This document shows, piece after piece, positions 1 through 54,555 of a stretch of 54,555 nt of DNA. Position numbers and translations under genes: made by a program. Each line of letters begins with the position of its first letter. Within the stretch, counting starts at the first letter, position 1. Source of the DNA: Chitinophagaceae bacterium (GTDB lineage: Bacteria > Bacteroidota > Bacteroidia > Chitinophagales > Chitinophagaceae). The notes under the pieces were generated by a model. That model had not been told where the DNA came from. It worked only from the letters and a program-made list of their open reading frames with translations, and did not search any database. Where the stretch lies: assembly GCA_020848815.1 (NCBI GenBank), contig JADLHL010000008.1:1-54555 (forward strand). The letters are read 5' to 3'.

Positions 1-1060
1 CAAATAACCAGAACAACGGTATCAAATCATTTTCTTTTAATCGTTGCATCGCTTTGCCCCACACAATGCCTTGCATAATCCAGCGGAATGCCAGTGCCCC
101 CAACGCAAACTGCCAGCTGAAAAAGATAGCACTCACAATGAGCAGGGGGTAAAATAACCAGTTCACTAAAGCATAGGTGCCCAGCAAAAACTGATGCGAC
201 GTTTTGTAAAATTTAGCGGTGCTGTAATGCCGGTTTTTTTGCTTCCACCATTCCGCAAAATTGGCCGCAGGTTCGCTGTAGGTAAATGTGTCCGGATCAA
301 TCACAATGGCCGTGTTTTCTTTGGTGGCCACCTTATTAATGAACATATCATCATCTCCACCGGGAATGTGGTTGATACTGGAAAAACCCTTGGCTTTGAA
401 GAAGAGATTTTTGCGATAGCTAAGATTGCGGCCCACACCCATATACGGCGTACCTGCCAATGCATAACTGAAATATTGCAGCGCTGTGTGAAAGGTTTCA
501 AACCGTACCAGCTTGTTGAACAGGCCCGGTTTTTTTTCATGTGCACCATAGCCCAGCACTACTTCAATATCATCGGTGTAAGCGTCCTGCATTTTTTGAA
601 TCCACCATTCGCTGGCGGGCTTGCAATCGGCATCGGTGAGCAGCATTACTTCAAACTTGCTCGATTTTATGCCAATACTCAACGGATATTTTTTACCGGG
701 AATATGCTTGGCTTCCTGCGTCAGGTTCACCGGCTTCAAATGGCGAAACATCCGCTCCAGCTCTTCCAGAAAAAACTTGGTATCGTCAAATGAGTTGTCG
801 TTTACCACCATTACTTCATGAGTGGTGGGGTACTGCTGCGTTAAAATGGGCGGCAGGTTTTGCTCCAGGTTATGGGCTTCATCTCTGGCACAAATAATCA
901 CACTCACCGGATGCGTTTGCGACTGAAACTTGTCCTTCGATTTGTAGAGCAAAAAGCGAAGAAAAAAGTACAGGTTATACAGCAGCTGGATGAGAAGTGT
1001 GAGGCATAGTGCAAGAAAAATATAAAAAGGCCATTGATGTAGTATGTCGTTCCAATTCAT
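1..1060 (-). CDS. Glycosyltransferase family 2, membrane-anchored (3' end outside window)
   Basis: Read from the minus strand, an open frame of about 353 codons starts at ATG 1060 and runs off the window's left edge without a stop. Residues 11-38 form a hydrophobic N-terminal membrane segment. A GT-A Rossmann start follows (VSVIICARDE, about 52-61), then the metal/nucleotide-sugar DAD motif at 143-145, a GDDDM acid motif at 235-239 and a QKNRH motif at 274-278, which resembles the QxxRW motif of processive GT2 enzymes. Further membrane segments start near 293. Family knowledge: GT2 enzymes with this topology transfer sugars from nucleotide donors to lipid or polysaccharide acceptors at the inner membrane. 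The acceptor cannot be told from sequence. An open frame on the opposite strand (194-793) is a shadow. Confidence 0.85.
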   Translation of the reverse strand, partial: MNWNDILHQWPFYIFLALCLTLLIQLLYNLYFFLRFLLYKSKDKFQSQTHPVSVIICARDEAHNLEQNLPPILTQQYPTTHEVMVVNDNSFDDTKFFLEELERMFRHLKPVNLTQEAKHIPGKKYPLSIGIKSSKFEVMLLTDADCKPASEWWIQKMQDAYTDDIEVVLGYGAHEKKPGLFNKLVRFETFHTALQYFSYALAGTPYMGVGRNLSYRKNLFFKAKGFSSINHIPGGDDDMFINKVATKENTAIVIDPDTFTYSEPAANFAEWWKQKNRHYSTAKFYKTSHQFLLGTYALVNWLFYPLLIVSAIFFSWQFALGALAFRWIMQGIVWGKAMQRLKENDLIPLFWLF

Positions 1061-1148
1061 TCGGATGCGTGTTTTGGGGTACGGGGATAGCTGTCAGCTA
1101 AGGCATGTCAGGATTCTTCACAGCCAACGCATACCCCGCTTCAATCCG

Positions 1149-1156
1149 CAAAAATA
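1149..1156 (-). promoter_or_regulatory. Candidate Bacteroidota -7 element for the glycosyltransferase
   Basis: On the minus strand the octamer TATTTTTG matches TAnnTTTG. It lies about 90 nt upstream of the glycosyltransferase ATG at 1060. No clear -33 TTG was found at the usual spacing, so this is a weak call. The rest of 1061-1221 shows no gene. Confidence 0.35.
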
Positions 1157-1221
1157 AGGTTTGAGGCATGGTGGATGTCAGGAATTGAAACCGGTGGATA
1201 ATTTCATCCGGCCCTTCAACG

Positions 1222-1255
1222 TTTGGCGTATCTCTTGGGGCTTCGGCTATCTTTG
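1222..1255 (+). promoter_or_regulatory. Bacteroidota-type promoter (TTTG-N22-TATCTTTG) for the subtilase
   Basis: TTTG at 1222-1225 and TATCTTTG at 1248-1255 are 22 bp apart and match the Bacteroidota -33/-7 consensus. The -7 element ends 9 nt before ATG 1265, so the mRNA leader would be very short. This placement rules out the upstream TTG at 1223 as the start codon. Confidence 0.65.
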
Positions 1256-1264
1256 ACCATTGCT

Positions 1265-4200
1265 ATGCGGAATCGACACACCCTTTTTATTGTTGGATGG
1301 CTGCTCACCGTTTGTTGCTGGCCGGCTTGGCTACAGGCGCAAACCACTGCCGTGTATCCGCTTCAGCTACCGGCTTCGGCGGTGTACGAAGGCGTGGTAC
1401 AGGTAAAAATGAAACCGGAATTTGCACATTTGCAATGGAAAAAAACAGCCAATGGCTGGCAAACCGGTTCGGCCAATCTGGATAAAGCCCTGCAAAAAAT
1501 TGCCGCCAGCAAAGTGGATACCCTCTTCAAAGCGGTGTATGAACTGGCCAATACCGACGAAAACTTTCTGGCACAGCAACACATGGAGCAAGCCGGACTG
1601 ATGCGTTGGATGACGGTTCGTTTTTCGGCCAACTTACCGGTCATGCAGGTGTGCAGCATGTTTCGCTCCCTGCCCGAAGTAGCCTGGGCCGATGCCGTGG
1701 GCAAAATCGAATTACATACCGATCCCAACGATGCGTTTTTTGCCAATCAATGGTATTTGCGCAACAGCGGTCAAACCGCTGGCAGGGTAGGTGCCGATAT
1801 CAATGTATCTCCGGCATGGAATTTTACAACGGGCAGCAGCGATGTAGTTGTGGCCGTGCATGATGGTGGTGTGCAGCTATCGCACCCCGATTTGCAAGGC
1901 AACATGTGGCCCGGCAAGTCTTTCAATTTTGTAGCTAACAATACGCAGCTCACCGACGACAACCACGGCACTCATGTAGCAGGATTGTTGGCGGCGGTGC
2001 GCAACAACGCCATAGGCATTGCCGGTGTGGCCGGTGGCAATGGCACGGCCAGCACAGGGGTAAAAATGATGAGCCTGCAAATCATCGGCGGTACACCGGT
2101 AGTGGCCGGTCACGAAGCCTTGTCGTTTGTGTATGCGGCCAACAACGGCGCTGCTATTTCGCAAAACAGCTGGAGCTACAACGCCGCCAATTTCTTTCCG
2201 CAGTACACTGCCGATGCCATCGATTATTTCATTGCCAATGGCGGCGGCACTGTGCTGAAAGGCGGCATCGTTATCTTTTCTGCTGGCAACAATGGTACCG
2301 AGCAAACCTATTTTCCGCCTGCTCACAACAAAGTACTGGCAGTAGCAGCGGCTACGCACAACGATGAAAAAGCGGGCTACTCCAACTTTGGTACCTGGGT
2401 CGATATTACCGCCCCCGGTGGCGATGCATCGCAACCCATGCTGAGCACCATCACGGGTAGCAATTATGGCAACCTGTTTGGCACTTCCATGGCTTGTCCG
2501 CTGGTGAGTGGGGCTGCGGCCTTGCTGGTGAGTCGTGCCCCGGGCAAAATGCTGGCCGATGACCTGCGCAATCTCTTACAATTTGGTGTCGATAATATTT
2601 ATCCCATCAATGCCGGCAACCTGCAGGGCAAGCTGGGCACAGGCAGGTTGAATGTGGGCAAAAGTATGCTGCGGACAGACTCGCTGGCCAACAGTGCCAC
2701 GCTGGCTGCTGTTACCAATTTTTCACTGCAGCCTCAGTGCAGCACCTGGCAGTTGCAATGGACCATCCCCGCTACTGCCAGTAAAGTGTTGGTGGCCATG
2801 GCTCCTGCCGATGCCTTCATTGGATTACCATTTTATCAAACCTATACAGTTGGCCAAACCCTGCCCGGTGGCGGCACGGTGCTGTACAGCGGCAATGCAA
2901 ATACAGCTACCATTCCCATGCCTATGGATGGCAGCCGTTGTCAACTGCGCATTTGGGCCAGCAATGCCGATGGCAGCTTGTACAGTTTGGGTGAAACGAT
3001 AACTGCAACAGTACCCGTTACTGCTAGCCTGCCACAAGCCATTGGCAGCAACAACAGCATCCAATTATCGTGGCAGCGCCAATGTCCGCAGCGAGGGTTA
3101 TTGCTGGCCACCAGTACCGATGGCAGCTTTGGAACACCCACCGGCGACCCTGCCGCAGTAACCATTATTCCCGGCGGTGGACAGCGGTTGCAACAAGGTA
3201 ACCAGACTGGATTTGTGCACACCGGTTTGCAAGCAGATCAGACCTATTACTATGCCTTGTTTCCATATCAATTGAATGGAAGCAATTGGGAATATGGTGC
3301 ACCTGTTTTGTTTGCTGGCAACACGGCTTGTGCTGTAAAAGCCTTACCCATCGAAGAAAGTTTTACCGGCAACAGCTATCCACCGGTTGGCTGGCGATTG
3401 CAGGATGGCGGGCCCAACGGAAGTTTGGTTGCCGATGGTAAAACATGGCGTCGCCTGCAATTGGCAGGTAGCTCCGCCGGCGATGATATTTCGGTGCTGA
3501 TGAATGCCTACACGCAAAACGGCAACAACAGCAAAGAAACCTTGCGTACCGCAGCTTTCACCATGCCTGATGCCAATGTAGCTGACTCGGTAATCGTGTT
3601 GTTTGATTATGCTTACCGGGCCTATGCACCCGATGCCGATTTGGCCGATTCGTTGGAAGTAGCATACAGCCTCGATTGCGGCACCACTTATCAAACCTTG
3701 TGGAAAGCAGGCGGGGTAGGCTTGGCAACGGTGCCGGGTATTTCTACCGCTGAGTTTGTACCCTTCAACAGCAGCGACTGGGCAACGAGACAACTGAAAC
3801 TGCCGCCCAGTATTCCTGCCGGTGCTACGGTAAGTATTGGCTTTGTTGGTACCAATAAGTTTGGCCAAAACCTGTGGCTCGACAACATACGGGTACGCAT
3901 GATTGAACGCAATAAAGCCGACCTGAGCCTGCCTCGTTTGGCTGCTGAAACGGACACGGTGTTGTGCAGTACTATTTTTACACCACGCATACTGCTCCGC
4001 AACAACGGTGCTGCGATGTTGCAGTCAGCACAAATTGTTTTGTTGCAAAATGGCCAACGCATCGATTCGGCTCAATATGCAGCCTTGGCATTGACCGCCA
4101 ATAAGGATACTTCCTTACCATTCAAGCCAGTTAACCTCAACCTTGGTGTACAGCAATTGCATTTTGTAGTACAGCCATTAGGAGGCATTCAAGATAATTT

Positions 4201-5041
4201 TGCTGTAAATGATACGCTGCCGGTGTGGGTGAGTGTAGCTGGTAATGCTGCGCTGCCTTACCAAACCTCGATGGAAGACAATGCAGCTGTACCTGTGGGC
4301 TCAACGAGCACACCTGTCAATCAGGGTTGGATGATTAGCAATGCTGCGGCGGCGAGTGGCAGCAAAGCCTTGCTGGCAAAACGTTTCGGACAAACATCAA
4401 CCAACACATACGAGTGGCGGTTGCCGTTGATGGCACCCATCAGCAATGCAGATTCGTTACTGTTGTATTTTACCAAAGCTTCAGCACCCACTTCAGCCAT
4501 TGATGCCAGTGCCGGAGATACGCTGGAAATTTTGTGGAGTAATGATTGCGGCCTCAACTGGCAAACCGTGGCCTCCCGGTTCGGCAGCCGCTGGCATACA
4601 GCTCCTGCAACCGACGTGGATTATGTACCTCAATTTGCCCATTGGCAAAAAGATACCATTGACCTGACTGCGTTTTTACCAAGAGCCAGTACGCCATTTC
4701 AACTGACATTCAGATTGAAAGCTGGTGGCAGCAACAATGGCTGGCTCGATGACCTGCGCATCCTTACCAAAAATGTACCTGTTGCTCTCAAGGCTGCTGG
4801 TTTCGGCGTGTACCCAAATCCGTTTAGCGGGCAGTTCCTCATTTGGCATTATCAGCCGGAGCCCCGTTGGCGCAGTGCCCGCCTCATTTCGGCCACAGGT
4901 CAACTATTGCAGCAATGGCAATGGACGACCAATCCGCCGCAAACCCTTGCAGTAAGCACGTCGCATTTGCCTGCAGGCCTGTACTATATGCAGCTGCAGT
5001 ACGATGGTTTTAGCCGAATAGAAAAGCTGGTGAAATATTGA
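1265..5041 (+). CDS. Secreted S8 (subtilisin-like) serine protease with T9SS sorting domain
   Basis: A protein of about 1258 aa counted from ATG 1265. Residues 1-26 are a signal peptide ending in LQAQ. The peptidase S8 domain carries the full triad: Asp near 200 (VHDGGV), His near 234 (NHGTH) and Ser near 408 (GTSMACP), plus the oxyanion Asn in SAGNNGT near 342. A long C-terminal region contains repeated beta-sandwich-like segments of the MAM/jelly-roll type, each with a DSLEV/WSNDCG-like signature. The last ~75 residues (VYPNPF ... LPAGLYYMQL ... KLVKY) are a type A T9SS sorting domain, so the protein should cross the outer membrane and be surface-bound or released. The start was moved from an in-frame TTG at 1223 because a promoter lies between. 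The substrate is unknown. Confidence 0.93.
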   Translation: MRNRHTLFIVGWLLTVCCWPAWLQAQTTAVYPLQLPASAVYEGVVQVKMKPEFAHLQWKKTANGWQTGSANLDKALQKIAASKVDTLFKAVYELANTDENFLAQQHMEQAGLMRWMTVRFSANLPVMQVCSMFRSLPEVAWADAVGKIELHTDPNDAFFANQWYLRNSGQTAGRVGADINVSPAWNFTTGSSDVVVAVHDGGVQLSHPDLQGNMWPGKSFNFVANNTQLTDDNHGTHVAGLLAAVRNNAIGIAGVAGGNGTASTGVKMMSLQIIGGTPVVAGHEALSFVYAANNGAAISQNSWSYNAANFFPQYTADAIDYFIANGGGTVLKGGIVIFSAGNNGTEQTYFPPAHNKVLAVAAATHNDEKAGYSNFGTWVDITAPGGDASQPMLSTITGSNYGNLFGTSMACPLVSGAAALLVSRAPGKMLADDLRNLLQFGVDNIYPINAGNLQGKLGTGRLNVGKSMLRTDSLANSATLAAVTNFSLQPQCSTWQLQWTIPATASKVLVAMAPADAFIGLPFYQTYTVGQTLPGGGTVLYSGNANTATIPMPMDGSRCQLRIWASNADGSLYSLGETITATVPVTASLPQAIGSNNSIQLSWQRQCPQRGLLLATSTDGSFGTPTGDPAAVTIIPGGGQRLQQGNQTGFVHTGLQADQTYYYALFPYQLNGSNWEYGAPVLFAGNTACAVKALPIEESFTGNSYPPVGWRLQDGGPNGSLVADGKTWRRLQLAGSSAGDDISVLMNAYTQNGNNSKETLRTAAFTMPDANVADSVIVLFDYAYRAYAPDADLADSLEVAYSLDCGTTYQTLWKAGGVGLATVPGISTAEFVPFNSSDWATRQLKLPPSIPAGATVSIGFVGTNKFGQNLWLDNIRVRMIERNKADLSLPRLAAETDTVLCSTIFTPRILLRNNGAAMLQSAQIVLLQNGQRIDSAQYAALALTANKDTSLPFKPVNLNLGVQQLHFVVQPLGGIQDNFAVNDTLPVWVSVAGNAALPYQTSMEDNAAVPVGSTSTPVNQGWMISNAAAASGSKALLAKRFGQTSTNTYEWRLPLMAPISNADSLLLYFTKASAPTSAIDASAGDTLEILWSNDCGLNWQTVASRFGSRWHTAPATDVDYVPQFAHWQKDTIDLTAFLPRASTPFQLTFRLKAGGSNNGWLDDLRILTKNVPVALKAAGFGVYPNPFSGQFLIWHYQPEPRWRSARLISATGQLLQQWQWTTNPPQTLAVSTSHLPAGLYYMQLQYDGFSRIEKLVKY

Positions 5042-5109
5042 TGTGCAACCCCTCCATTTTTTAACGCCAACACTGATAAACATCAGGCCATCGCCGCTGT
5101 TGTTTACGT

Positions 5110-5117
5110 TACATTTG
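5110..5117 (+). promoter_or_regulatory. Candidate -7 element (TACATTTG) for mqnE
   Basis: TACATTTG matches TAnnTTTG and ends 19 nt upstream of the mqnE ATG at 5137. A convincing -33 TTG is not seen at 19-23 bp. Confidence 0.5.
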
Positions 5118-5136
5118 CCAGCAATTAAAGGAATAC

Positions 5137-6303
5137 ATGAGTCAGATTTCTACCTTGATGCATAACATAGTAGCTACCGATGCGCAACTGCAGCGGATAG
5201 CAGATAAAGTAAACAACGGCATTCGCCTGAGTCCGGAAGACGGACTGTATTTGTTTGAACATGCCCCGCTGGGCTGGCTGGGTGCCCTGGCCAATCAGGT
5301 ACGGGAGCAAAAGCATGGTCACCGCACGTATTTCAACCGCAATTTTCATATTGAACCCACCAACGTGTGTGTGTTCAGCTGTAAGTTTTGCTCGTATAGC
5401 CGCCTGTACAGCAAGCGGGAAGAAGGCTGGGAGCTGAGCATCGATCAAATGCTCGACATCGTAAAAAAATACGATGGCCAGCCCGTAACAGAAGTACACA
5501 TTGTGGGTGGAGTACACCCCAAAATGGACATGTACTTTTTCATGGAACTCACCAAAGCCATCCGTGCCCATCGCCCCGATTTGCACATCAAAGGCTTTAC
5601 CGCTGTGGAGCTGGATTACATGTTCCGCAAAGCTAAAGTGAGTGTGGAAGAAGGCATGAAACTGATGCATGAAGCCGGTTTGCAATCATTGCCCGGTGGC
5701 GGTGCCGAAATTTTTGACCAAAGCGTAAGAGAACAAATCTGTGCCGATAAAGTAGACGGTGCCGGTTGGTTGCGCATTCACAAAGCCGCCCATCAGCTGG
5801 GTATGCATAGCAATGCCACCATGCTGTACGGCCACGTAGAAACCTACGCCCACCGCATAGACCACATGGAGCAGCTGCGCCAACTGCAGGATGAAACCAA
5901 GGGCTTCAATACCTTCATTCCGCTCAAGTTTCGCAACCACGACAACGAAATGAGCCATGTAAAAGAAACCACGCTGATTGAAGACATGAAAGTGTACGCC
6001 GTGGCCCGTTTGTACATGGACAACTTCCCGCATATCAAAGCTTACTGGCCCATGCTTGGCCGCCACAATGCACAGCTCAGTCTGTCGTTTGGCGTAAATG
6101 ATATTGACGGCACCATCGACGACAGTACCAAAATTTACAGCATGGCGGGCAGCGAAGAACAAAGCCCCAGCATGACCACCGAAGAGCTCGTAGCCCTCAT
6201 TCATCAGGCGGGCCGGGTAGCGGTAGAAAGAGATACACTCTACAAAGAAGTAAAAGTGTTTGAACGCAGCACAGCACCTGTGCCCGATGCGTCTTTGAAC
6301 TAA
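5137..6303 (+). CDS. mqnE: Aminofutalosine synthase MqnE (radical SAM)
   Basis: 388 aa, full length for the family. The radical SAM cluster motif CX3CX2C is at Cys78, Cys82 and Cys85, preceded by the MqnE-type phrase FNRNFHIEPTNVC. The enzyme joins 3-[(1-carboxyvinyl)oxy]benzoate to S-adenosylmethionine to give 6-amino-6-deoxyfutalosine in the futalosine pathway of menaquinone synthesis. The related MqnC has a different context around its cluster (typically NxTNxCxxxCxFCAF), so MqnE fits better. No other mqn gene lies in the window. A hairpin terminator follows the gene, so it is probably transcribed alone. Confidence 0.92.
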   Translation: MSQISTLMHNIVATDAQLQRIADKVNNGIRLSPEDGLYLFEHAPLGWLGALANQVREQKHGHRTYFNRNFHIEPTNVCVFSCKFCSYSRLYSKREEGWELSIDQMLDIVKKYDGQPVTEVHIVGGVHPKMDMYFFMELTKAIRAHRPDLHIKGFTAVELDYMFRKAKVSVEEGMKLMHEAGLQSLPGGGAEIFDQSVREQICADKVDGAGWLRIHKAAHQLGMHSNATMLYGHVETYAHRIDHMEQLRQLQDETKGFNTFIPLKFRNHDNEMSHVKETTLIEDMKVYAVARLYMDNFPHIKAYWPMLGRHNAQLSLSFGVNDIDGTIDDSTKIYSMAGSEEQSPSMTTEELVALIHQAGRVAVERDTLYKEVKVFERSTAPVPDASLN

Positions 6304-6330
6304 GTGACTCTTTGGATTGAAACAAAGAAG

Positions 6331-6355
6331 GCAGCATTTCGGTGCTGCTTTTTTT
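6331..6355 (+). terminator. Rho-independent terminator after mqnE
   Basis: GCAGCA and TGCTGC form a 6-bp stem around a 6-nt loop, followed by seven T residues. Confidence 0.8.
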
Positions 6356-6390
6356 GTGAATAGAAAGGAGCAATGTGTTATGTTAGTGCC

Positions 6391-6723
6391 ATGCACATCA
6401 ACTGGGAACAATTTGAAGCGGTAGACATGCGGGCCGGCACCATTGTAGAGGCACAGGTGTTTGACAAAGCCCGCCGGCCGGCTTACAAACTATGGATTGA
6501 TTTCGGCGAACTCGGCATCAAAAAATCGTCGGCACAAATCACTGTGTTGTACGAACCGCAGGCACTCATTGGCCGGCAGGTGATTGCGGTGGTCAATTTT
6601 CCACCCAAACAAATTGCCGATTTCATGAGTGAATGTTTGGTGTTGGGTGTATACAATGACAATAACGACGTGGTATTGCTGCAACCGCAGCAGCCCGTTC
6701 TAAACGGAGGCAAAGTAGGCTAA
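6391..6723 (+). CDS. csaA: CsaA-like tRNA-binding (EMAP-II/OB fold) protein
   Basis: 110 aa from ATG 6391, the usual size for CsaA; an in-frame ATG 18 nt upstream would add six unsupported residues. The whole protein is one tRNA-binding OB-fold domain: WEQFEAVDMRAGTI at the start, then AYKLWIDFG, SSAQIT and the VVNFPPKQIADFMSECLVLG segment that is highly conserved in CsaA. In Bacillus CsaA has been described as a secretion-linked chaperone; the fold itself binds tRNA in other proteins. The stop codon overlaps the ATG of the next gene by one base, so the two are co-translated. Confidence 0.88.
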   Translation: MHINWEQFEAVDMRAGTIVEAQVFDKARRPAYKLWIDFGELGIKKSSAQITVLYEPQALIGRQVIAVVNFPPKQIADFMSECLVLGVYNDNNDVVLLQPQQPVLNGGKVG

Positions 6724-7217
6724 TGGAAAATCAAATCGCTGTCATCCCATCACCACTCGGCCACATCCTGCTCACAGCCATTGATGATCAGGTAACGGAG
6801 ATAAAATTCATTGGTGATGCCCTGCCTTTACAAGCTGCAACTACGTCGTTGTTACAAGAAGCTTCCATACAGTTGCAGGAATATTTCGAAGGCAGCCGCA
6901 CAGAATTTAGTTTTCCCTTTGGCCAGCAAGGCACCCCATTTCAGCAGCGGGTTTGGGCGGGCTTGCTCGACATTCCTTTTGGTAAAACCATCAGCTACAA
7001 AACCATGGCCATTCGACTGGGCGATGAAAAATGCATACGGGCGGCAGGCACAGCCAATGGAAAAAACCAGCTGGCCATTGTGGTGCCCTGCCACAGGGTA
7101 GTGGGTACCAATGGAGCATTGGTAGGCTATGCCGGAGAGCTCTGGCGCAAGCAATGGCTGCTGGAGCACGAAGCCAAACACAGCGGTCTCGCCACACAGT
7201 CGGCACTGTTTGGTTGA
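6723..7217 (+). CDS. ogt: Methylated-DNA-[protein]-cysteine S-methyltransferase
   Basis: 164 aa. The acceptor motif PCHRV (IVVPCHRVVG) is intact, preceded by the helix-turn-helix region (TPFQQRVWAGLLDIPFGKTISY), and RAAGTANGKN matches the arginine-finger part of the family. The enzyme removes alkyl groups from O6-alkylguanine in DNA by irreversible transfer to the cysteine. The N-terminal half is short and lacks the Ada metal-binding domain, so this is the stand-alone Ogt/MGMT type. It shares a 1-nt stop/start overlap with csaA and forms a two-gene unit with it. Confidence 0.93.
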   Translation: MENQIAVIPSPLGHILLTAIDDQVTEIKFIGDALPLQAATTSLLQEASIQLQEYFEGSRTEFSFPFGQQGTPFQQRVWAGLLDIPFGKTISYKTMAIRLGDEKCIRAAGTANGKNQLAIVVPCHRVVGTNGALVGYAGELWRKQWLLEHEAKHSGLATQSALFG

Positions 7218-7351
7218 TTCCTGTTTTTTAACAAGCGTTTTTCCGCTGCAAAACGTCATATTGCAGTTATTCTTTACCAGCACACTCATGGGCAAATGAT
7301 TTTGCCGAAACACACGTCTTCATGTTACTATTGATCATCTAAATTTTTTGC

Positions 7352-9211
7352 ATGCGTTTTTATGTGAATGTTTTTGTAGCCGCATTGTTGTTGGCTACCA
7401 CTGCTCAGGCCCAGCCCGAACGCTGGCAGCAGCAAATCAGCTACAACATGGATGTACGGCTGAATGTGCAAACAAATATCCTGCAGGGCAAACAGCAAAT
7501 TCAGTACACCAACAATTCGCCCGATACCCTGCATGAAATTTACTTCCACCTGTATTGGAATGCCTTTCAGCCCAACAGCAGCATGGATGTACGCAGCCGG
7601 GAGCTGGGTACCAAAGTGGTGGGCCGCAACCGCGATGGCAGCGACCGCCTCGATTGGGATGGCCGTGTAAAGGATCGCATCAGCCAACTGAAGCCCAACG
7701 AAATTGGGTATTGCCGCATTCAATCCATTACCCTCAATGGTGTTACCCTTAAAGGCAAGGAATACGAAACCATCATCAAATTTGATTTGCCCAAGCCCAT
7801 TTTGCCCAGGCAAACCGTAAGCATTCAAACCCAGTTTGAAGCTCAGGTGCCGGTGCAAATTCGCCGCAGTGGCCGCGATAATGCCGAAGGCGTTCGCTAC
7901 AGCATGAGCCAGTGGTACCCCAAAGTGGTGGAGTACGACTACACCGGCTGGACGCCCAACCCCTATATTGCCCGTGAATTTTACGGTGTTTGGGGCGATT
8001 ATGATGTGAACATCACTCTCGATAAATCGTACAAGATTGGCGCCAGTGGGGTGCTGCAAAATGCAGCCGCTATCGGTTGGGGCTACGATAAGCCCGGAAC
8101 GTCGCTCAAAGACATTGCCGGAGAAACCCGCAGCTGGCGTTTCAAGGCACAAAAAGTGCACGACTTTGTGTGGGCCGCCGACCCCGGCTATCAGCACATT
8201 ACCCGCAAGCCAGACAACGGTCCTCTGTTGCATTTCATTTTTAAAAGCGATAAGCCCGACGATGCCAACTGGGTAAATACCGCCAACGAATGTGCCCGGG
8301 CCTATCCGTTTATGAAAGAAATGTTTGGCGCCTACCCATGGCCAGAATATAGCTTTATACAAGGCGGCGATGGTGGCATGGAATACGCCATGGCTACACT
8401 CATCAAAACAGCTTCACTGGGCACTGCCATTCACGAATGGATGCACAGCTGGTACCAGCACCTGATGGGTACCAACGAAAGCCTGTATGCATGGATGGAT
8501 GAAGGCTTTACCAGTTACGGCGAAAGTATGATAACGCAATACCTGAAAGGCGGCACCGGCTTTGCATTGGCCGATTCATACCGCGGCTACATTGCCTTGG
8601 CCAAAGGCAAATTTGAAGAGCCCATGAGTACGCATGCCGATCACTTTGCCACCAACTATGCGTACAGCACAGCGGCGTACAGCAAAGGCGCTGTGTTTTT
8701 GGGTCAGCTGGGTTATGTAATGGGCGACTCTCTGCTCAAAAGGACCTTGCATGCTTACTACGATACATGGAAATTCAAGCATCCTAACCCGAACGACTTT
8801 GTGCGGGTGGCCGAGAAAGTAAGCGGCATGGAGCTCGACTGGTATAAAGAGTACATGGTGTACACCACCAAAACCATCGACTATGCCATCGATAGCTTGT
8901 GGATGGAAGACAGCTACACGCTGGTACGCATTAAGCGATTGGGCGAAATGCCCATGCCGGTAGATGTGACGCTGACTTTTAAAGACAGTACTACCGAACA
9001 GCACTACGTGCCGCTCAACCTTACCTATGGCGAAAAACCTGCCGAAAGCACTGCGCCCCGTGTGGTATACCCCGCCCAGCGCTGGACGCACCGCGACATG
9101 ATTATCCGTACCAACCGCCGTATCAACGAAATTATTTCGGTGGAAATAGATGCCTCACAACGCATGGCCGATATAGAACGCAAAAACAACAAGCTGGACC
9201 TGAAATGGTAA
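7352..9211 (+). CDS. M1-family zinc metallopeptidase, exported
   Basis: 619 aa with an N-terminal signal peptide (residues 1-21, ending TAQAQ). The gluzincin motif is complete: HEWMH at 361-365 and the third zinc ligand Glu384 in WMDEGF, giving HEXXH-X18-E. GGMEYA at 341-346 replaces the classical GAMEN exopeptidase motif. Family knowledge: M1 enzymes are mostly aminopeptidases, and Bacteroidota carry several exported versions that degrade peptides in the periplasm. It is single-gene, with a strong terminator behind it. A 344-codon open frame on the opposite strand (7328-8362) is a shadow. Confidence 0.92.
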   Translation: MRFYVNVFVAALLLATTAQAQPERWQQQISYNMDVRLNVQTNILQGKQQIQYTNNSPDTLHEIYFHLYWNAFQPNSSMDVRSRELGTKVVGRNRDGSDRLDWDGRVKDRISQLKPNEIGYCRIQSITLNGVTLKGKEYETIIKFDLPKPILPRQTVSIQTQFEAQVPVQIRRSGRDNAEGVRYSMSQWYPKVVEYDYTGWTPNPYIAREFYGVWGDYDVNITLDKSYKIGASGVLQNAAAIGWGYDKPGTSLKDIAGETRSWRFKAQKVHDFVWAADPGYQHITRKPDNGPLLHFIFKSDKPDDANWVNTANECARAYPFMKEMFGAYPWPEYSFIQGGDGGMEYAMATLIKTASLGTAIHEWMHSWYQHLMGTNESLYAWMDEGFTSYGESMITQYLKGGTGFALADSYRGYIALAKGKFEEPMSTHADHFATNYAYSTAAYSKGAVFLGQLGYVMGDSLLKRTLHAYYDTWKFKHPNPNDFVRVAEKVSGMELDWYKEYMVYTTKTIDYAIDSLWMEDSYTLVRIKRLGEMPMPVDVTLTFKDSTTEQHYVPLNLTYGEKPAESTAPRVVYPAQRWTHRDMIIRTNRRINEIISVEIDASQRMADIERKNNKLDLKW

Positions 9212-9232
9212 CGGGCTTGCATGTATGCTCTT

Positions 9233-9270
9233 AAAAAAGCGCAGCACTATTTTGGTGCTGCGCTTTTTTG
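9233..9270 (+). terminator. Strong rho-independent terminator after the M1 peptidase
   Basis: A long stem (AAAAAAGCGCAGCAC paired with GTGCTGCGCTTTTTT) closes a short loop and ends in a T-tract. The flanking A-tract would also let it act on the other strand. Confidence 0.85.
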
Positions 9271-9573
9271 TTGTGTAATTACGAATGATGAAATGCACAG
9301 ATTTATTTGTCAGCAACGACTCCTTTAGGGACGTTGCGTATCGAAGGCGAATTTCAATGTTCGGGTATTAACTGCGGCTTTCATACCATGGGATGAAGAA
9401 GGGGGAAAGCATGTGGCTTTGCCCACCGAAAGTTTCGGATAATGCAATGCACAGAACAAGTGATGATGCTATTGCATTAACAGCTGTTATAAGCGAATAA
9501 GCCTAGACGTTAAAGTTTAGCTTTTCAGAACAATAGCGACACTGTCATGTTCTATTGCTACAAAACTATTAAA
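9271..9573. other. Intergenic region with a small hairpin, no gene seen
   Basis: About 300 bp. The only structures noted are a hairpin at 9313-9337 (GCAACG paired with CGTTGC) and a short palindrome CCGAAA-GT-TTCGG near 9426. No exact TAnnTTTG was found; TAGCTTTT at 9518-9525 is the closest match in front of the fasciclin gene. Confidence 0.4.
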
Positions 9574-10116
9574 ATGAAAAATTTGAAGATTAGCCTCGCC
9601 ATGTTAACAATTGTTGGAATGGTTGCTTGTGCCGAAGCACCTGCCGAAACTGCAACTGCAGATACGGCCACTCAAGCTCCTGCAGCACCTGCAGCGCCAG
9701 CCGCTCCTGCTACTGTGGTAGATATTGCAGTAGGTTCTGCCGATCATTCTACACTGGTAGCAGCCGTTACTGCTGCCGGCCTTGCCGAAACACTTAGCGG
9801 TGTGGGACCTTTCACCGTATTTGCACCAACCAATGCCGCATTCAGTGCATTGCCTGCAGGTACTGTAGACAATTTGTTGAAGCCTGAAAACAAAGAAAAG
9901 TTAGCTGCTATTTTAACCTACCACGTAGTGGCTGGTAAAGTAATGAGTACAGACCTCACAGATGGTATGAAAGCCAAAACTGTAAATGGTCAGGAAATTA
10001 CGATTGGTGTAAAAGAAGGAAAAGTAACCGTGAACGGTGCCAATGTAACCACTGCCGACCTCGGCGCTGGCAATGGCGTAGTACACGTGATTGACGCCGT
10101 TATTTTACCTAAATAA
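9574..10116 (+). CDS. Fasciclin (FAS1) domain lipoprotein
   Basis: 180 aa from ATG 9574 (an in-frame ATG at 9547 would add nine residues in front of the signal peptide). Residues 1-18 form a lipoprotein signal with Cys19 in GMVAC. An Ala/Pro/Thr-rich linker (20-47) is followed by one complete FAS1 domain (about 48-180) with the conserved TVFAPTNAAF and YHVVAGK segments and the C-terminal HVIDAVILP. FAS1 domains mediate adhesion. A membrane-anchored single-FAS1 lipoprotein is common in Bacteroidota; its partner is unknown. Confidence 0.93.
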   Translation: MKNLKISLAMLTIVGMVACAEAPAETATADTATQAPAAPAAPAAPATVVDIAVGSADHSTLVAAVTAAGLAETLSGVGPFTVFAPTNAAFSALPAGTVDNLLKPENKEKLAAILTYHVVAGKVMSTDLTDGMKAKTVNGQEITIGVKEGKVTVNGANVTTADLGAGNGVVHVIDAVILPK

Positions 10117-10134
10117 TAACCGCTACAATACTAT

Positions 10135-10168
10135 CAACAAAGGCTGCTCAAGAGAGCAGCCTTTGTTG
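10135..10168 (+). terminator. Rho-independent terminator after the fasciclin gene
   Basis: A 15-bp perfect stem (starting CAACAAAGGCTGCTC) with a 4-nt AAGA loop; the 3' arm carries CTTTGTTG. Confidence 0.8.
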
Positions 10169-10314
10169 TATGCAGGTATTGCAAAACAAACAAGCCGGAA
10201 CTGAAGTGCCAATTTTCTTAGTTGGATTCAAATAATCAATCATGGCACTCGAAAGCGTAACGATAGTTGGCGCAGAACAAGTATTTTGCTGACTCATCCT
10301 TTCAACTTGTAACA

Positions 10315-11901
10315 ATGCCGATACGAATGGTAGATGATCCGCAGGATCCCAACGAATTCAACGATAATAGTGGTGGACGCTCTGGTGGCCGTGGTGGCGG
10401 CGGTGGCGGTTTGCTCAACCTGTTGCCACTGTTGCTCATGCTATTTCGTAAGCCCGGTGGCCTGCTCATTTTAGTGCTGCTCGGTGGTGCATACTTCCTC
10501 ATGAACCAGCAGGGCTGTGGCAGTAGCTTTTTGCAACAGGCTGCCAGTGCCTTTAGTACAGGCGGCATGCTGAGCAAGCAGGAGTTTGCCAAAGCACCAG
10601 TGTACGAAGGCCTCAGCGATGATGATATACGCAACCCGCTGCCCGAGTATGTATCGCTGGCCAAGTTTGCACCTGAGCGGCAAAACCAGGGCAAGCAGGG
10701 CAGCTGTGTAGCATGGAGCAGTGCGTATGCGGCCCAAACCATTCTTATGAGTGCCAGCTCCGGCATCAATCCCAATCAGTTAGCTTTTAGCCCGTCGTAC
10801 ATGTACAACCAAATTGGCCTCGATGGTTGCCAGGGTTCGTACATCATCCGGGCCATGGAGTTGATGCAACGCAAGGGTGGAGTACCGTTTAATAATTTTC
10901 CGTACGATGAAACCGATTGCAGCCGCAATCCGCCCACGTCGCTGGATGCATTGGCCGCTGCCAATAAAATCCATGGCTTCAACCGCCTTACGGGTTCCGA
11001 TGCACCGGAAGGCATCAGCATTCGTGCCATAAAAGAGCACCTGGCTTCGGGTGCGCCGGTGGTGATAGGCATGATGGTGGGCGGGAGTTTTATGGAAGGC
11101 ATGATGGGCCAAAAAGTATGGATGCCCACACAAAGCGATTACAACCAAATGGGCTTTGGCGGCCATGCCATGAGTGTGATTGGCTATGATGATAAACTGG
11201 CTGGTGGTGCTTTTCAAATCATGAACAGCTGGGGGCCGGAGTGGGGCGAAAATGGCATTGGCTGGGTACGCTATGCCGACTTCAAAGAATTTGTGCGGGA
11301 AGCCTACGGCATTGATCCATTGCCACAGCAGGGCGCCGCTTTGCAGCAAGCATTCGATTGCGAAATAGGATTGGTACAGGTAGATGAGAAAGCGAAACCT
11401 GCTGGCTATATTCCTTTGCGCAATGCTGGTAGCAATGTGTTTGCCAGCAATACCATTGCCAAAGGCTCCCGGTTTAAAGTGGAAGTGAAAAACAGTACCG
11501 AATGTTATGTGTACGTGTTTGGTCAGGAAGTGGATGGCAGCAGTTATACGTTGTTTCCATACCCCACAAAAGAAGATGCCACAAAAACCGCTTACACCGC
11601 TTATTGCGGCATCACCGGTTACCGGTTGTTTCCAAAAAACAAGAGCATGATGCCCGATAGCATTGGCACCAAAGATTACATAGCTGTTGTAGTGAGCAAA
11701 GAAGAACTGCCTTGGTACGAATTGAATCAAAACATTTCTACACCCGGCAGCAACTATGCTAGCAATGTGAGTAACGCACTTCGGAGTTATGGCAGCGCTT
11801 CGTTGCAGGTAAGCAGCACCGGCAATGGTAACCTGCGGTTTACTGCAGCAGCAGGCGCCAAGGGCGTTTCGTATGCGATTGTGGAGATTAATAAAAAATA
11901 G
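10315..11901 (+). CDS. Membrane-anchored papain-like (C1) cysteine protease with DUF4384-like tail
   Basis: 528 aa from ATG 10315; an in-frame TTG at 10267 is not supported. A Gly/Arg-rich stretch (about 20-32) precedes two hydrophobic stretches (about 33-44 and 48-63). The C1 peptidase domain has the oxyanion Gln128, nucleophile Cys131 (QGSCVAW), His284 (GGHAMSVIGYDD) and Asn304 (IMNSWGPEWGENG). Behind it a beta-rich domain (about 360-450) with ECYVYVF...YTLFPYP resembles DUF4384, which is often found beside caspase-like or C1 peptidases. The Gly-rich plus hydrophobic N-terminus suggests anchoring in the inner membrane. The substrate is unknown. Confidence 0.85.
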   Translation: MPIRMVDDPQDPNEFNDNSGGRSGGRGGGGGGLLNLLPLLLMLFRKPGGLLILVLLGGAYFLMNQQGCGSSFLQQAASAFSTGGMLSKQEFAKAPVYEGLSDDDIRNPLPEYVSLAKFAPERQNQGKQGSCVAWSSAYAAQTILMSASSGINPNQLAFSPSYMYNQIGLDGCQGSYIIRAMELMQRKGGVPFNNFPYDETDCSRNPPTSLDALAAANKIHGFNRLTGSDAPEGISIRAIKEHLASGAPVVIGMMVGGSFMEGMMGQKVWMPTQSDYNQMGFGGHAMSVIGYDDKLAGGAFQIMNSWGPEWGENGIGWVRYADFKEFVREAYGIDPLPQQGAALQQAFDCEIGLVQVDEKAKPAGYIPLRNAGSNVFASNTIAKGSRFKVEVKNSTECYVYVFGQEVDGSSYTLFPYPTKEDATKTAYTAYCGITGYRLFPKNKSMMPDSIGTKDYIAVVVSKEELPWYELNQNISTPGSNYASNVSNALRSYGSASLQVSSTGNGNLRFTAAAGAKGVSYAIVEINKK

Positions 11902-12045
11902 ACGGTAGTCCGTAGTCCGTAGTCGGTAGATGAAGCTCTGAGCCTGTCGAAAGACCGAAAGACGGAAAGTCGGAAAGACCGAGAGTCCGGAGTTGGTAGT
12001 CGGAGGTCCGAAAGACCGGAAGACCGAAAGTCAGTAAATAGTAAA
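11902..12045. repeat. Degenerate short-unit repeat tract
   Basis: About 140 bp built from variants of AGTCCGTAGTC and GAAAGACCGAAAGTCGG. A motif CTCTGAGCCTGTCGAAAG sits inside (about 11936-11953). It lies between the end of the C1 protease gene and the DUF4442 gene and has no coding potential worth noting. Confidence 0.7.
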
Positions 12046-12060
12046 TAAGTATTCTATGCC

Positions 12061-12088
12061 CTTCTTCCCCCTCCGGGGGCTAGCGGGC
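12061..12088. repeat. Solo GC-rich repeat related to the IcmF insertion ends
   Basis: CTTCTTCCCCCTCCGGGGGC followed by TAGCGGGC. It shares the core CCCCCTCCGGGGGC and the CTTCTT lead-in with the inverted repeats at 48020-48050 and 48605-48630. It sits 18 nt upstream of the DUF4442 start codon. Confidence 0.75.
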
Positions 12089-12105
12089 TATCAAACAACA
12101 ACAAA

Positions 12106-12600
12106 ATGGCTTTTAAAGAATTTCAACAAACAGCCAATCATCGGTTCAAGTTTGGGTTGTTTATGTTGTATAAACTGCCGAGTGCTTTTTTTTGTGGGGT
12201 GCGGTTGCGCAGCATTTCGGAAAATGCAGCGGTGGTGAGTGTGCCATTCAAATGGTTATCGCAAAATCCGTTTCGCAGCATCTATTTTGCCTGCCAGGCC
12301 ATGGCGGCAGAAATGAGCACCGGCGTGTTGGCACTCGGCCACATACACGGCCGCAAGCCTGCGGTGAGTATGTTGGTTACATCCATCAAAGCAGAATTTG
12401 TGAAGAAGGCAACAGAGCGGATTTATTTTACTTGCGAAGATGGCGAGGCTATGCAGCAATGTATAGCATCAGCCATTGCTTCGGGTGAAGGAAAAACATT
12501 TACCGCTACCAGCACTGGCCGTACTAAAGCGGGTGAGGTAGTGAGTACGTTTACCGTAGAATGGAGTTTTAAAGCCAAAGCACATGCAGGAAACCAATAA
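12106..12600 (+). CDS. DUF4442 hotdog-fold protein
   Basis: 164 aa. The sequence matches the DUF4442 pattern: FKFGLFMLYKLPSAFFCGVRL at the start, then SVPFKWLSQNPFRSIYFACQAMAAEMSTG and a C-terminal VSTFTVEWSFK strand. The family belongs to the hotdog thioesterase superfamily, but a substrate has not been assigned and this is inferred only from fold family. The last 17 nt overlap the next gene, so the pair is translationally coupled. The GC-rich repeat directly upstream is unusual. Confidence 0.8.
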   Translation: MAFKEFQQTANHRFKFGLFMLYKLPSAFFCGVRLRSISENAAVVSVPFKWLSQNPFRSIYFACQAMAAEMSTGVLALGHIHGRKPAVSMLVTSIKAEFVKKATERIYFTCEDGEAMQQCIASAIASGEGKTFTATSTGRTKAGEVVSTFTVEWSFKAKAHAGNQ

Positions 12601-13414
12601 CACAGCTGCTTTGCGGGTATCGGAGTTGTGGATGTATCCGGTAAAATCCTTGGGTGGTATTGCGGTTCCGCAGGCCAAGGTATTGGCCAAAGGTTTCGAA
12701 TACGACAGGCGATGGATGTTGATTGATGAACGGAATCAGTTCATAACCCAGCGGGTGTTGCATCAATTGGCGTTGTTCAAATTGTCTTTTCACCAGCATG
12801 GATTTATGCTGCATCATGCAGGTCATGAAATGCTCTTGCCCTTGCACGAACATACAAGTGAACCAATCACGGCAACTATTTGGGATGATGCTGTGGAAGC
12901 GCTGGAAGTAAGTGCTGCTCACAGTGCCTGGTTTTCTGCACAAGTCGGGCTGTCGTGTAAGCTGGTTTATTTTCCTGAAGCACATACCAGAAAGGTGGAT
13001 GCTACGTATGCCTTGAATAGTGATGAAGTAAGCCTTGCAGATGGTTATCCGATTTTGTTGATTGGACAATCATCATTGGATGATCTCAACAGTCGCTTGC
13101 AAACCCATGTGCCGATGAATCGCTTTCGCCCCAATATTGTGATAGAAGGTGGCAAACCTTTTGATGAAGATTGCTGGCAGCGCTTTACCATTGGCGATGC
13201 AGCTTTTGCAGGTGTAAAGCCCTGTGCCCGTTGTGTACTCACCACGGTAAATCAGGAAACTGGCGAGCAAGGAGTGGAGCCGCTGGCCACACTCAGCAAG
13301 TACAGAAAAACGGGCAACAAAGTATTGTTTGGGCAAAATGTGTTGCCGCTTACTTCGGGCAATACCATTTGCATAGGCGATAGCGTGAAGGTCACTTCAC
13401 GAATAAGTGCATAA
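12584..13414 (+). CDS. MOSC domain protein (YcbX/mARC-like)
   Basis: 276 aa: an N-terminal MOSC beta-barrel domain (about 8-130, starting SELWMYPVKSLGG and with FEYDRRWMLID) and a MOSC domain (about 145-272). Cys214 in KPCARCVLTT is at the position that binds the molybdenum cofactor in mARC and YcbX proteins; Cys217 is next to it. FRPNIVIEGGKPFDED is also typical. YcbX-type proteins reduce N-hydroxylated compounds, but here the ferredoxin domain found in E. coli YcbX is absent, so an external electron donor would be needed. It overlaps the upstream gene by 17 nt and is followed by a bidirectional terminator. Confidence 0.88.
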   Translation: MQETNNTAALRVSELWMYPVKSLGGIAVPQAKVLAKGFEYDRRWMLIDERNQFITQRVLHQLALFKLSFHQHGFMLHHAGHEMLLPLHEHTSEPITATIWDDAVEALEVSAAHSAWFSAQVGLSCKLVYFPEAHTRKVDATYALNSDEVSLADGYPILLIGQSSLDDLNSRLQTHVPMNRFRPNIVIEGGKPFDEDCWQRFTIGDAAFAGVKPCARCVLTTVNQETGEQGVEPLATLSKYRKTGNKVLFGQNVLPLTSGNTICIGDSVKVTSRISA

Positions 13415-13416
13415 AT

Positions 13417-13455
13417 ACAAAAGCGGATGCAACAGCATGCTGCAACCGCTTTTGT
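13417..13455. terminator. Bidirectional terminator between MOSC gene (+) and pgk (-)
   Basis: A perfect 10-bp stem ACAAAAGCGG / CCGCTTTTGT encloses a second small palindrome CAGCATGCTG. It serves two convergent genes. Confidence 0.75.
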
Positions 13456-13470
13456 AGTCAGAAAATCTAT

Positions 13471-14670
13471 TTATTTTATTGCTGCAATTCCCGGCAATAC
13501 TTTTCCTTCAAAATATTCGAGCATAGCGCCACCACCGGTGCTGATGTAGCTCACTTTATCGGTGTAGCCAAATTCATTCACCGCAGCTACACTATCGCCG
13601 CCGCCTACCAGGCTAAAGGCGCCATTAACGGTGCTTTCTGCAACAGCATCCGCAATGGCTTTGGTACCTGCTTGAAACTTTTCCATTTCAAACACACCCA
13701 TGGGGCCATTCCACAAAATGGTTTTCGATTTGCGAATGACTTCTGCAAATACGCCAGCTGCTTTGGGGCCAATGTCGAGGCCCATCCAGCCGTCAGGTAT
13801 GGCATCGCTGGGGGTAACTTTGGTGTTGGCATCAGCAGCAAATTTGTCGGCAATTACACTGTCTTCTGGCAGGTGAATGCTTACGCCTTTTGCAGTGGCC
13901 TTAGCCAGCAAATCAGTCGCAGTAGCAATGCGGTCATCTTCGCACAAGCTGCTGCCAATGTTGCCACCACGGGCCTTCATAAAAGTGTAGGCCATGCCAC
14001 CACCAATTATAATGTCGGTAGCACGTTCGAGCAGGTTTTCGATGATGAGAATTTTATCACTCACTTTGGCACCGCCAATAATGGCTGTGAAAGGTTTTTC
14101 GCTTTGATGCAAAACTTTTTCTGCAGCAATTACTTCGCCTTCCATCAGCAGGCCAAACATTTTTTTACCGGCTTCAAAATAGTCGGCAATTATAGCAGTG
14201 CTGGCGTGGGCACGGTGAGCTGTACCGAAGGCATCGTTTACATACACATCGCCGAGCTTGCTCAGTTTTGCTGCAAACTCTGGGTTGCCTTTTTCTTCTT
14301 CTTTGTAAAAGCGCAGGTTTTCGAGGAGCAGCACTTCGCCGGGCTGCAGCATAGATGCGGTGAGGTAGGCTTGTTCGCCAATACAATCATCGGCAAAGAA
14401 CACTTTGGTGTTGCCGCCAAGCAGTTCGCTCAGGTGGGCAATCAAATGTTTCAGTGAGTATTTGGCTTCGGGACCATCTTTTGGCCTGCCGAGGTGGCTC
14501 ATGAGAATAACGCTGCCGCCATCGGCTAAAATCTTTTGAATAGTAGGTAACGCTGCCCGCATACGGGTATCGTCGGTAATGGCTTGTGTTTGCTTGTCCA
14601 GTGGTACGTTGAAGTCCACACGGATGAGGGCTTTTTGCCCGGCAAAATTGTGTTGTGAAAATGCTGACAT
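13471..14670 (-). CDS. pgk: Phosphoglycerate kinase
   Basis: 399 aa, full length. Diagnostic segments are RVDFNVPLD (about 17-25), [37 protein letters not shown], the hinge/nucleotide region [19 protein letters not shown] and the C-terminal GGGDS. It converts 1,3-bisphosphoglycerate and ADP to 3-phosphoglycerate and ATP. It lies downstream of gap and a lipoprotein gene on the same strand, with a 130-bp gap before its ATG in which no clear promoter was found. Cotranscription with gap is likely but not proven. Confidence 0.97.
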
Positions 14671-14799
14671 AGGTCAAAAAAAATTTAGTTATTGAATAAT
14701 GCTTGGCCTGCTGATGCAGGTGTGATGCTTGTGGCTGCAAGGGTTGTTTACAGCATCCGCAAGATAAACATGTTGCCTCACTATGAAGACTGACAAATA

Positions 14800-15663
14800 T
14801 TAGTTATCCGGTTCTTTACGGTTACTTTCTTCAGTGGGAGGCAGTTCTTCCATGGCTGTTATTTCCGCTATCAATTGCTGTAAGCAATCAAGGTTACGGT
14901 CAAATTTATTGTCGGTTGTTTTCAGCTTTATTTTTCGTAGTGCCGAGCTGATGTACATGTAGCCTTGCGTGGCTTGTTCGATGCTAAAAAAACAGCTGTT
15001 CCAATCATCCAGTTCATTGGCGTATGCCATGCGTACACCATTGCTGAAATACATTTGAATGGGTTGGGGAAACCAATCGGTTGGTAGTGTTTCCAATTGA
15101 TTATCGATGGCAAACTGGTAGCAAGCCTCCACAAATTGCAGGTATTGCAGGGTGCGTTTTTTTATGGCAGCAGGTGTTTCTGCGCTGTCCGGAGAAATGC
15201 GCCATTGGTTCATGGCAAATGCCACCGGGTTGGCAGTTTTATGTTTGCCCATAGGAGAGACTTTTAGCATGCCGGTAGTCCTCTTATCAGCATAGCTATC
15301 ATCATCATATTCCCAAAATTCCAGTTGGTTGTTTTTAACAGGCTTAATCCGAAAGTAAATGTTGGTTGCATGAATGTTGCCCGCTCTGTATTGCAAATGC
15401 ACTTGTTGGTTTTGCTGTATCCATTGGCCACTATCAGCACCAGTAAGGCTGAGCAGCGTATAGGTGCTGTCGCTGTTGAGTTGCAGCATGGTGCAATTTC
15501 TTGCCAGTTTAAAACTTCCGCTTTCAATCATCCAGAGTTGGGCAAGCTTTGGTTTCTTTTTAAAGGGAAAAATGAGCTGACAACTGCTGAGCAGTATTGC
15601 GGCGCAAACAAAAAGGCCACCGCTGCTGCGGTAGCCTTTGTATTTCAAAAAATGAAATGACAT
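14800..15663 (-). CDS. Uncharacterised lipoprotein between gap and pgk
   Basis: 287 aa. Residues 1-28 form a lipoprotein signal with LLSSC ending at Cys28. After the anchor, a region of about 100 residues reads like a lipocalin-style beta domain (IESGSFKLARNCTMLQLNSDSTYTLL...). The second half is helical and ends in an acidic, charged tail. I do not recognise a named family. It starts 16 nt after the gap stop codon, so it is probably translated from the gap mRNA. Function cannot be stated; its place between two glycolytic genes may be only positional. Confidence 0.75.
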   Translation of the reverse strand: MSFHFLKYKGYRSSGGLFVCAAILLSSCQLIFPFKKKPKLAQLWMIESGSFKLARNCTMLQLNSDSTYTLLSLTGADSGQWIQQNQQVHLQYRAGNIHATNIYFRIKPVKNNQLEFWEYDDDSYADKRTTGMLKVSPMGKHKTANPVAFAMNQWRISPDSAETPAAIKKRTLQYLQFVEACYQFAIDNQLETLPTDWFPQPIQMYFSNGVRMAYANELDDWNSCFFSIEQATQGYMYISSALRKIKLKTTDNKFDRNLDCLQQLIAEITAMEELPPTEESNRKEPDN

Positions 15664-15679
15664 AAATAAAAAGCCGTGA

Positions 15680-16753
<1,074 letters not shown>

Positions 16754-16801
16754 TCAGAAAGCTGTTAAAAGATGATAATTATCAGCGAAACAGAAATTTT
16801 T

Positions 16802-16832
16802 TTTGGTTGAATGGATGAGCCCCCTATTTTTG
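16802..16832 (+). promoter_or_regulatory. Promoter TTTG-N19-TATTTTTG for tRNA-Glu
   Basis: TTTG at 16802-16805 and TATTTTTG at 16825-16832 are spaced 19 bp apart and fit the Bacteroidota consensus. The tRNA begins 18 nt downstream. Confidence 0.7.
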
Positions 16833-16849
16833 CACTCCCAATCGAAAAT

Positions 16850-16921
16850 GGCTCGTTGGTCAAGCGGTTAAGACGCCTCCCTTTCACGGAGGAATGACGG
16901 GTTCGATTCCCGTACGGGCTA
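16850..16921 (+). tRNA. tRNA-Glu (anticodon TTC)
   Basis: 72 nt fold into a cloverleaf. The acceptor arm is GGCTCGT/ACGGGCT (with a G-U first pair, as I recall for other Bacteroidota tRNA-Glu), the anticodon arm CTCC-CTTTCAC-GGAG with anticodon TTC, and the T arm ACGGG-TTCGATT-CCCGT. CCA is not encoded. It has its own promoter and terminator. Confidence 0.95.
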
Positions 16922-16927
16922 CAACAC

Positions 16928-16955
16928 AAACCTCAGCATTTGCTGAGGTTTTTTG
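16928..16955 (+). terminator. Terminator after tRNA-Glu
   Basis: The stem AAACCTCAGCA / TGCTGAGGTTT with a 2-nt loop is followed by TTTTG. Confidence 0.85.
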
Positions 16956-16987
16956 TTTGCTATCTTAGACCCAAACTTTCTGGTCCC

Positions 16988-17713
16988 ATGTCATTAATCC
17001 GTTTTCTTTTTGTTTCATTTTTATTGTTGGCTGTTTCGGCACAAGCACAATCGCTAAAAGGAAAACGAATACTCGTTTTTTCCAAAACGGCCGGGTTTCG
17101 GCATGCCTCCATTGCGCAGGGTAAGCAATTGTTTTTGCAAATAGCTGCCAGCGAAAAATTCAAAGTGGATACCACGGAAGATGCCGGCATTTTTACAGCT
17201 GAAAAATTGCAACCGTACGATGTGGTAGTGTTTTTGAGTACCACCGGCGATGTGCTGAATGCGGCACAGCAAGCGGCTTTTCAGGAATACATCCGCAGTG
17301 GCAAAAGTTTTTTGGGCATTCATGGTGCCAGTGATACGGAGTACGACTGGCCCTGGTACAACCAGTTGGTAGGTGGTTATTTTAAAGACCATCCCAAACC
17401 ACAAACAGCTTCGTACATCAACCTCGATAGTATTCATCCTGCTACAAAATTTTGGCCGTCTGTTTTTTCGAGATTCGAAGAAATTTATAACATCAAAGCA
17501 TTGCAAAAAGATAAGTTGAAGTTTCTGCTGGCCGTAGATGAAACTTCTTACGAAGGTGGCAATATGGATGGCTTTCACCCGGCAGCATGGTGCCATGCAT
17601 TTGAAGGGGGACGGGCATTTTACACCGCCTTGGGTCATCATCCCGAAACGTATAGCGATCCCGATTTTCGTAAGCACATTTTGGGCGCATTACAATGGTT
17701 ATTGCAACCATAG
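16988..17713 (+). CDS. ThuA-like domain protein, exported
   Basis: 241 aa from ATG 16988; the frame is open from 16940, but that part lies in the tRNA terminator. Residues 1-21 are a signal peptide ending AQAQ. The rest is one ThuA-like, glutamine-amidotransferase-fold domain: KRILVFSKTAGFRHASI, FLSTTGDVLN, GIHGASDTEYDWPWYNQLVGGYFKDHP, and the C-terminal RAFYTALGHHPETYSDPDFRKHILGALQW. Family knowledge links ThuA proteins to sugar use, but the biochemical role is poorly defined. The nucleophile cysteine of true amidotransferases is not apparent. Confidence 0.9.
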   Translation: MSLIRFLFVSFLLLAVSAQAQSLKGKRILVFSKTAGFRHASIAQGKQLFLQIAASEKFKVDTTEDAGIFTAEKLQPYDVVVFLSTTGDVLNAAQQAAFQEYIRSGKSFLGIHGASDTEYDWPWYNQLVGGYFKDHPKPQTASYINLDSIHPATKFWPSVFSRFEEIYNIKALQKDKLKFLLAVDETSYEGGNMDGFHPAAWCHAFEGGRAFYTALGHHPETYSDPDFRKHILGALQWLLQP

Positions 17714-17801
17714 CGACGCAATCATGATTTATCTCACTCGGCAAAACGAGCCACATTCCTTAATTTGCAATCACTTTGTTCAACTTTAATACAAACTAAT
17801 A

Positions 17802-18881
17802 ATGTCTATGTCAGCTCAGTTCCGTCCTGGTGTTCTCTGGGGCGATGAAGTACAACAACTTTTTGCCTTTGCAAAAGAAAAGGGCTTTGCCATGCCTGCG
17901 GTAAACGTAACCGGTACCAATACCGTGAACGCCGTACTGGAAACAGCCCGTGAAGTAAAATCTCCTGTTATCATTCAATTGTCGCATAGTGGTTCGCAGT
18001 TTTTTATTGGTAAGGGTATTAAAAATACCAACGAAGCCGCTGCTATTGCTGGTGGTATAGCTGGTGCTTATTATGTGCATCATGCTGCCAAAGCGTATGG
18101 TGTGCCCGTTATTTTACATACCGACCACTGCGCCAAAAAAATTCTTCCCTGGGTAGAAGGTTTGTTGGCTGAAGGCGAAGCACATTTTGAAAGAACGGGT
18201 ACGCCCTTATTTAGCTCACACATGCTCGATTTGAGCGAAGAGCCCATTGAAGAAAATATTGCTATCAGCAGTAAGTTTTTGGAGCGGATGAGCAAGATGG
18301 GTATGACCCTCGAAATTGAACTGGGTGTAACCGGTGGTGAAGAAGATGGTGTAGACAACACGCATGTAGAAAAATCAAGACTGTATACCCAGCCCGAAGA
18401 AGTGAGCTATGCTTACGAAGAGTTGAAGAAAATTAGTCATCGGTTTACAGTGGCTGCATCGTTTGGCAACGTGCACGGTGTGTACAAACCCGGCAATGTA
18501 AAACTCGAACCAAAAATCCTGCGAGATTCTCAGGCATACATTCAACAGAAGTTTGGCACCGGCCACAATCCTGTTGATTTTGTATTCCATGGTGGTTCAG
18601 GTTCTACTACCGAAGAAATTCGTGAAGGCATTAGCTACGGCGTTATTAAAATGAACATTGATACCGACGTACAGTGGGCATTTTGGGATGGCATTCGTGC
18701 CTACGAAGCAGAAAAGCATGGCTACCTCCAAAGCCAGATTGGCAACCCCGAAGGCGAAGATTCTCCCAACAAGAAATACTACGACCCACGTGTGTGGCTG
18801 CGCAAAGGTGAAGAGAGCATGATAGCCCGCTTGAAGCATTCCTTCAGCGATCTCAATGCTATCAATAGCCTGGGCGAATAA
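17802..18881 (+). CDS. fbaA: Class II fructose-bisphosphate aldolase
   Basis: 359 aa. Zinc and catalytic segments are present: HTDHC with Asp108 and His109, EIELGVTGGEEDGVDN, the zinc His in GNVHGVYKPGNVKL, FHGGSGSTTEEI, and NIDTDVQWAFWDG. It cleaves fructose-1,6-bisphosphate to glyceraldehyde-3-phosphate and dihydroxyacetone phosphate. The length and the GGEEDGVDN loop mark the class IIA (E. coli FbaA) subgroup. Two ATGs (17802 and 17808) are possible starts. A terminator follows. It lies near gap and pgk but on the opposite strand. Confidence 0.96.
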   Translation: MSMSAQFRPGVLWGDEVQQLFAFAKEKGFAMPAVNVTGTNTVNAVLETAREVKSPVIIQLSHSGSQFFIGKGIKNTNEAAAIAGGIAGAYYVHHAAKAYGVPVILHTDHCAKKILPWVEGLLAEGEAHFERTGTPLFSSHMLDLSEEPIEENIAISSKFLERMSKMGMTLEIELGVTGGEEDGVDNTHVEKSRLYTQPEEVSYAYEELKKISHRFTVAASFGNVHGVYKPGNVKLEPKILRDSQAYIQQKFGTGHNPVDFVFHGGSGSTTEEIREGISYGVIKMNIDTDVQWAFWDGIRAYEAEKHGYLQSQIGNPEGEDSPNKKYYDPRVWLRKGEESMIARLKHSFSDLNAINSLGE

Positions 18882-18905
18882 ATTATCAATCAAACAGCGT
18901 TGCAT

Positions 18906-18939
18906 AAAGAGGCGAGTGTTATACACTTGCCTCTTTTAA
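18906..18939 (+). terminator. Terminator after fbaA
   Basis: The stem AAAGAGGCGAGTGT / ACACTTGCCTCTTT has one internal mismatch and a short TAT loop, followed by TTTT. Confidence 0.8.
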
Positions 18940-19008
18940 TTTCCGGTTAGCGCAACCATTGCTTTGCTTAGTGTGACATGTGTCAGCCCAAGCATCGCAG
19001 GCATACAA

Positions 19009-19016
19009 TAACTTTG
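19009..19016 (+). promoter_or_regulatory. -7 element (TAACTTTG) for malic enzyme
   Basis: TAACTTTG fits TAnnTTTG and lies 18 nt before the ATG at 19035. The -33 region has no clear TTG. Confidence 0.55.
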
Positions 19017-19034
19017 CACTTTAATTTTTGAATC

Positions 19035-20210
19035 ATGAGTATTTACGATGAATCGATGCAATTGCACAAAACATTGCGGGGCAAAATAACGGTGCGCAAC
19101 AAAATGGATGTTCGCACTGCAGAAGATCTGAGCAAAGTATATTCACCCGGAGTAGCGGCACCATGTGAAGCCATTGCCGCCGATCCTGAACAAGTGTACA
19201 CCTATACCATGAAGGGCAACTGCGTAGCTATTGTAACCGATGGCTCGGCAGTGTTGGGCCTTGGCAACATAGGTCCATTGGCAGCCATGCCGGTGATGGA
19301 AGGCAAGGCCATGCTGTTTAAAAAGTTTGCCGATATCGATGCGTTTCCTATTTGCCTCGATACACAGGATACAGAAGCTATCATCAGCACAGTAAAATAC
19401 CTGGCACCAACGTTTGGAGGCATCAATCTTGAGGATATTGCTGCACCACATTGCTTCGAAATAGAACGCCGCCTCCAAGACATTGGAATTCCTGTTTTTC
19501 ACGACGATCAGGATGGAACTGCTATTGTAGTATTGGCCGGATTAATTAATGCAGCGAAGTTGGTAGGCAAATCTTTGTTTCAGTTGAAAGTAGTAGTGAA
19601 TGGGGCAGGAGCTGCCGGTACCGCTATCACCCGTTTGTTGCGCTGCCAGGGTTTTGGTGATGCTAAAGAAGCTTGTGTATCGGTAAAAGATGTAATAGCC
19701 TGCGATAGCAAAGGCATTGTGAGCAAAGACCGTACTGATTTGAATGAAGAGAAAATTCAATTATTGGATTACACCAATACAAATAACGTGAGTGGCACCT
19801 TGCAAGATGCATTGAAAGATGCCGATGTGTTTATTGGTGTAAGCAAAGGCAACCTGCTCACGGCTGATGATATTCGACTCATGGCGAAAGATGCTATCAT
19901 TTTTGCGCTGGCCAATCCAACGCCGGAAATTATGCCCGAAGAAGCATACAAAGGTGGTGCGGCCATTGTGGGTACCGGCCGTAGCGACCTGCCGAATCAA
20001 ATTAATAACGTGCTCGGATTTCCCGGTATTTTCCGTGGTGCTTTGGATGCCCGTGCTACACGCATTTCTCCAGCTATGAAATTGGCTGCGGCTCATGCCA
20101 TTGCCGATCATTTGCGCAATCCTACCCGTGAGCAAATTATTCCGGCTACACTCGATCCTGCGGTGGCACACCACGTAGCAGAAGCTGTGAGAGCCGCTGC
20201 AGGCAGGTGA
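19035..20210 (+). CDS. Malic enzyme (oxaloacetate-decarboxylating), short form
   Basis: 391 aa. The N-terminal malic domain has VYSPGVAAPC and VTDGSAVLGLGNIG; the catalytic metal site is in FHDDQDGTAIV, and the NAD(P)-binding motif is VNGAGAAGTA near residue 190. The C-terminal signature GRSDLPNQINNVLGFPGIFRGAL is complete. It converts malate to pyruvate and CO2. The phosphotransacetylase-like extension present in many bacterial MaeB proteins is absent, so the protein is a single-module enzyme. Cofactor preference (NAD or NADP) cannot be settled here. Confidence 0.94.
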   Translation: MSIYDESMQLHKTLRGKITVRNKMDVRTAEDLSKVYSPGVAAPCEAIAADPEQVYTYTMKGNCVAIVTDGSAVLGLGNIGPLAAMPVMEGKAMLFKKFADIDAFPICLDTQDTEAIISTVKYLAPTFGGINLEDIAAPHCFEIERRLQDIGIPVFHDDQDGTAIVVLAGLINAAKLVGKSLFQLKVVVNGAGAAGTAITRLLRCQGFGDAKEACVSVKDVIACDSKGIVSKDRTDLNEEKIQLLDYTNTNNVSGTLQDALKDADVFIGVSKGNLLTADDIRLMAKDAIIFALANPTPEIMPEEAYKGGAAIVGTGRSDLPNQINNVLGFPGIFRGALDARATRISPAMKLAAAHAIADHLRNPTREQIIPATLDPAVAHHVAEAVRAAAGR

Positions 20211-20275
20211 TGATAATGATGAATAAACCATCAATTTTTGCCTATAGTAAGCACAAGCATATTGCGGTTTCAAAT

Positions 20276-20305
20276 AAAGCCTAAAGCCAATCGCTTTAGG
20301 CTTTT
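20276..20305 (+). terminator. Terminator after malic enzyme
   Basis: The stem AAAGCCTAAAGC / GCTTTAGGCTTTT with a CAATC loop. Confidence 0.85.
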
Positions 20306-20371
20306 ATGTATCCCCGGGCTTCCGGTATTCAGTGTACTTCCGTATATTTCTTTACTTAAAACACCAACCAT

Positions 20372-20926
20372 ATGATGAGAAAACTAATTGCCGCACTGGT
20401 AGCAGGCACATTAATTATGCTGTGGCAAACGGCGAGCCACACATTTTTACAACTGCATGCATCGCAGGAAATGTACACGCCGGCGCAAGACACCATCATG
20501 CAAGTGCTGAGTTCGCACCTCAAAACCGATGGTCAGTATTTCATACCCAATGTGCCGCCTGGTACCAGCATGGAAGAAATGGAAAAAGTAATGGAAACAA
20601 CCATGGGAAAACCCTACGCCAGCATTTTGTACCATCCCGTGCAAGACATGAACATGACGATGAACATGCTACGGGGTTTTGGCACCTATATCATTTTGGC
20701 CTTCGTGCTGGTTTGGATAATCGGCCAATTCAAACAACTAACATTCAGCAACGTGTTGCTGGCTTCGCTGGCGGTTGGATTCATCAGCTTTAGTTTTCAT
20801 CCGTATGCTGGATATATATGGTACAAAATTCCGGGAGTAAATATTGAGCTGCTCGATTCGCTGGTAGCTTTCGGCCTTGCAGGGGCTTGGCTTGGCTGGT
20901 ATTTACCCAAAAAGAAAAATGCATAA
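20372..20926 (+). CDS. Uncharacterised membrane protein
   Basis: 184 aa. There is one hydrophobic segment at the N-terminus (about 4-24), a soluble region of about 75 residues with MEEMEKVMETTMGK, and three hydrophobic segments after residue 100 (FGTYIILAFVLVWIIG, VLLASLAVGFISF, LLDSLVAFGLAGAWLGWYL) ending in a KKKNA tail. I do not recognise the family. It is flanked by terminators on both sides, so it is transcribed alone. Confidence 0.7.
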   Translation: MMRKLIAALVAGTLIMLWQTASHTFLQLHASQEMYTPAQDTIMQVLSSHLKTDGQYFIPNVPPGTSMEEMEKVMETTMGKPYASILYHPVQDMNMTMNMLRGFGTYIILAFVLVWIIGQFKQLTFSNVLLASLAVGFISFSFHPYAGYIWYKIPGVNIELLDSLVAFGLAGAWLGWYLPKKKNA

Positions 20927-20963
20927 ATACGACAGCCTGACTGGTTGTACAATACTTGAAAAC

Positions 20964-20998
20964 ACAAAGCCCGCTGCTTTTTTTGCAGCGGGCTTTGT
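20964..20998. terminator. Bidirectional terminator
   Basis: A perfect 14-bp stem ACAAAGCCCGCTGC / GCAGCGGGCTTTGT with a loop of seven T residues. It separates two convergent genes. Confidence 0.8.
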
Positions 20999-21011
20999 TA
21001 TAAAAAAAGCA

Positions 21012-21620
21012 TTAGTTACTTAGTCTTTTGATGGCGCAACCAATGGATTTGCTGGTAGGCACTGAAACTGCCGCACCTCTTTTTAATTCCTGAATGGCTG
21101 CTTCCAAATGCTTGCGGCTAACAGCATCTGCATCGCTGGGGCTATCATCTATGGCTCCGTGATACACCAGTATTCCTTTGCTGTCAAACAGAAAACATTC
21201 CGGTGTTCTGGTAGCACCAAATGCATCGGCTATTACATGATTTTTATCGATGGCGTAAGCCCAGTTGTAGCCTTGAGCTTTAGCATACGTTATCATGGCT
21301 TCAAAACTATCGTCTTTGCTGCGGTAGGCCTCGTTGGGGTTGAGTACAGCTACGCCAATTTGCTGTTGCTGTGCATAGCTCAAAATCTCTTTGGTACGTG
21401 CCTGATTTTTGATGACATACGGACAGGTGTTGCAACTAAACATCACCAGCAAACCATTTCCAGTGGTGAGTTGCTTCAGGGTTACTTGTTTGCCACTTAC
21501 ATCCTGCATGCTGATGTTGGCTACATCGGGCATGGGGCTACCAATGGTAAGCACTTGTGCCGGCATAAATGCAAGTGCCGATAATGCCACTGCCGCAAAA
21601 GCAATCATCATTTTTTTCAT
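21012..21620 (-). CDS. Exported thioredoxin-fold (redoxin/AhpC-TSA) protein
   Basis: 202 aa with an N-terminal signal peptide (about 1-21). The thioredoxin-like domain spans about 26-175 and has a CxxC site at Cys63 and Cys66 (FSCNTCPYV). This matches a widespread group of thioredoxin-family proteins whose site reads C-x-x-C-P-Y. ATRTPECFLFDSKGILVYHGAIDD contains the cis-proline and the following strand. A periplasmic thiol-disulfide or peroxide role is likely; the partner is unknown. Confidence 0.85.
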   Translation of the reverse strand: MKKMMIAFAAVALSALAFMPAQVLTIGSPMPDVANISMQDVSGKQVTLKQLTTGNGLLVMFSCNTCPYVIKNQARTKEILSYAQQQQIGVAVLNPNEAYRSKDDSFEAMITYAKAQGYNWAYAIDKNHVIADAFGATRTPECFLFDSKGILVYHGAIDDSPSDADAVSRKHLEAAIQELKRGAAVSVPTSKSIGCAIKRLSN

Positions 21621-21703
21621 AATAAAAAAGTTTGGTGGTTTTTCTCCTTAAGCAAAGACGATACAAATTATTGAGTCCGTTTGTTCAATGCAACTGCGGG
21701 CTG

Positions 21704-22681
21704 TTAAAATCTGTCTTCAACTGAATCGGCCAGTGTTTCTGCGGCTATTCGCTTGTCGCTCTTGGCTTTAATGGAAGCGATACTCACATTGATTTCGAAA
21801 CCGATAATCAGCACCAGCGCATTGATATACACAATGTTCATGAGCAAAATAACGGTGCCCACTGAGCCATAAATTTTATCGATGTTGCTGAAGTTGTTTA
21901 CCCAAACAGAAAACCCCCATGTAACCAGTAACACCAGCACTGTGGCCAGCACCGCCCCCGGCGATCGCAGGCTCCACTTTACTTTTACGGCAGGGCCGTA
22001 GCGGTAAATGAAGGCAATGGTAAAATACGTAAGACTGAAAATAATAAGCCAGCGACTGTATTCAATAATGGTTCTGATGATATAATAATCCCAGCCGAGT
22101 TTCTTCAAAATGAACGTTTTGATATTGCCTTGGGTAGCCAGCAATAGCATGGAAGTAAGGATGAGTAAAATGAGTAGCGAAGTGAGTTTAAAGGCGGTCC
22201 ATCTTTTTGCCATAAAGCGGCTGCTGCGTTCTTCAAAATAACTTCGGTCGAAGGTGTGCATAATGCCCATCATGGCATTGGAGCTGAAGAAAATGATGAA
22301 CGCCACACTCAACCACAACAGGCCGCTGCGTTCTGTAATGAAAAAATCATTCACTACATCTTCCAGCATCTGGTACATCTCTTTGTTGCGAAACAAATCA
22401 TCCAGCAGGTAGAGCAGTTGGTCTCGCAGGTGCAAGGCATCGGGCAAAAAAGGAACGAGGGTAAACAAAAAAATGAGCCCTCCGGGAATAGCCATAATCA
22501 TGTTGAATGAAATGGCAGCAGCTCTTTCACTAAACCCGATTTTTTGTACTTGCTGCACAAAAAAGTGCATCACATCGTACAAAGGGATGCCCTCAAAACC
22601 GGGTAGGGTGATGCGTTTGCTCACTCTTAGCAGGGCTGCAACCGGGGGGAAAGCAAGTATTTTTTTTTCGAGGTTATTCAT
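21704..22681 (-). CDS. YihY/BrkB family inner-membrane protein
   Basis: 325 aa with about six hydrophobic segments. Family segments are FSERAAAISFNMIMAIPGGLIFLFTLVPFLP near the start, FIIFFSSNAMMGIMHTFDRSY, and the C-terminal VNNFSNIDKIYGSVGTVILLMNIVYINALVLIIGFEIN. The family was once misnamed ribonuclease BN; its true function is not established. It begins 12 nt after the mltG stop on the same strand and is probably cotranscribed with it. Confidence 0.9.
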   Translation of the reverse strand: MNNLEKKILAFPPVAALLRVSKRITLPGFEGIPLYDVMHFFVQQVQKIGFSERAAAISFNMIMAIPGGLIFLFTLVPFLPDALHLRDQLLYLLDDLFRNKEMYQMLEDVVNDFFITERSGLLWLSVAFIIFFSSNAMMGIMHTFDRSYFEERSSRFMAKRWTAFKLTSLLILLILTSMLLLATQGNIKTFILKKLGWDYYIIRTIIEYSRWLIIFSLTYFTIAFIYRYGPAVKVKWSLRSPGAVLATVLVLLVTWGFSVWVNNFSNIDKIYGSVGTVILLMNIVYINALVLIIGFEINVSIASIKAKSDKRIAAETLADSVEDRF

Positions 22682-22693
22682 CCTTGTTGCTGC

Positions 22694-23740
22694 TTATTTG
22701 CCAGCAGCTTTGGCCGCTTTTCTGGCAAGGTAAGCCGTCAGGCTGTCTTGATACAATTTGGCGGCTTTGCTGTGCTCGGTATAGCTACTGTTGAAAACGG
22801 AATATCCGCTAAAATCTGGCTTTGCCACAAAGTAAATATAATCAGTAGCCGGTGCTTTGAGTACTGCATCCAGCGTAGCTACCGAGGGTACACAAATAGG
22901 GCCGGGAGGCAGGCCTTTATTGAGGTAGGTATTGTAGGGCGATGGCGTTTTCAGGTGATTATAAAACACCCGGTTGCTGGCAAAGTCTTTTCGGGCAAAC
23001 CGCACTGTCGGGTCGGCTTGTAGTGGCATGCCTTTGCGCAGCCGGTTGATATATACACTTGCTACGAGGGGCTTGTCTTCAGTCATGTTGGTTTCTTCTT
23101 CTACAATGCTGGCAATGGTGTACACTTGATCTGCTGTGTAGCCCAAAGCGGTTGCTTTTTGCATCCGTTCTTTTTGCGCCCACCATTTGGCTTGCTCTTT
23201 TTTCAGGCGTTTCATCACGGTGCCGACATCCTGCGTCCAGAAAATATTGTAGGTGTTTTGAATGAGCAACGTAGGCCAGGTACTGGTATCTACGCCCAAT
23301 GTTTTCAGGCTATCCTTGCTGCGCAAAAAACGCATAATGCTGGCGCTGTCCGTTTCTATGAGCTGTCCCATTTTTTGTGCCCATTCTTCTGCCAGCCTTA
23401 TTTTACCTATTACCAGTTTTACTTCGGTTTGGCGCCCAGCTTTTAGCATACGAAAAATGCTGAAGGCATTACTTCCTTTTTCGATGCGGTATTTGCCGGG
23501 CTTTATATTGTTGTAATACCCCGTGGCGTTAGCCAGCAAATGAAACCCGCTGGTGCTGCTGATGCTGCCATTTTGCTGCAGGGCTTTCAGCACGGCAGTC
23601 TGGCTGTTGGTGCCAGTTGGTATGTACACGTATTGAAAGGATTTGTCGAAGCCGGTTATGCTTTTGAAAAACAGCCACCACGCTGCCAGCAATAGCAGCA
23701 GGCCGAGTGCAAACAAAACCTTCATGATTTTTTTAAACAT
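22694..23740 (-). CDS. mltG: Endolytic murein transglycosylase MltG
   Basis: 348 aa from ATG 23740 (the frame is open upstream to 23794, but the charged MFKKIMK start gives a proper membrane anchor). One N-terminal membrane segment is followed by a LysM-like region and the YceG/MltG catalytic domain, with the conserved acid patch IVEEETNM near 213-219 and the signature GLPPGPICVPSVATLDAVLKA. It cleaves nascent glycan strands of peptidoglycan at the inner membrane and so ends chain growth. A terminator separates it from secG upstream. Confidence 0.93.
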   Translation of the reverse strand: MFKKIMKVLFALGLLLLLAAWWLFFKSITGFDKSFQYVYIPTGTNSQTAVLKALQQNGSISSTSGFHLLANATGYYNNIKPGKYRIEKGSNAFSIFRMLKAGRQTEVKLVIGKIRLAEEWAQKMGQLIETDSASIMRFLRSKDSLKTLGVDTSTWPTLLIQNTYNIFWTQDVGTVMKRLKKEQAKWWAQKERMQKATALGYTADQVYTIASIVEEETNMTEDKPLVASVYINRLRKGMPLQADPTVRFARKDFASNRVFYNHLKTPSPYNTYLNKGLPPGPICVPSVATLDAVLKAPATDYIYFVAKPDFSGYSVFNSSYTEHSKAAKLYQDSLTAYLARKAAKAAGK

Positions 23741-23795
23741 ACACAACGTGTTGAATGGGTAGAAAAGCAAAGCAAATGATGTGGCAATTTGCAAA

Positions 23796-23825
23796 AAAAA
23801 TCCTGCTGACTACAGCAGGATTTTT
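23796..23825 (-). terminator. Terminator between secG and mltG
   Basis: AAAAATCCTGCTG / CAGCAGGATTTTT with loop ACTA. On the minus strand it ends in a run of eight T residues, and so closes the secG-containing operon. Confidence 0.85.
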
Positions 23826-23850
23826 CTATCGGTAAAAATGTAAGGTCAAA

Positions 23851-24204
23851 TTATTTTCCGCTATCAGCTTTTGCAGGAGCGGGAGTAGTGGTTGCAGCCG
23901 GTGGCGTAGCTTTTGGCGTGGTTTGCGCAGGTACACCGCTACCGCTTACACGGTCGATGGCCGACTTGCCGGCATCTTGCGTACCCATAAACAGTACACT
24001 TACAATGCACAAAATACCAATGATGGCTGCAAATAACCAGGTGCCTTTTTCGAGTACATCCGTAGTTTGCTTTACACCCATAAACTGATTGCCCAAGCCA
24101 GCTACATTGCCGGTGAGGCCACCACCTTTGGGGTTTTGTACCAAAATAATCAGTCCAAGAATTACACTTGCCAACACAATCAGGATGAGAAAAAGTATGG
24201 TCAT
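23851..24204 (-). CDS. secG: Preprotein translocase subunit SecG
   Basis: 117 aa. There are two membrane segments (about 2-21 and 57-75) with the SecG signature LVQNPKGGGLTG between them. The C-terminal tail is rich in Ala, Thr and Pro, a common extension in Bacteroidota. It is an accessory subunit of the SecYEG channel. Its ATG overlaps the stop codon of the upstream gene (ATGA). Confidence 0.93.
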   Translation of the reverse strand: MTILFLILIVLASVILGLIILVQNPKGGGLTGNVAGLGNQFMGVKQTTDVLEKGTWLFAAIIGILCIVSVLFMGTQDAGKSAIDRVSGSGVPAQTTPKATPPAATTTPAPAKADSGK

Positions 24205-24941
24205 TTTTCGGCTTTTAATTTTTCGATTTGGGCTGCAAAGAAAACGGATTTTTCAGGATGCAGCAAAGATAATTTCTGGTACACGGCAATGGCTTGCGGC
24301 CGCATTCCCTGGCGTGCCAGCACATCGGCCATGGCCTCGGTTACTATTTCTTTTGCCAGTACCGATGCCTTAGCTTGTTGCTCAACCAACGGATCGCTGT
24401 TCATTTCGCCCGTTTGGTAGTTGATGCGTTTCATGGTTTTGAGCCACTGCGTAAAGCTTTTGAGCTGCGTATCAAAACGGGTGGTGCCCAGTTGGCTGGC
24501 ATCCATTTTTATACCGAGGGCTGCAAAATAATCTACCGTATGATAGGGCAAAAACAGGAGGTCTTCGTCGGCGCTGCCAGCTGCTGCAGTTTGCAGCGTA
24601 AGGGAAGGTTGTGTGGTTTCTTCCGGCGCTTCGGGCGGATGAACCGGCTCATGGGTAATGGTTTCTTGCGGTTCAATAGATGCGGTTTCCGCAGGCATGG
24701 CAACGGTTGCATCATCAACCTGTGTAGCGTTCTCACTCTCAGTTGTGGTGGCTGCAGATAGCAAAACATGCACCCGTAGCGGATGCTGCACAAAAGCCGC
24801 TAGCTTGCCCGGAGCATTTCTATCGCCTTGCTCACTCAGCCACAGCTGCGCCGTGGGATACCACGGATATTGCTGTGCCAATGCGGTTACATCGGCAGCT
24901 GTTTCCAACGATGGCAATATGGTGTTTTTGCTTGCAAGCAT
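24201..24941 (-). CDS. Hypothetical protein with a C-terminal TPR-like motif
   Basis: 246 aa from ATG 24941; the frame is open up to 24968, but that would overlap lptE. The N-terminal part (TALAQQYPWYPTAQLWLSEQG) is followed by an acidic, Pro/Glu/Thr-rich linker, then a helical C-terminus with ADVLARQGMRPQAIAVYQKLSLLHPEKS, which looks like one TPR unit. There is no signal peptide, so it is probably cytoplasmic. The position between lptE and secG with a 4-nt overlap into secG suggests a conserved operon partner. The function is not known. Confidence 0.75.
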   Translation of the reverse strand: MLASKNTILPSLETAADVTALAQQYPWYPTAQLWLSEQGDRNAPGKLAAFVQHPLRVHVLLSAATTTESENATQVDDATVAMPAETASIEPQETITHEPVHPPEAPEETTQPSLTLQTAAAGSADEDLLFLPYHTVDYFAALGIKMDASQLGTTRFDTQLKSFTQWLKTMKRINYQTGEMNSDPLVEQQAKASVLAKEIVTEAMADVLARQGMRPQAIAVYQKLSLLHPEKSVFFAAQIEKLKAEK

Positions 24942-24961
24942 GTGCCGAAAGTAGGGGGCAA

Positions 24962-25474
24962 TTACCAATTGGAAAAAAGCCGGTTGAAAATTTCGTCGGT
25001 TACGCCTCTGATAAGCTCATCGCCAAGTTCGCTTTCTGCTTGTTGCAGGGTTTTTGAGGCACTGAAATCGAAACTTTTGTTCACCGAATATTCGGTGGTT
25101 TTATTGATTTTATTATCCCGTAAACTGATTTGTACCACTACCGTAAGGCGGTTGGTACTGGCCTGCTGAGCACTCAGGCCCGATGTGCTGATGGAATAAT
25201 CACTGATGGCTCCGCTGATCACCCAATCGGCATCTTCATTGTTGGTACGTATGAGTTTGGTTTGACTCACAATTTTTTGCTGCAATTTATCCGTAAGGGC
25301 AGGGCTGAGGCGTGGGTTTACCAACCGGGCTTTGTTTTCAATGAAGTTTACTTTCACCGTTTTTATCTCCGCCGGAATGCTCACATCTTTAAACGTGTAA
25401 ACACCACAGGCAGGGGCAACCAGTATCAATACCCACAGCATCCAACGCCACTTTATTTTTCCGGTAGTATTCAT
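24962..25474 (-). CDS. lptE: LptE-like LPS-assembly lipoprotein
   Basis: 170 aa. A lipoprotein signal ends at Cys23 (VAPAC). The mature part matches the Bacteroidota LptE pattern: YTFKDVSIPAEIKTVKVNFIENKARLVNPRLSPALTDKLQQKI, then a strand with WVISGAISDYS. LptE plugs the LptD barrel and helps place LPS in the outer membrane. It lies between the sigma-54 activator gene and a hypothetical gene on the same strand. Confidence 0.88.
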   Translation of the reverse strand: MNTTGKIKWRWMLWVLILVAPACGVYTFKDVSIPAEIKTVKVNFIENKARLVNPRLSPALTDKLQQKIVSQTKLIRTNNEDADWVISGAISDYSISTSGLSAQQASTNRLTVVVQISLRDNKINKTTEYSVNKSFDFSASKTLQQAESELGDELIRGVTDEIFNRLFSNW

Positions 25475-25525
25475 GCAACACTATTTATGGTTTGTTCTAT
25501 AAAAGCAAGCACCTGGTAAAATGAG

Positions 25526-26812
25526 TTACAGGTCTTCAATGTCGTATTCTTTCAGTTTGCGGTACAGCGTACGTTCGCTGATGCCAAGGTCGAGGGCTGC
25601 ATCCTTACGTTTGCTGCGGTGTTTTTTCAATGCCTTTATGATGAGTTCTTTTTCCATGTCGGCTATGTTCAGCGACTCGTCTACTTCTTCGTGATGATCG
25701 AAAGTAGCAACGGTTTCCGGCTGTTGCAGATACACGGGTGCAGGTGCTGTAGCTGTTTTAGCAGGCAGGTTGTAAGCAGCGTGGCTTGCATCATGCGGCA
25801 TCAGGTTGTTGTTGTCGTTCATTACATCCTGAAAGCCCTGAGTGGCTACCACAGCAGATGGGTTGTTGACCAACTCCACAAACATCCGTTTCATTTCGTT
25901 CACATCCTTCTTCAGGTCGAAGATGAATTTGTACAAAATATCCCGTTCGTTGGCAAATGTTGTTTCACTCACAAATCCGCTTCCGTTATCGGGAAAATTA
26001 CTGGCCAGTACAGGCAAATGGTTAAGCGGTGCTTCTGGTAAAAAAGGTTTTAATTCCAACGCATTTATCTGCTTCGATTTTGCCAGCACACTTATTTGTT
26101 CAGCAATGTTTTTTAATTCCCGCACATTGCCCCGCCAAGGGTAATGCATCATCATTTGGCGGGCTTCTTCATCCAGTTGTACGGGTGTAGTATTGTACCG
26201 CTCCGCAAAATCAATCACAAACTTTCTGAACAGCAGCGGAATGTCTTCCTGCCTGTCTCTGAGCGATGGAATGCGAATGGGAACAGAGTTAAGGCGGTAG
26301 TACAAGTCTTCACGAAAGCGGCCTTTGTGGGCTTCCTGCAGCAGGTCGCGGTTGGTGGCGGCAATCACCCGCACATCGGTTTTTTGCACTTTACTGGAGC
26401 CCACCCTTATGAATTCGCCGGTTTCCAATACCCGCAGCAAACGGGCCTGTGTGCCCAGTGGCATTTCCCCAATTTCATCGAGGAAAATGGTGCCGCCGTT
26501 CACCGTTTCAAAATAGCCTTTGCGGGCATCTACAGCACCGGTGAAGGAACCTTTTTCGTGGCCAAACAATTCGCTGTCGATGGTGCCTTCGGGTATAGCG
26601 CCACAATTGACCGCTATAAACGGATTGTGCTTGCGGGGCGATAGGGAATGAATGATTTGGCTGAACACTTCTTTACCAACGCCGCTTTCGCCGCTGATGA
26701 GTACGCTGAGGTCGGTATTGGATACCTGCACGGCTACATGCAACGCATGGTTGAGTGCCGGCGCATTACCAATAATGCCAAACCTGTTTTTTATGGATTG
26801 TAAGTCGCTCAT
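25526..26812 (-). CDS. Sigma-54-dependent transcription activator (AAA+ / Fis HTH, no receiver domain)
   Basis: 428 aa. The AAA+ domain begins almost at the N-terminus: Walker A GESGVGKE at 41-48, the sigma-54 contact loop GSFTGA at 88-93 (consensus GAFTGA), Walker B FLDEIGE near 110-116, and the arginine finger region FREDLYYRLN. The C-terminus (about 385-426, KRKDAALDLGISERTLYRKLKEY) is a Fis-type helix-turn-helix. No response-regulator domain precedes it, so control must come from another protein or from expression level. It belongs to a run from miaB to secG on this strand. Confidence 0.94.
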   Translation of the reverse strand: MSDLQSIKNRFGIIGNAPALNHALHVAVQVSNTDLSVLISGESGVGKEVFSQIIHSLSPRKHNPFIAVNCGAIPEGTIDSELFGHEKGSFTGAVDARKGYFETVNGGTIFLDEIGEMPLGTQARLLRVLETGEFIRVGSSKVQKTDVRVIAATNRDLLQEAHKGRFREDLYYRLNSVPIRIPSLRDRQEDIPLLFRKFVIDFAERYNTTPVQLDEEARQMMMHYPWRGNVRELKNIAEQISVLAKSKQINALELKPFLPEAPLNHLPVLASNFPDNGSGFVSETTFANERDILYKFIFDLKKDVNEMKRMFVELVNNPSAVVATQGFQDVMNDNNNLMPHDASHAAYNLPAKTATAPAPVYLQQPETVATFDHHEEVDESLNIADMEKELIIKALKKHRSKRKDAALDLGISERTLYRKLKEYDIEDL

Positions 26813-26828
26813 GTTATTGTAATCCTAC

Positions 26829-27209
26829 TTAATCTAGTTCAGGGTGTATAGTTCCAAATAGGCGAAGATTTTCTCTGTCAATCCATTCCAGTATTTCCTT
26901 TTTCAAAACGGGTATTTTTTCTGTCGCCAAAGCCCACAATAGGGAGTGGTTTATTTTGAAATAATCATGCGCCAATAAATGACGTAAGCTGATAATTCTG
27001 CTCATGTCTGATACCGGTTGAAATTCGTGCTGTTTTTGAATCTGGTACAATGCTTCGCCAATGATTTCAAAAGATCTTTCCAAAGCAAGCTTGTATACGT
27101 CACTTTTAAGCATGGTAGCTTCGTTACCGGCATCTTGTAGAATTGCCTCTATGGCAATAATCTTTGTTCGGATATCCTCCAATCTTACAATCAAATCACG
27201 CTTCGCCAT
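26829..27209 (-). CDS. hepT: HepT-like toxin (DUF86)
   Basis: 126 aa from ATG 27209 (an upstream start at 27272 lies within mntA and is not supported). The helical protein carries the HepT motif RX4HXY in the segment RHLLAHDYF. In characterised pairs HepT acts as a toxin, with RNase activity in some. MntA holds it in check by adding AMP to the tyrosine of this motif. The gene overlaps the antitoxin gene by 14 nt and ends 16 nt before the sigma-54 activator gene. Confidence 0.88.
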   Translation of the reverse strand: MAKRDLIVRLEDIRTKIIAIEAILQDAGNEATMLKSDVYKLALERSFEIIGEALYQIQKQHEFQPVSDMSRIISLRHLLAHDYFKINHSLLWALATEKIPVLKKEILEWIDRENLRLFGTIHPELD

Positions 27210-27507
27210 ACAACTGCTGTTTTTCTTGGTTGATGAAAAAGCGGAGATACTTGTTGTCAATGCTTTCAGCATCCAATATGTCTACATCTCTTTTAAGAAG
27301 ATGCTCAAGATTGTTTTTCAATGAAAGGAATGCGTCGAATTTTTCAAGTTGCGATTGGTCGGGTACATAACTAACCAGAAAATCAACATCACTTTCCGGA
27401 CCAAAGTCATGCCGCAGCACACTCCCAAAAACACACAAAGAAGCAATACCATGCTGCTTGCACAGTTCAATAATAGCTTTTTTGTTGCTCTCGATGATGG
27501 GATGCAT
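27196..27507 (-). CDS. mntA: MntA-like nucleotidyltransferase antitoxin
   Basis: 103 aa from ATG 27507; the frame is open upstream to 27579, but this would overlap the miaB end. The minimal nucleotidyltransferase motif GSVLRHDFGPESDVDFLV (GS-X10-DXD) is intact. In HepT/MntA systems this enzyme AMPylates the toxin. It follows miaB by 11 nt and overlaps hepT. The pair is inserted between two genes that I expect to be adjacent in relatives. Confidence 0.88.
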   Translation of the reverse strand: MHPIIESNKKAIIELCKQHGIASLCVFGSVLRHDFGPESDVDFLVSYVPDQSQLEKFDAFLSLKNNLEHLLKRDVDILDAESIDNKYLRFFINQEKQQLYGEA

Positions 27508-27518
27508 CTGCCGTGTAT

Positions 27519-28964
27519 TTATGCTACTACAATGTTGCCCAGCAAAGTGGCCTGTGTGCTGTCGTATACTTTCACCCACACGTATTCGCCTTTTTGCAGC
27601 GGGTAGTTTTCCTTCGGAAACACCACTACTTTGTTTTGACTATTGCGGCCCATCCAGTCGGCATCGCTGCGTTTGCTGTTGCCTTCTATCAATACTTTAA
27701 ATGTCTTGCCTATGTCTTGCAGGTTGCTTTCGCGGCTGAGGCGGTTTTGCAGTTCTACAATTTCTATCAGGCGGCGTTTTTTCACGTCTTCAGATATATC
27801 GTCGGTATAGCGGCGGGCAGCCAGTGTGCCGGGGCGTTCGCTGTAAAAAAACATGTAGCTCATGTCGTACTTACTGTACGCCATAATGCTCAGTGTATCC
27901 TGATGGTCTTCTTCGGTTTCGGTGCAGAAGCCGGCAATTACATCGCTACTGATACCGCAGTCGGGCAGTATTTCGCGGATGCGGTCTACCTTGGCCATGT
28001 ACCACTCACGGGTATATGTACGGTTCATCAGTTGCAACACACGGGTGCTGCCGCTTTGCACGGGCAAGTGTATGTACTTGCAAATGTTTTCATGCTTGGC
28101 CATGGTGTGCAGCACTTCATCGGTAATGTCTTTGGGATGGGAAGTGCTGAAGCGAACCCGCAGGTCGGGACTGATGAGGGCTACTTTTTCTAGCAGATTG
28201 GCAAAGTTCACAATGCGGCCATCGTCGTGTACAAAATAGTAGCTGTCTACATTTTGGCCCAGCAGGGTTACTTCTTTAAAGCCACGGTCCCACAGGTCCT
28301 GACACTCAGCGAGGATGCTGATGTCATCGCGGCTGCGTTCACGGCCACGGGTAAAGGGTACCACGCAAAACGAGCACATATTGTTGCAACCCCGCATGAT
28401 GCTCACAAAGGCAGATACACCGTTGCTGTCGAGGCGAACAGGTGAAATATCGGCATAGGTTTCATCGCGGCTCAGCATTACGTTCACTGCTTTCTGACCG
28501 GTTTCGGCTTCCTCAACCAAGGCTGGCAGGGTGCGGTAGGCATCGGGGCCTACTACCATGTCTACCAGTTTTTCTTCTTCCAGCAGTTTGCTCTTGAGGC
28601 GTTCGGCCATACAGCCGAGCATGCCCACCAGGGTGCCGGGTTTGCTCTCTTTGAGTTTGCGAAACTCGGTGAGGCGTTTGCGAACGGTTTGTTCGGCTTT
28701 TTCCCGAATGCTGCAGGTATTGAGCAAAATCAGGTCGGCTTCCTCTACATTGCGGGTGGCGCCAAAGCCATGCTGGTTGAGGATGGAGGCCACAATTTCG
28801 CTATCGCTGAAGTTCATTTGGCAGCCATAGCTTTCAATGTAAAAATGCTTTTTGTATTGGTTAGGGTCCAGCGCAAAAGGGGCATAGGCTTCACCCTGCC
28901 GGCTTTCGTCGTGGTCCTTGAGCGTTGTGCTGATATCTGGTGCAGTGGTTGGAATTTGATGCAT
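27519..28964 (-). CDS. miaB: tRNA-2-methylthio-N6-dimethylallyladenosine synthase MiaB
   Basis: 481 aa from ATG 28964; the frame is open to 29030, but a promoter lies between. The N-terminal UPF0004 domain carries three Cys ([22 protein letters not shown]), the radical SAM domain has CNNMCSFC, and the C-terminal TRAM domain ends ATLLGNIVV. The enzyme adds a methylthio group to i6A37 of tRNAs. It appears to be the first gene of a minus-strand run through mntA, hepT, the sigma-54 activator, lptE and secG. A 226-codon open frame on the opposite strand (27513-28193) is a shadow. Confidence 0.96.
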
Positions 28965-28990
28965 GCTGCAGGCAATTATTTGAAGGAGGG

Positions 28991-28998
28991 CAAAGATA
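28991..28998 (-). promoter_or_regulatory. -7 element (TATCTTTG) for the miaB operon
   Basis: Minus-strand TATCTTTG is a perfect TAnnTTTG, 26 nt before ATG 28964. TTTG on the minus strand at 29012-29015 is spaced only 13 bp, shorter than usual, so the -33 element is unclear. Confidence 0.55.
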
Positions 28999-29080
28999 AT
29001 AGCTGCTGCGCCAAAATGACAGGAAAGCAACCTTATTAACGAAACACTGTAATGTATCGGGTAAATGCTATCTGTTTGTA

Positions 29081-29099
29081 CCGAAAGTGCGACTTTCGG
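29081..29099. promoter_or_regulatory. Palindrome CCGAAAGT-GCG-ACTTTCGG
   Basis: A perfect 8-bp inverted repeat with a 3-nt spacer, in the divergent gap between miaB (-) and a small membrane-protein gene (+), 29 nt upstream of that gene's ATG. It has no T-tract, so it is not an obvious terminator. It could be an operator. Confidence 0.35.
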
Positions 29100-29127
29100 C
29101 CAGTCATTTTTAAAAATTCAATATTGT

Positions 29128-29370
29128 ATGGAACCCGAGGTAAGGAAGTTTTTGGCCACCATTTTACACACCATGAGCCTTGGGCTGGTGTGGTTGCTGA
29201 TTAATACTGTGTTGGGTATAAAACTGGGCCTCTTGTTTTGGGGCGATCAAGGCGCAGTATGGCACATCGTTTTTTACGCTTGGCTTATTGTGAGCTTTTT
29301 AGTGCTGCTGCGGTACATTATAAAAAAGTGGAAAGAAGTGCCCCGGTTTGATGTAGACCAGCAGGGCTAA
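29128..29370 (+). CDS. Small two-helix membrane protein
   Basis: 80 aa from ATG 29128. There are two hydrophobic segments (about 9-31 and 40-63), followed by a basic stretch IIKKWKEVPRF. I do not recognise the family. Its stop overlaps the end of the convergent DUF4440-like gene by 4 nt. It probably sits in the inner membrane. Confidence 0.65.
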   Translation: MEPEVRKFLATILHTMSLGLVWLLINTVLGIKLGLLFWGDQGAVWHIVFYAWLIVSFLVLLRYIIKKWKEVPRFDVDQQG

Positions 29371-29801
29371 CTCGTATGGTCGGAGATGATGCGCCAGCCA
29401 TTGGCAAAGCGTTGCAAAATGAGGGTGAAATGACCGCCCACATTACCCACGGTTCTCTCCAAATGCCATTTGCCTACCACTGTATAAAAATTTTTTCCGA
29501 GGGGCTTTAGCTGTAACAGCGTAAAACTAAGTTTGCCCATTTTAGCCGGCGAATCGTAGCGTTTCAGATAGCCATCGTAGGTTTTTTGCCAGCCATACAC
29601 CGGGCCTGCGGCACCGGTAAAAGAAAGAGAATCATTTTTCCAATAGCCTTCCATAAACGCTGCAATATCGCCGCGGTTCCAGGCATCTTCCTGCATAGCC
29701 ATTAGCTGACGGATAGCTTTTTCTGCCTTGGGCATTTGCGCCCATACACCAGAGGATAGCAAGAAAAAATACAGACTGAAACAAAGAAGTTTTTTCATCA
29801 A
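29367..29801 (-). CDS. Exported SnoaL/DUF4440-like protein
   Basis: 144 aa. Signal peptide about 1-22 (ending VWAQ). The mature part fits the NTF2-like fold of DUF4440: AIRQLMAMQEDAWNRGDIAAFMEGYWKNDSLSFTG and a C-terminal HFTLILQRFANGWRIISDHTS. Such proteins bind small ligands; this one has no assigned ligand. The start overlaps the mnmD stop by 4 nt, so it is coupled to mnmD. Confidence 0.85.
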   Translation of the reverse strand: MMKKLLCFSLYFFLLSSGVWAQMPKAEKAIRQLMAMQEDAWNRGDIAAFMEGYWKNDSLSFTGAAGPVYGWQKTYDGYLKRYDSPAKMGKLSFTLLQLKPLGKNFYTVVGKWHLERTVGNVGGHFTLILQRFANGWRIISDHTS

Positions 29802-30472
29802 TCAAGTGCTTTGTGTGCCCGCAGCATTTCTCTTTTGCCGTAAGCCCCGGGCAGTTTTTCTATCGAAAATCCGACAGCCTCCAAGTTACGTCTTACTTCG
29901 CCTTTGCTGCAATAAGTGGTTAAAATACCATTGGGTAGCAGGAGGTCGTACATCTTGGCAAATGCTTCAATTGTCCAGAGTTCGGGCTGTGCCGATGGTA
30001 CAAAGGCATCGTAAAAAATGACGTGAAATTTTTTAGGACTGGTAAAGTCCAGCAGGTTGGCCTGGTGTTTTACCAAACTAAACCAGCTGCCAATGCGGAT
30101 GGTGCGGTTCCATGGTGTTTGGTGCAGCATCTGAAAGGCTTCTGAAAGTTCTCTTTTGCCCATTACATGAGCATAGTTCAGGTGCTTGTATTCCTCTTTT
30201 ACCAAAGGGAAGGCTTCCACGGCTTCATACTCTATTTTTACTTTGGCTTCTCTTGCTTCCAGGTAGGCCAGAAAAGCGTTGAGACCGGTACCAAAGCCCA
30301 TTTCAAAAATGCGTACCGGCTCTTGTTTGCCCATAAACGGTTGCAGGCCGGCGCCAATGTATACATGTTCACTTTCTTGTAAGGCTCCGTATCGGCTATG
30401 GTAAGTAACTTCCGAATCTGTCAATTGCAATGTATGCGACCCATCTCTCGTCACCTGTAATTCACGCATCAT
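29798..30472 (-). CDS. mnmD: tRNA 5-methylaminomethyl-2-thiouridine methyltransferase MnmD-like
   Basis: 224 aa from ATG 30472 (a second ATG at 30469). The frame stays open to 30652, but that part lies over the divergent glycosylase gene. The SAM-binding motif IFEMGFGTGLNAFLAYLEA and the DUF752 signature IFYDAFVPSAQPELWTIEAF are complete. It corresponds to the methyltransferase half of E. coli MnmC; the FAD oxidase half is absent. It makes the final methylation of mnm5s2U34 in tRNA. An upstream CATATTTG is one base off TAnnTTTG. Confidence 0.9.
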   Translation of the reverse strand: MMRELQVTRDGSHTLQLTDSEVTYHSRYGALQESEHVYIGAGLQPFMGKQEPVRIFEMGFGTGLNAFLAYLEAREAKVKIEYEAVEAFPLVKEEYKHLNYAHVMGKRELSEAFQMLHQTPWNRTIRIGSWFSLVKHQANLLDFTSPKKFHVIFYDAFVPSAQPELWTIEAFAKMYDLLLPNGILTTYCSKGEVRRNLEAVGFSIEKLPGAYGKREMLRAHKALD

Positions 30473-30518
30473 GGGCGCAAATATGCAGGCATAACGTTGA
30501 AACATCCAATTAAGATTT

Positions 30519-31130
30519 ATGGCGGAATATGTACAAGTGTTGAAAAATGATCCGGTGCTTTTTCCGGTATTGAAAGGGCAGGTATTTTCAATCAGGAAAA
30601 AAAGAAATATCGGTCTGCAATTGATGCTCTCCATTATGAGCCAGCAGCTCAATACAAAAGTGGCGGCGGTGTTTCAGCAACGGTTTCTGGCTTTATTTAC
30701 CGAAGGAAAAACACCCGGTATGACGGATGTGCTGGCCATTTCTTATGAGCAACTCCGCAGCATTGGGTTGAGCCACGCCAAAGCAACATACGTGCATGCA
30801 GTAGCTACTTTTTTTGTGGAAAAACAACTGACCGACCGACAAATACATGCCCTGCCCAATGCAGAAGTGATAGCCTTGCTGACGCAAATAAAAGGCGTGG
30901 GCCAATGGACAGTGGAAATGCTGCTGATGTTTAGCCTGGCCCGCACCAATGTGTTTCCGGTAGATGATTTGGGCATACGGCAAGCCATGCTGCTACTGTA
31001 CGGCATTCGCAGCAAAGACCTGCGCCGCCAGAAGGCCCGCATGCAAGCCATTGCCGCCAAATGGCACCCGTATCAAACCTACGCCTGCCTGCACTTGTGG
31101 CACTGGAAAGACAATGCTCCAAAGCTTTGA
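30519..31130 (+). CDS. DNA-3-methyladenine glycosylase (AlkA/HhH-GPD family)
   Basis: 203 aa. The helix-hairpin-helix and GPD motif reads IKGVGQWTVEMLLMFSLARTNVFPVDDLGI, with the catalytic Asp in PVDD. LMLSIMSQQLNTKVAAVF near residue 36 is the usual first helix of this family. There is no C-terminal iron-sulfur cysteine cluster, which argues against Nth/MutY. It excises alkylated bases in base excision repair. It is divergent from mnmD. Confidence 0.92.
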   Translation: MAEYVQVLKNDPVLFPVLKGQVFSIRKKRNIGLQLMLSIMSQQLNTKVAAVFQQRFLALFTEGKTPGMTDVLAISYEQLRSIGLSHAKATYVHAVATFFVEKQLTDRQIHALPNAEVIALLTQIKGVGQWTVEMLLMFSLARTNVFPVDDLGIRQAMLLLYGIRSKDLRRQKARMQAIAAKWHPYQTYACLHLWHWKDNAPKL

Positions 31131-31177
31131 CCAAGGCACAGATGCACAGAGTGTGCTCAACTTTGGAGAAGCTTTAC

Positions 31178-31207
31178 TTGCTGTGCCGTGTGTAAAATGT
31201 ACATTTG
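31178..31207 (+). promoter_or_regulatory. Promoter TTG-N19-TACATTTG for the alpha-oxoamine synthase
   Basis: TTG at 31178-31180 and TACATTTG at 31200-31207, 19 bp apart, fit the Bacteroidota consensus. The leader to ATG 31261 is about 50 nt. This supports 31261 rather than a start inside the glycosylase gene. Confidence 0.65.
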
Positions 31208-31260
31208 CGGCCGAAAAACCAGCTCTCTGGCTGGATTTGTACCACAAGAAAATCAGCACT

Positions 31261-32520
31261 ATGGCCGACATTTTTGAAAGACTGTTGAAGAACTACGGAC
31301 CTCTTGGTCAGCACCGTGAACGTGCTCACGGATATTTTGCCTTCCCCAAACTGGAAGGAGAAATAGCTTCCCGAATGCTATTTCGCGGAAAGGAAATGAT
31401 TGTATGGAGCCTCAATAACTACCTGGGCCTGGCCAACCATCCTGAAATACGCAAGGTAGATGCCGAAGCTACTGCCGAATTTGGTTTGGCTTACCCAATG
31501 GGTGCCCGCATGATGAGCGGCAACAGCAACCACCACGAACGTTTGGAAGCTGAACTGGCTGCATTTGAAAAAAAGGAAGATGCCATTTTGCTGAACTTCG
31601 GTTATCAGGGTATCATGAGTGCCATTGATACGCTCTGCGGCCGTCATGATGTGATTGTGTACGACGCCGAAAGCCATGCTTGTATTATTGATGGTTTGCG
31701 TTTGCATCCCGGTCATCGATATGTTTTTAAGCACAACGATATTGAGGATTGCGAAAAGCAATTGCAACGTGCTACCCAGCTCATTGAAAAGCAAAAAAGC
31801 GGTGGTATTCTCGTCATTACCGAAGGTGTGTTTGGCATGGCCGGCGATCAGGGCAAACTGAAAGAAATCGTAGCCCTCAAAGGCAAATATGACTTCCGCC
31901 TGCTGGTAGATGATGCGCATGGTTTTGGTACCCTTGGCGAAACAGGTGCCGGTGCCGGTGAAGCACAAGGCTGCCAGGATGGTATCGATTTGTACTTCAG
32001 CACATTTGCCAAATCAATGGCCAGCATTGGTGCATTTATTGCCGGTCCCAAAGCCATTATCGATTATATCCGCTACAACATTCGCAGTCAGATTTTTGCA
32101 AAGAGCCTGCCCATGCCCATTGTACTGGGCAACCTGAAGCGCCTGCACATGTTGCAAACCATGCCCGAACTGAAAAACAAGTTGTGGGAAAATGCGACCA
32201 AACTGCAGGAAGGTTTGAAAGCCCGTGGTTTCGACATCGGCAAAACAGATTCGGTAGTGACGCCGGTGTACATGAAGGGTGGCATTGAAGAAGCTACTGC
32301 TATGGTGATGGACCTGCGGGAGAACTACAAAATTTTCTGCTCTATTGTGGTGTACCCAGTCATTCCTAAAGGGCACATTATTTATCGACTTATACCTAGT
32401 GCCGCTCATACCGATGAGGATATTGAACTGACGTTGAAAGCCTTCACCGAAACCAAAGAAAAACTGGATGCCGGTGCGTACAAGGCAGAAGCCATTCCGG
32501 ATATGGCGGAAAAAGCTTAA
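31261..32520 (+). CDS. Alpha-oxoamine synthase (serine palmitoyltransferase / cysteate acyltransferase type)
   Basis: 419 aa from ATG 31261; the same frame is open to 30964, but that overlaps the glycosylase gene and contains the promoter. The PLP-binding Lys is K251 in TFAKSMAS, with LVDDAHGFGTLG (Asp217, His220) and the stacking His139 in ESHACIIDG. The family condenses an amino acid with an acyl thioester and releases CO2. The IFCSIVVYPVIPKG region and the YPMGARMMSGN segment differ from the serine palmitoyltransferases I know from Bacteroidota. My inference is that this may be the cysteate acyltransferase of sulfonolipid synthesis; serine palmitoyltransferase remains possible. Confidence 0.85.
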   Translation: MADIFERLLKNYGPLGQHRERAHGYFAFPKLEGEIASRMLFRGKEMIVWSLNNYLGLANHPEIRKVDAEATAEFGLAYPMGARMMSGNSNHHERLEAELAAFEKKEDAILLNFGYQGIMSAIDTLCGRHDVIVYDAESHACIIDGLRLHPGHRYVFKHNDIEDCEKQLQRATQLIEKQKSGGILVITEGVFGMAGDQGKLKEIVALKGKYDFRLLVDDAHGFGTLGETGAGAGEAQGCQDGIDLYFSTFAKSMASIGAFIAGPKAIIDYIRYNIRSQIFAKSLPMPIVLGNLKRLHMLQTMPELKNKLWENATKLQEGLKARGFDIGKTDSVVTPVYMKGGIEEATAMVMDLRENYKIFCSIVVYPVIPKGHIIYRLIPSAAHTDEDIELTLKAFTETKEKLDAGAYKAEAIPDMAEKA

Positions 32521-32588
32521 GGTAATAAATTGATGATAGTTGGTAGATGTTGGTGTAATACGTCTGACTCAACTTACAATATCGAACG

Positions 32589-32610
32589 GCGCCTCACGAA
32601 AGTGGGGCGC
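32589..32610. terminator. GAAA-loop hairpin between convergent genes
   Basis: GCGCCTCAC / GTGGGGCGC with a GAAA tetraloop and one T-G pair. No T-tract follows, so a terminator role is uncertain. Confidence 0.4.
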
Positions 32611-32650
32611 TGTTGTTATTGGTCCTCGAAAACAGGAACCAGTGAATTCG

Positions 32651-33982
32651 TCAGCCTACAATCTGTTTCTCCTCCCACCGGGCACGGTCTGCTTCTCCCA
32701 CAACAAATACACTGCCGCATACCAACACCAAATCTTGTGGTTGGGCGGCTTGCATGGCGGCGGCAATGGCGTCGTTCACTTGCGTAAATGCCTCTCCGTG
32801 CAAGTGATGCTGTGCGGCCTGCTGCTGCATATCGGGGGCGGGCAGGGCACGGGGTAGCTGGGCTTGCGTAAAATAATAACTGTATTCTTTCGGCAGCAGG
32901 GCCAGCACTTGGTCAATGTCTTTATCCCGCACCATACCTATGACGATGTGCACCTGCATGCCGCTGTATTGTTGCTGCCAGTGTTGGATTTGCTGCAGCA
33001 CTTGCTGAATGCCGTTTACATTGTGGGCTACATCCAGCACCAGCAGGGGCAATGTCCGAAACACTTCCCAGCGGCCATGCAAACCCGTGAGTGGTTTTAC
33101 CTGCTGCAATGCCAGCTGCATGAGCGGTAATTGCAGCGGCCAACCGGCTTTTTGTAAGGCTAGGCAACTGCTGTACACCGTCCGCAGGTTGTACTGCTGA
33201 TACAAACCGCCAAGGTCGGTCGTCAGCGAAACAGCTTCATTAGTTTCATGATTGTTTAGCGTTATCGATAATGCTTGAGGTGTAGAGTGGACTGCTGCAA
33301 TGCTGAAGGCATCGGCTGCAAAAAACAGTGAGCTGTTGCAGCGGCTGGCTTGCTGCACAAATACGTGTTTCGTTTCGGGCAGGTATTCGCCTACCACGGC
33401 AGGTATGCCGGGCTTAATGATGCCTGCTTTTTCTGCTGCTATTTCGGGCAGCGTATTGCCCAGCAGGTTCATGTGGTCCCAACCAATATTGGTAATGATG
33501 CTAAGCTCGGGGGTAATAATGTTGGTGCTATCTAAGCGGCCGCCAAGCCCGGTTTCGATGACGGCAATATCCACTTGTTGTTGGGCAAACCACTCGAATG
33601 CCATGGCCACGGTAACTTCAAAAAAGCTGGGTTCTATTTCTTCGATGACGTGTTTGATTTGCTCTGTGAAATCAACAATGAAGTTGGCATCAATCCAGTC
33701 GCCGTTTATTTTGATGCGTTCCCGAAAATCGACGAGATGCGGCGAAGTGTACAAACCGGTTTTGTAGCCATGCGTTTTCAAAATGGCGGCCAGCATATGG
33801 CTGGTGCTGCCCTTGCCGTTGGTGCCGGCTATGTGTATGCTTTTGAAGCGCTGCTGCGGATTGCCAATGGCATTGAGCAACGCAATGGTATTATGTAAAT
33901 CTTTCTTGTAAGCAGCAGCCCCAATGCGGGTAAACATGGGCAGCCTGGCGTAGAGGTACTCGATGGTTTGCTGATAAGTCAT
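32651..33982 (-). CDS. folC: Folylpolyglutamate / dihydrofolate synthase
   Basis: 443 aa from ATG 33982 (an open extension to 34129 lies in a GC-rich repeat-like stretch and looks non-coding). The Mur-ligase-type ATP motif GTNGKGSTSHML, SPHLVDFRERI, VIETGLGGRLDSTN and NIGWDHMNLLG are all present, as are the C-terminal HGRWEVF and LDVAHNVNGIQQ. It adds glutamate to dihydropteroate or to folates. It is probably transcribed alone or after the TonB-like gene. Confidence 0.95.
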   Translation of the reverse strand: MTYQQTIEYLYARLPMFTRIGAAAYKKDLHNTIALLNAIGNPQQRFKSIHIAGTNGKGSTSHMLAAILKTHGYKTGLYTSPHLVDFRERIKINGDWIDANFIVDFTEQIKHVIEEIEPSFFEVTVAMAFEWFAQQQVDIAVIETGLGGRLDSTNIITPELSIITNIGWDHMNLLGNTLPEIAAEKAGIIKPGIPAVVGEYLPETKHVFVQQASRCNSSLFFAADAFSIAAVHSTPQALSITLNNHETNEAVSLTTDLGGLYQQYNLRTVYSSCLALQKAGWPLQLPLMQLALQQVKPLTGLHGRWEVFRTLPLLVLDVAHNVNGIQQVLQQIQHWQQQYSGMQVHIVIGMVRDKDIDQVLALLPKEYSYYFTQAQLPRALPAPDMQQQAAQHHLHGEAFTQVNDAIAAAMQAAQPQDLVLVCGSVFVVGEADRARWEEKQIVG

Positions 33983-34178
33983 GTAGATGAATGCGGCTGC
34001 AAAGAAAACGAAATGCACCGACCTGTGCGGCACTGTTGAGCCATGCACATGAGCTGAGGGGCTGCGGCGGGTGTAGGCCACGCTGCAGGCGTGGGTGCGG
34101 AGTGCAACGCAGCACCGAAGCCGGAACACGCCGGACTACAGCTGATGAAAGCGGTGGAAGCTGACAGCCCCAAATGCT
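33983..34178. other. GC-rich intergenic stretch with hairpins
   Basis: About 195 bp. It contains CCACGC-TGCAG-GCGTGG at 34078-34094 and further GC-rich inverted segments. No gene is supported; open frames here are short and of odd composition. It may be a degenerate intergenic repeat. Confidence 0.4.
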
Positions 34179-35060
34179 TTAATTCTTCAGTCGGAAGTTG
34201 AAAATGAGGGTGCCGAGGCTTTCGCCATCGCCGGGGCTGAACTTGATTTGGTTGGCTTTGCGGATGGCAATGGCCTTGAGGTTGGAATTGGAACTGGTGC
34301 TGCCGCGGCTTTGGTAGGTGGCGCTGATGACTTTGCCCGTTTCGTCTACCCGTACATCGATAGCGATTTTGGCGTTTTCGTTGAAGTCGTCTTCGAAGCT
34401 GGGGGTACGCATGATGCTGCGGCCGGTGAGGCCACGGCTGATGGCCACGCCACTTTTGCCAGTGCCACCGTCGCCTTTATAATTGTCGCTGTTGATATTG
34501 CCGTTGGGCTTGCCCTGATCGCCGGTGCCGCCGGCGATGCCCTGGTTGCGTACATTGTTAAACGCATCCTGACCGTTGCCACCGGTGCCGGTGCCGCCTT
34601 TGTAAGCACCCATCTGGGCTTTGGGCTTGGGCTGAGGCGGAGCGGGTGGCGTATTGTTCACGGGCTTGTTGGCCACGGTTTGATTGGTCACGGGTTTGGG
34701 CTTGGGGCTGGTAACGGTGGTTTTTTTGGGCACCACTACTTCGTCGTTGGCATCGGCTTCCTCTTCGGCGGTCACCGGCTCTGGGGCGGGTGGCGCAGAT
34801 GGCGGTATGCTGGCTACCTGCTCGGCCGCTTCGGGGGCGGGGTCGCCGGGTACCATGGGGGCAATATCTCCAAAACCAGTTTCGCTATTGCCGAGGTTTA
34901 CTTCCACCCCTTCGTCGAGTAAGGGTGGCGGAGGATAGGGGATGGTCCAATTGATAATGAACAGTAAAGCGATGATGAATGCAGTGGTCACCATAGTAAT
35001 GCCCGCTGCTTTCAGGTTCTTTTCTCTTTCGAACTGTATGTGTTGTGCCAGTGCCATCAT
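34179..35060 (-). CDS. TonB-like energy transducer family protein
   Basis: 293 aa from ATG 35060 (a second ATG at 35057). One membrane segment (about 22-39) follows a short cytoplasmic start, then a long Pro/Ala/Glu linker with repeated PKPKP-type units, a Gly/Asn-rich stretch, and a C-terminal domain with KIAIDVRVDETGKVISATYQSRG...AIRKANQIKFSPGDGE, which resembles the TonB C-terminal domain. The last residues (LIFNFRLKN) fit the final strand. Such proteins couple ExbBD to outer-membrane receptors; neither is encoded nearby. Confidence 0.8.
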   Translation of the reverse strand: MMALAQHIQFEREKNLKAAGITMVTTAFIIALLFIINWTIPYPPPPLLDEGVEVNLGNSETGFGDIAPMVPGDPAPEAAEQVASIPPSAPPAPEPVTAEEEADANDEVVVPKKTTVTSPKPKPVTNQTVANKPVNNTPPAPPQPKPKAQMGAYKGGTGTGGNGQDAFNNVRNQGIAGGTGDQGKPNGNINSDNYKGDGGTGKSGVAISRGLTGRSIMRTPSFEDDFNENAKIAIDVRVDETGKVISATYQSRGSTSSNSNLKAIAIRKANQIKFSPGDGESLGTLIFNFRLKN

Positions 35061-35480
35061 GGTAAAAATAGCCGTGTTTTCAATTGCTGTAACGACTGAG
35101 ATGCGCAATAATTACTCATTCCATGTGCATAAGGGGAGGTTTAACAGAAATTCTAATGTGCCAATGAGCAAATGAGGTAATGTGCTGATGCCTTCGGCGG
35201 GATGTTTCGCACAACTTGTCCCGCTGTAGGCGGGAGAGGGTACAGAGAGCACGGAGTATGTATTTTGAGAATCCGTGTACATCTGGTGTAATCAGAGCTA
35301 TCCGCATCCTATGGTTTCGCACAACTTGTCCCGCAGCAGGCGGGGGCTCGGAGAGGCGCCTTCGGCGTCTTTTTTTTGCGCACAGCGCTAAGGAGGTCAC
35401 GGAGAGGTAATAATCGAAGAATCCGTGAAAATCCGTTTTCATCCTACTCATCCGTGTCCTATAAGCCGATTTGTATTGGA
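35061..35480. repeat. Intergenic repeat cluster
   Basis: About 420 bp without a gene. A 21-bp sequence starting GTTTCGCACAACTTG occurs twice, at 35204-35224 and 35314-35334 (110 bp apart), each followed by a hairpin CCCGC-N5-GCGGG. Between and after them lie variants of AATCCGTG, and at 35354-35378 a hairpin GGCGCC-TTC-GGCGTC with eight T. No plus-strand gene lies before it to be terminated. Confidence 0.7.
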
Positions 35481-36101
35481 TTAAAACAGCTGTCCTTGTT
35501 GAATATCGATGGGAAGGTTTTCGAAATGGAGGGCGGAGAGGATTTGCCAATGTGTTTCACCGGAACGTTTGCGGAGCAGCAGCATATTGTCGGCAATGAA
35601 GTCTACCTGAAAGCGTTTTGATTTGAACGCATGCCAGGCGTTTTCAAAATCGACTGCGGTGAGTTTGTAGGCCACATTTATTTTGGCCATGCTGGCAATA
35701 CGGGGCTCTTGATTGAACACGGTCAGTGCTGCTTTTTCGGCATGCAGCAATCGGACCATTTGGTTGAAGCCGGCATTTTCGGCAATGCGGAAAAAGATGG
35801 TGTGGTGCAGAATGGCACCATAGTGCTGTACCTGCAGCCGGAAGGGCGGCAAGCTCTTCGCCAGCGTTTCGAGGCGGTTGGTGAGGCGGCTTTCCAGCGA
35901 GGCCAGCTGTGAAAAACTGGCCACAGGAATATGGTTTTTGCCGGGATGCCAATTGCCAAAAGGCAGCATTTGCTCCCGGGCTTTGCTACGGGCAGCATCA
36001 AGGCGGCGCCGCACTTTTTCGTTGGGACGAATGATGAGCTGGTAATCGTACACCGGTGCGGTGACGGGCTGCAAAGTGGCGGTTGACAAATGCATGGTCA
36101 T
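35481..36101 (-). CDS. Degenerate 2H-like (2'-5' RNA ligase fold) protein
   Basis: 206 aa. VYDYQLIIRPNEKVRRRLD and the later NHIPVASFSQLASLESRL resemble the first half of 2H phosphoesterases, which carry two HxT/S motifs. Here the first is HIP (His57) and the second position reads KINVAY (Lys140), so both motifs look damaged. An enzymatic role is therefore doubtful and the family call is inference. It follows a similar gene by 12 nt. Confidence 0.55.
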   Translation of the reverse strand: MTMHLSTATLQPVTAPVYDYQLIIRPNEKVRRRLDAARSKAREQMLPFGNWHPGKNHIPVASFSQLASLESRLTNRLETLAKSLPPFRLQVQHYGAILHHTIFFRIAENAGFNQMVRLLHAEKAALTVFNQEPRIASMAKINVAYKLTAVDFENAWHAFKSKRFQVDFIADNMLLLRKRSGETHWQILSALHFENLPIDIQQGQLF

Positions 36102-36113
36102 AGCTGCAACAAA

Positions 36114-36743
36114 CTAATTGGGATGAACAAATGCGGTGGGTGAAAACCAATGTTGAACACCCGGAACGGCGTTGCTGCTCTGCAGTAGCGCAAAGCGCTG
36201 AATGAGTTGCCAGTTTCCATCGGGCAGGCGCTTCATCAGTTGCAAGTGCTGCACAGTAGTTTGTGCAGCCAGTTCTGTGGTCGAAAATTCCTGCATGGCT
36301 TTGTGAAACAGCATGCCCGACATTTCGGTGATGAGGGGCAACAAGCTAATTTGCTGGTGGCTGATGCTAGCCGCTGTAAAGCCTGCCAGCTGCTGCAACA
36401 AGGCTTTGAGCTTCTTTACAAAAAGGGCATGAGCACCGGTGCTTTGCACCCGGGCATACACCAAGTGTGGCGGCTTGCCCGATAGATTATTGATAACTAC
36501 TGGAAATGCGGTCTCGTTTTTACACAACTGCTGCAGCCACTGGCATAGCAATGGCTCGGCAGATTCGGGCAGCCGCTGCTCGAAAAAAGAGATTTCGGGC
36601 TGGGGGTAAACAGCCTCCTCGGGGTAGGCCTCTCTAAACGTTAGGCGGCTTTGTTCTAAGGCCTGCATGGCATTGGCATCGGGCTGGGCTACCAGCTTGT
36701 AGCGCAGCCAATTGTCCCATGGGGTGAGTGTCTGTTTGTCCAT
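36114..36743 (-). CDS. Second degenerate 2H-like protein
   Basis: 209 aa. WDNWLRYKLVAQPDANAMQALEQSR at the start and the alternation of strands and helices resemble the neighbouring protein at 35481-36101, suggesting divergent paralogs. No clear HxT/S motif is visible. It is divergent from the S24-like gene (start 36832), and an 88-bp gap holds the shared regulatory region. The function is not known; the 2H assignment is weaker than for the neighbour. Confidence 0.45.
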   Translation of the reverse strand: MDKQTLTPWDNWLRYKLVAQPDANAMQALEQSRLTFREAYPEEAVYPQPEISFFEQRLPESAEPLLCQWLQQLCKNETAFPVVINNLSGKPPHLVYARVQSTGAHALFVKKLKALLQQLAGFTAASISHQQISLLPLITEMSGMLFHKAMQEFSTTELAAQTTVQHLQLMKRLPDGNWQLIQRFALLQSSNAVPGVQHWFSPTAFVHPN

Positions 36744-36784
36744 CGTTGCTTAGTTGTAGGCTTTCAGAATTCTTATCCACAATA

Positions 36785-36817
36785 TTTAGCACTAAAATAC
36801 TAAAACATTTAGCTTTG
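36785..36817 (+). promoter_or_regulatory. Promoter with two inverted repeats (TTTAG/CTAAA) before the S24-like gene
   Basis: TTTAG-CA-CTAAA at 36785-36796 and CTAAA-ACA-TTTAG at 36800-36812 are two perfect inverted repeats in opposite order. The second overlaps the -7 element TAGCTTTG at 36810-36817, which ends 14 nt before ATG 36832. A protein bound here would block transcription. It may also affect the divergent 2H-like gene. Confidence 0.6.
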
Positions 36818-36831
36818 AACAAAATAATTTT

Positions 36832-37176
36832 ATGGTGCAGGAAAAAATACAGGCCAAAAGCATGATTGATAAAATGAGGCAGAAAGATGAATTATTTGAT
36901 AATCAGCATTATATAGTAAGAACCAATGGCCTTGCTGCAGCAGGATTTTTGCCCGGCGATGAACTGCTTATTGACCGGAAAGCATTGCCAGTGCCCGGTG
37001 CTATAGTGTTGTTGGAGCTGGATGGAAAGTTTTTGCTAAGAAGACTGGGACAGCAGCAACATGCCTGGCAATTGCTGCCATTGCATAGCGGATTGGCATC
37101 TTTTGAATGGCCATTTCACCGGCCTTTGCCATTGGTGGGGGTAGTGAAAAAAATACTCCGGACGGTAGCTGCTTAA
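36832..37176 (+). CDS. Degenerate S24/UmuD-like protein without catalytic Ser and Lys
   Basis: 114 aa. The C-terminal half aligns by eye with the LexA/UmuD peptidase domain: YIVRTNGLAAAGFLPGDELLIDR matches the loop that normally holds the Ser-Met pair, and AIVLLELDGKFLLRRL matches the strand with the catalytic Lys. Here Ser is replaced by Leu34 or its neighbour and Lys by Arg70, so self-cleavage should be lost. No HTH is present. A DNA polymerase V partner is not found nearby. It could be a non-cleavable regulatory subunit. Confidence 0.7.
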   Translation: MVQEKIQAKSMIDKMRQKDELFDNQHYIVRTNGLAAAGFLPGDELLIDRKALPVPGAIVLLELDGKFLLRRLGQQQHAWQLLPLHSGLASFEWPFHRPLPLVGVVKKILRTVAA

Positions 37177-37195
37177 TGCCTTTGCCCGCAGTAGC

Positions 37196-37846
37196 TTATC
37201 CTTCTGATACAGGTAGAATTTCCTGCACATCCGTATCAGGTTTGGCGTAGCGGAAACGGGCCAGCTGATGTATACTAAAATAGGTATCGAGCCCGGAACT
37301 GGCAACCAGCGACAGCTCTTCCAAATCTACCGAGCCGTCTTTTTGCAACTGCATTTTGGGTAGCATCACATGCTCAACCGAACCAATGATGAGAAATGTA
37401 CCGTTGTGTTTGATAGGTACTATTTCTACCAATTGTAACGCCAGCCGCAGCTTACTTTCTGCCACAAACGGCGCAGGGCAAAATGTTTCATACAAAGGCA
37501 TAAGGCCCACGGCATCAAACTCACTTACTAATGCATCGTATCTGGCACTGGTTTGGTGGGCTTTGTCGGTGAAACTGGTATGCACACTGTTGAGGGTAAA
37601 CCAACCTGAGGCCTCAATATTGGCCAAAGTATGCGGGGTGGCCGCCACCGGACGGTTAATGAGCCCGACCAGGGCCGGATCGGCACCGAGGTGCACAATG
37701 TTTTGAAACAACGCCAGATTGGCGACGCCGTTGGTTCCTTTGGTTCCAACCAACATGGCGGGCTTAATACCGCTCATACTGCTCAGCAAATTGGCCCGGT
37801 AAAACCGCTCCATATTTTGCAAGGCATCCTTATTCAAATACAACAT
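37196..37846 (-). CDS. Flavin reductase family protein
   Basis: 216 aa. The FMN-binding split-barrel pattern is visible: FYRANLLSSMSGIKPAMLVGTKGTNGVANLALFQNIVHLGADPALVGLINRP, NIEASGWFTLNSV and the later KLRLALQLVEIVPIKHNG. Such proteins bind FMN and usually reduce it or accept electrons from NAD(P)H. The partner enzyme is not evident. It is convergent with the S24-like gene, leaving a 19-nt gap. Confidence 0.85.
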   Translation of the reverse strand: MLYLNKDALQNMERFYRANLLSSMSGIKPAMLVGTKGTNGVANLALFQNIVHLGADPALVGLINRPVAATPHTLANIEASGWFTLNSVHTSFTDKAHQTSARYDALVSEFDAVGLMPLYETFCPAPFVAESKLRLALQLVEIVPIKHNGTFLIIGSVEHVMLPKMQLQKDGSVDLEELSLVASSGLDTYFSIHQLARFRYAKPDTDVQEILPVSEG

Positions 37847-37885
37847 GTACTTATAACTGCAACCATTTCAAATGGTTGAGTTTGC

Positions 37886-38683
37886 CTACAGGCTTTTCTG
37901 CATCAAACTATAGAGAATTTTTTCGTCGGCGGGACCAATGCTATTCAGTGTGTCTTGCGGTACAAAATGAATTTTATACGATTGAATGGCAGCTGCAGGT
38001 TTGCTGATATCATAGCCAATGATACGCAGGGCAGTTAGGGCATCAAAGTTGGCGGGTACCGTGATATTAGTGGTATCGTACCAAATGCCATAGCCGGCAT
38101 CGGCCAGTTGCTTCCATGGAAAATGGCGGCTGGGATCGACTTTACGGCCAGGTGCTATATCGGCGTGGCCTATAAAATGTCTGGCTGGAATGGAAAACGA
38201 TTTTTTCAGTTTTTCTAACACGTCTATCAGGCTATTGATTTGCTCCGTGCTAAATGGTTCGCTGCCATTGTTGTCTATTTCTATACCAATACTACTGCTG
38301 TTGAGGTCGGTGGCACCACCCCAAAAGCTTACCCCGGCATGGTGTGCCCGCAGGTAATCGTTGAGCATGTGAAATACGGTACCGGTGCGGCATATCACAT
38401 AATGAGAACTCACTGCGGTGCGGGTAAGGGTAAAGGTTTTGAGGGTTTGATCACAGCTGTTTTGTGCTGTGTGATGAATAACAACATAGTTGGGTTTGCG
38501 CATGCTGAAGTTGGTGGTGCCCACAAATTCGGGGGAAGTAGCAAAGCTGTCTTGCAGGGGATAGGTTTTGAGCAGATTAGCGAATCGCTTGGCTTGCTGC
38601 TTATAGGCTTTGTTGGTAGCGGAGTAGGGAGGCCTGGTACAGGCCATAGCCAGCAAGCTCAGGAATAGGATACAATATTTCAT
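37886..38683 (-). CDS. N-acetylmuramoyl-L-alanine amidase lipoprotein (Amidase_2)
   Basis: 265 aa from ATG 38683 (the frame is open upstream to 38833). A lipoprotein signal ends at Cys15 (LLAMAC). The Amidase_2/PGRP fold is clear: YVVIHHTAQNSCDQTLKTF with the first zinc His, SSHYVICRTGTVFHM, ATDLNSSSIGIEIDNNG, and the zinc-binding HADIAPGRKVDPSRHFPW. It cuts the bond between MurNAc and the peptide stem, probably in murein recycling or remodelling at the envelope. Confidence 0.92.
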   Translation of the reverse strand: MKYCILFLSLLAMACTRPPYSATNKAYKQQAKRFANLLKTYPLQDSFATSPEFVGTTNFSMRKPNYVVIHHTAQNSCDQTLKTFTLTRTAVSSHYVICRTGTVFHMLNDYLRAHHAGVSFWGGATDLNSSSIGIEIDNNGSEPFSTEQINSLIDVLEKLKKSFSIPARHFIGHADIAPGRKVDPSRHFPWKQLADAGYGIWYDTTNITVPANFDALTALRIIGYDISKPAAAIQSYKIHFVPQDTLNSIGPADEKILYSLMQKSL

Positions 38684-39263
38684 GGGGTAATGGCGGTTTC
38701 CGGATTTGTTCCGGAAGATCGGTGGTTTGACGGTAAATGAGGGCTGAAACCCGGCTGTATAACCGGGATGAATAAATTGTATGTGGATAACTACAAGCTG
38801 CCAGATTTTTTTTGGCATGGAGTAAGGCAACACATTTCAAAAGTTGTAAGTAATTGATTTACAGCATGTAGTTGTCTAATTACGACATGGATGTAGCAAC
38901 AATGACAGGCTTTGTAGTAGTAAAAAAACGGTATAGTCCTATGCTGAACTACAAAGGGTGTGGAAAATTGGCATTAATATTGTATCAACATTGAAGGTTA
39001 CACTTTAATGGCTGAAGCGGCTTAAAAAACGGACATGGCTGACCCTTTTAAGAGCTGCGAAGTGAACCAAAAACACACCATTGACTTTCTGGCTTTCAGC
39101 TTTGTCGCGAACTGACTGCCACAACGATTAACCATCGTCGCAACTTACCCATCCGCACCACGGCTTGGGTGTAAAAACCGCCCCCGACTTCTTAAACAGG
39201 TAGCAATCGCTATAGTACCCATCGGGTTATAGCGCATTTACTCACCATTTTAATTCATTTGTG
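38684..39263. other. Long intergenic region, no gene seen
   Basis: About 580 bp between the amidase and the T9SS propeller gene. Both strands were read and only short open frames without family likeness were seen; no tRNA-like fold and no exact TAnnTTTG near the downstream start were found. The region may hold a long 5' leader. Confidence 0.4.
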
Positions 39264-42200
39264 ATGTTGACGCTCATCCTTCGCCGGATTGGGGTTACAG
39301 GAATCTTTGTCCTTATTGTAACCTCTTTATTTGCTCAGACTGATATTTTTTCTCTCATGGAGAGAAGAGATTTGAGCATTCAGCAAATTCAACAATTAGC
39401 AAAAAAATACTTTGATAGTACGGGTACCGAACGTGGTACCGGCTACAAGCAATACCAGCGTTGGTTATATGAGGTACAATATCACCTTGATGAAAATGGT
39501 TTCCGCTTAGCACCAGAGCATGATTGGATTGCCTACAAAAGTTTTCAATCAAATACCAATAATGGTGCTACCAGTGCCAATGCAACTGTACCTGCCAATG
39601 CAGGACCATGGATTGAAAAAGGACCTCACAATTGGAACAGAACCAGTGGTTGGAACCCTGGTGTAGGCCGCATTACTTCTTTAGCTGTTCATCCTACAGA
39701 TACAAATACAATTTACATAGCATCTCCCGGTGGTGGTATATGGAAAACAATCACAGGTGGTGGTAGCTGGTATCCACTTACAGACTTCAATAGTTTGTGG
39801 ATGAACATGTTTGCTGTTACAATTGATCCAAACAATCCCAACACTATTTACGCTGGCAGCAATGCAAACGTCGTTATAAAATCATTAGATGCTGGTGCTA
39901 CATGGGCACCCATTAATACCGGCATGACTGGTATCATCCGCAAAATTGTGGTTGACCCCGCTAACTCAAACAATGTATTTGTTTGCGCAGCAAACGGTAT
40001 TTGGCGCAGTACCAACGGTGGTGGTGCATGGACAAGAACTTTTACCGGCACTGCAATGGAAGATCTGGATTTTAAACCTGGTAACTCATCTGTTATTTAT
40101 GCAACCAGTAGTTCAGTAGTGTTGCGCAGTGCAGATGCTGGTCTTACATGGACGACTTTATCTACTACTCAGGGTATTACTGCCAGTGGCCGTAGCTTGG
40201 TTGCAGTATCTGCTGCCAATCCTGAAAGAGTATATATAGCACAAGCAAATGGCAACGAATTTGGTAAATTATACATTTCTAACGACGCCGGTATTTCCTT
40301 CACTGTTGCTGTAGAAGGTTCGTCTGCCGGTTGTACAAACTTTTTTGGTTATGAAACAACTGGTTGCGGTACTGGTGGACAAGCTGGCTATGACATGGCG
40401 TTGGTGGCCAATCCCTCAAATGCAAACGAAATTTATCTTGCAGGAATCATCGTATTCAAATCGACCGATGCCGGCAAAACCTTTGCACCTGTAACTGCGT
40501 GGTCTTACCCCAATAGCATTGGTTACAACCATGCCGATGTGCATGCTATGGAGTGGTCTCGCAGCACTATTTACTCTGGTAGTGATGGCGGTATTTTTAA
40601 ATCAGTAGATTTTGCTGATAATTGGATTGATTTGAGTGCAGGCCTTGGCATCCGGCAGTTTTACCGCATTGCCAATAGCAAAACAAACGCTCAAGTTTTT
40701 ACTGGTGGTGCACAAGACAACGGCTCAAGTGTATTCAACAATGGCGCATGGACTGATTGGCTGGGTGCTGATGGTATGGACGGCATTATTTCTCCTGCCA
40801 ATGCCAACCTGATGATTGGTACCAGCCAAAACGGATCTATCTACCGCAGTAGCAATGGTGGTTTAAGTTATACCACACTCAACAGACCTTCTGCTGGCGA
40901 ATGGGTAACTCCATTGGATATTGATGATGCAACCGGTACCATGTATGGTGGCTGGACTGGCATTTTCAAAAGCACAAATAACGGTGACACATGGACAAAG
41001 ATTTCCGGAAGCAGTATTAATGTTAGCCTTACTGCTATGGATGTAGCATCCACTAACGCTAATTACATTTATGCTTCAAAAGGAACAACACTTTTCAGAA
41101 CCACAGATGGTGGCACTACATGGGCTACAACTACATTGCCTGCCGCTATCAACGACATTGAAGTAAGTCCTGTAGATCCCACAAAAGTATATGTAGCTTG
41201 TAACAGTACTTTTAACCGCGTATTCGTATCAACCAATGCCGGTGTTTCTTTTACCAACATTTCCGACAACCTGCCCAGCGTAATAGCCCGTACCATTGCG
41301 GTAGATGACAACAATGATGAAACGATTTACGTAGGTATGAACATTGGTCTTTTCTATAGAAACAATACAACCATAGGTTGGATTGACATTACCAATAATT
41401 TGCCACTCACTGCTATCAACGATGTAAAAATTCACCAACAAGGTCAATTGCTGAGAGTAGCTTCTTTCGGCAGAGGCGTTTGGGAACGTCAATTGATTGG
41501 TGCAGTTGCTGAAAGCTGTGGCACTCCTGCTAACTTAACTGTTACTGCTGTTACCACTACATCTGCTACCGTATCTTGGGATGCTGTAAATGGCGCCAGT
41601 GCTTATACTGTAGAGTTTCAGGTAGCCGGTGCCAGCACCTGGAGTGTAGCTGCCAGCAACCTCGCTGCTACTTCTGTAAATATGACCAACCTGCAATCTG
41701 GTACCAATTACAATTGGCGGGTAGCTGCTATTTGCGGCGGCACTACCGGTACTTTTTCTGCTAGTCAGTTTCAATCACTGGTAAGCTGCAATGCACCTAC
41801 AGGTTTGGCAAGCAGCAATATTACCACCACCACCGCTACCATTAGCTGGACAGCCGTTATCGGTGCACAGAGTTATGAAGTAGCTTACAAAGAAACAACT
41901 GCTACAAACTGGATTATTGTACAGGCGGCCACTACCACTACATCTCATATGCTGTCTGGTCTTACTGCTGCTACTGCCTATAGCTGGAGAGTAAAAACAA
42001 ATTGTACAGCCAGCGCAACAAGTGGCTATACTGAAGCTCAGTTTACCACTGCCGCACCGGTTGTATGCAACGATATATATGAACCAAACAACAGTTCAAA
42101 ACAAGCGAAACTGATTACTCCGGGTGCGGTTATTACTGCTGGCATCAGCACCAGTACCGATGAAGATTGGTTCAAGTTTACCATCGGCAATAATAATCTG

Positions 42201-42728
42201 ACCAACGTACGTGTAACACTTTCTCAGTTGCCCGATGATTACGATGTATATCTCTATGATAGAAATTTCCGTATGGTGGGAGCTTCTTCCAACACAGGAA
42301 ACAACAACGATGTCATCATTTTCAATTCTATCAACAAGCGGGTAACCTACTATGTAAAAATTGCTGGTAAAGACAGCCGCTACAACAATAGCAGTTGCTA
42401 TAGTTTGCAGGCCGAATTAAATGCCACTGCATGGGCGCCTCAGTTAGGTGCTGTTATGACTGGTGATGAAAATGTAAGTGGAACAACTGTATATCCAAAC
42501 CCAGCCAGCAAAAACATGAGCCTGCGGTTTGAAAGTACCATCGAAGAAAAAGCAACCGTGACTATTACCAGTGCAACCGGTAAAGTCATCAGTAATAAAC
42601 CCGTTCAGGTATACAAAGGACAAAATCAGCAATTGGTAGACGTAACCCAGCTCCCTGCAGGTGTTTACTTCATACAATTGCACAGCGGCCACCTGCAAAT
42701 CAACAAGCAGTTTGTGGTAGTTTACTAA
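39264..42728 (+). CDS. T9SS-exported protein: beta-propeller repeats, two FN3, PPC domain, sorting domain
   Basis: 1154 aa from ATG 39264 (a GTG at 39261 is one codon earlier). Signal peptide about 1-24 (ending LFAQ). Residues about 95-745 contain many BNR/Vps10-like units of the type STNNGDTWTK, IYRSSNGGLSYT, VKSLDAGATW, i.e. one or two beta-propellers. Two fibronectin type III domains follow (about 752-836 and 838-930), then a PPC-like domain (about 934-1055, DEDWFKFTI...YDVYLYD) and a T9SS type A sorting domain (VYPNPASKN ... LPAGVYFIQL). No catalytic residues are evident; a binding or glycoside-hydrolase-like role is possible. Confidence 0.9.
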   Translation: MLTLILRRIGVTGIFVLIVTSLFAQTDIFSLMERRDLSIQQIQQLAKKYFDSTGTERGTGYKQYQRWLYEVQYHLDENGFRLAPEHDWIAYKSFQSNTNNGATSANATVPANAGPWIEKGPHNWNRTSGWNPGVGRITSLAVHPTDTNTIYIASPGGGIWKTITGGGSWYPLTDFNSLWMNMFAVTIDPNNPNTIYAGSNANVVIKSLDAGATWAPINTGMTGIIRKIVVDPANSNNVFVCAANGIWRSTNGGGAWTRTFTGTAMEDLDFKPGNSSVIYATSSSVVLRSADAGLTWTTLSTTQGITASGRSLVAVSAANPERVYIAQANGNEFGKLYISNDAGISFTVAVEGSSAGCTNFFGYETTGCGTGGQAGYDMALVANPSNANEIYLAGIIVFKSTDAGKTFAPVTAWSYPNSIGYNHADVHAMEWSRSTIYSGSDGGIFKSVDFADNWIDLSAGLGIRQFYRIANSKTNAQVFTGGAQDNGSSVFNNGAWTDWLGADGMDGIISPANANLMIGTSQNGSIYRSSNGGLSYTTLNRPSAGEWVTPLDIDDATGTMYGGWTGIFKSTNNGDTWTKISGSSINVSLTAMDVASTNANYIYASKGTTLFRTTDGGTTWATTTLPAAINDIEVSPVDPTKVYVACNSTFNRVFVSTNAGVSFTNISDNLPSVIARTIAVDDNNDETIYVGMNIGLFYRNNTTIGWIDITNNLPLTAINDVKIHQQGQLLRVASFGRGVWERQLIGAVAESCGTPANLTVTAVTTTSATVSWDAVNGASAYTVEFQVAGASTWSVAASNLAATSVNMTNLQSGTNYNWRVAAICGGTTGTFSASQFQSLVSCNAPTGLASSNITTTTATISWTAVIGAQSYEVAYKETTATNWIIVQAATTTTSHMLSGLTAATAYSWRVKTNCTASATSGYTEAQFTTAAPVVCNDIYEPNNSSKQAKLITPGAVITAGISTSTDEDWFKFTIGNNNLTNVRVTLSQLPDDYDVYLYDRNFRMVGASSNTGNNNDVIIFNSINKRVTYYVKIAGKDSRYNNSSCYSLQAELNATAWAPQLGAVMTGDENVSGTTVYPNPASKNMSLRFESTIEEKATVTITSATGKVISNKPVQVYKGQNQQLVDVTQLPAGVYFIQLHSGHLQINKQFVVVY

Positions 42729-42768
42729 GGCGACAATGGTGTATTTATAAATCAAATCACAATTGAAT

Positions 42769-42800
42769 GGCCGGGCGATTCTTCGCCTGGCCCTTTTTTT
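42769..42800 (+). terminator. Terminator after the propeller gene
   Basis: GGCCGGGCGA / TCGCCTGGCC, one mismatch, TTCT loop, then C and seven T. Confidence 0.8.
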
Positions 42801-42859
42801 GTTTTGCCATTTGCAATAGCATTATACGGTTTTGCGTTTGTGCACAAAACCCAACCAGT

Positions 42860-43495
42860 ATGCAACGCTTATTTATCTCCCTGTTCTGCAGCATAGTATT
42901 GCTGATAAAGCCCGTGTTAGCTGCAGCTCCTGCCAATCCCTTTACAGCATTTTCAAAATCGTGGAGTGCTGCTTTGTATACAAAAGCAAATACTGGCGCA
43001 AAAGCCATTTACCTCAATAAAATAGAGAAAGAAATATTGCAGGTGCTCAATCTTGTCCGCATGAATCCGGTATTGTATGCAACCACTGTCTTGCCACAAT
43101 TTCCCAAGCGTTCTCATCAGTTTGATATAGCTCAATCAGCTGAGTATAAAAGTTTGTATGCTATGCTGATGAGCATGAAACCTTTGCCTGTACTTCAGCC
43201 AGATTCGCTGAGTTGGGAAAGTGCCCGTTGCCATGCCATCAGTAGCGGACAGCAAGGTTATGTTGGTCACGATCGAATTACTGCTGATTGTGAAAAGGTG
43301 GAACAGTTTGATGCAGAAAGCTGCCACTACGGATACAACAATGCCATTGACATCGTTACAAGTTTATTGATTGATAAAGATGTGCCTTCACTCGGGCACC
43401 GAACCATGCTGTTGGGCAACTACAAAAAAGTAGGTATTGCTATGGCCAGCCATACCGAATATGGCACTACTGCAGTGCTCGATTTTAAGCGATAG
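42860..43495 (+). CDS. CAP-domain (SCP/PR1-like) exported protein
   Basis: 211 aa from ATG 42860. Signal peptide about 1-20 (ending VLAAA). The CAP domain follows: IEKEILQVLNLVRMNPVLYATTVLPQF, PDSLSWESARCHAISSGQQGYVGHDR with His, and SLGHRTMLLGNYKKVGIAMAS with the second His and the typical turn. CAP proteins bind lipids or proteins; most lack proven enzymatic activity. The frame is open upstream to 42767, but the terminator of the previous gene lies there. Confidence 0.88.
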   Translation: MQRLFISLFCSIVLLIKPVLAAAPANPFTAFSKSWSAALYTKANTGAKAIYLNKIEKEILQVLNLVRMNPVLYATTVLPQFPKRSHQFDIAQSAEYKSLYAMLMSMKPLPVLQPDSLSWESARCHAISSGQQGYVGHDRITADCEKVEQFDAESCHYGYNNAIDIVTSLLIDKDVPSLGHRTMLLGNYKKVGIAMASHTEYGTTAVLDFKR

Positions 43496-43499
43496 TTTA

Positions 43500-44363
43500 T
43501 TAGAAAAAACGAGCCGTCCAACCGCGTTGCCAAAAACCATTGGCTTCCAGTTTTTCAATGCCTGGCTTTTGTGTAATGTCTTGTGCATGATTGACAGGGT
43601 CGGCATGACCGCACCACGGCTCTATGCATACAAATGGAGCGTCTTTTGCGCCCCAAATACCAAGGTGCGGAAATTCTTTGATGCGAAAATCAATGCCATG
43701 TGATGCGTCGGTATTCAACAGGCTTACAATGTCGCTTTGCAAGTCTTTCAATACAATGGCATCTTCATAAAAAAGAGATGGTTGCAGTGGCAATGAATTG
43801 CCCACCTGACCGGTCACGGGTTCAGTATCGTTGCGCAGTAAGCCATTGTTGAGTTTCCAGCGTAGCAATGGTTCTGTTTCACTAAACCTCAATTGATAAT
43901 CGCTGTATTGCTCTGTTGATAGCAATGGAACTGCAAATGCCGGATGTCCGCCTATCGAAAAATACATTTCTGTGTCACTCGTATTTTCCACCATATACGT
44001 ACAGGTGAGTGTATCGTGGTGCAAGTGGTAGTGCAAATGCAACCGAAAATGAAAGGGATAAACAGCTAACGTGTTTGCATTGCTGCAAAGTGTAAACAGC
44101 GCTTCTGTTTCGCTGAGCAAGGTGGGCATAAATCTCATTTCTCGGGCAAAGCCATGCCGGGGTAAATGATAAGCTTGCTGCTGGTAATAATAGGTGTTAT
44201 TAACCAGTGTGCCCACTATGGGAAATAACACCGGTGAATGCTTGGGCCATGCCGCTTCTGCCTGCCACATGTATTCTATACCATTGGTGTGGCGTACGCT
44301 ACAGAGTTCTGCTCCCAATGGTTTTATACCAATCGACAAGTATTGATTTTGTAACCTCAGCAT
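43500..44363 (-). CDS. Aldose 1-epimerase family protein (LacX-like)
   Basis: 287 aa from ATG 44363 (open upstream to 44402). Family segments: LSIGIKPLGAELCSVRHTNGIEYMWQ, PVLFPIVGTL, LPRHGFARE with the substrate-binding His, SIGGHPAFAVPL with the catalytic His, and FVCIEPWCGHADPVNH. This belongs to the aldose-epimerase fold group that includes LacX and YeaD-like proteins; true mutarotase activity is not certain. It is convergent with the CAP gene with only a few bases between. Confidence 0.87.
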   Translation of the reverse strand: MLRLQNQYLSIGIKPLGAELCSVRHTNGIEYMWQAEAAWPKHSPVLFPIVGTLVNNTYYYQQQAYHLPRHGFAREMRFMPTLLSETEALFTLCSNANTLAVYPFHFRLHLHYHLHHDTLTCTYMVENTSDTEMYFSIGGHPAFAVPLLSTEQYSDYQLRFSETEPLLRWKLNNGLLRNDTEPVTGQVGNSLPLQPSLFYEDAIVLKDLQSDIVSLLNTDASHGIDFRIKEFPHLGIWGAKDAPFVCIEPWCGHADPVNHAQDITQKPGIEKLEANGFWQRGWTARFF

Positions 44364-44582
44364 ACAGTCAAAATAAAGCGGTGAAAAAAGTTGCCCGCTC
44401 AAGGTAAGGATTGCAGGGGCTTGTCAAAATAATCTTTTAAGTCAATGTGCAGGCTTTTTCCGGCGATAATAATGCGGTGCATCAGACCCCGCTATCAGTG
44501 ACTTTGGTCATGTTTACCGGCTACTTTTTATGGTAACTTAACAGGAGTCAGTTCATTGAATTCATCTTTAAATTTTCTTGCC

Positions 44583-45164
44583 ATGAAAAAGCTATTCCTC
44601 ATTTTGATGTTGCCTGTTTTCATGCCGGTATTTGCACAAAAATGGGCTAAAGATTACGATTTCGTCAACGATTTATCCAATGGTGTAAGTCTTGTAAAAA
44701 AGAACGGTAAATACGGCTTCGTCAATAAAGATGGCAAAGTAGTGGTGGCGCTTCAGTATGATGAATCTTCTACCATGAGTGAGGGCTATGCACCTGTGAG
44801 AACTGGCAATGCCTGGGGCTATGTAGATAGTCTTGGAAAAGTAACCATTGAACCAAAATATGAAGATGCATTGTGCTACCACGATGGCCTTGCTGCTGTA
44901 AAACACAACGGAAAATGGGGCTACATTAATTATGATGGAAAAGAAGTGATTCCTATGATGTATGACAATGCCCGTGGCTTCAGAGAAAAATTGGCGGCCG
45001 TTTCTAACGCCAAGGGTTACTGGGGCTTTATAGATACTGATGGTAAATTGGTGATTCCTTTTATATACCACTACGCTGATTATTTCAGCGATGGTGTAGC
45101 CAAAGTAATGAAAGGCGAAAAAACAATGTACATCAACCGCTACAATGTGGTAGTGCAACAATAG
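44583..45164 (+). CDS. WG-repeat protein, exported
   Basis: 193 aa from ATG 44583. Signal peptide about 1-18 (ending VFAQK). The mature part consists of about five WG beta-hairpin repeats, each with the form G(K)YGF(V/I)(N/D)xDGKxVI. This repeat is widespread in Bacteroidota surface and periplasmic proteins; its function is unknown. It is followed by a strong terminator. Confidence 0.9.
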   Translation: MKKLFLILMLPVFMPVFAQKWAKDYDFVNDLSNGVSLVKKNGKYGFVNKDGKVVVALQYDESSTMSEGYAPVRTGNAWGYVDSLGKVTIEPKYEDALCYHDGLAAVKHNGKWGYINYDGKEVIPMMYDNARGFREKLAAVSNAKGYWGFIDTDGKLVIPFIYHYADYFSDGVAKVMKGEKTMYINRYNVVVQQ

Positions 45165-45194
45165 CTGTGGGGTGATGAGTGCGTGGATAAACAG

Positions 45195-45220
45195 CAAGGG
45201 AGCCCAAAAGGCTCCCTTTA
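45195..45220. terminator. Bidirectional terminator between WG-repeat gene and icmF
   Basis: AAGGGAGCC / GGCTCCCTT stem with a CAAAA loop. Confidence 0.75.
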
Positions 45221-45243
45221 TGCTTTAATTATTTGGATGTGTG

Positions 45244-48200
45244 TTACATATTGCGGCGGTATTGTCCACCCACTTCATACAAGGCTTTGGTAATTTGCCC
45301 CAGTGAGCAATACTTCACGGTTTCCATCAGCGCTTCAAACAGGTTGCCATTGTTGATGGCTACTTGTTTCAACTGCTGCAATGCGGCTTTGCTCTTGTCT
45401 TCATTGCGCTGCCAAAACGCTTGCAGGTTGTTGATTTGCTGTTCCTTTTCTTCTGTAGTACTGCGAATCACTTCACCAGGTATTTGTGTGGGGCTTCCTT
45501 GCTTATTCAGAAAGGTATTTACACCTACAATGGGCAGCTCACCGGTATGTTTCAGCATTTCATAATGCAGGCTTTCTTCTTGTATTTTATTGCGCTGATA
45601 CATGCGTTCCATAGCACCCAATACACCGCCCCGTTCGCTTATGCGGTCAAACTCTTTGAGCACAGTGGCTTCTACCAAATCGGTCAACTCTTCAATGATG
45701 AATGAGCCCTGAATGAAGTTTTCTGTGTTCGCACTTCCCAACTCACGGTTGATGATGAGTTGTATGGCCATGGCCCGGCGTACACTCTCTTCTGTAGGTG
45801 TTGTAATGGCTTCATCATACGCATTGGTGTGCAGGCTGTTGCAGTTGTCGTAAATGGCATACAAAGCTTGCAGCGTGGTACGTATATCGTTGAAATCAAT
45901 TTCCTGTGCATGCAGGCTGCGGCCACTGGTTTGAATGTGGTATTTCAACTTTTGGCTGCGGTCGTTGCCCTTGTATTTATACTTCATGGCCTTGGCCCAA
46001 ATGCGGCGGGCCACACGGCCAATCACACTGTATTCGGGATCCATACCATTGCTAAAAAAGAAACTGAGGTTGGGTGCAAAATCATCGATGTGCATGCCGC
46101 GGCTCAGGTAGTATTCTACATAGGTAAAACCATTGGCCAGTGTAAATGCCAGCTGCGTAATGGGGTTGGCGCCTGCTTCGGCAATGTGGTAGCCACTGAT
46201 GCTCACACTGTAAAAATTCCGCACCTTGTTTTCAATAAAATATTCCTGCACATCGCCCATCAGTTTCAGGGCAAACTCAGTGCTGAAAATACAGGTGTTT
46301 TGTGCCTGGTCTTCTTTCAGAATATCTGCCTGCACGGTGCCACGTACTTGTTGCAAGGCGGTTTGTTTGCACTGTGCATATGCATCTGCCGGCAGCACTT
46401 CATCGCCACTCAGACCAAGCAGCTGCAATCCAAGTCCGTTATTGCCTTCTGGTAAATGACCTGCTGCATTAGCATGTATGTATTGCGGACGGGGCACATG
46501 GCGGTATTTCTCCGCAGCATAGGCTTGCACCTTTTCCCATTGGTTGTTTGCTGTAATCCATTTTTCGCATTGCTGATCAATGGCGGCATTCATAAAGAAA
46601 GCCAGCAACATAGGAGCAGGGCCATTTATGGTCATGCTTACTGAAGTACGTGGGTCGCACAAATCGAACCCGCTGTATAGTTTCTTCGCATCATCCACAG
46701 TTGCAATGCTTACGCCACTGTTGCCAATTTTGCCATAGATGTCGGGGCGGGCATCTGGGTCTTCGCCGTAGAGTGTTACACTGTCAAATGCCGTGCTCAA
46801 CCGCTTGGCTGGTTGGTCGTGGCTTACGTAGTGAAAGCGTTTGTTGGTGCGTTCGGGGCATCCTTCACCGGCAAACATGCGGGTAGGATCTTCACCGGCA
46901 CGTTTCAATTCAAACACACCGGCCGTGTACGGAAATTCGCCCGGTACGTTTTCCTGCAATTGCCACTGCAACACATCGCCCCAGTCTTTGTACTTGGGCA
47001 GCACTACTTTTTTAATGGAAGTACCACTTAATGAAGTAGTGGTCATGGCTTGTTTAATGACTTTATCCCGCACCTGATATTCAAAAAACTCATTGCTGTA
47101 TTTCTTCACCACATTGGGCCATTCGGTCAGCAGCTTGTGGCATTCTTTGCTCAGCTTTTCTTCGTTTTGCTGCTGCAGTTGTTTGAGTGCAGCATTGTCT
47201 GGTGCATCTTGCAGCACACCATGTAGCTGATACAGTTTGGTGGCAATGGCAGCTTGCTCTTGGGCCCATGCATCGTACTGGCGGTTGTTGTCGGCTATTT
47301 CGCTGAGATAACGTACTCTGGATGGGGGAATAACGGCTTGAGAAATCTTCGCTGTTTGGCCAAACTGAGCATCACCAAAGCTTACGCCCAGTTTGGTTTG
47401 CAGGCTGTGTAGCAGTTTGTCGAAGAGGTGGTTCATGCCTTCATCGTTGAACTTGCTGGCCATGGTACCTACAATGGGTAGCTCCTCATCTTTGGCCGTC
47501 CACAAACCGTGGTTGCGTTTGTACTGCTTGCGTACATCGGCCAGTGCATCCAAAGCACCGGCTTTGTCAAACTTGTTGATGGCAATGATGTCGGCATAGT
47601 CGAGCATATTGATTTTTTCCAACTGCGATGCGGCTCCATATTCCGGCGTCATTACGTACAAACTCAGGTTGCAGTAATCCAGAATCGATGCATCGCTTTG
47701 CCCCGTACCAGCACTTTCGAGAATGATGAAATCATACCCTGCATTTCTGCACACATCAATGGCATCCTGCACATGTTGGCTGAGGGCGGCATTGTCTTCA
47801 CGGGTAGCCAGGCTACGCATGTATGCCCGTGGGTGGGCAATGCTGTTCATGCGAATGCGGTCGCCCAACAAGGCACCACCGGTTTTCTTTTTAGAAGGAT
47901 CCACCGAAATAACCGCAATGGTTTGGCCACTGTTTTCGGTAAGGCTGAGATAGCGACGTACAATTTCATCAGTTACAGAAGACTTGCCTGCTCCGCCTAC
48001 GCCGGTGATGCCGAGGACAGCCCCCCGGCCCCCGGAGGGGGAGAAAGAAGCAGAGTCATTATCTTCCTCCACTTTTTTTGTGGGTTGACTTTCTAATGCG
48101 GCAACAATCTTGGCCAAAACCCTTTCAATGTCATTTTCGATTTCGTGGTTCTGAAAGCGAATAACATCGAAACCCAACGAGTACAACTGCTGAGTACGTG

Positions 48201-49068
48201 CTTCATCACTCAGTTGCATGTCGGGCAAACTGTGATACAAACCATCAACTTCAACCACCAACCCTTTGCTCAGGCAAGCGAAGTCAGCGATGGAACTACC
48301 AATAATATGTTGTCTGCGAAACTTATAGCCCGTCTTTTTGCTTTGTAATTTTTCCCAAAGCAATTGTTCTGCCGGCGTTGGATTGTAACGGTGCTCTTGT
48401 GCAAATGCTTTTAATCTACCATAAACCATTGGGTCGGCTTTGAAATGACCAACAGTTGAGGATGGCTGAGGAGCATTAACAGCATCATTTATTCCGAGTT
48501 CTGCTTTTGTAATAGCCCTTGCTACTTTTCTAATGTCCTTCGCCTCTCCTAATGGGGAAGCATCCATCCAACTTGTCTCTGCCGTCCAAAAATGACGGCT
48601 CCCATTTTCCCCCTCCGGGGGCCAGGGGGCATTTTCGGTTGGCCAGGGGGCTTTCGACTTCTCCAGCAAATCTTCAATCATGCCTTCGAGGCCCATTTCG
48701 CGGCCGTCATCGGGGCTGTAAATACGGGTAATACCGTAGGCATGAAGCTCCGCAATTTCTTCGGGCAAAATGGTGCCGCCACCGCCGCCAAAAATGCGGA
48801 TGTGGCCGCAGCCGCTCTGATCGAGCAGGTCTTTCATGTATTTGAAAAACTCCACATGACCACCCTGATAGCTGGTAATAGCAATGCCGTGGGCATCTTC
48901 TTCAATAGCGGCTTCTACAATTTCGTGCACACTTCGGTTGTGACCAAGGTGAATGATTTCTGCGCCTTTCGATTGCAAAATGCGGCGCATAATATTAATG
49001 GCTGCATCGTGTCCGTCGAACAAACTGGCAGCAGTAATTAATCTGATTTTTGGTTGAATATCAGTCAT
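45244..49068 (-). CDS. icmF: Fused acyl-CoA mutase IcmF with an inserted DUF559 domain
   Basis: 1274 aa from ATG 49068; a start at 49131 would lie in the loop of the ridA terminator. Domains: adenosylcobalamin-binding (about 8-135, His20 in [15 protein letters not shown]); an inserted segment (about 140-350) with a DUF559 nuclease domain at 214-325; a MeaB-like GTPase (about 351-640, P-loop [38 protein letters not shown]); and the mutase barrel (about 690-1274, [24 protein letters not shown]). IcmF interconverts isobutyryl- or isovaleryl-type and linear acyl-CoAs; exact substrate is unproven. Typical IcmF proteins are about 1080-1120 aa, so this is long by roughly the insert. Everything is in one frame, so the product may stay functional. 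Confidence 0.93.
48019..48651 (-). mobile_element. In-frame DUF559 nuclease element with GC-rich inverted ends
   Basis: 633 bp (211 codons) within icmF. The left end (48020-48046) is the reverse complement of the right end (48605-48630): a 22-nt core CCCCCTCCGGGGGCC-R-GGGGGC with one difference. At the right, GGCCAGGGGGC is repeated at 48620-48630 and 48641-48651. Next to the right end a hairpin GCCGTC / GACGGC lies at 48581-48599. Inside, the DUF559 domain reads [29 protein letters not shown] and VVEVDG, with Asp and Glu residues of the PD-(D/E)XK site kept. An internal ATG at 48429 could also start a free nuclease. Which of residues 174-200 are native linker is not clear, so the exact ends are uncertain. 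No target duplication is evident. Confidence 0.75.
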
Positions 49069-49094
49069 GGCAGGCAGCAACAATTTTAGGGGGG

Positions 49095-49102
49095 CAAAAA
49101 TA
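49095..49102 (-). promoter_or_regulatory. -7 element (TATTTTTG) for icmF inside the ridA terminator T-tract
   Basis: Minus-strand TATTTTTG matches TAnnTTTG and lies 26 nt before ATG 49068. The same bases are the T-rich run that follows the ridA terminator stem. Confidence 0.6.
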
Positions 49103-49104
49103 AA

Positions 49105-49147
49105 GCATCCAACCTGCCTTAGTTCACACATCGGGCGGGTTGGATGC
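49105..49147 (-). terminator. Terminator after ridA
   Basis: A 14-bp stem (GCATCCAACC-T-GCC paired with GGCGGGTTGGATGC, one T/C difference) with a 15-nt loop. On the minus strand TTTATTTTT follows. The orientation fits ridA. Confidence 0.75.
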
Positions 49148-49173
49148 CTTTAACAAAATAACTATGCAAAAAG

Positions 49174-49554
49174 TTACGCGGTTGCAATCATGCTTATCTC
49201 CACATGCACACTGCGGGGCAGGCCTTTTACAGCCACGGTTTCACGGGCAGGAAAAGCACTGCTGAAATATTGGCTGTATGCTTCATTTACCGTTGCAAAC
49301 AACGACATATCACTCAGAAAAATCGTTGTCTTCACCACATTGTCGAAGGTCATACCGGCTTCGGCCAGCACCGCTTTCAGGTTGGCCATTACCTGGTGCG
49401 TTTCTTCGGTTACATCGGTGTTTTTCAGTTCGCCAGTTGTGGGGTCAAAACAAACCTGACCACTCAGAAACAACAGGTTGCCGGCCATTACGGCTTGGCT
49501 GTAAGGACCAATGGGAGCAGGGGCTGCATTGGTTTCTATTACTTTTTTGTTCAT
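49174..49554 (-). CDS. ridA: RidA family reactive-intermediate deaminase
   Basis: 126 aa, full length. Conserved: APAPIGPYSQAVMAGNLLFLSGQ, the substrate-binding Arg in FPARETVAVKGLPRSVHVEIS and the terminal IEISMIATA-type strand. It hydrolyses enamine/imine intermediates from PLP enzymes and protects them from damage. It is divergent from a 3HCDH-like gene and has its own terminator. Confidence 0.95.
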   Translation of the reverse strand: MNKKVIETNAAPAPIGPYSQAVMAGNLLFLSGQVCFDPTTGELKNTDVTEETHQVMANLKAVLAEAGMTFDNVVKTTIFLSDMSLFATVNEAYSQYFSSAFPARETVAVKGLPRSVHVEISMIATA

Positions 49555-49579
49555 ACTACTAGTTCAGTTTGAAGAAAAA

Positions 49580-49610
49580 CGAATGTAGCTCTTTGACTGC
49601 AATCCTTCAA
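49580..49610 (-). promoter_or_regulatory. Candidate promoter TTG-N20-TACATTCG for ridA
   Basis: On the minus strand TTG (49608-49610) and TACATTCG (49580-49587), 20 bp apart; the -7 element has one C for T. The leader to ATG 49554 is about 25 nt. Confidence 0.45.
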
Positions 49611-49620
49611 TTTTGCCAAC

Positions 49621-50235
49621 ATGTCTGATATTGTTTATGCTTACGATCCTCATGGCCTGCTGCAGCCCCTTGCCGATGTGCCTGCGCATTGGAAGGTGAG
49701 TGCAGAATGGCACTCCATTCCGCTGGAAAATGCGGCATTGTTGATTTGCATGGAAATTCCTCCTGTGCCCATTGCTCATTTACGTAGTTGGGTATTGGTT
49801 AATGATCCATTGGCTGATTATGCACTGAAACATCAGCCCACACATGCCCGCTTTTGCGGATGGAATAGTTTTTGGCAACGGCCTTTGTGGGAAATCAGTA
49901 CAGACCAATCCTTAGCCATCTGTACCGAAGATTTGCAACGCCTGCAAACCTTGCTGGGCAAGCAGCTCACACAGGTGGCAGCGCAGCCGGGGCTGGTGGC
50001 AGCAAGGGTGGTGTGCAGCATTATCAACGAAGCTTTTTATGGCTTGGCCGATCATATCAGTTCGGCGGATGACATGGATATTGCCATGAAACTCGGTACC
50101 AATTATCCCAAAGGACCTTGGGAATGGTTGAACACAATAGGAGCGTATAACGTATGGGCATTGCTGCAAAAAATGAGTGAAGCCGACAAGCGATATTTGC
50201 CACACCCTTTACTGCAAAAAAGCGTTGCATCATGA
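49621..50235 (+). CDS. 3-hydroxyacyl-CoA dehydrogenase-like protein without a clear NAD-binding motif
   Basis: 204 aa. The C-terminal half matches the 3HCDH C-terminal domain: GLVAARVVCSIINEAFYGLADHISSADDMDIAMKLGTNYPKGPWEW, including the GTNYPKGP loop. The N-terminal half (about 100 aa) lacks a GxGxxG motif, so NAD binding is doubtful. It may be a shortened or repurposed relative. Its stop overlaps the tsaB start (ATGA). Confidence 0.75.
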   Translation: MSDIVYAYDPHGLLQPLADVPAHWKVSAEWHSIPLENAALLICMEIPPVPIAHLRSWVLVNDPLADYALKHQPTHARFCGWNSFWQRPLWEISTDQSLAICTEDLQRLQTLLGKQLTQVAAQPGLVAARVVCSIINEAFYGLADHISSADDMDIAMKLGTNYPKGPWEWLNTIGAYNVWALLQKMSEADKRYLPHPLLQKSVAS

Positions 50236-50909
50236 GTTATATTTTGTGTATTGATACCGCTACTGAAATTGGTTTGGTAGGGTTGGTAAAAAATGGTGCA
50301 CTGCTTGCACAAAGGGTAAACCATGAGCAACAAACGCATGCTTCATTTTTACAACCTGCCATTGCTGACATATTGAAGCAAGAAAATATTTCATTGAAAG
50401 AATTGTGTGCTGTGGCGGTAAGCAACGGACCGGGAAGTTATACCGGTTTGCGGGTAGGTTTGGCTGCAGCAAAAGGACTCTGCTTTGCCTTGCAAATACC
50501 TTTGATTACTCTGTCGACTTTGCAATTGATGGCTGCTGCTATGCAGTTGCAGCAACCAGCAGCTGCTTTGTTTTGCCCCATGATAGATGCCCGCAGAATG
50601 GAAGTGTTTGTGGGGTTGTACAATGCTCAACTGCAACCCGTTTTGTCAGATACTGCAGTGTTGCTAACACCTGATTGGCTACAACAAGAAAGAACTTCTT
50701 CGGCCATTTGTTTTGGCGGCTCTGGTGCTGCCAAATGGTTGCAACTAATTGGCAGCACCGATGAGATAGTATTATCAACTGATAGTTTGTTGCAAGCTTT
50801 TGCCCGTATTTCTACTCAGATATTTCAGCAAGAGCATTTTGGAGATGTAGCCTATGCAGAGCCTTTTTATTGCAAAGCTTTCTATCAGCCAGTTCGAACT
50901 GTTGTTTAA
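50232..50909 (+). CDS. tsaB: tRNA threonylcarbamoyladenosine synthesis protein TsaB
   Basis: 225 aa. The ASKHA fold start ILCIDTATEIGLVGLVKNGALL, GPGSYTGLRVGLAAAKGLC and the mid-protein MIDARRMEVFVGLY are typical. TsaB dimerises with TsaD and helps make t6A37 in tRNA. It overlaps the upstream gene by 4 nt and forms a unit with it. Confidence 0.94.
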   Translation: MSYILCIDTATEIGLVGLVKNGALLAQRVNHEQQTHASFLQPAIADILKQENISLKELCAVAVSNGPGSYTGLRVGLAAAKGLCFALQIPLITLSTLQLMAAAMQLQQPAAALFCPMIDARRMEVFVGLYNAQLQPVLSDTAVLLTPDWLQQERTSSAICFGGSGAAKWLQLIGSTDEIVLSTDSLLQAFARISTQIFQQEHFGDVAYAEPFYCKAFYQPVRTVV

Positions 50910-51151
50910 GTCAAGACCGGCTGTTCGCCTTTATTTCAGCAGTAGCTTAACATTTGTATATAACCTTGCAATCCTTTGTAAACAAAGGCTAATTTAAAGG
51001 AGTGTTGTTCATTTTATTTATAAATAGATTTAGGCTTTTTTTATATATGTGGTAAATGATGGATGCGATAAAAAAGTAATTTGCAGCTGTTTCAGGTAAA
51101 TGGAATTCACACCCCACTCACTGCATTTTACACCTTAATCACGAAAGAAAC
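50910..51151. other. AT-rich intergenic region
   Basis: About 240 bp before the ArsR gene. TAACCTTG near 50965 is one base off TAnnTTTG. No gene seen. Confidence 0.3.
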
Positions 51152-51499
51152 ATGGCGACAAGCAATCAACACCATCTGGTGCTTTTCTCTGGCACCCGAA
51201 AAGAAATTACTGTAGAGTTACTCACACTAAAAAAAGCAGATTTAATCATCCGGGCATTGAACCATAAGCTTCGCTTACAAATCATCCGTTTGTTGCACGA
51301 CAAAGAGGAATTGACCGTTACTGAAATTTATGTAAAGCTACGGTTGGAGCAGTCAGTTGCTTCGCAGCACCTGGCGCTGTTACGCCGGGCCGGTATTGTA
51401 GAAACCCGTCGTGAAGGCAAGTTTATTTTTTACTCCGTGAGTGCTGCCCGCATCGAAGAAATTTTCAAGATTTCTAAATCGTTGGTCGGCAAGTTCTAA
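51152..51499 (+). CDS. ArsR-family winged-helix regulator
   Basis: 115 aa. The winged helix is KLRLQIIRLLHDKEELTVTEIYVKLRLEQSVASQHLALLRRAGIVETRREGKFIFYSVS, with recognition helix VASQHLALL. There is no cysteine in the protein, so it cannot use the two-Cys persulfide switch of BigR/SqrR. It lies 123 nt upstream of the persulfide dioxygenase gene on the same strand. A hairpin (51544-51572) lies between them. Confidence 0.9.
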   Translation: MATSNQHHLVLFSGTRKEITVELLTLKKADLIIRALNHKLRLQIIRLLHDKEELTVTEIYVKLRLEQSVASQHLALLRRAGIVETRREGKFIFYSVSAARIEEIFKISKSLVGKF

Positions 51500-51543
51500 A
51501 AGCACTTGTTCTCGATAACAAGCTGTCTGTAGCAAAGATTTGG

Positions 51544-51572
51544 CTAATGCAGGTCCACAAGGCCTGCATTAG
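51544..51572 (+). terminator. Hairpin after the ArsR gene
   Basis: A perfect 10-bp stem CTAATGCAGG / CCTGCATTAG with a 9-nt loop. The following T-tract is weak, so it may be a partial terminator or an operator. Confidence 0.5.
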
Positions 51573-51622
51573 TATTTAATAAACATTTTTCGTCATTCTT
51601 TTGCAGCCTAATATTTATACGC

Positions 51623-53029
51623 ATGTATATCCAGCAATTGTACACCAGCTGCCTTAGTGAGGCCGCTTATTATATTGAAAGCAATGGCGAAGCCGCCATC
51701 ATCGACCCACTGCGGGATTATCAAACCTACACACAGCTGGCAGCTGAACGCAAAGCCAGTATCAAATACATCTTCGAAACGCATTTTCATGCCGACTTCG
51801 TTAGTGGTCATATTGATTTGTCGAAAGCCACCGGTGCCCCCATTGTGTATGGCCCCGGTACACAAACCCGCTATCCAATACACATTGCCAAAGACGGCGA
51901 AACCTTTACACTGGGTGAGCTTACCATAGAAGCATTGCATACACCTGGCCACACATTAGAAAGCACTTGCTGGCTGCTGCGCAAAGCAGATGGCGCTGCT
52001 CATGCAGTATTCACCGGCGATACATTGTTTATTGGCGATGTAGGCCGCCCCGACCTGAGCAGTGGCAACCTTGGTAGTGAAGAGTTGGCGGGTATGTTGT
52101 ATGATTCGCTGCATAACAAACTGGCCACACTGCCCGATGATGTGTTGGTTTATCCTGCACACGGTGCGGGTAGTGCCTGCGGCAAAAACCTTGGCCCCGA
52201 AACCTTTAGCACCATAGGTGAGCAAAAGGCCAGCAACTATGCGCTGCAAACCATGGAAAAGGAAATATTTGTGGTGGCAGTTACCACGGGTTTGAAGGAA
52301 GCACCAGCTTATTTTGCTACCAATGCTGCCATCAATCAGAAGGGCTATACCGCTTTTGAAGAAGTGTTGGCAAAGGGTATGAAAGCGTTGACCGTAGCAG
52401 AAGTGGAAACCTTACTGGAAAATGATAATACGATTGTACTCGATACAAGAGCAGCTACTGTTTTTACCAATGGTTTCATTCCGGGCTCAGTAAGCATTGG
52501 CCTCGAAGGCCGCTTTGCAGAATGGGCAGCCAGCTTGCTGCCATTCGATCAACAGTTGCTCTTGATTACCGAACCGGGTAAAGAAGAAGAATCTGTGACA
52601 AGGCTTGCCCGTGTTGGTTTTGAGCAATTTGCCGGTCATTTGGCAGGTGGTTTTGATAGCTGGGTAAATGCAGGAAAGCAACTCGATATCGTCATTGATA
52701 TTGAACCCGATGAACTGGCAATGGACTTACCACACGACGATAAATTATTGGTAGTGGATGTGCGAAACGAAGTAGAATTTTCGGAAGGCCATATTGTGGG
52801 TGCTACGCATCTTGCACTTAGCGAAATGAATGACACCATGCGTATTGCTACGCTGCCCGAAGAAGCAAATATTTACCTGCATTGTGCTGCTGGATATCGC
52901 AGTGTTATTGCTGCTTCGCTCATTAAGCGCCAGGGCCTGCACAATGTGCGGAATGTATTGGGTGGCTTCACCGCCATTAGCGAAATAAAAGAAATACCTA
53001 CAGAAAAAGATACAGCAGCCTTGAGCTAA
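51623..53029 (+). CDS. Persulfide dioxygenase-rhodanese fusion (CstB-like)
   Basis: 468 aa. An MBL-fold dioxygenase domain (about 1-245) has THFHADFVSGH (His54, His56, Asp58, His63) and a second His in HTPGHT. Two rhodanese domains follow: the first (about 265-355) lacks a Cys at the active-site loop and the second (about 375-465) has Cys421 in HCAAGYRS. This order matches CstB of Staphylococcus, which turns persulfides into thiosulfate. Here the product could be sulfite or thiosulfate. A TauE/SafE-type permease gene lies 1 kb away. Confidence 0.9.
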   Translation: MYIQQLYTSCLSEAAYYIESNGEAAIIDPLRDYQTYTQLAAERKASIKYIFETHFHADFVSGHIDLSKATGAPIVYGPGTQTRYPIHIAKDGETFTLGELTIEALHTPGHTLESTCWLLRKADGAAHAVFTGDTLFIGDVGRPDLSSGNLGSEELAGMLYDSLHNKLATLPDDVLVYPAHGAGSACGKNLGPETFSTIGEQKASNYALQTMEKEIFVVAVTTGLKEAPAYFATNAAINQKGYTAFEEVLAKGMKALTVAEVETLLENDNTIVLDTRAATVFTNGFIPGSVSIGLEGRFAEWAASLLPFDQQLLLITEPGKEEESVTRLARVGFEQFAGHLAGGFDSWVNAGKQLDIVIDIEPDELAMDLPHDDKLLVVDVRNEVEFSEGHIVGATHLALSEMNDTMRIATLPEEANIYLHCAAGYRSVIAASLIKRQGLHNVRNVLGGFTAISEIKEIPTEKDTAALS

Positions 53030-53943
53030 CGCTTGGGGATTGCTGCAGTTGCACGGAGGTTGGCAATGATGAGGCCAACAATTACCACCGTCATGCCGAG
53101 GATGTGAATCCAGGTAATTTTTTCGTGTAAAATCAGCACGGCTTCAATGCTGCTGAATACAGGAATGAGATTGCCGAAAATAGCGGTGCGGGCTGCGCCA
53201 AGCTTTGCTATGGCTATGTTCCAGCACAGGAATGAAATAACAGAAGCACATGCACCAAGGTAGAGCACGATACCTGCCAAAGACCAGCTCCAGTTTATTG
53301 TGGCGCCCATGCCCACTTCCAGCAATGCAAAGGGTAGCAGTATGATAGTACCTATCCAAAAAGTACTGAAGAGATAAGCTTTGGGTGAAATGGTAGCTGG
53401 CTTTTTGCGGGTAGCAATATTGTATAGTGCAAATGAGAATGCTGCTGCTAAAATCCACCAGTCGCCTTGTGTAAACCTGAAATGCAACAGCACTTCCCAA
53501 CTGCCACGGCTGAGCAGCAGGAAGATGCCGCTGATGCAAATGAGCAGGCCCAGCATGCGCCATGCCGGTATTCTTTCTTTCAAAAAAATACGGGCCAGTA
53601 TAAATGAAAATACGGGAGAAGAAGTGGTGCCAATCAACGCCAGACTGATGGCAGAAGAAAAATGACCTGCCACATAAATAAATGTGTTGAACAAACTGAT
53701 GCCGGTGAATGCTGCAAACGTAACAATGGGCCAGGCTTTTTTTATAGCCGCCCAATCTTGCCGGAAAGCCGCCCAGCCAATGGGCAACATGATGATGGAC
53801 GCCGTACCCCAACGCAAAAAAGCCAGCATAAATGGTGGTATATCCTGATTGATAGCACGGGCTACAATGAAGTTGCCGCTCCACACCAGCGTGGCCAATA
53901 CTGCCAGTCCAATGCCTTCAATAGTATGTTGCTTATTGCTCAA
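53026..53943 (-). CDS. DMT-family (EamA) transporter
   Basis: 305 aa with about ten membrane segments in two EamA repeats. Segments such as LAVLATLVWSGNFIVARA and GTTSSPVFSFILARIFLKERI are typical. It likely exports a small metabolite; the substrate cannot be told. Its end overlaps the persulfide dioxygenase gene by 4 nt on the opposite strand. It lies 36 nt after the TSUP gene on its own strand, so they may be one unit. Confidence 0.92.
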   Translation of the reverse strand: MSNKQHTIEGIGLAVLATLVWSGNFIVARAINQDIPPFMLAFLRWGTASIIMLPIGWAAFRQDWAAIKKAWPIVTFAAFTGISLFNTFIYVAGHFSSAISLALIGTTSSPVFSFILARIFLKERIPAWRMLGLLICISGIFLLLSRGSWEVLLHFRFTQGDWWILAAAFSFALYNIATRKKPATISPKAYLFSTFWIGTIILLPFALLEVGMGATINWSWSLAGIVLYLGACASVISFLCWNIAIAKLGAARTAIFGNLIPVFSSIEAVLILHEKITWIHILGMTVVIVGLIIANLRATAAIPKR

Positions 53944-53979
53944 AACGCTGGCAAATGTACAGGAACGTTAGCTCTGCTT

Positions 53980-54555
53980 TTACCGAAAGAAAATATCATA
54001 CGCAAAGCGAATGATGGTACCGGTCACCACCAGTAAAAAGAAAATACGGATGAAGCGGTTGCCTTTGAGCAAGGCCATTTTGGTACCAGCCCAACCGCCG
54101 GCCATATTGCATATGGCCATGGGGATGGCCAGCTCAAATATGATATTGCCCGTAAATGAAAAATAAATAATGGATGCCAGATTCGTAGCAAGGTTAATCA
54201 TTTTGGCATGGGCACTGGCATGCATAAAATCATGACCAATAATAGTGATGAACACCAACACCAAAAAGCTACCGGTACCGGGGCCAATAAAGCCATCGTA
54301 AAAACCAATGAGCAAACCGGCCACAATCCCTTTCCATAACGCTTCTGTATACGGGATTTCGTCATGCTGCTGCCCAAGTGTTTTGCGGGTGTAGGTAAAC
54401 AAAGCCACCAGCACCAGCACACACAGAATGATAGGTTTGAGGATGCCATTGTTGAGCACACTCACCATGTACGAGCCAAACATGGCCGCACTAAATGCTG
54501 CCAGTGCTACCCATACAATCAGCTTCCAGCGGATGTCGATGCGTTTGCTGTATTG
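53980..54555 (-). CDS. TauE/SafE (TSUP) family permease, 5' end outside window
   Basis: The frame is open past the right edge (about 191 codons seen). Hydrophobic segments and the second TSUP repeat signature GFYDGFIGPGTGSFLVL are clear, followed by NLATNLASIIYFSFTGNI and GGWAGTKMALLKGNRFIR. TSUP proteins move sulfur-containing or organic anions, with sulfite or sulfoacetate export known in some. Its place near the persulfide dioxygenase gene suggests sulfite, which is inference. The N-terminal half is missing. Confidence 0.88.
   Translation of the reverse strand, partial: QYSKRIDIRWKLIVWVALAAFSAAMFGSYMVSVLNNGILKPIILCVLVLVALFTYTRKTLGQQHDEIPYTEALWKGIVAGLLIGFYDGFIGPGTGSFLVLVFITIIGHDFMHASAHAKMINLATNLASIIYFSFTGNIIFELAIPMAICNMAGGWAGTKMALLKGNRFIRIFFLLVVTGTIIRFAYDIFFR

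Follow-up and report, generated by a model that had tools for sequence, protein, structure and literature searches.

To our knowledge, selfish elements in coding genes have been thought to spare the host only by being carried in an intron or intein, or by being as short as the Rickettsia palindromic elements (RPEs). The homing endonuclease I-Bth0305I, of the EDxHD family, is itself named a mobile intron protein in the PDB. In fungal mitochondrial rps3, a homing endonuclease frame is fused to the host gene without an intron, and the end of the host gene is displaced and duplicated by the inserted frame.

RPEs are described as palindromic selfish DNA lying in frame inside conserved protein genes; in the portion of that report drawn on here, they measure 105 to 146 bp, have translated frames, and appear with no mention of a nuclease (PMC2229807). 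RAYT and TIRYT, the enzymes of REP/REPIN palindrome systems, are described as HUH tyrosine transposases, and the motif GGGGWSAS is reported for the ends of TIRYT transposases (PMC3733652). In Caulobacter, a DUF559 protein is reported to be needed for a methylase mutant to mount an SOS response (PMC12907096).

We analyzed a window of 54,555 nucleotides from the draft genome (329 contigs) of a Chitinophagaceae bacterium, referred to here as G000. A first-pass annotation had proposed that a selfish nuclease unit survives in frame, without splicing, inside the icmF gene or, alternatively, that a nuclease has been functionally fused to a metabolic enzyme in a new way. Our literature search found no description of such in-frame nuclease cassettes.

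Results

A DUF559 nuclease domain lies in frame within IcmF

The frame list and a Pfam scan place icmF, which encodes a fused isobutyryl-CoA mutase/GTPase, at positions 45244..49131 of the minus strand, where the cassette-bearing frame stays open across 1295 aa. Pfam identified a B12-binding domain at aa 30-133 and a MeaB-type GTPase domain at aa 339-574 of the product, with DUF559 (PF04480) in between at aa 240-346 (98.8 bits against a cut-off of 20.6). This order bears out the original description of a DUF559 segment lying in frame between two domains of a B12-dependent mutase. The protein of the window was scanned against Pfam only; the NCBIfam IcmF equivalog match is that of a relative, L056.

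The nuclease domain itself (48094..48414, minus strand) was assigned a Vsr/I-Bth0305I-like fold from Pfam, conserved residues, and sequence and fold matches. It matched I-Bth0305I both by sequence (3r3p_A, E 9.5e-6) and by fold (3r3p, probability 1.00, E 1.1e-4, TMq 0.70). An AlphaFold model of an IcmF fragment placed the domains in order, joined by low-confidence linkers; as the overall pLDDT was 63.9, we used only these two features of the model.

Insertions adjoining conserved motifs are typical of inteins and self-splicing introns. The suggested position of this insertion beside such motifs, and a fold related to that of a nuclease named as a mobile intron protein, would suit a segment that is removed by splicing. 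However, Pfam scans of the window protein and the scanned host open reading frames (ORFs) found no Hint or other splicing domain, and an Rfam search for group I or II intron folds across 47500-49200 of the window gave no match at E values up to 1. In addition, the frame is continuous, and icmF of G000 carries only ~136 extra codons compared with icmF of the same-genus genome G080, too few to accommodate both a Hint domain and a nuclease. The cassette is therefore neither in an intron or intein nor free-standing between genes, the two settings expected of a homing endonuclease, and we consider splicing very improbable.

The cassette is bounded by palindromic repeats and was exchanged as a block

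Nucleotide identity to G080 defines an exchanged cassette at 48020..48654 (minus strand), with its edges falling within 48645-48654 on the 5' side of the gene and within 48020-48033 on the 3' side. In gene order, the cassette comprises a palindromic GC-rich repeat, host linker codons, the DUF559 nuclease, and an inverted repeat. The GC-rich inverted repeats noted earlier were recovered at 48020-48045 and 48605-48630, where 26 nt are 92% complementary. By repeat search and alignment, the gene-upstream repeat with its tail (48605..48651, minus strand) codes for ~13 residues, and the gene-downstream repeat (48020..48045, minus strand) codes for ~10 residues and abuts a 14-residue stretch of the GTPase domain. 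Both palindromes are free of stop codons in the frame used and code for peptides of Pro, Ser, Gly, and charged residues. The earlier claim that the repeats bound the segment held for the edges of the exchange, but the nuclease alone is not flanked: after the upstream repeat come ~40 codons (48470..48600, minus strand) homologous to the normal IcmF linker. A model in which the repeats flank only the nuclease was accordingly rejected for icmF.

Alignment to G000 showed that the nuclease is absent from icmF of both G080 and G210, members of the same genus, so that uninterrupted close relatives do exist. Upstream of the cassette, G000 and G080 are identical at 404 of 421 nt (96%). Across the linker that joins repeat to nuclease, identity falls to 74 of 125 nt (59%), against 105 of 125 nt shared there by G080 and G210, and it returns to 98% just past the second repeat. 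Because identity runs 96%, 59%, and 98%, the nucleotide alignments establish that linker and nuclease were exchanged as one block with edges at the repeats, with either G000 gaining the nuclease or G080 and G210 losing it.

Another clear contrast within one genus was found in the leucyl-tRNA synthetase gene (LeuRS), which carries the cassette in G207 and lacks it in G066, with flanks identical at 1384 of 1466 and 1831 of 1974 positions. The G207 cassette runs from GACCTCACCC to GGGTGAGGTC and takes the place of a short host loop. Among the eight within-genus LeuRS pairs aligned, edges were placed in the DNA for this pair only, since the others mostly had 65-88% flank identity or were cut by a contig end. 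Given a 329-contig draft, we also considered a chimeric assembly or misjoined contig. Many genomes share this architecture, including the single-contig G141 (AroC and IcmF) and G210 (helicase), and in-frame host sequence lies on both sides of the cassette, leaving the chance of such an artifact negligible.

The repeat core recurs throughout the genome

With up to two mismatches allowed, the repeat core CCCCCTCCGGGGGCC matched three times in the window, compared with 0.08 matches expected from shuffles; none of 100 shuffles reached three. The same search of the whole genome returned 13 matches, including the two of the cassette, and a reversed control pattern returned none, which shows that the core is not confined to icmF. 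One further copy in the window (12067..12081, plus strand; one mismatch), located by core search, stands where a stop-to-stop frame begins, between ORFs of at least 200 aa at 10267-11901 and 12584-13414. Five genes of the same genome, encoding LeuRS, MetRS, IspG, PcrA/UvrD, and trehalase, contain in-frame solo repeats and no nuclease. Across these five genes and LeuRS of other genomes, the repeats occur in frame as solo copies, an inverted pair, or tandem copies.

These repeats favor an alternative in which the mobile unit is a REP/REPIN-like palindrome family, moved at its hairpins by a transposase acting in trans or formerly in cis rather than by break-repair homing. DUF559 would then either be carried along as a passenger or stand in for the usual HUH transposase. 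Repeat tails fit GGGGWSAS on both flanks for 13 of 127 nucleases and 0 of 241 controls, a contrast that agrees with such an origin, although no more than those 13 nucleases carry the motif on both flanks. Against it, inverted flanks of the CTCTCC/GGAGAG or GGGGWSAS type are absent from all 10 loci encoding Y1 transposases (PF01797) in the genus, and the nucleases in LeuRS are confined to two codon points. We judge this alternative unlikely, and an HUH transposase as the mobilizer of the repeats is unsupported in the genus. Other GC-rich palindromes were seen near two Y1 loci, on one side at L353 and as a weak inverted match (score 11) at L354.

One nuclease lineage occupies many conserved genes

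Among the DUF559 matches listed for the family (244 genomes), 88 of 150 sit in frames that are 250 aa or longer. A GIY-YIG control list of similar length held 11 such frames (counted by eye), 8 of them 602-629 aa long. Hosts of mid-gene copies include LeuRS, IcmF, MetH, AroC, MetRS, and CinA, and DUF559 domains also occur in proteins labeled by their sources as leucine--tRNA ligase, chorismate synthase, or RecG. Cultured carriers include Cellulophaga baltica DSM 24729, with LeuRS as the host, and Salegentibacter holothuriorum DSM 23405, with MetH, according to BLAST assignment of the host proteins. When 30 LeuRS ORFs were aligned, every nuclease followed reference aa 304 or aa 537-539. Different lineages therefore share an insertion point (two points, in LeuRS), and occupancy is patchy, as with the IcmF point that is filled in G000 and empty in G080 and G210. 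Ten ORFs encoding ArgB, GHMP kinase, NTP transferase, and PriA were not counted as insertions because the nuclease lies at their N terminus and clusters with free-standing copies. Viral contigs held 15 relatives at 25-41% identity.

The 200-nt flanks gave an inverted match scoring at least 14 for 65 of 125 DUF559 domains, compared with 0 of 381 control segments; the remaining 60 nucleases, including 7 of 8 MetH copies (scores 6-11), scored below 14. Palindromes and nuclease were associated across genomes (53/104 versus 21/140, p = 1.8e-9), an association that did not reach significance when the comparison was made inside genera (13 up, 6 down, 15 tied, p = 0.17). Codon conservation reached the 87th percentile in the 12 codons past the IcmF cassette. 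Directly after the LeuRS points it stood at the 42nd and 64th percentiles, with the best window within 10 codons at the 98th and 95th, so that conservation beside the insertion points is, from these alignments, suggestive only.

In a phylogenetic tree, 76 of 79 mid-gene copies formed one clade (support 98/97) that included none of the 38 free-standing copies sampled. One nuclease lineage inhabits many conserved genes across Bacteroidota. The proposed catalytic residues are conserved in 88 or all 89 of 89 sequences. Of 14 in-gene pairs, 9 had finite dS; their dN/dS was 0.05-0.24, and in 5 of these 9 the ratios are rough because dS exceeds 1.2.

The low dN/dS and the intact state of the proposed active site would also be expected if each host enzyme had recruited DUF559 for a useful role, such as that of a defense or DNA-repair switch fused to metabolism. 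The DUF559 copy of a ligase-associated helicase, kept in all three same-genus genomes (G000, G080, and G210), points the same way. However, the hosts are numerous and unrelated, members of one genus differ in whether they carry the domain, a single codon holds several nuclease subclades, and exchange took place at the repeats. We therefore find recruitment improbable, and with it the functional nuclease-enzyme fusion offered by the first-pass annotation.

Nuclease copies differ in how closely they follow their hosts

At LeuRS site 1, nuclease and host divergence are decoupled (r = 0.26 over 253 pairs). The same-genus pair L101/L106 has hosts that are 83% identical and nucleases that are 50% identical; for L059/L131, the values are 63% and 77%. 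Nuclease copies in MetRS (r 0.96) and CinA (r 0.95) track their hosts over six pairs each, and this correlation indicates vertical descent at both points. In the IcmF set, none of 45 pairs has a nuclease more alike than its host, so the case for horizontal spread in IcmF is drawn from the same-genus absence and from P0001. For P0001, identity is 93% in the nuclease, 89% in the GTPase domain, 82% in a further stretch of the C-terminal part, and 93% in the B12 domain. The GTPase and C-terminal values favor transfer; the B12 domain, as alike as the nuclease, does not.

Discussion

We consider it likely that a cassette consisting of a palindrome, a DUF559 nuclease, and an inverted palindrome spreads into one fixed point of icmF in the manner of a homing endonuclease, and we predict that it is translated as an unspliced extra domain. 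This is the selfish in-frame unit of the first-pass annotation. It gains support, at the sequence level, from the absence of the nuclease in G080 and G210, the repeat-edged exchange, the recurring core, the presence of the same clade in many housekeeping genes, and the lack of an Rfam intron or Pfam intein.

From the observed sequence, placement, and exchange of the cassette, we infer its cutting, homing, and translation. The nuclease would cut an allele that lacks the cassette, next to a block of strongly conserved codons. Repair of the break would then copy the cassette from a donor allele, with the exchange stopping at the repeats. The palindrome-encoded peptides are predicted to serve as flexible linkers, and the host enzyme to fold around the nuclease. 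The cassette preserves the frame, and our searches detected no splicing device in it; together with the open frames and conserved host sequence, this suggests that the host gene is able to go on functioning. Conserved residues and dN/dS suggest that the embedded protein is retained as a nuclease. The host codons that set the upstream IcmF repeat apart from the nuclease are unpredicted by the simple form of this model.

The cassette resembles EDxHD/Vsr-like homing endonucleases in its catalytic domain, homologous to that of I-Bth0305I by sequence (3r3p_A) and fold, and in being inserted at fixed points, close to conserved codons, in genes that are themselves conserved. It differs from I-Bth0305I in lacking an intron or intein, in sharing the host frame, and in being bounded by palindromes. 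As in fungal mitochondrial rps3, the nuclease frame joins that of its host with no intron involved; unlike rps3, the cassette keeps both host halves in one frame, and does so in bacteria. Cassette and repeats are, like RPEs, in-frame palindromic insertions in conserved genes, but the icmF block is ~630 bp long, contains a conserved nuclease (PF04480), and has solo repeats elsewhere. REP/REPIN systems with RAYT or TIRYT likewise have short palindromes in inverted pairs flanking one enzyme gene and solo copies elsewhere. In that class the flanked enzyme is an HUH (Y1) transposase, whereas here it is a PF04480 protein, in a unit that lies inside genes and, in LeuRS, at two fixed points.

Homing endonucleases may have a third lifestyle, a broader proposal that we hold in even balance: a mobile class spread across a phylum, never spliced out, and translated as domains of essential enzymes, with the palindrome acting as both DNA end and flexible linker. 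If this is true, it would explain the DUF559 domains found in proteins named leucine--tRNA ligase, chorismate synthase, or RecG. It would also make testable how a mobile element keeps frame, how palindromes serve as DNA end and protein linker, and whether homing depends on splicing, and would supply nucleases with conserved codons as proposed targets. Tolerance as a domain would then be what lets the nuclease persist in tRNA synthetases, chorismate synthase, methionine synthase, and IcmF.

An in-frame DUF559 cassette in icmF

The icmF gene (45244–49131, minus strand) is open throughout as a frame of 1,295 aa, and its Pfam domains run in the order B12-binding, DUF559, MeaB GTPase and mutase. 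The match between the B12-binding and MeaB GTPase domains bears out the first-pass annotation, which had placed a DUF559 domain in frame inside this gene. GC-rich inverted repeats bound the cassette at 48020–48045 and 48605–48630. Their core is rare by chance, and the suggested search of the whole genome showed that it recurs: 13 copies were found at no more than two mismatches, including the two of the cassette, versus none for the reversed control. Host linker codons fill the stretch from upstream repeat to nuclease (48470–48600 in the window), an arrangement also read in the IcmF of genome G209 and in the database proteins P0001 and P0004. The idea that the segment is an intron or intein has no support at icmF from Pfam or Rfam.

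The same genome holds copies of the icmF-type repeat without a nuclease (solo repeats), which in frame read SP(S/T/A)GG, then GA, and lie in the genes for LeuRS, MetRS (an inverted pair), IspG, PcrA/UvrD and trehalase. The MetRS pair (L022:2116–4272, contig C245) occupies the linker before the C-terminal tRNA-binding domain, with no nuclease.

Three DUF559 copies are present in this genome, and the two besides that in icmF also lie between inverted repeats, as the first-pass annotation had proposed to look for. One sits within the frame of a 1,076-aa ligase-associated DEXH helicase (L017:821–4060, contig C21), where the bounding inverted palindromes follow the pattern CCCCTCTCC-NNN-GGAGAGGGG and carry GGGGTGAGG-like tails that point inwards. 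Because this cassette is also present in the same-genus genomes G080 and G210, it is probably older than that of icmF. The other is free-standing (L018:2521–2961, 146 aa) between inverted CCTCCCTTTAGGGAGG palindromes; its neighbors look like trp-type genes (trpE/trpG-like) from reading of the ORFs rather than a family search. The three nucleases differ in repeat letters; a palindrome with a tail, inverted about the nuclease, is common to all.

DUF559 nucleases within unrelated host proteins

DUF559 was detected in 128 of 244 family genomes, weak matches included, and 88 of the 150 matches listed lie in frames of at least 250 aa. The census control was GIY-YIG, a similarly sized domain (98 genomes, list of similar length), which gave 11 such frames, counted by eye; the 8 of 602–629 aa are presumably UvrC, judging by size. 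We fetched 120 regions, long frames first and part of the short ones after. In all, 127 DUF559 domains were found in 124 ORFs (123 loci), 86 having 110 aa or more of additional protein. Host clusters, named from scans of one or a few representatives apiece, comprised LeuRS (30), IcmF (11), MetH C-part (8), AroC (7), ArgB (7), MetRS (4), CinA (4), helicase (3), adenine deaminase (3), MetH N-part (2) and seven singles. Ten ORFs (ArgB and three singles) were dropped as insertions because the nuclease is at the N-terminus only. The ArgB copies (L098, L102, L103, L105, L108, L117 and L132, from seven genomes) form one clade; in each, DUF559 immediately precedes ArgB in the same frame, which could represent either a fusion or an upstream frame that lacks a stop.

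Across the phylum, DUF559 occurs in 170 of 296 genomes, and long frames turn up in several further families. Scanning GTDB with 21 domains as queries returned at least 582 relatives. Compared with the host set by BLAST, the best 80 of these included MetH (23), LeuRS-like (16) and MetRS (5) proteins; 32 had no match to the set, some being free-standing, and eight scanned from this unmatched group resemble IleRS, RecG, GH31, DegT aminotransferase and Ham1. Searches of 5.8 billion proteins yielded 106 and 116 DUF559 proteins, whose partner domains we take to indicate PurL, UvrA, RecJ, ArgRS, guanylate kinase, TsaB and MurE, among others, going by accession lists and some source names, with several names read from Pfam numbers. 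A function recruited by the host does not account for such a range of unrelated hosts.

Conservation and kinship of the nuclease

The first-pass annotation had described the acidic active-site residues as apparently intact. Among in-gene copies, the putative active-site residues, assigned by analogy, are retained: E20, D48, E59, H65 and D74 in 89 of 89 and D61 in 88 of 89. Their conservation about equals that in 38 free copies, in a comparison drawn from the top of the score list and so biased towards conserved copies. Nine in-gene pairs with finite dS (14 tried) gave dN/dS of 0.05–0.24, with dS above 1.2 in five. In the tree, 76 of 79 mid-gene copies form one supported clade (98/97) containing none of the 38 fetched free copies; the exceptions are those in HsdR, IspG and an Eco57I-like protein. 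The HsdR-type restriction subunit (L053:3670–7809, 1,380 aa) carries both DUF559 and GIY-YIG in frame.

By sequence profile and fold, the nuclease matches two structures: the Neisseria endonuclease-like protein 3hrl and, from the homing endonuclease I-Bth0305I, the catalytic domain 3r3p. Another DUF559 protein, VsrA of Caulobacter, is described in an excerpt of its source as required for a DNA-damage response of a methylase mutant (PMC12907096).

Nuclease descent and block exchange

Nucleases in the 30 LeuRS ORFs all follow reference residue 304 or 537–539. Identity among nucleases at LeuRS site 1 is weakly correlated with that among their hosts (r = 0.26, 253 pairs) and exceeds it in four. 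Hosts of the same-genus loci L101 and L106 are 83% identical and their nucleases 50%; for L059 and L131, the values are 63% and 77%. By contrast, MetRS and CinA nucleases track host descent, and in IcmF the nuclease exceeds host identity in 0 of 45 pairs. The IcmF protein P0001, from a Chitinophagaceae MAG, matches the window at 93% in the nuclease, 93% in the B12 domain, 89% in the GTPase and 82% over a further 355-residue stretch. By these identities its nuclease would be nearer to that of the window than host divergence predicts, because G209 gives 60% for the nuclease against 85%, 81% and 68% for the corresponding host parts.

The C-part of IcmF was matched in 235 of 244 family genomes (E ≤0.001, related mutases included). 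Alignment with uninterrupted relatives, as had been suggested, showed that IcmF of G080 and G210, 98% and 97% identical to that of the window over 924 aa, lacks the nuclease. Between the window's genome and G080, icmF agrees at 404 of 421 positions upstream, 74 of 125 in the linker from upstream repeat to nuclease, and 98% past the downstream repeat. Because identity drops in the linker, whereas the G080 and G210 linkers agree at 105 of 125, repeat, linker, nuclease and repeat must have been swapped as a single block with the repeats as its edges. By our reading of the alignment, G080 retains a solo downstream-type repeat; IcmF of G224 (L192) has repeat-like peptides on both sides and no nuclease. 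A second clean case of exchange comes from LeuRS within one genus, filled in G207 and empty in G066; the flanks agree at 94.4% and 92.8% of positions, and the edges are GACCTCACCC and GGGTGAGGTC.

Flanking repeats and the mode of spread

The best inverted match between 200-nt nuclease flanks averaged 14.5, compared with 8.0 in same-locus controls, and scores of at least 14 occurred at 65 of 125 nucleases versus 0 of 381 controls; the 60 lower-scoring nucleases include 7 of the 8 MetH copies. Typically, the 5' flank is GCCTCACCCC-TAA-CCCCTCTCC-NNN-GGAGAGGGG and the 3' flank its inverse, encoding peptides such as LTPSPSPKERG upstream and SPLERELEGEV downstream. One LeuRS (L055:3456–7148) has several tandem TPSPSPRERG-type peptides beside the nuclease at site 2. 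The palindrome CCTCTCCNNNGGAGAGG occurs in 53 of 104 genomes with strong DUF559 versus 21 of 140 others (244 genomes, P = 1.8e-9); within genera the association did not reach significance (13 up, 6 down, 15 tied).

Such repeats raise the main rival explanation, REP/REPIN-like transposition driven by the repeats, which we consider rather unlikely. On both sides of 13 of 127 nucleases, versus 0 of 241 controls, the tails fit GGGGWSAS, the motif that an excerpt of PMC3733652 gives for TIRYT transposase ends. However, inverted flanks of the nuclease-repeat type were found at none of ten Y1 transposase loci of the genus, although two of these have other GC-rich palindromes nearby. Those palindromes and the P0001 B12 value (93%) slightly raised our estimate for transposition and lowered that for homing.

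In an open collection of 5.39 million papers, surveyed by titles and abstract starts, we recognized no description of in-frame DUF559 elements in housekeeping genes. The nearest systems, from excerpts of their sources, are Rickettsia RPEs, which are likewise in frame (PMC2229807), and REPs, which also occur inside genes (PMC3733652).

Homing-like spread remains the most likely explanation, and a reasonably probable one, because the nuclease is kin to a homing endonuclease, insertions lie at set positions close to conserved codons, one codon is shared by several nuclease lineages, and exchange is bounded by the repeats. For such spread we infer cutting of the target, the direction of exchange and translation of host and nuclease as one chain; the cassette would then be a selfish element tolerated in the host frame without splicing.
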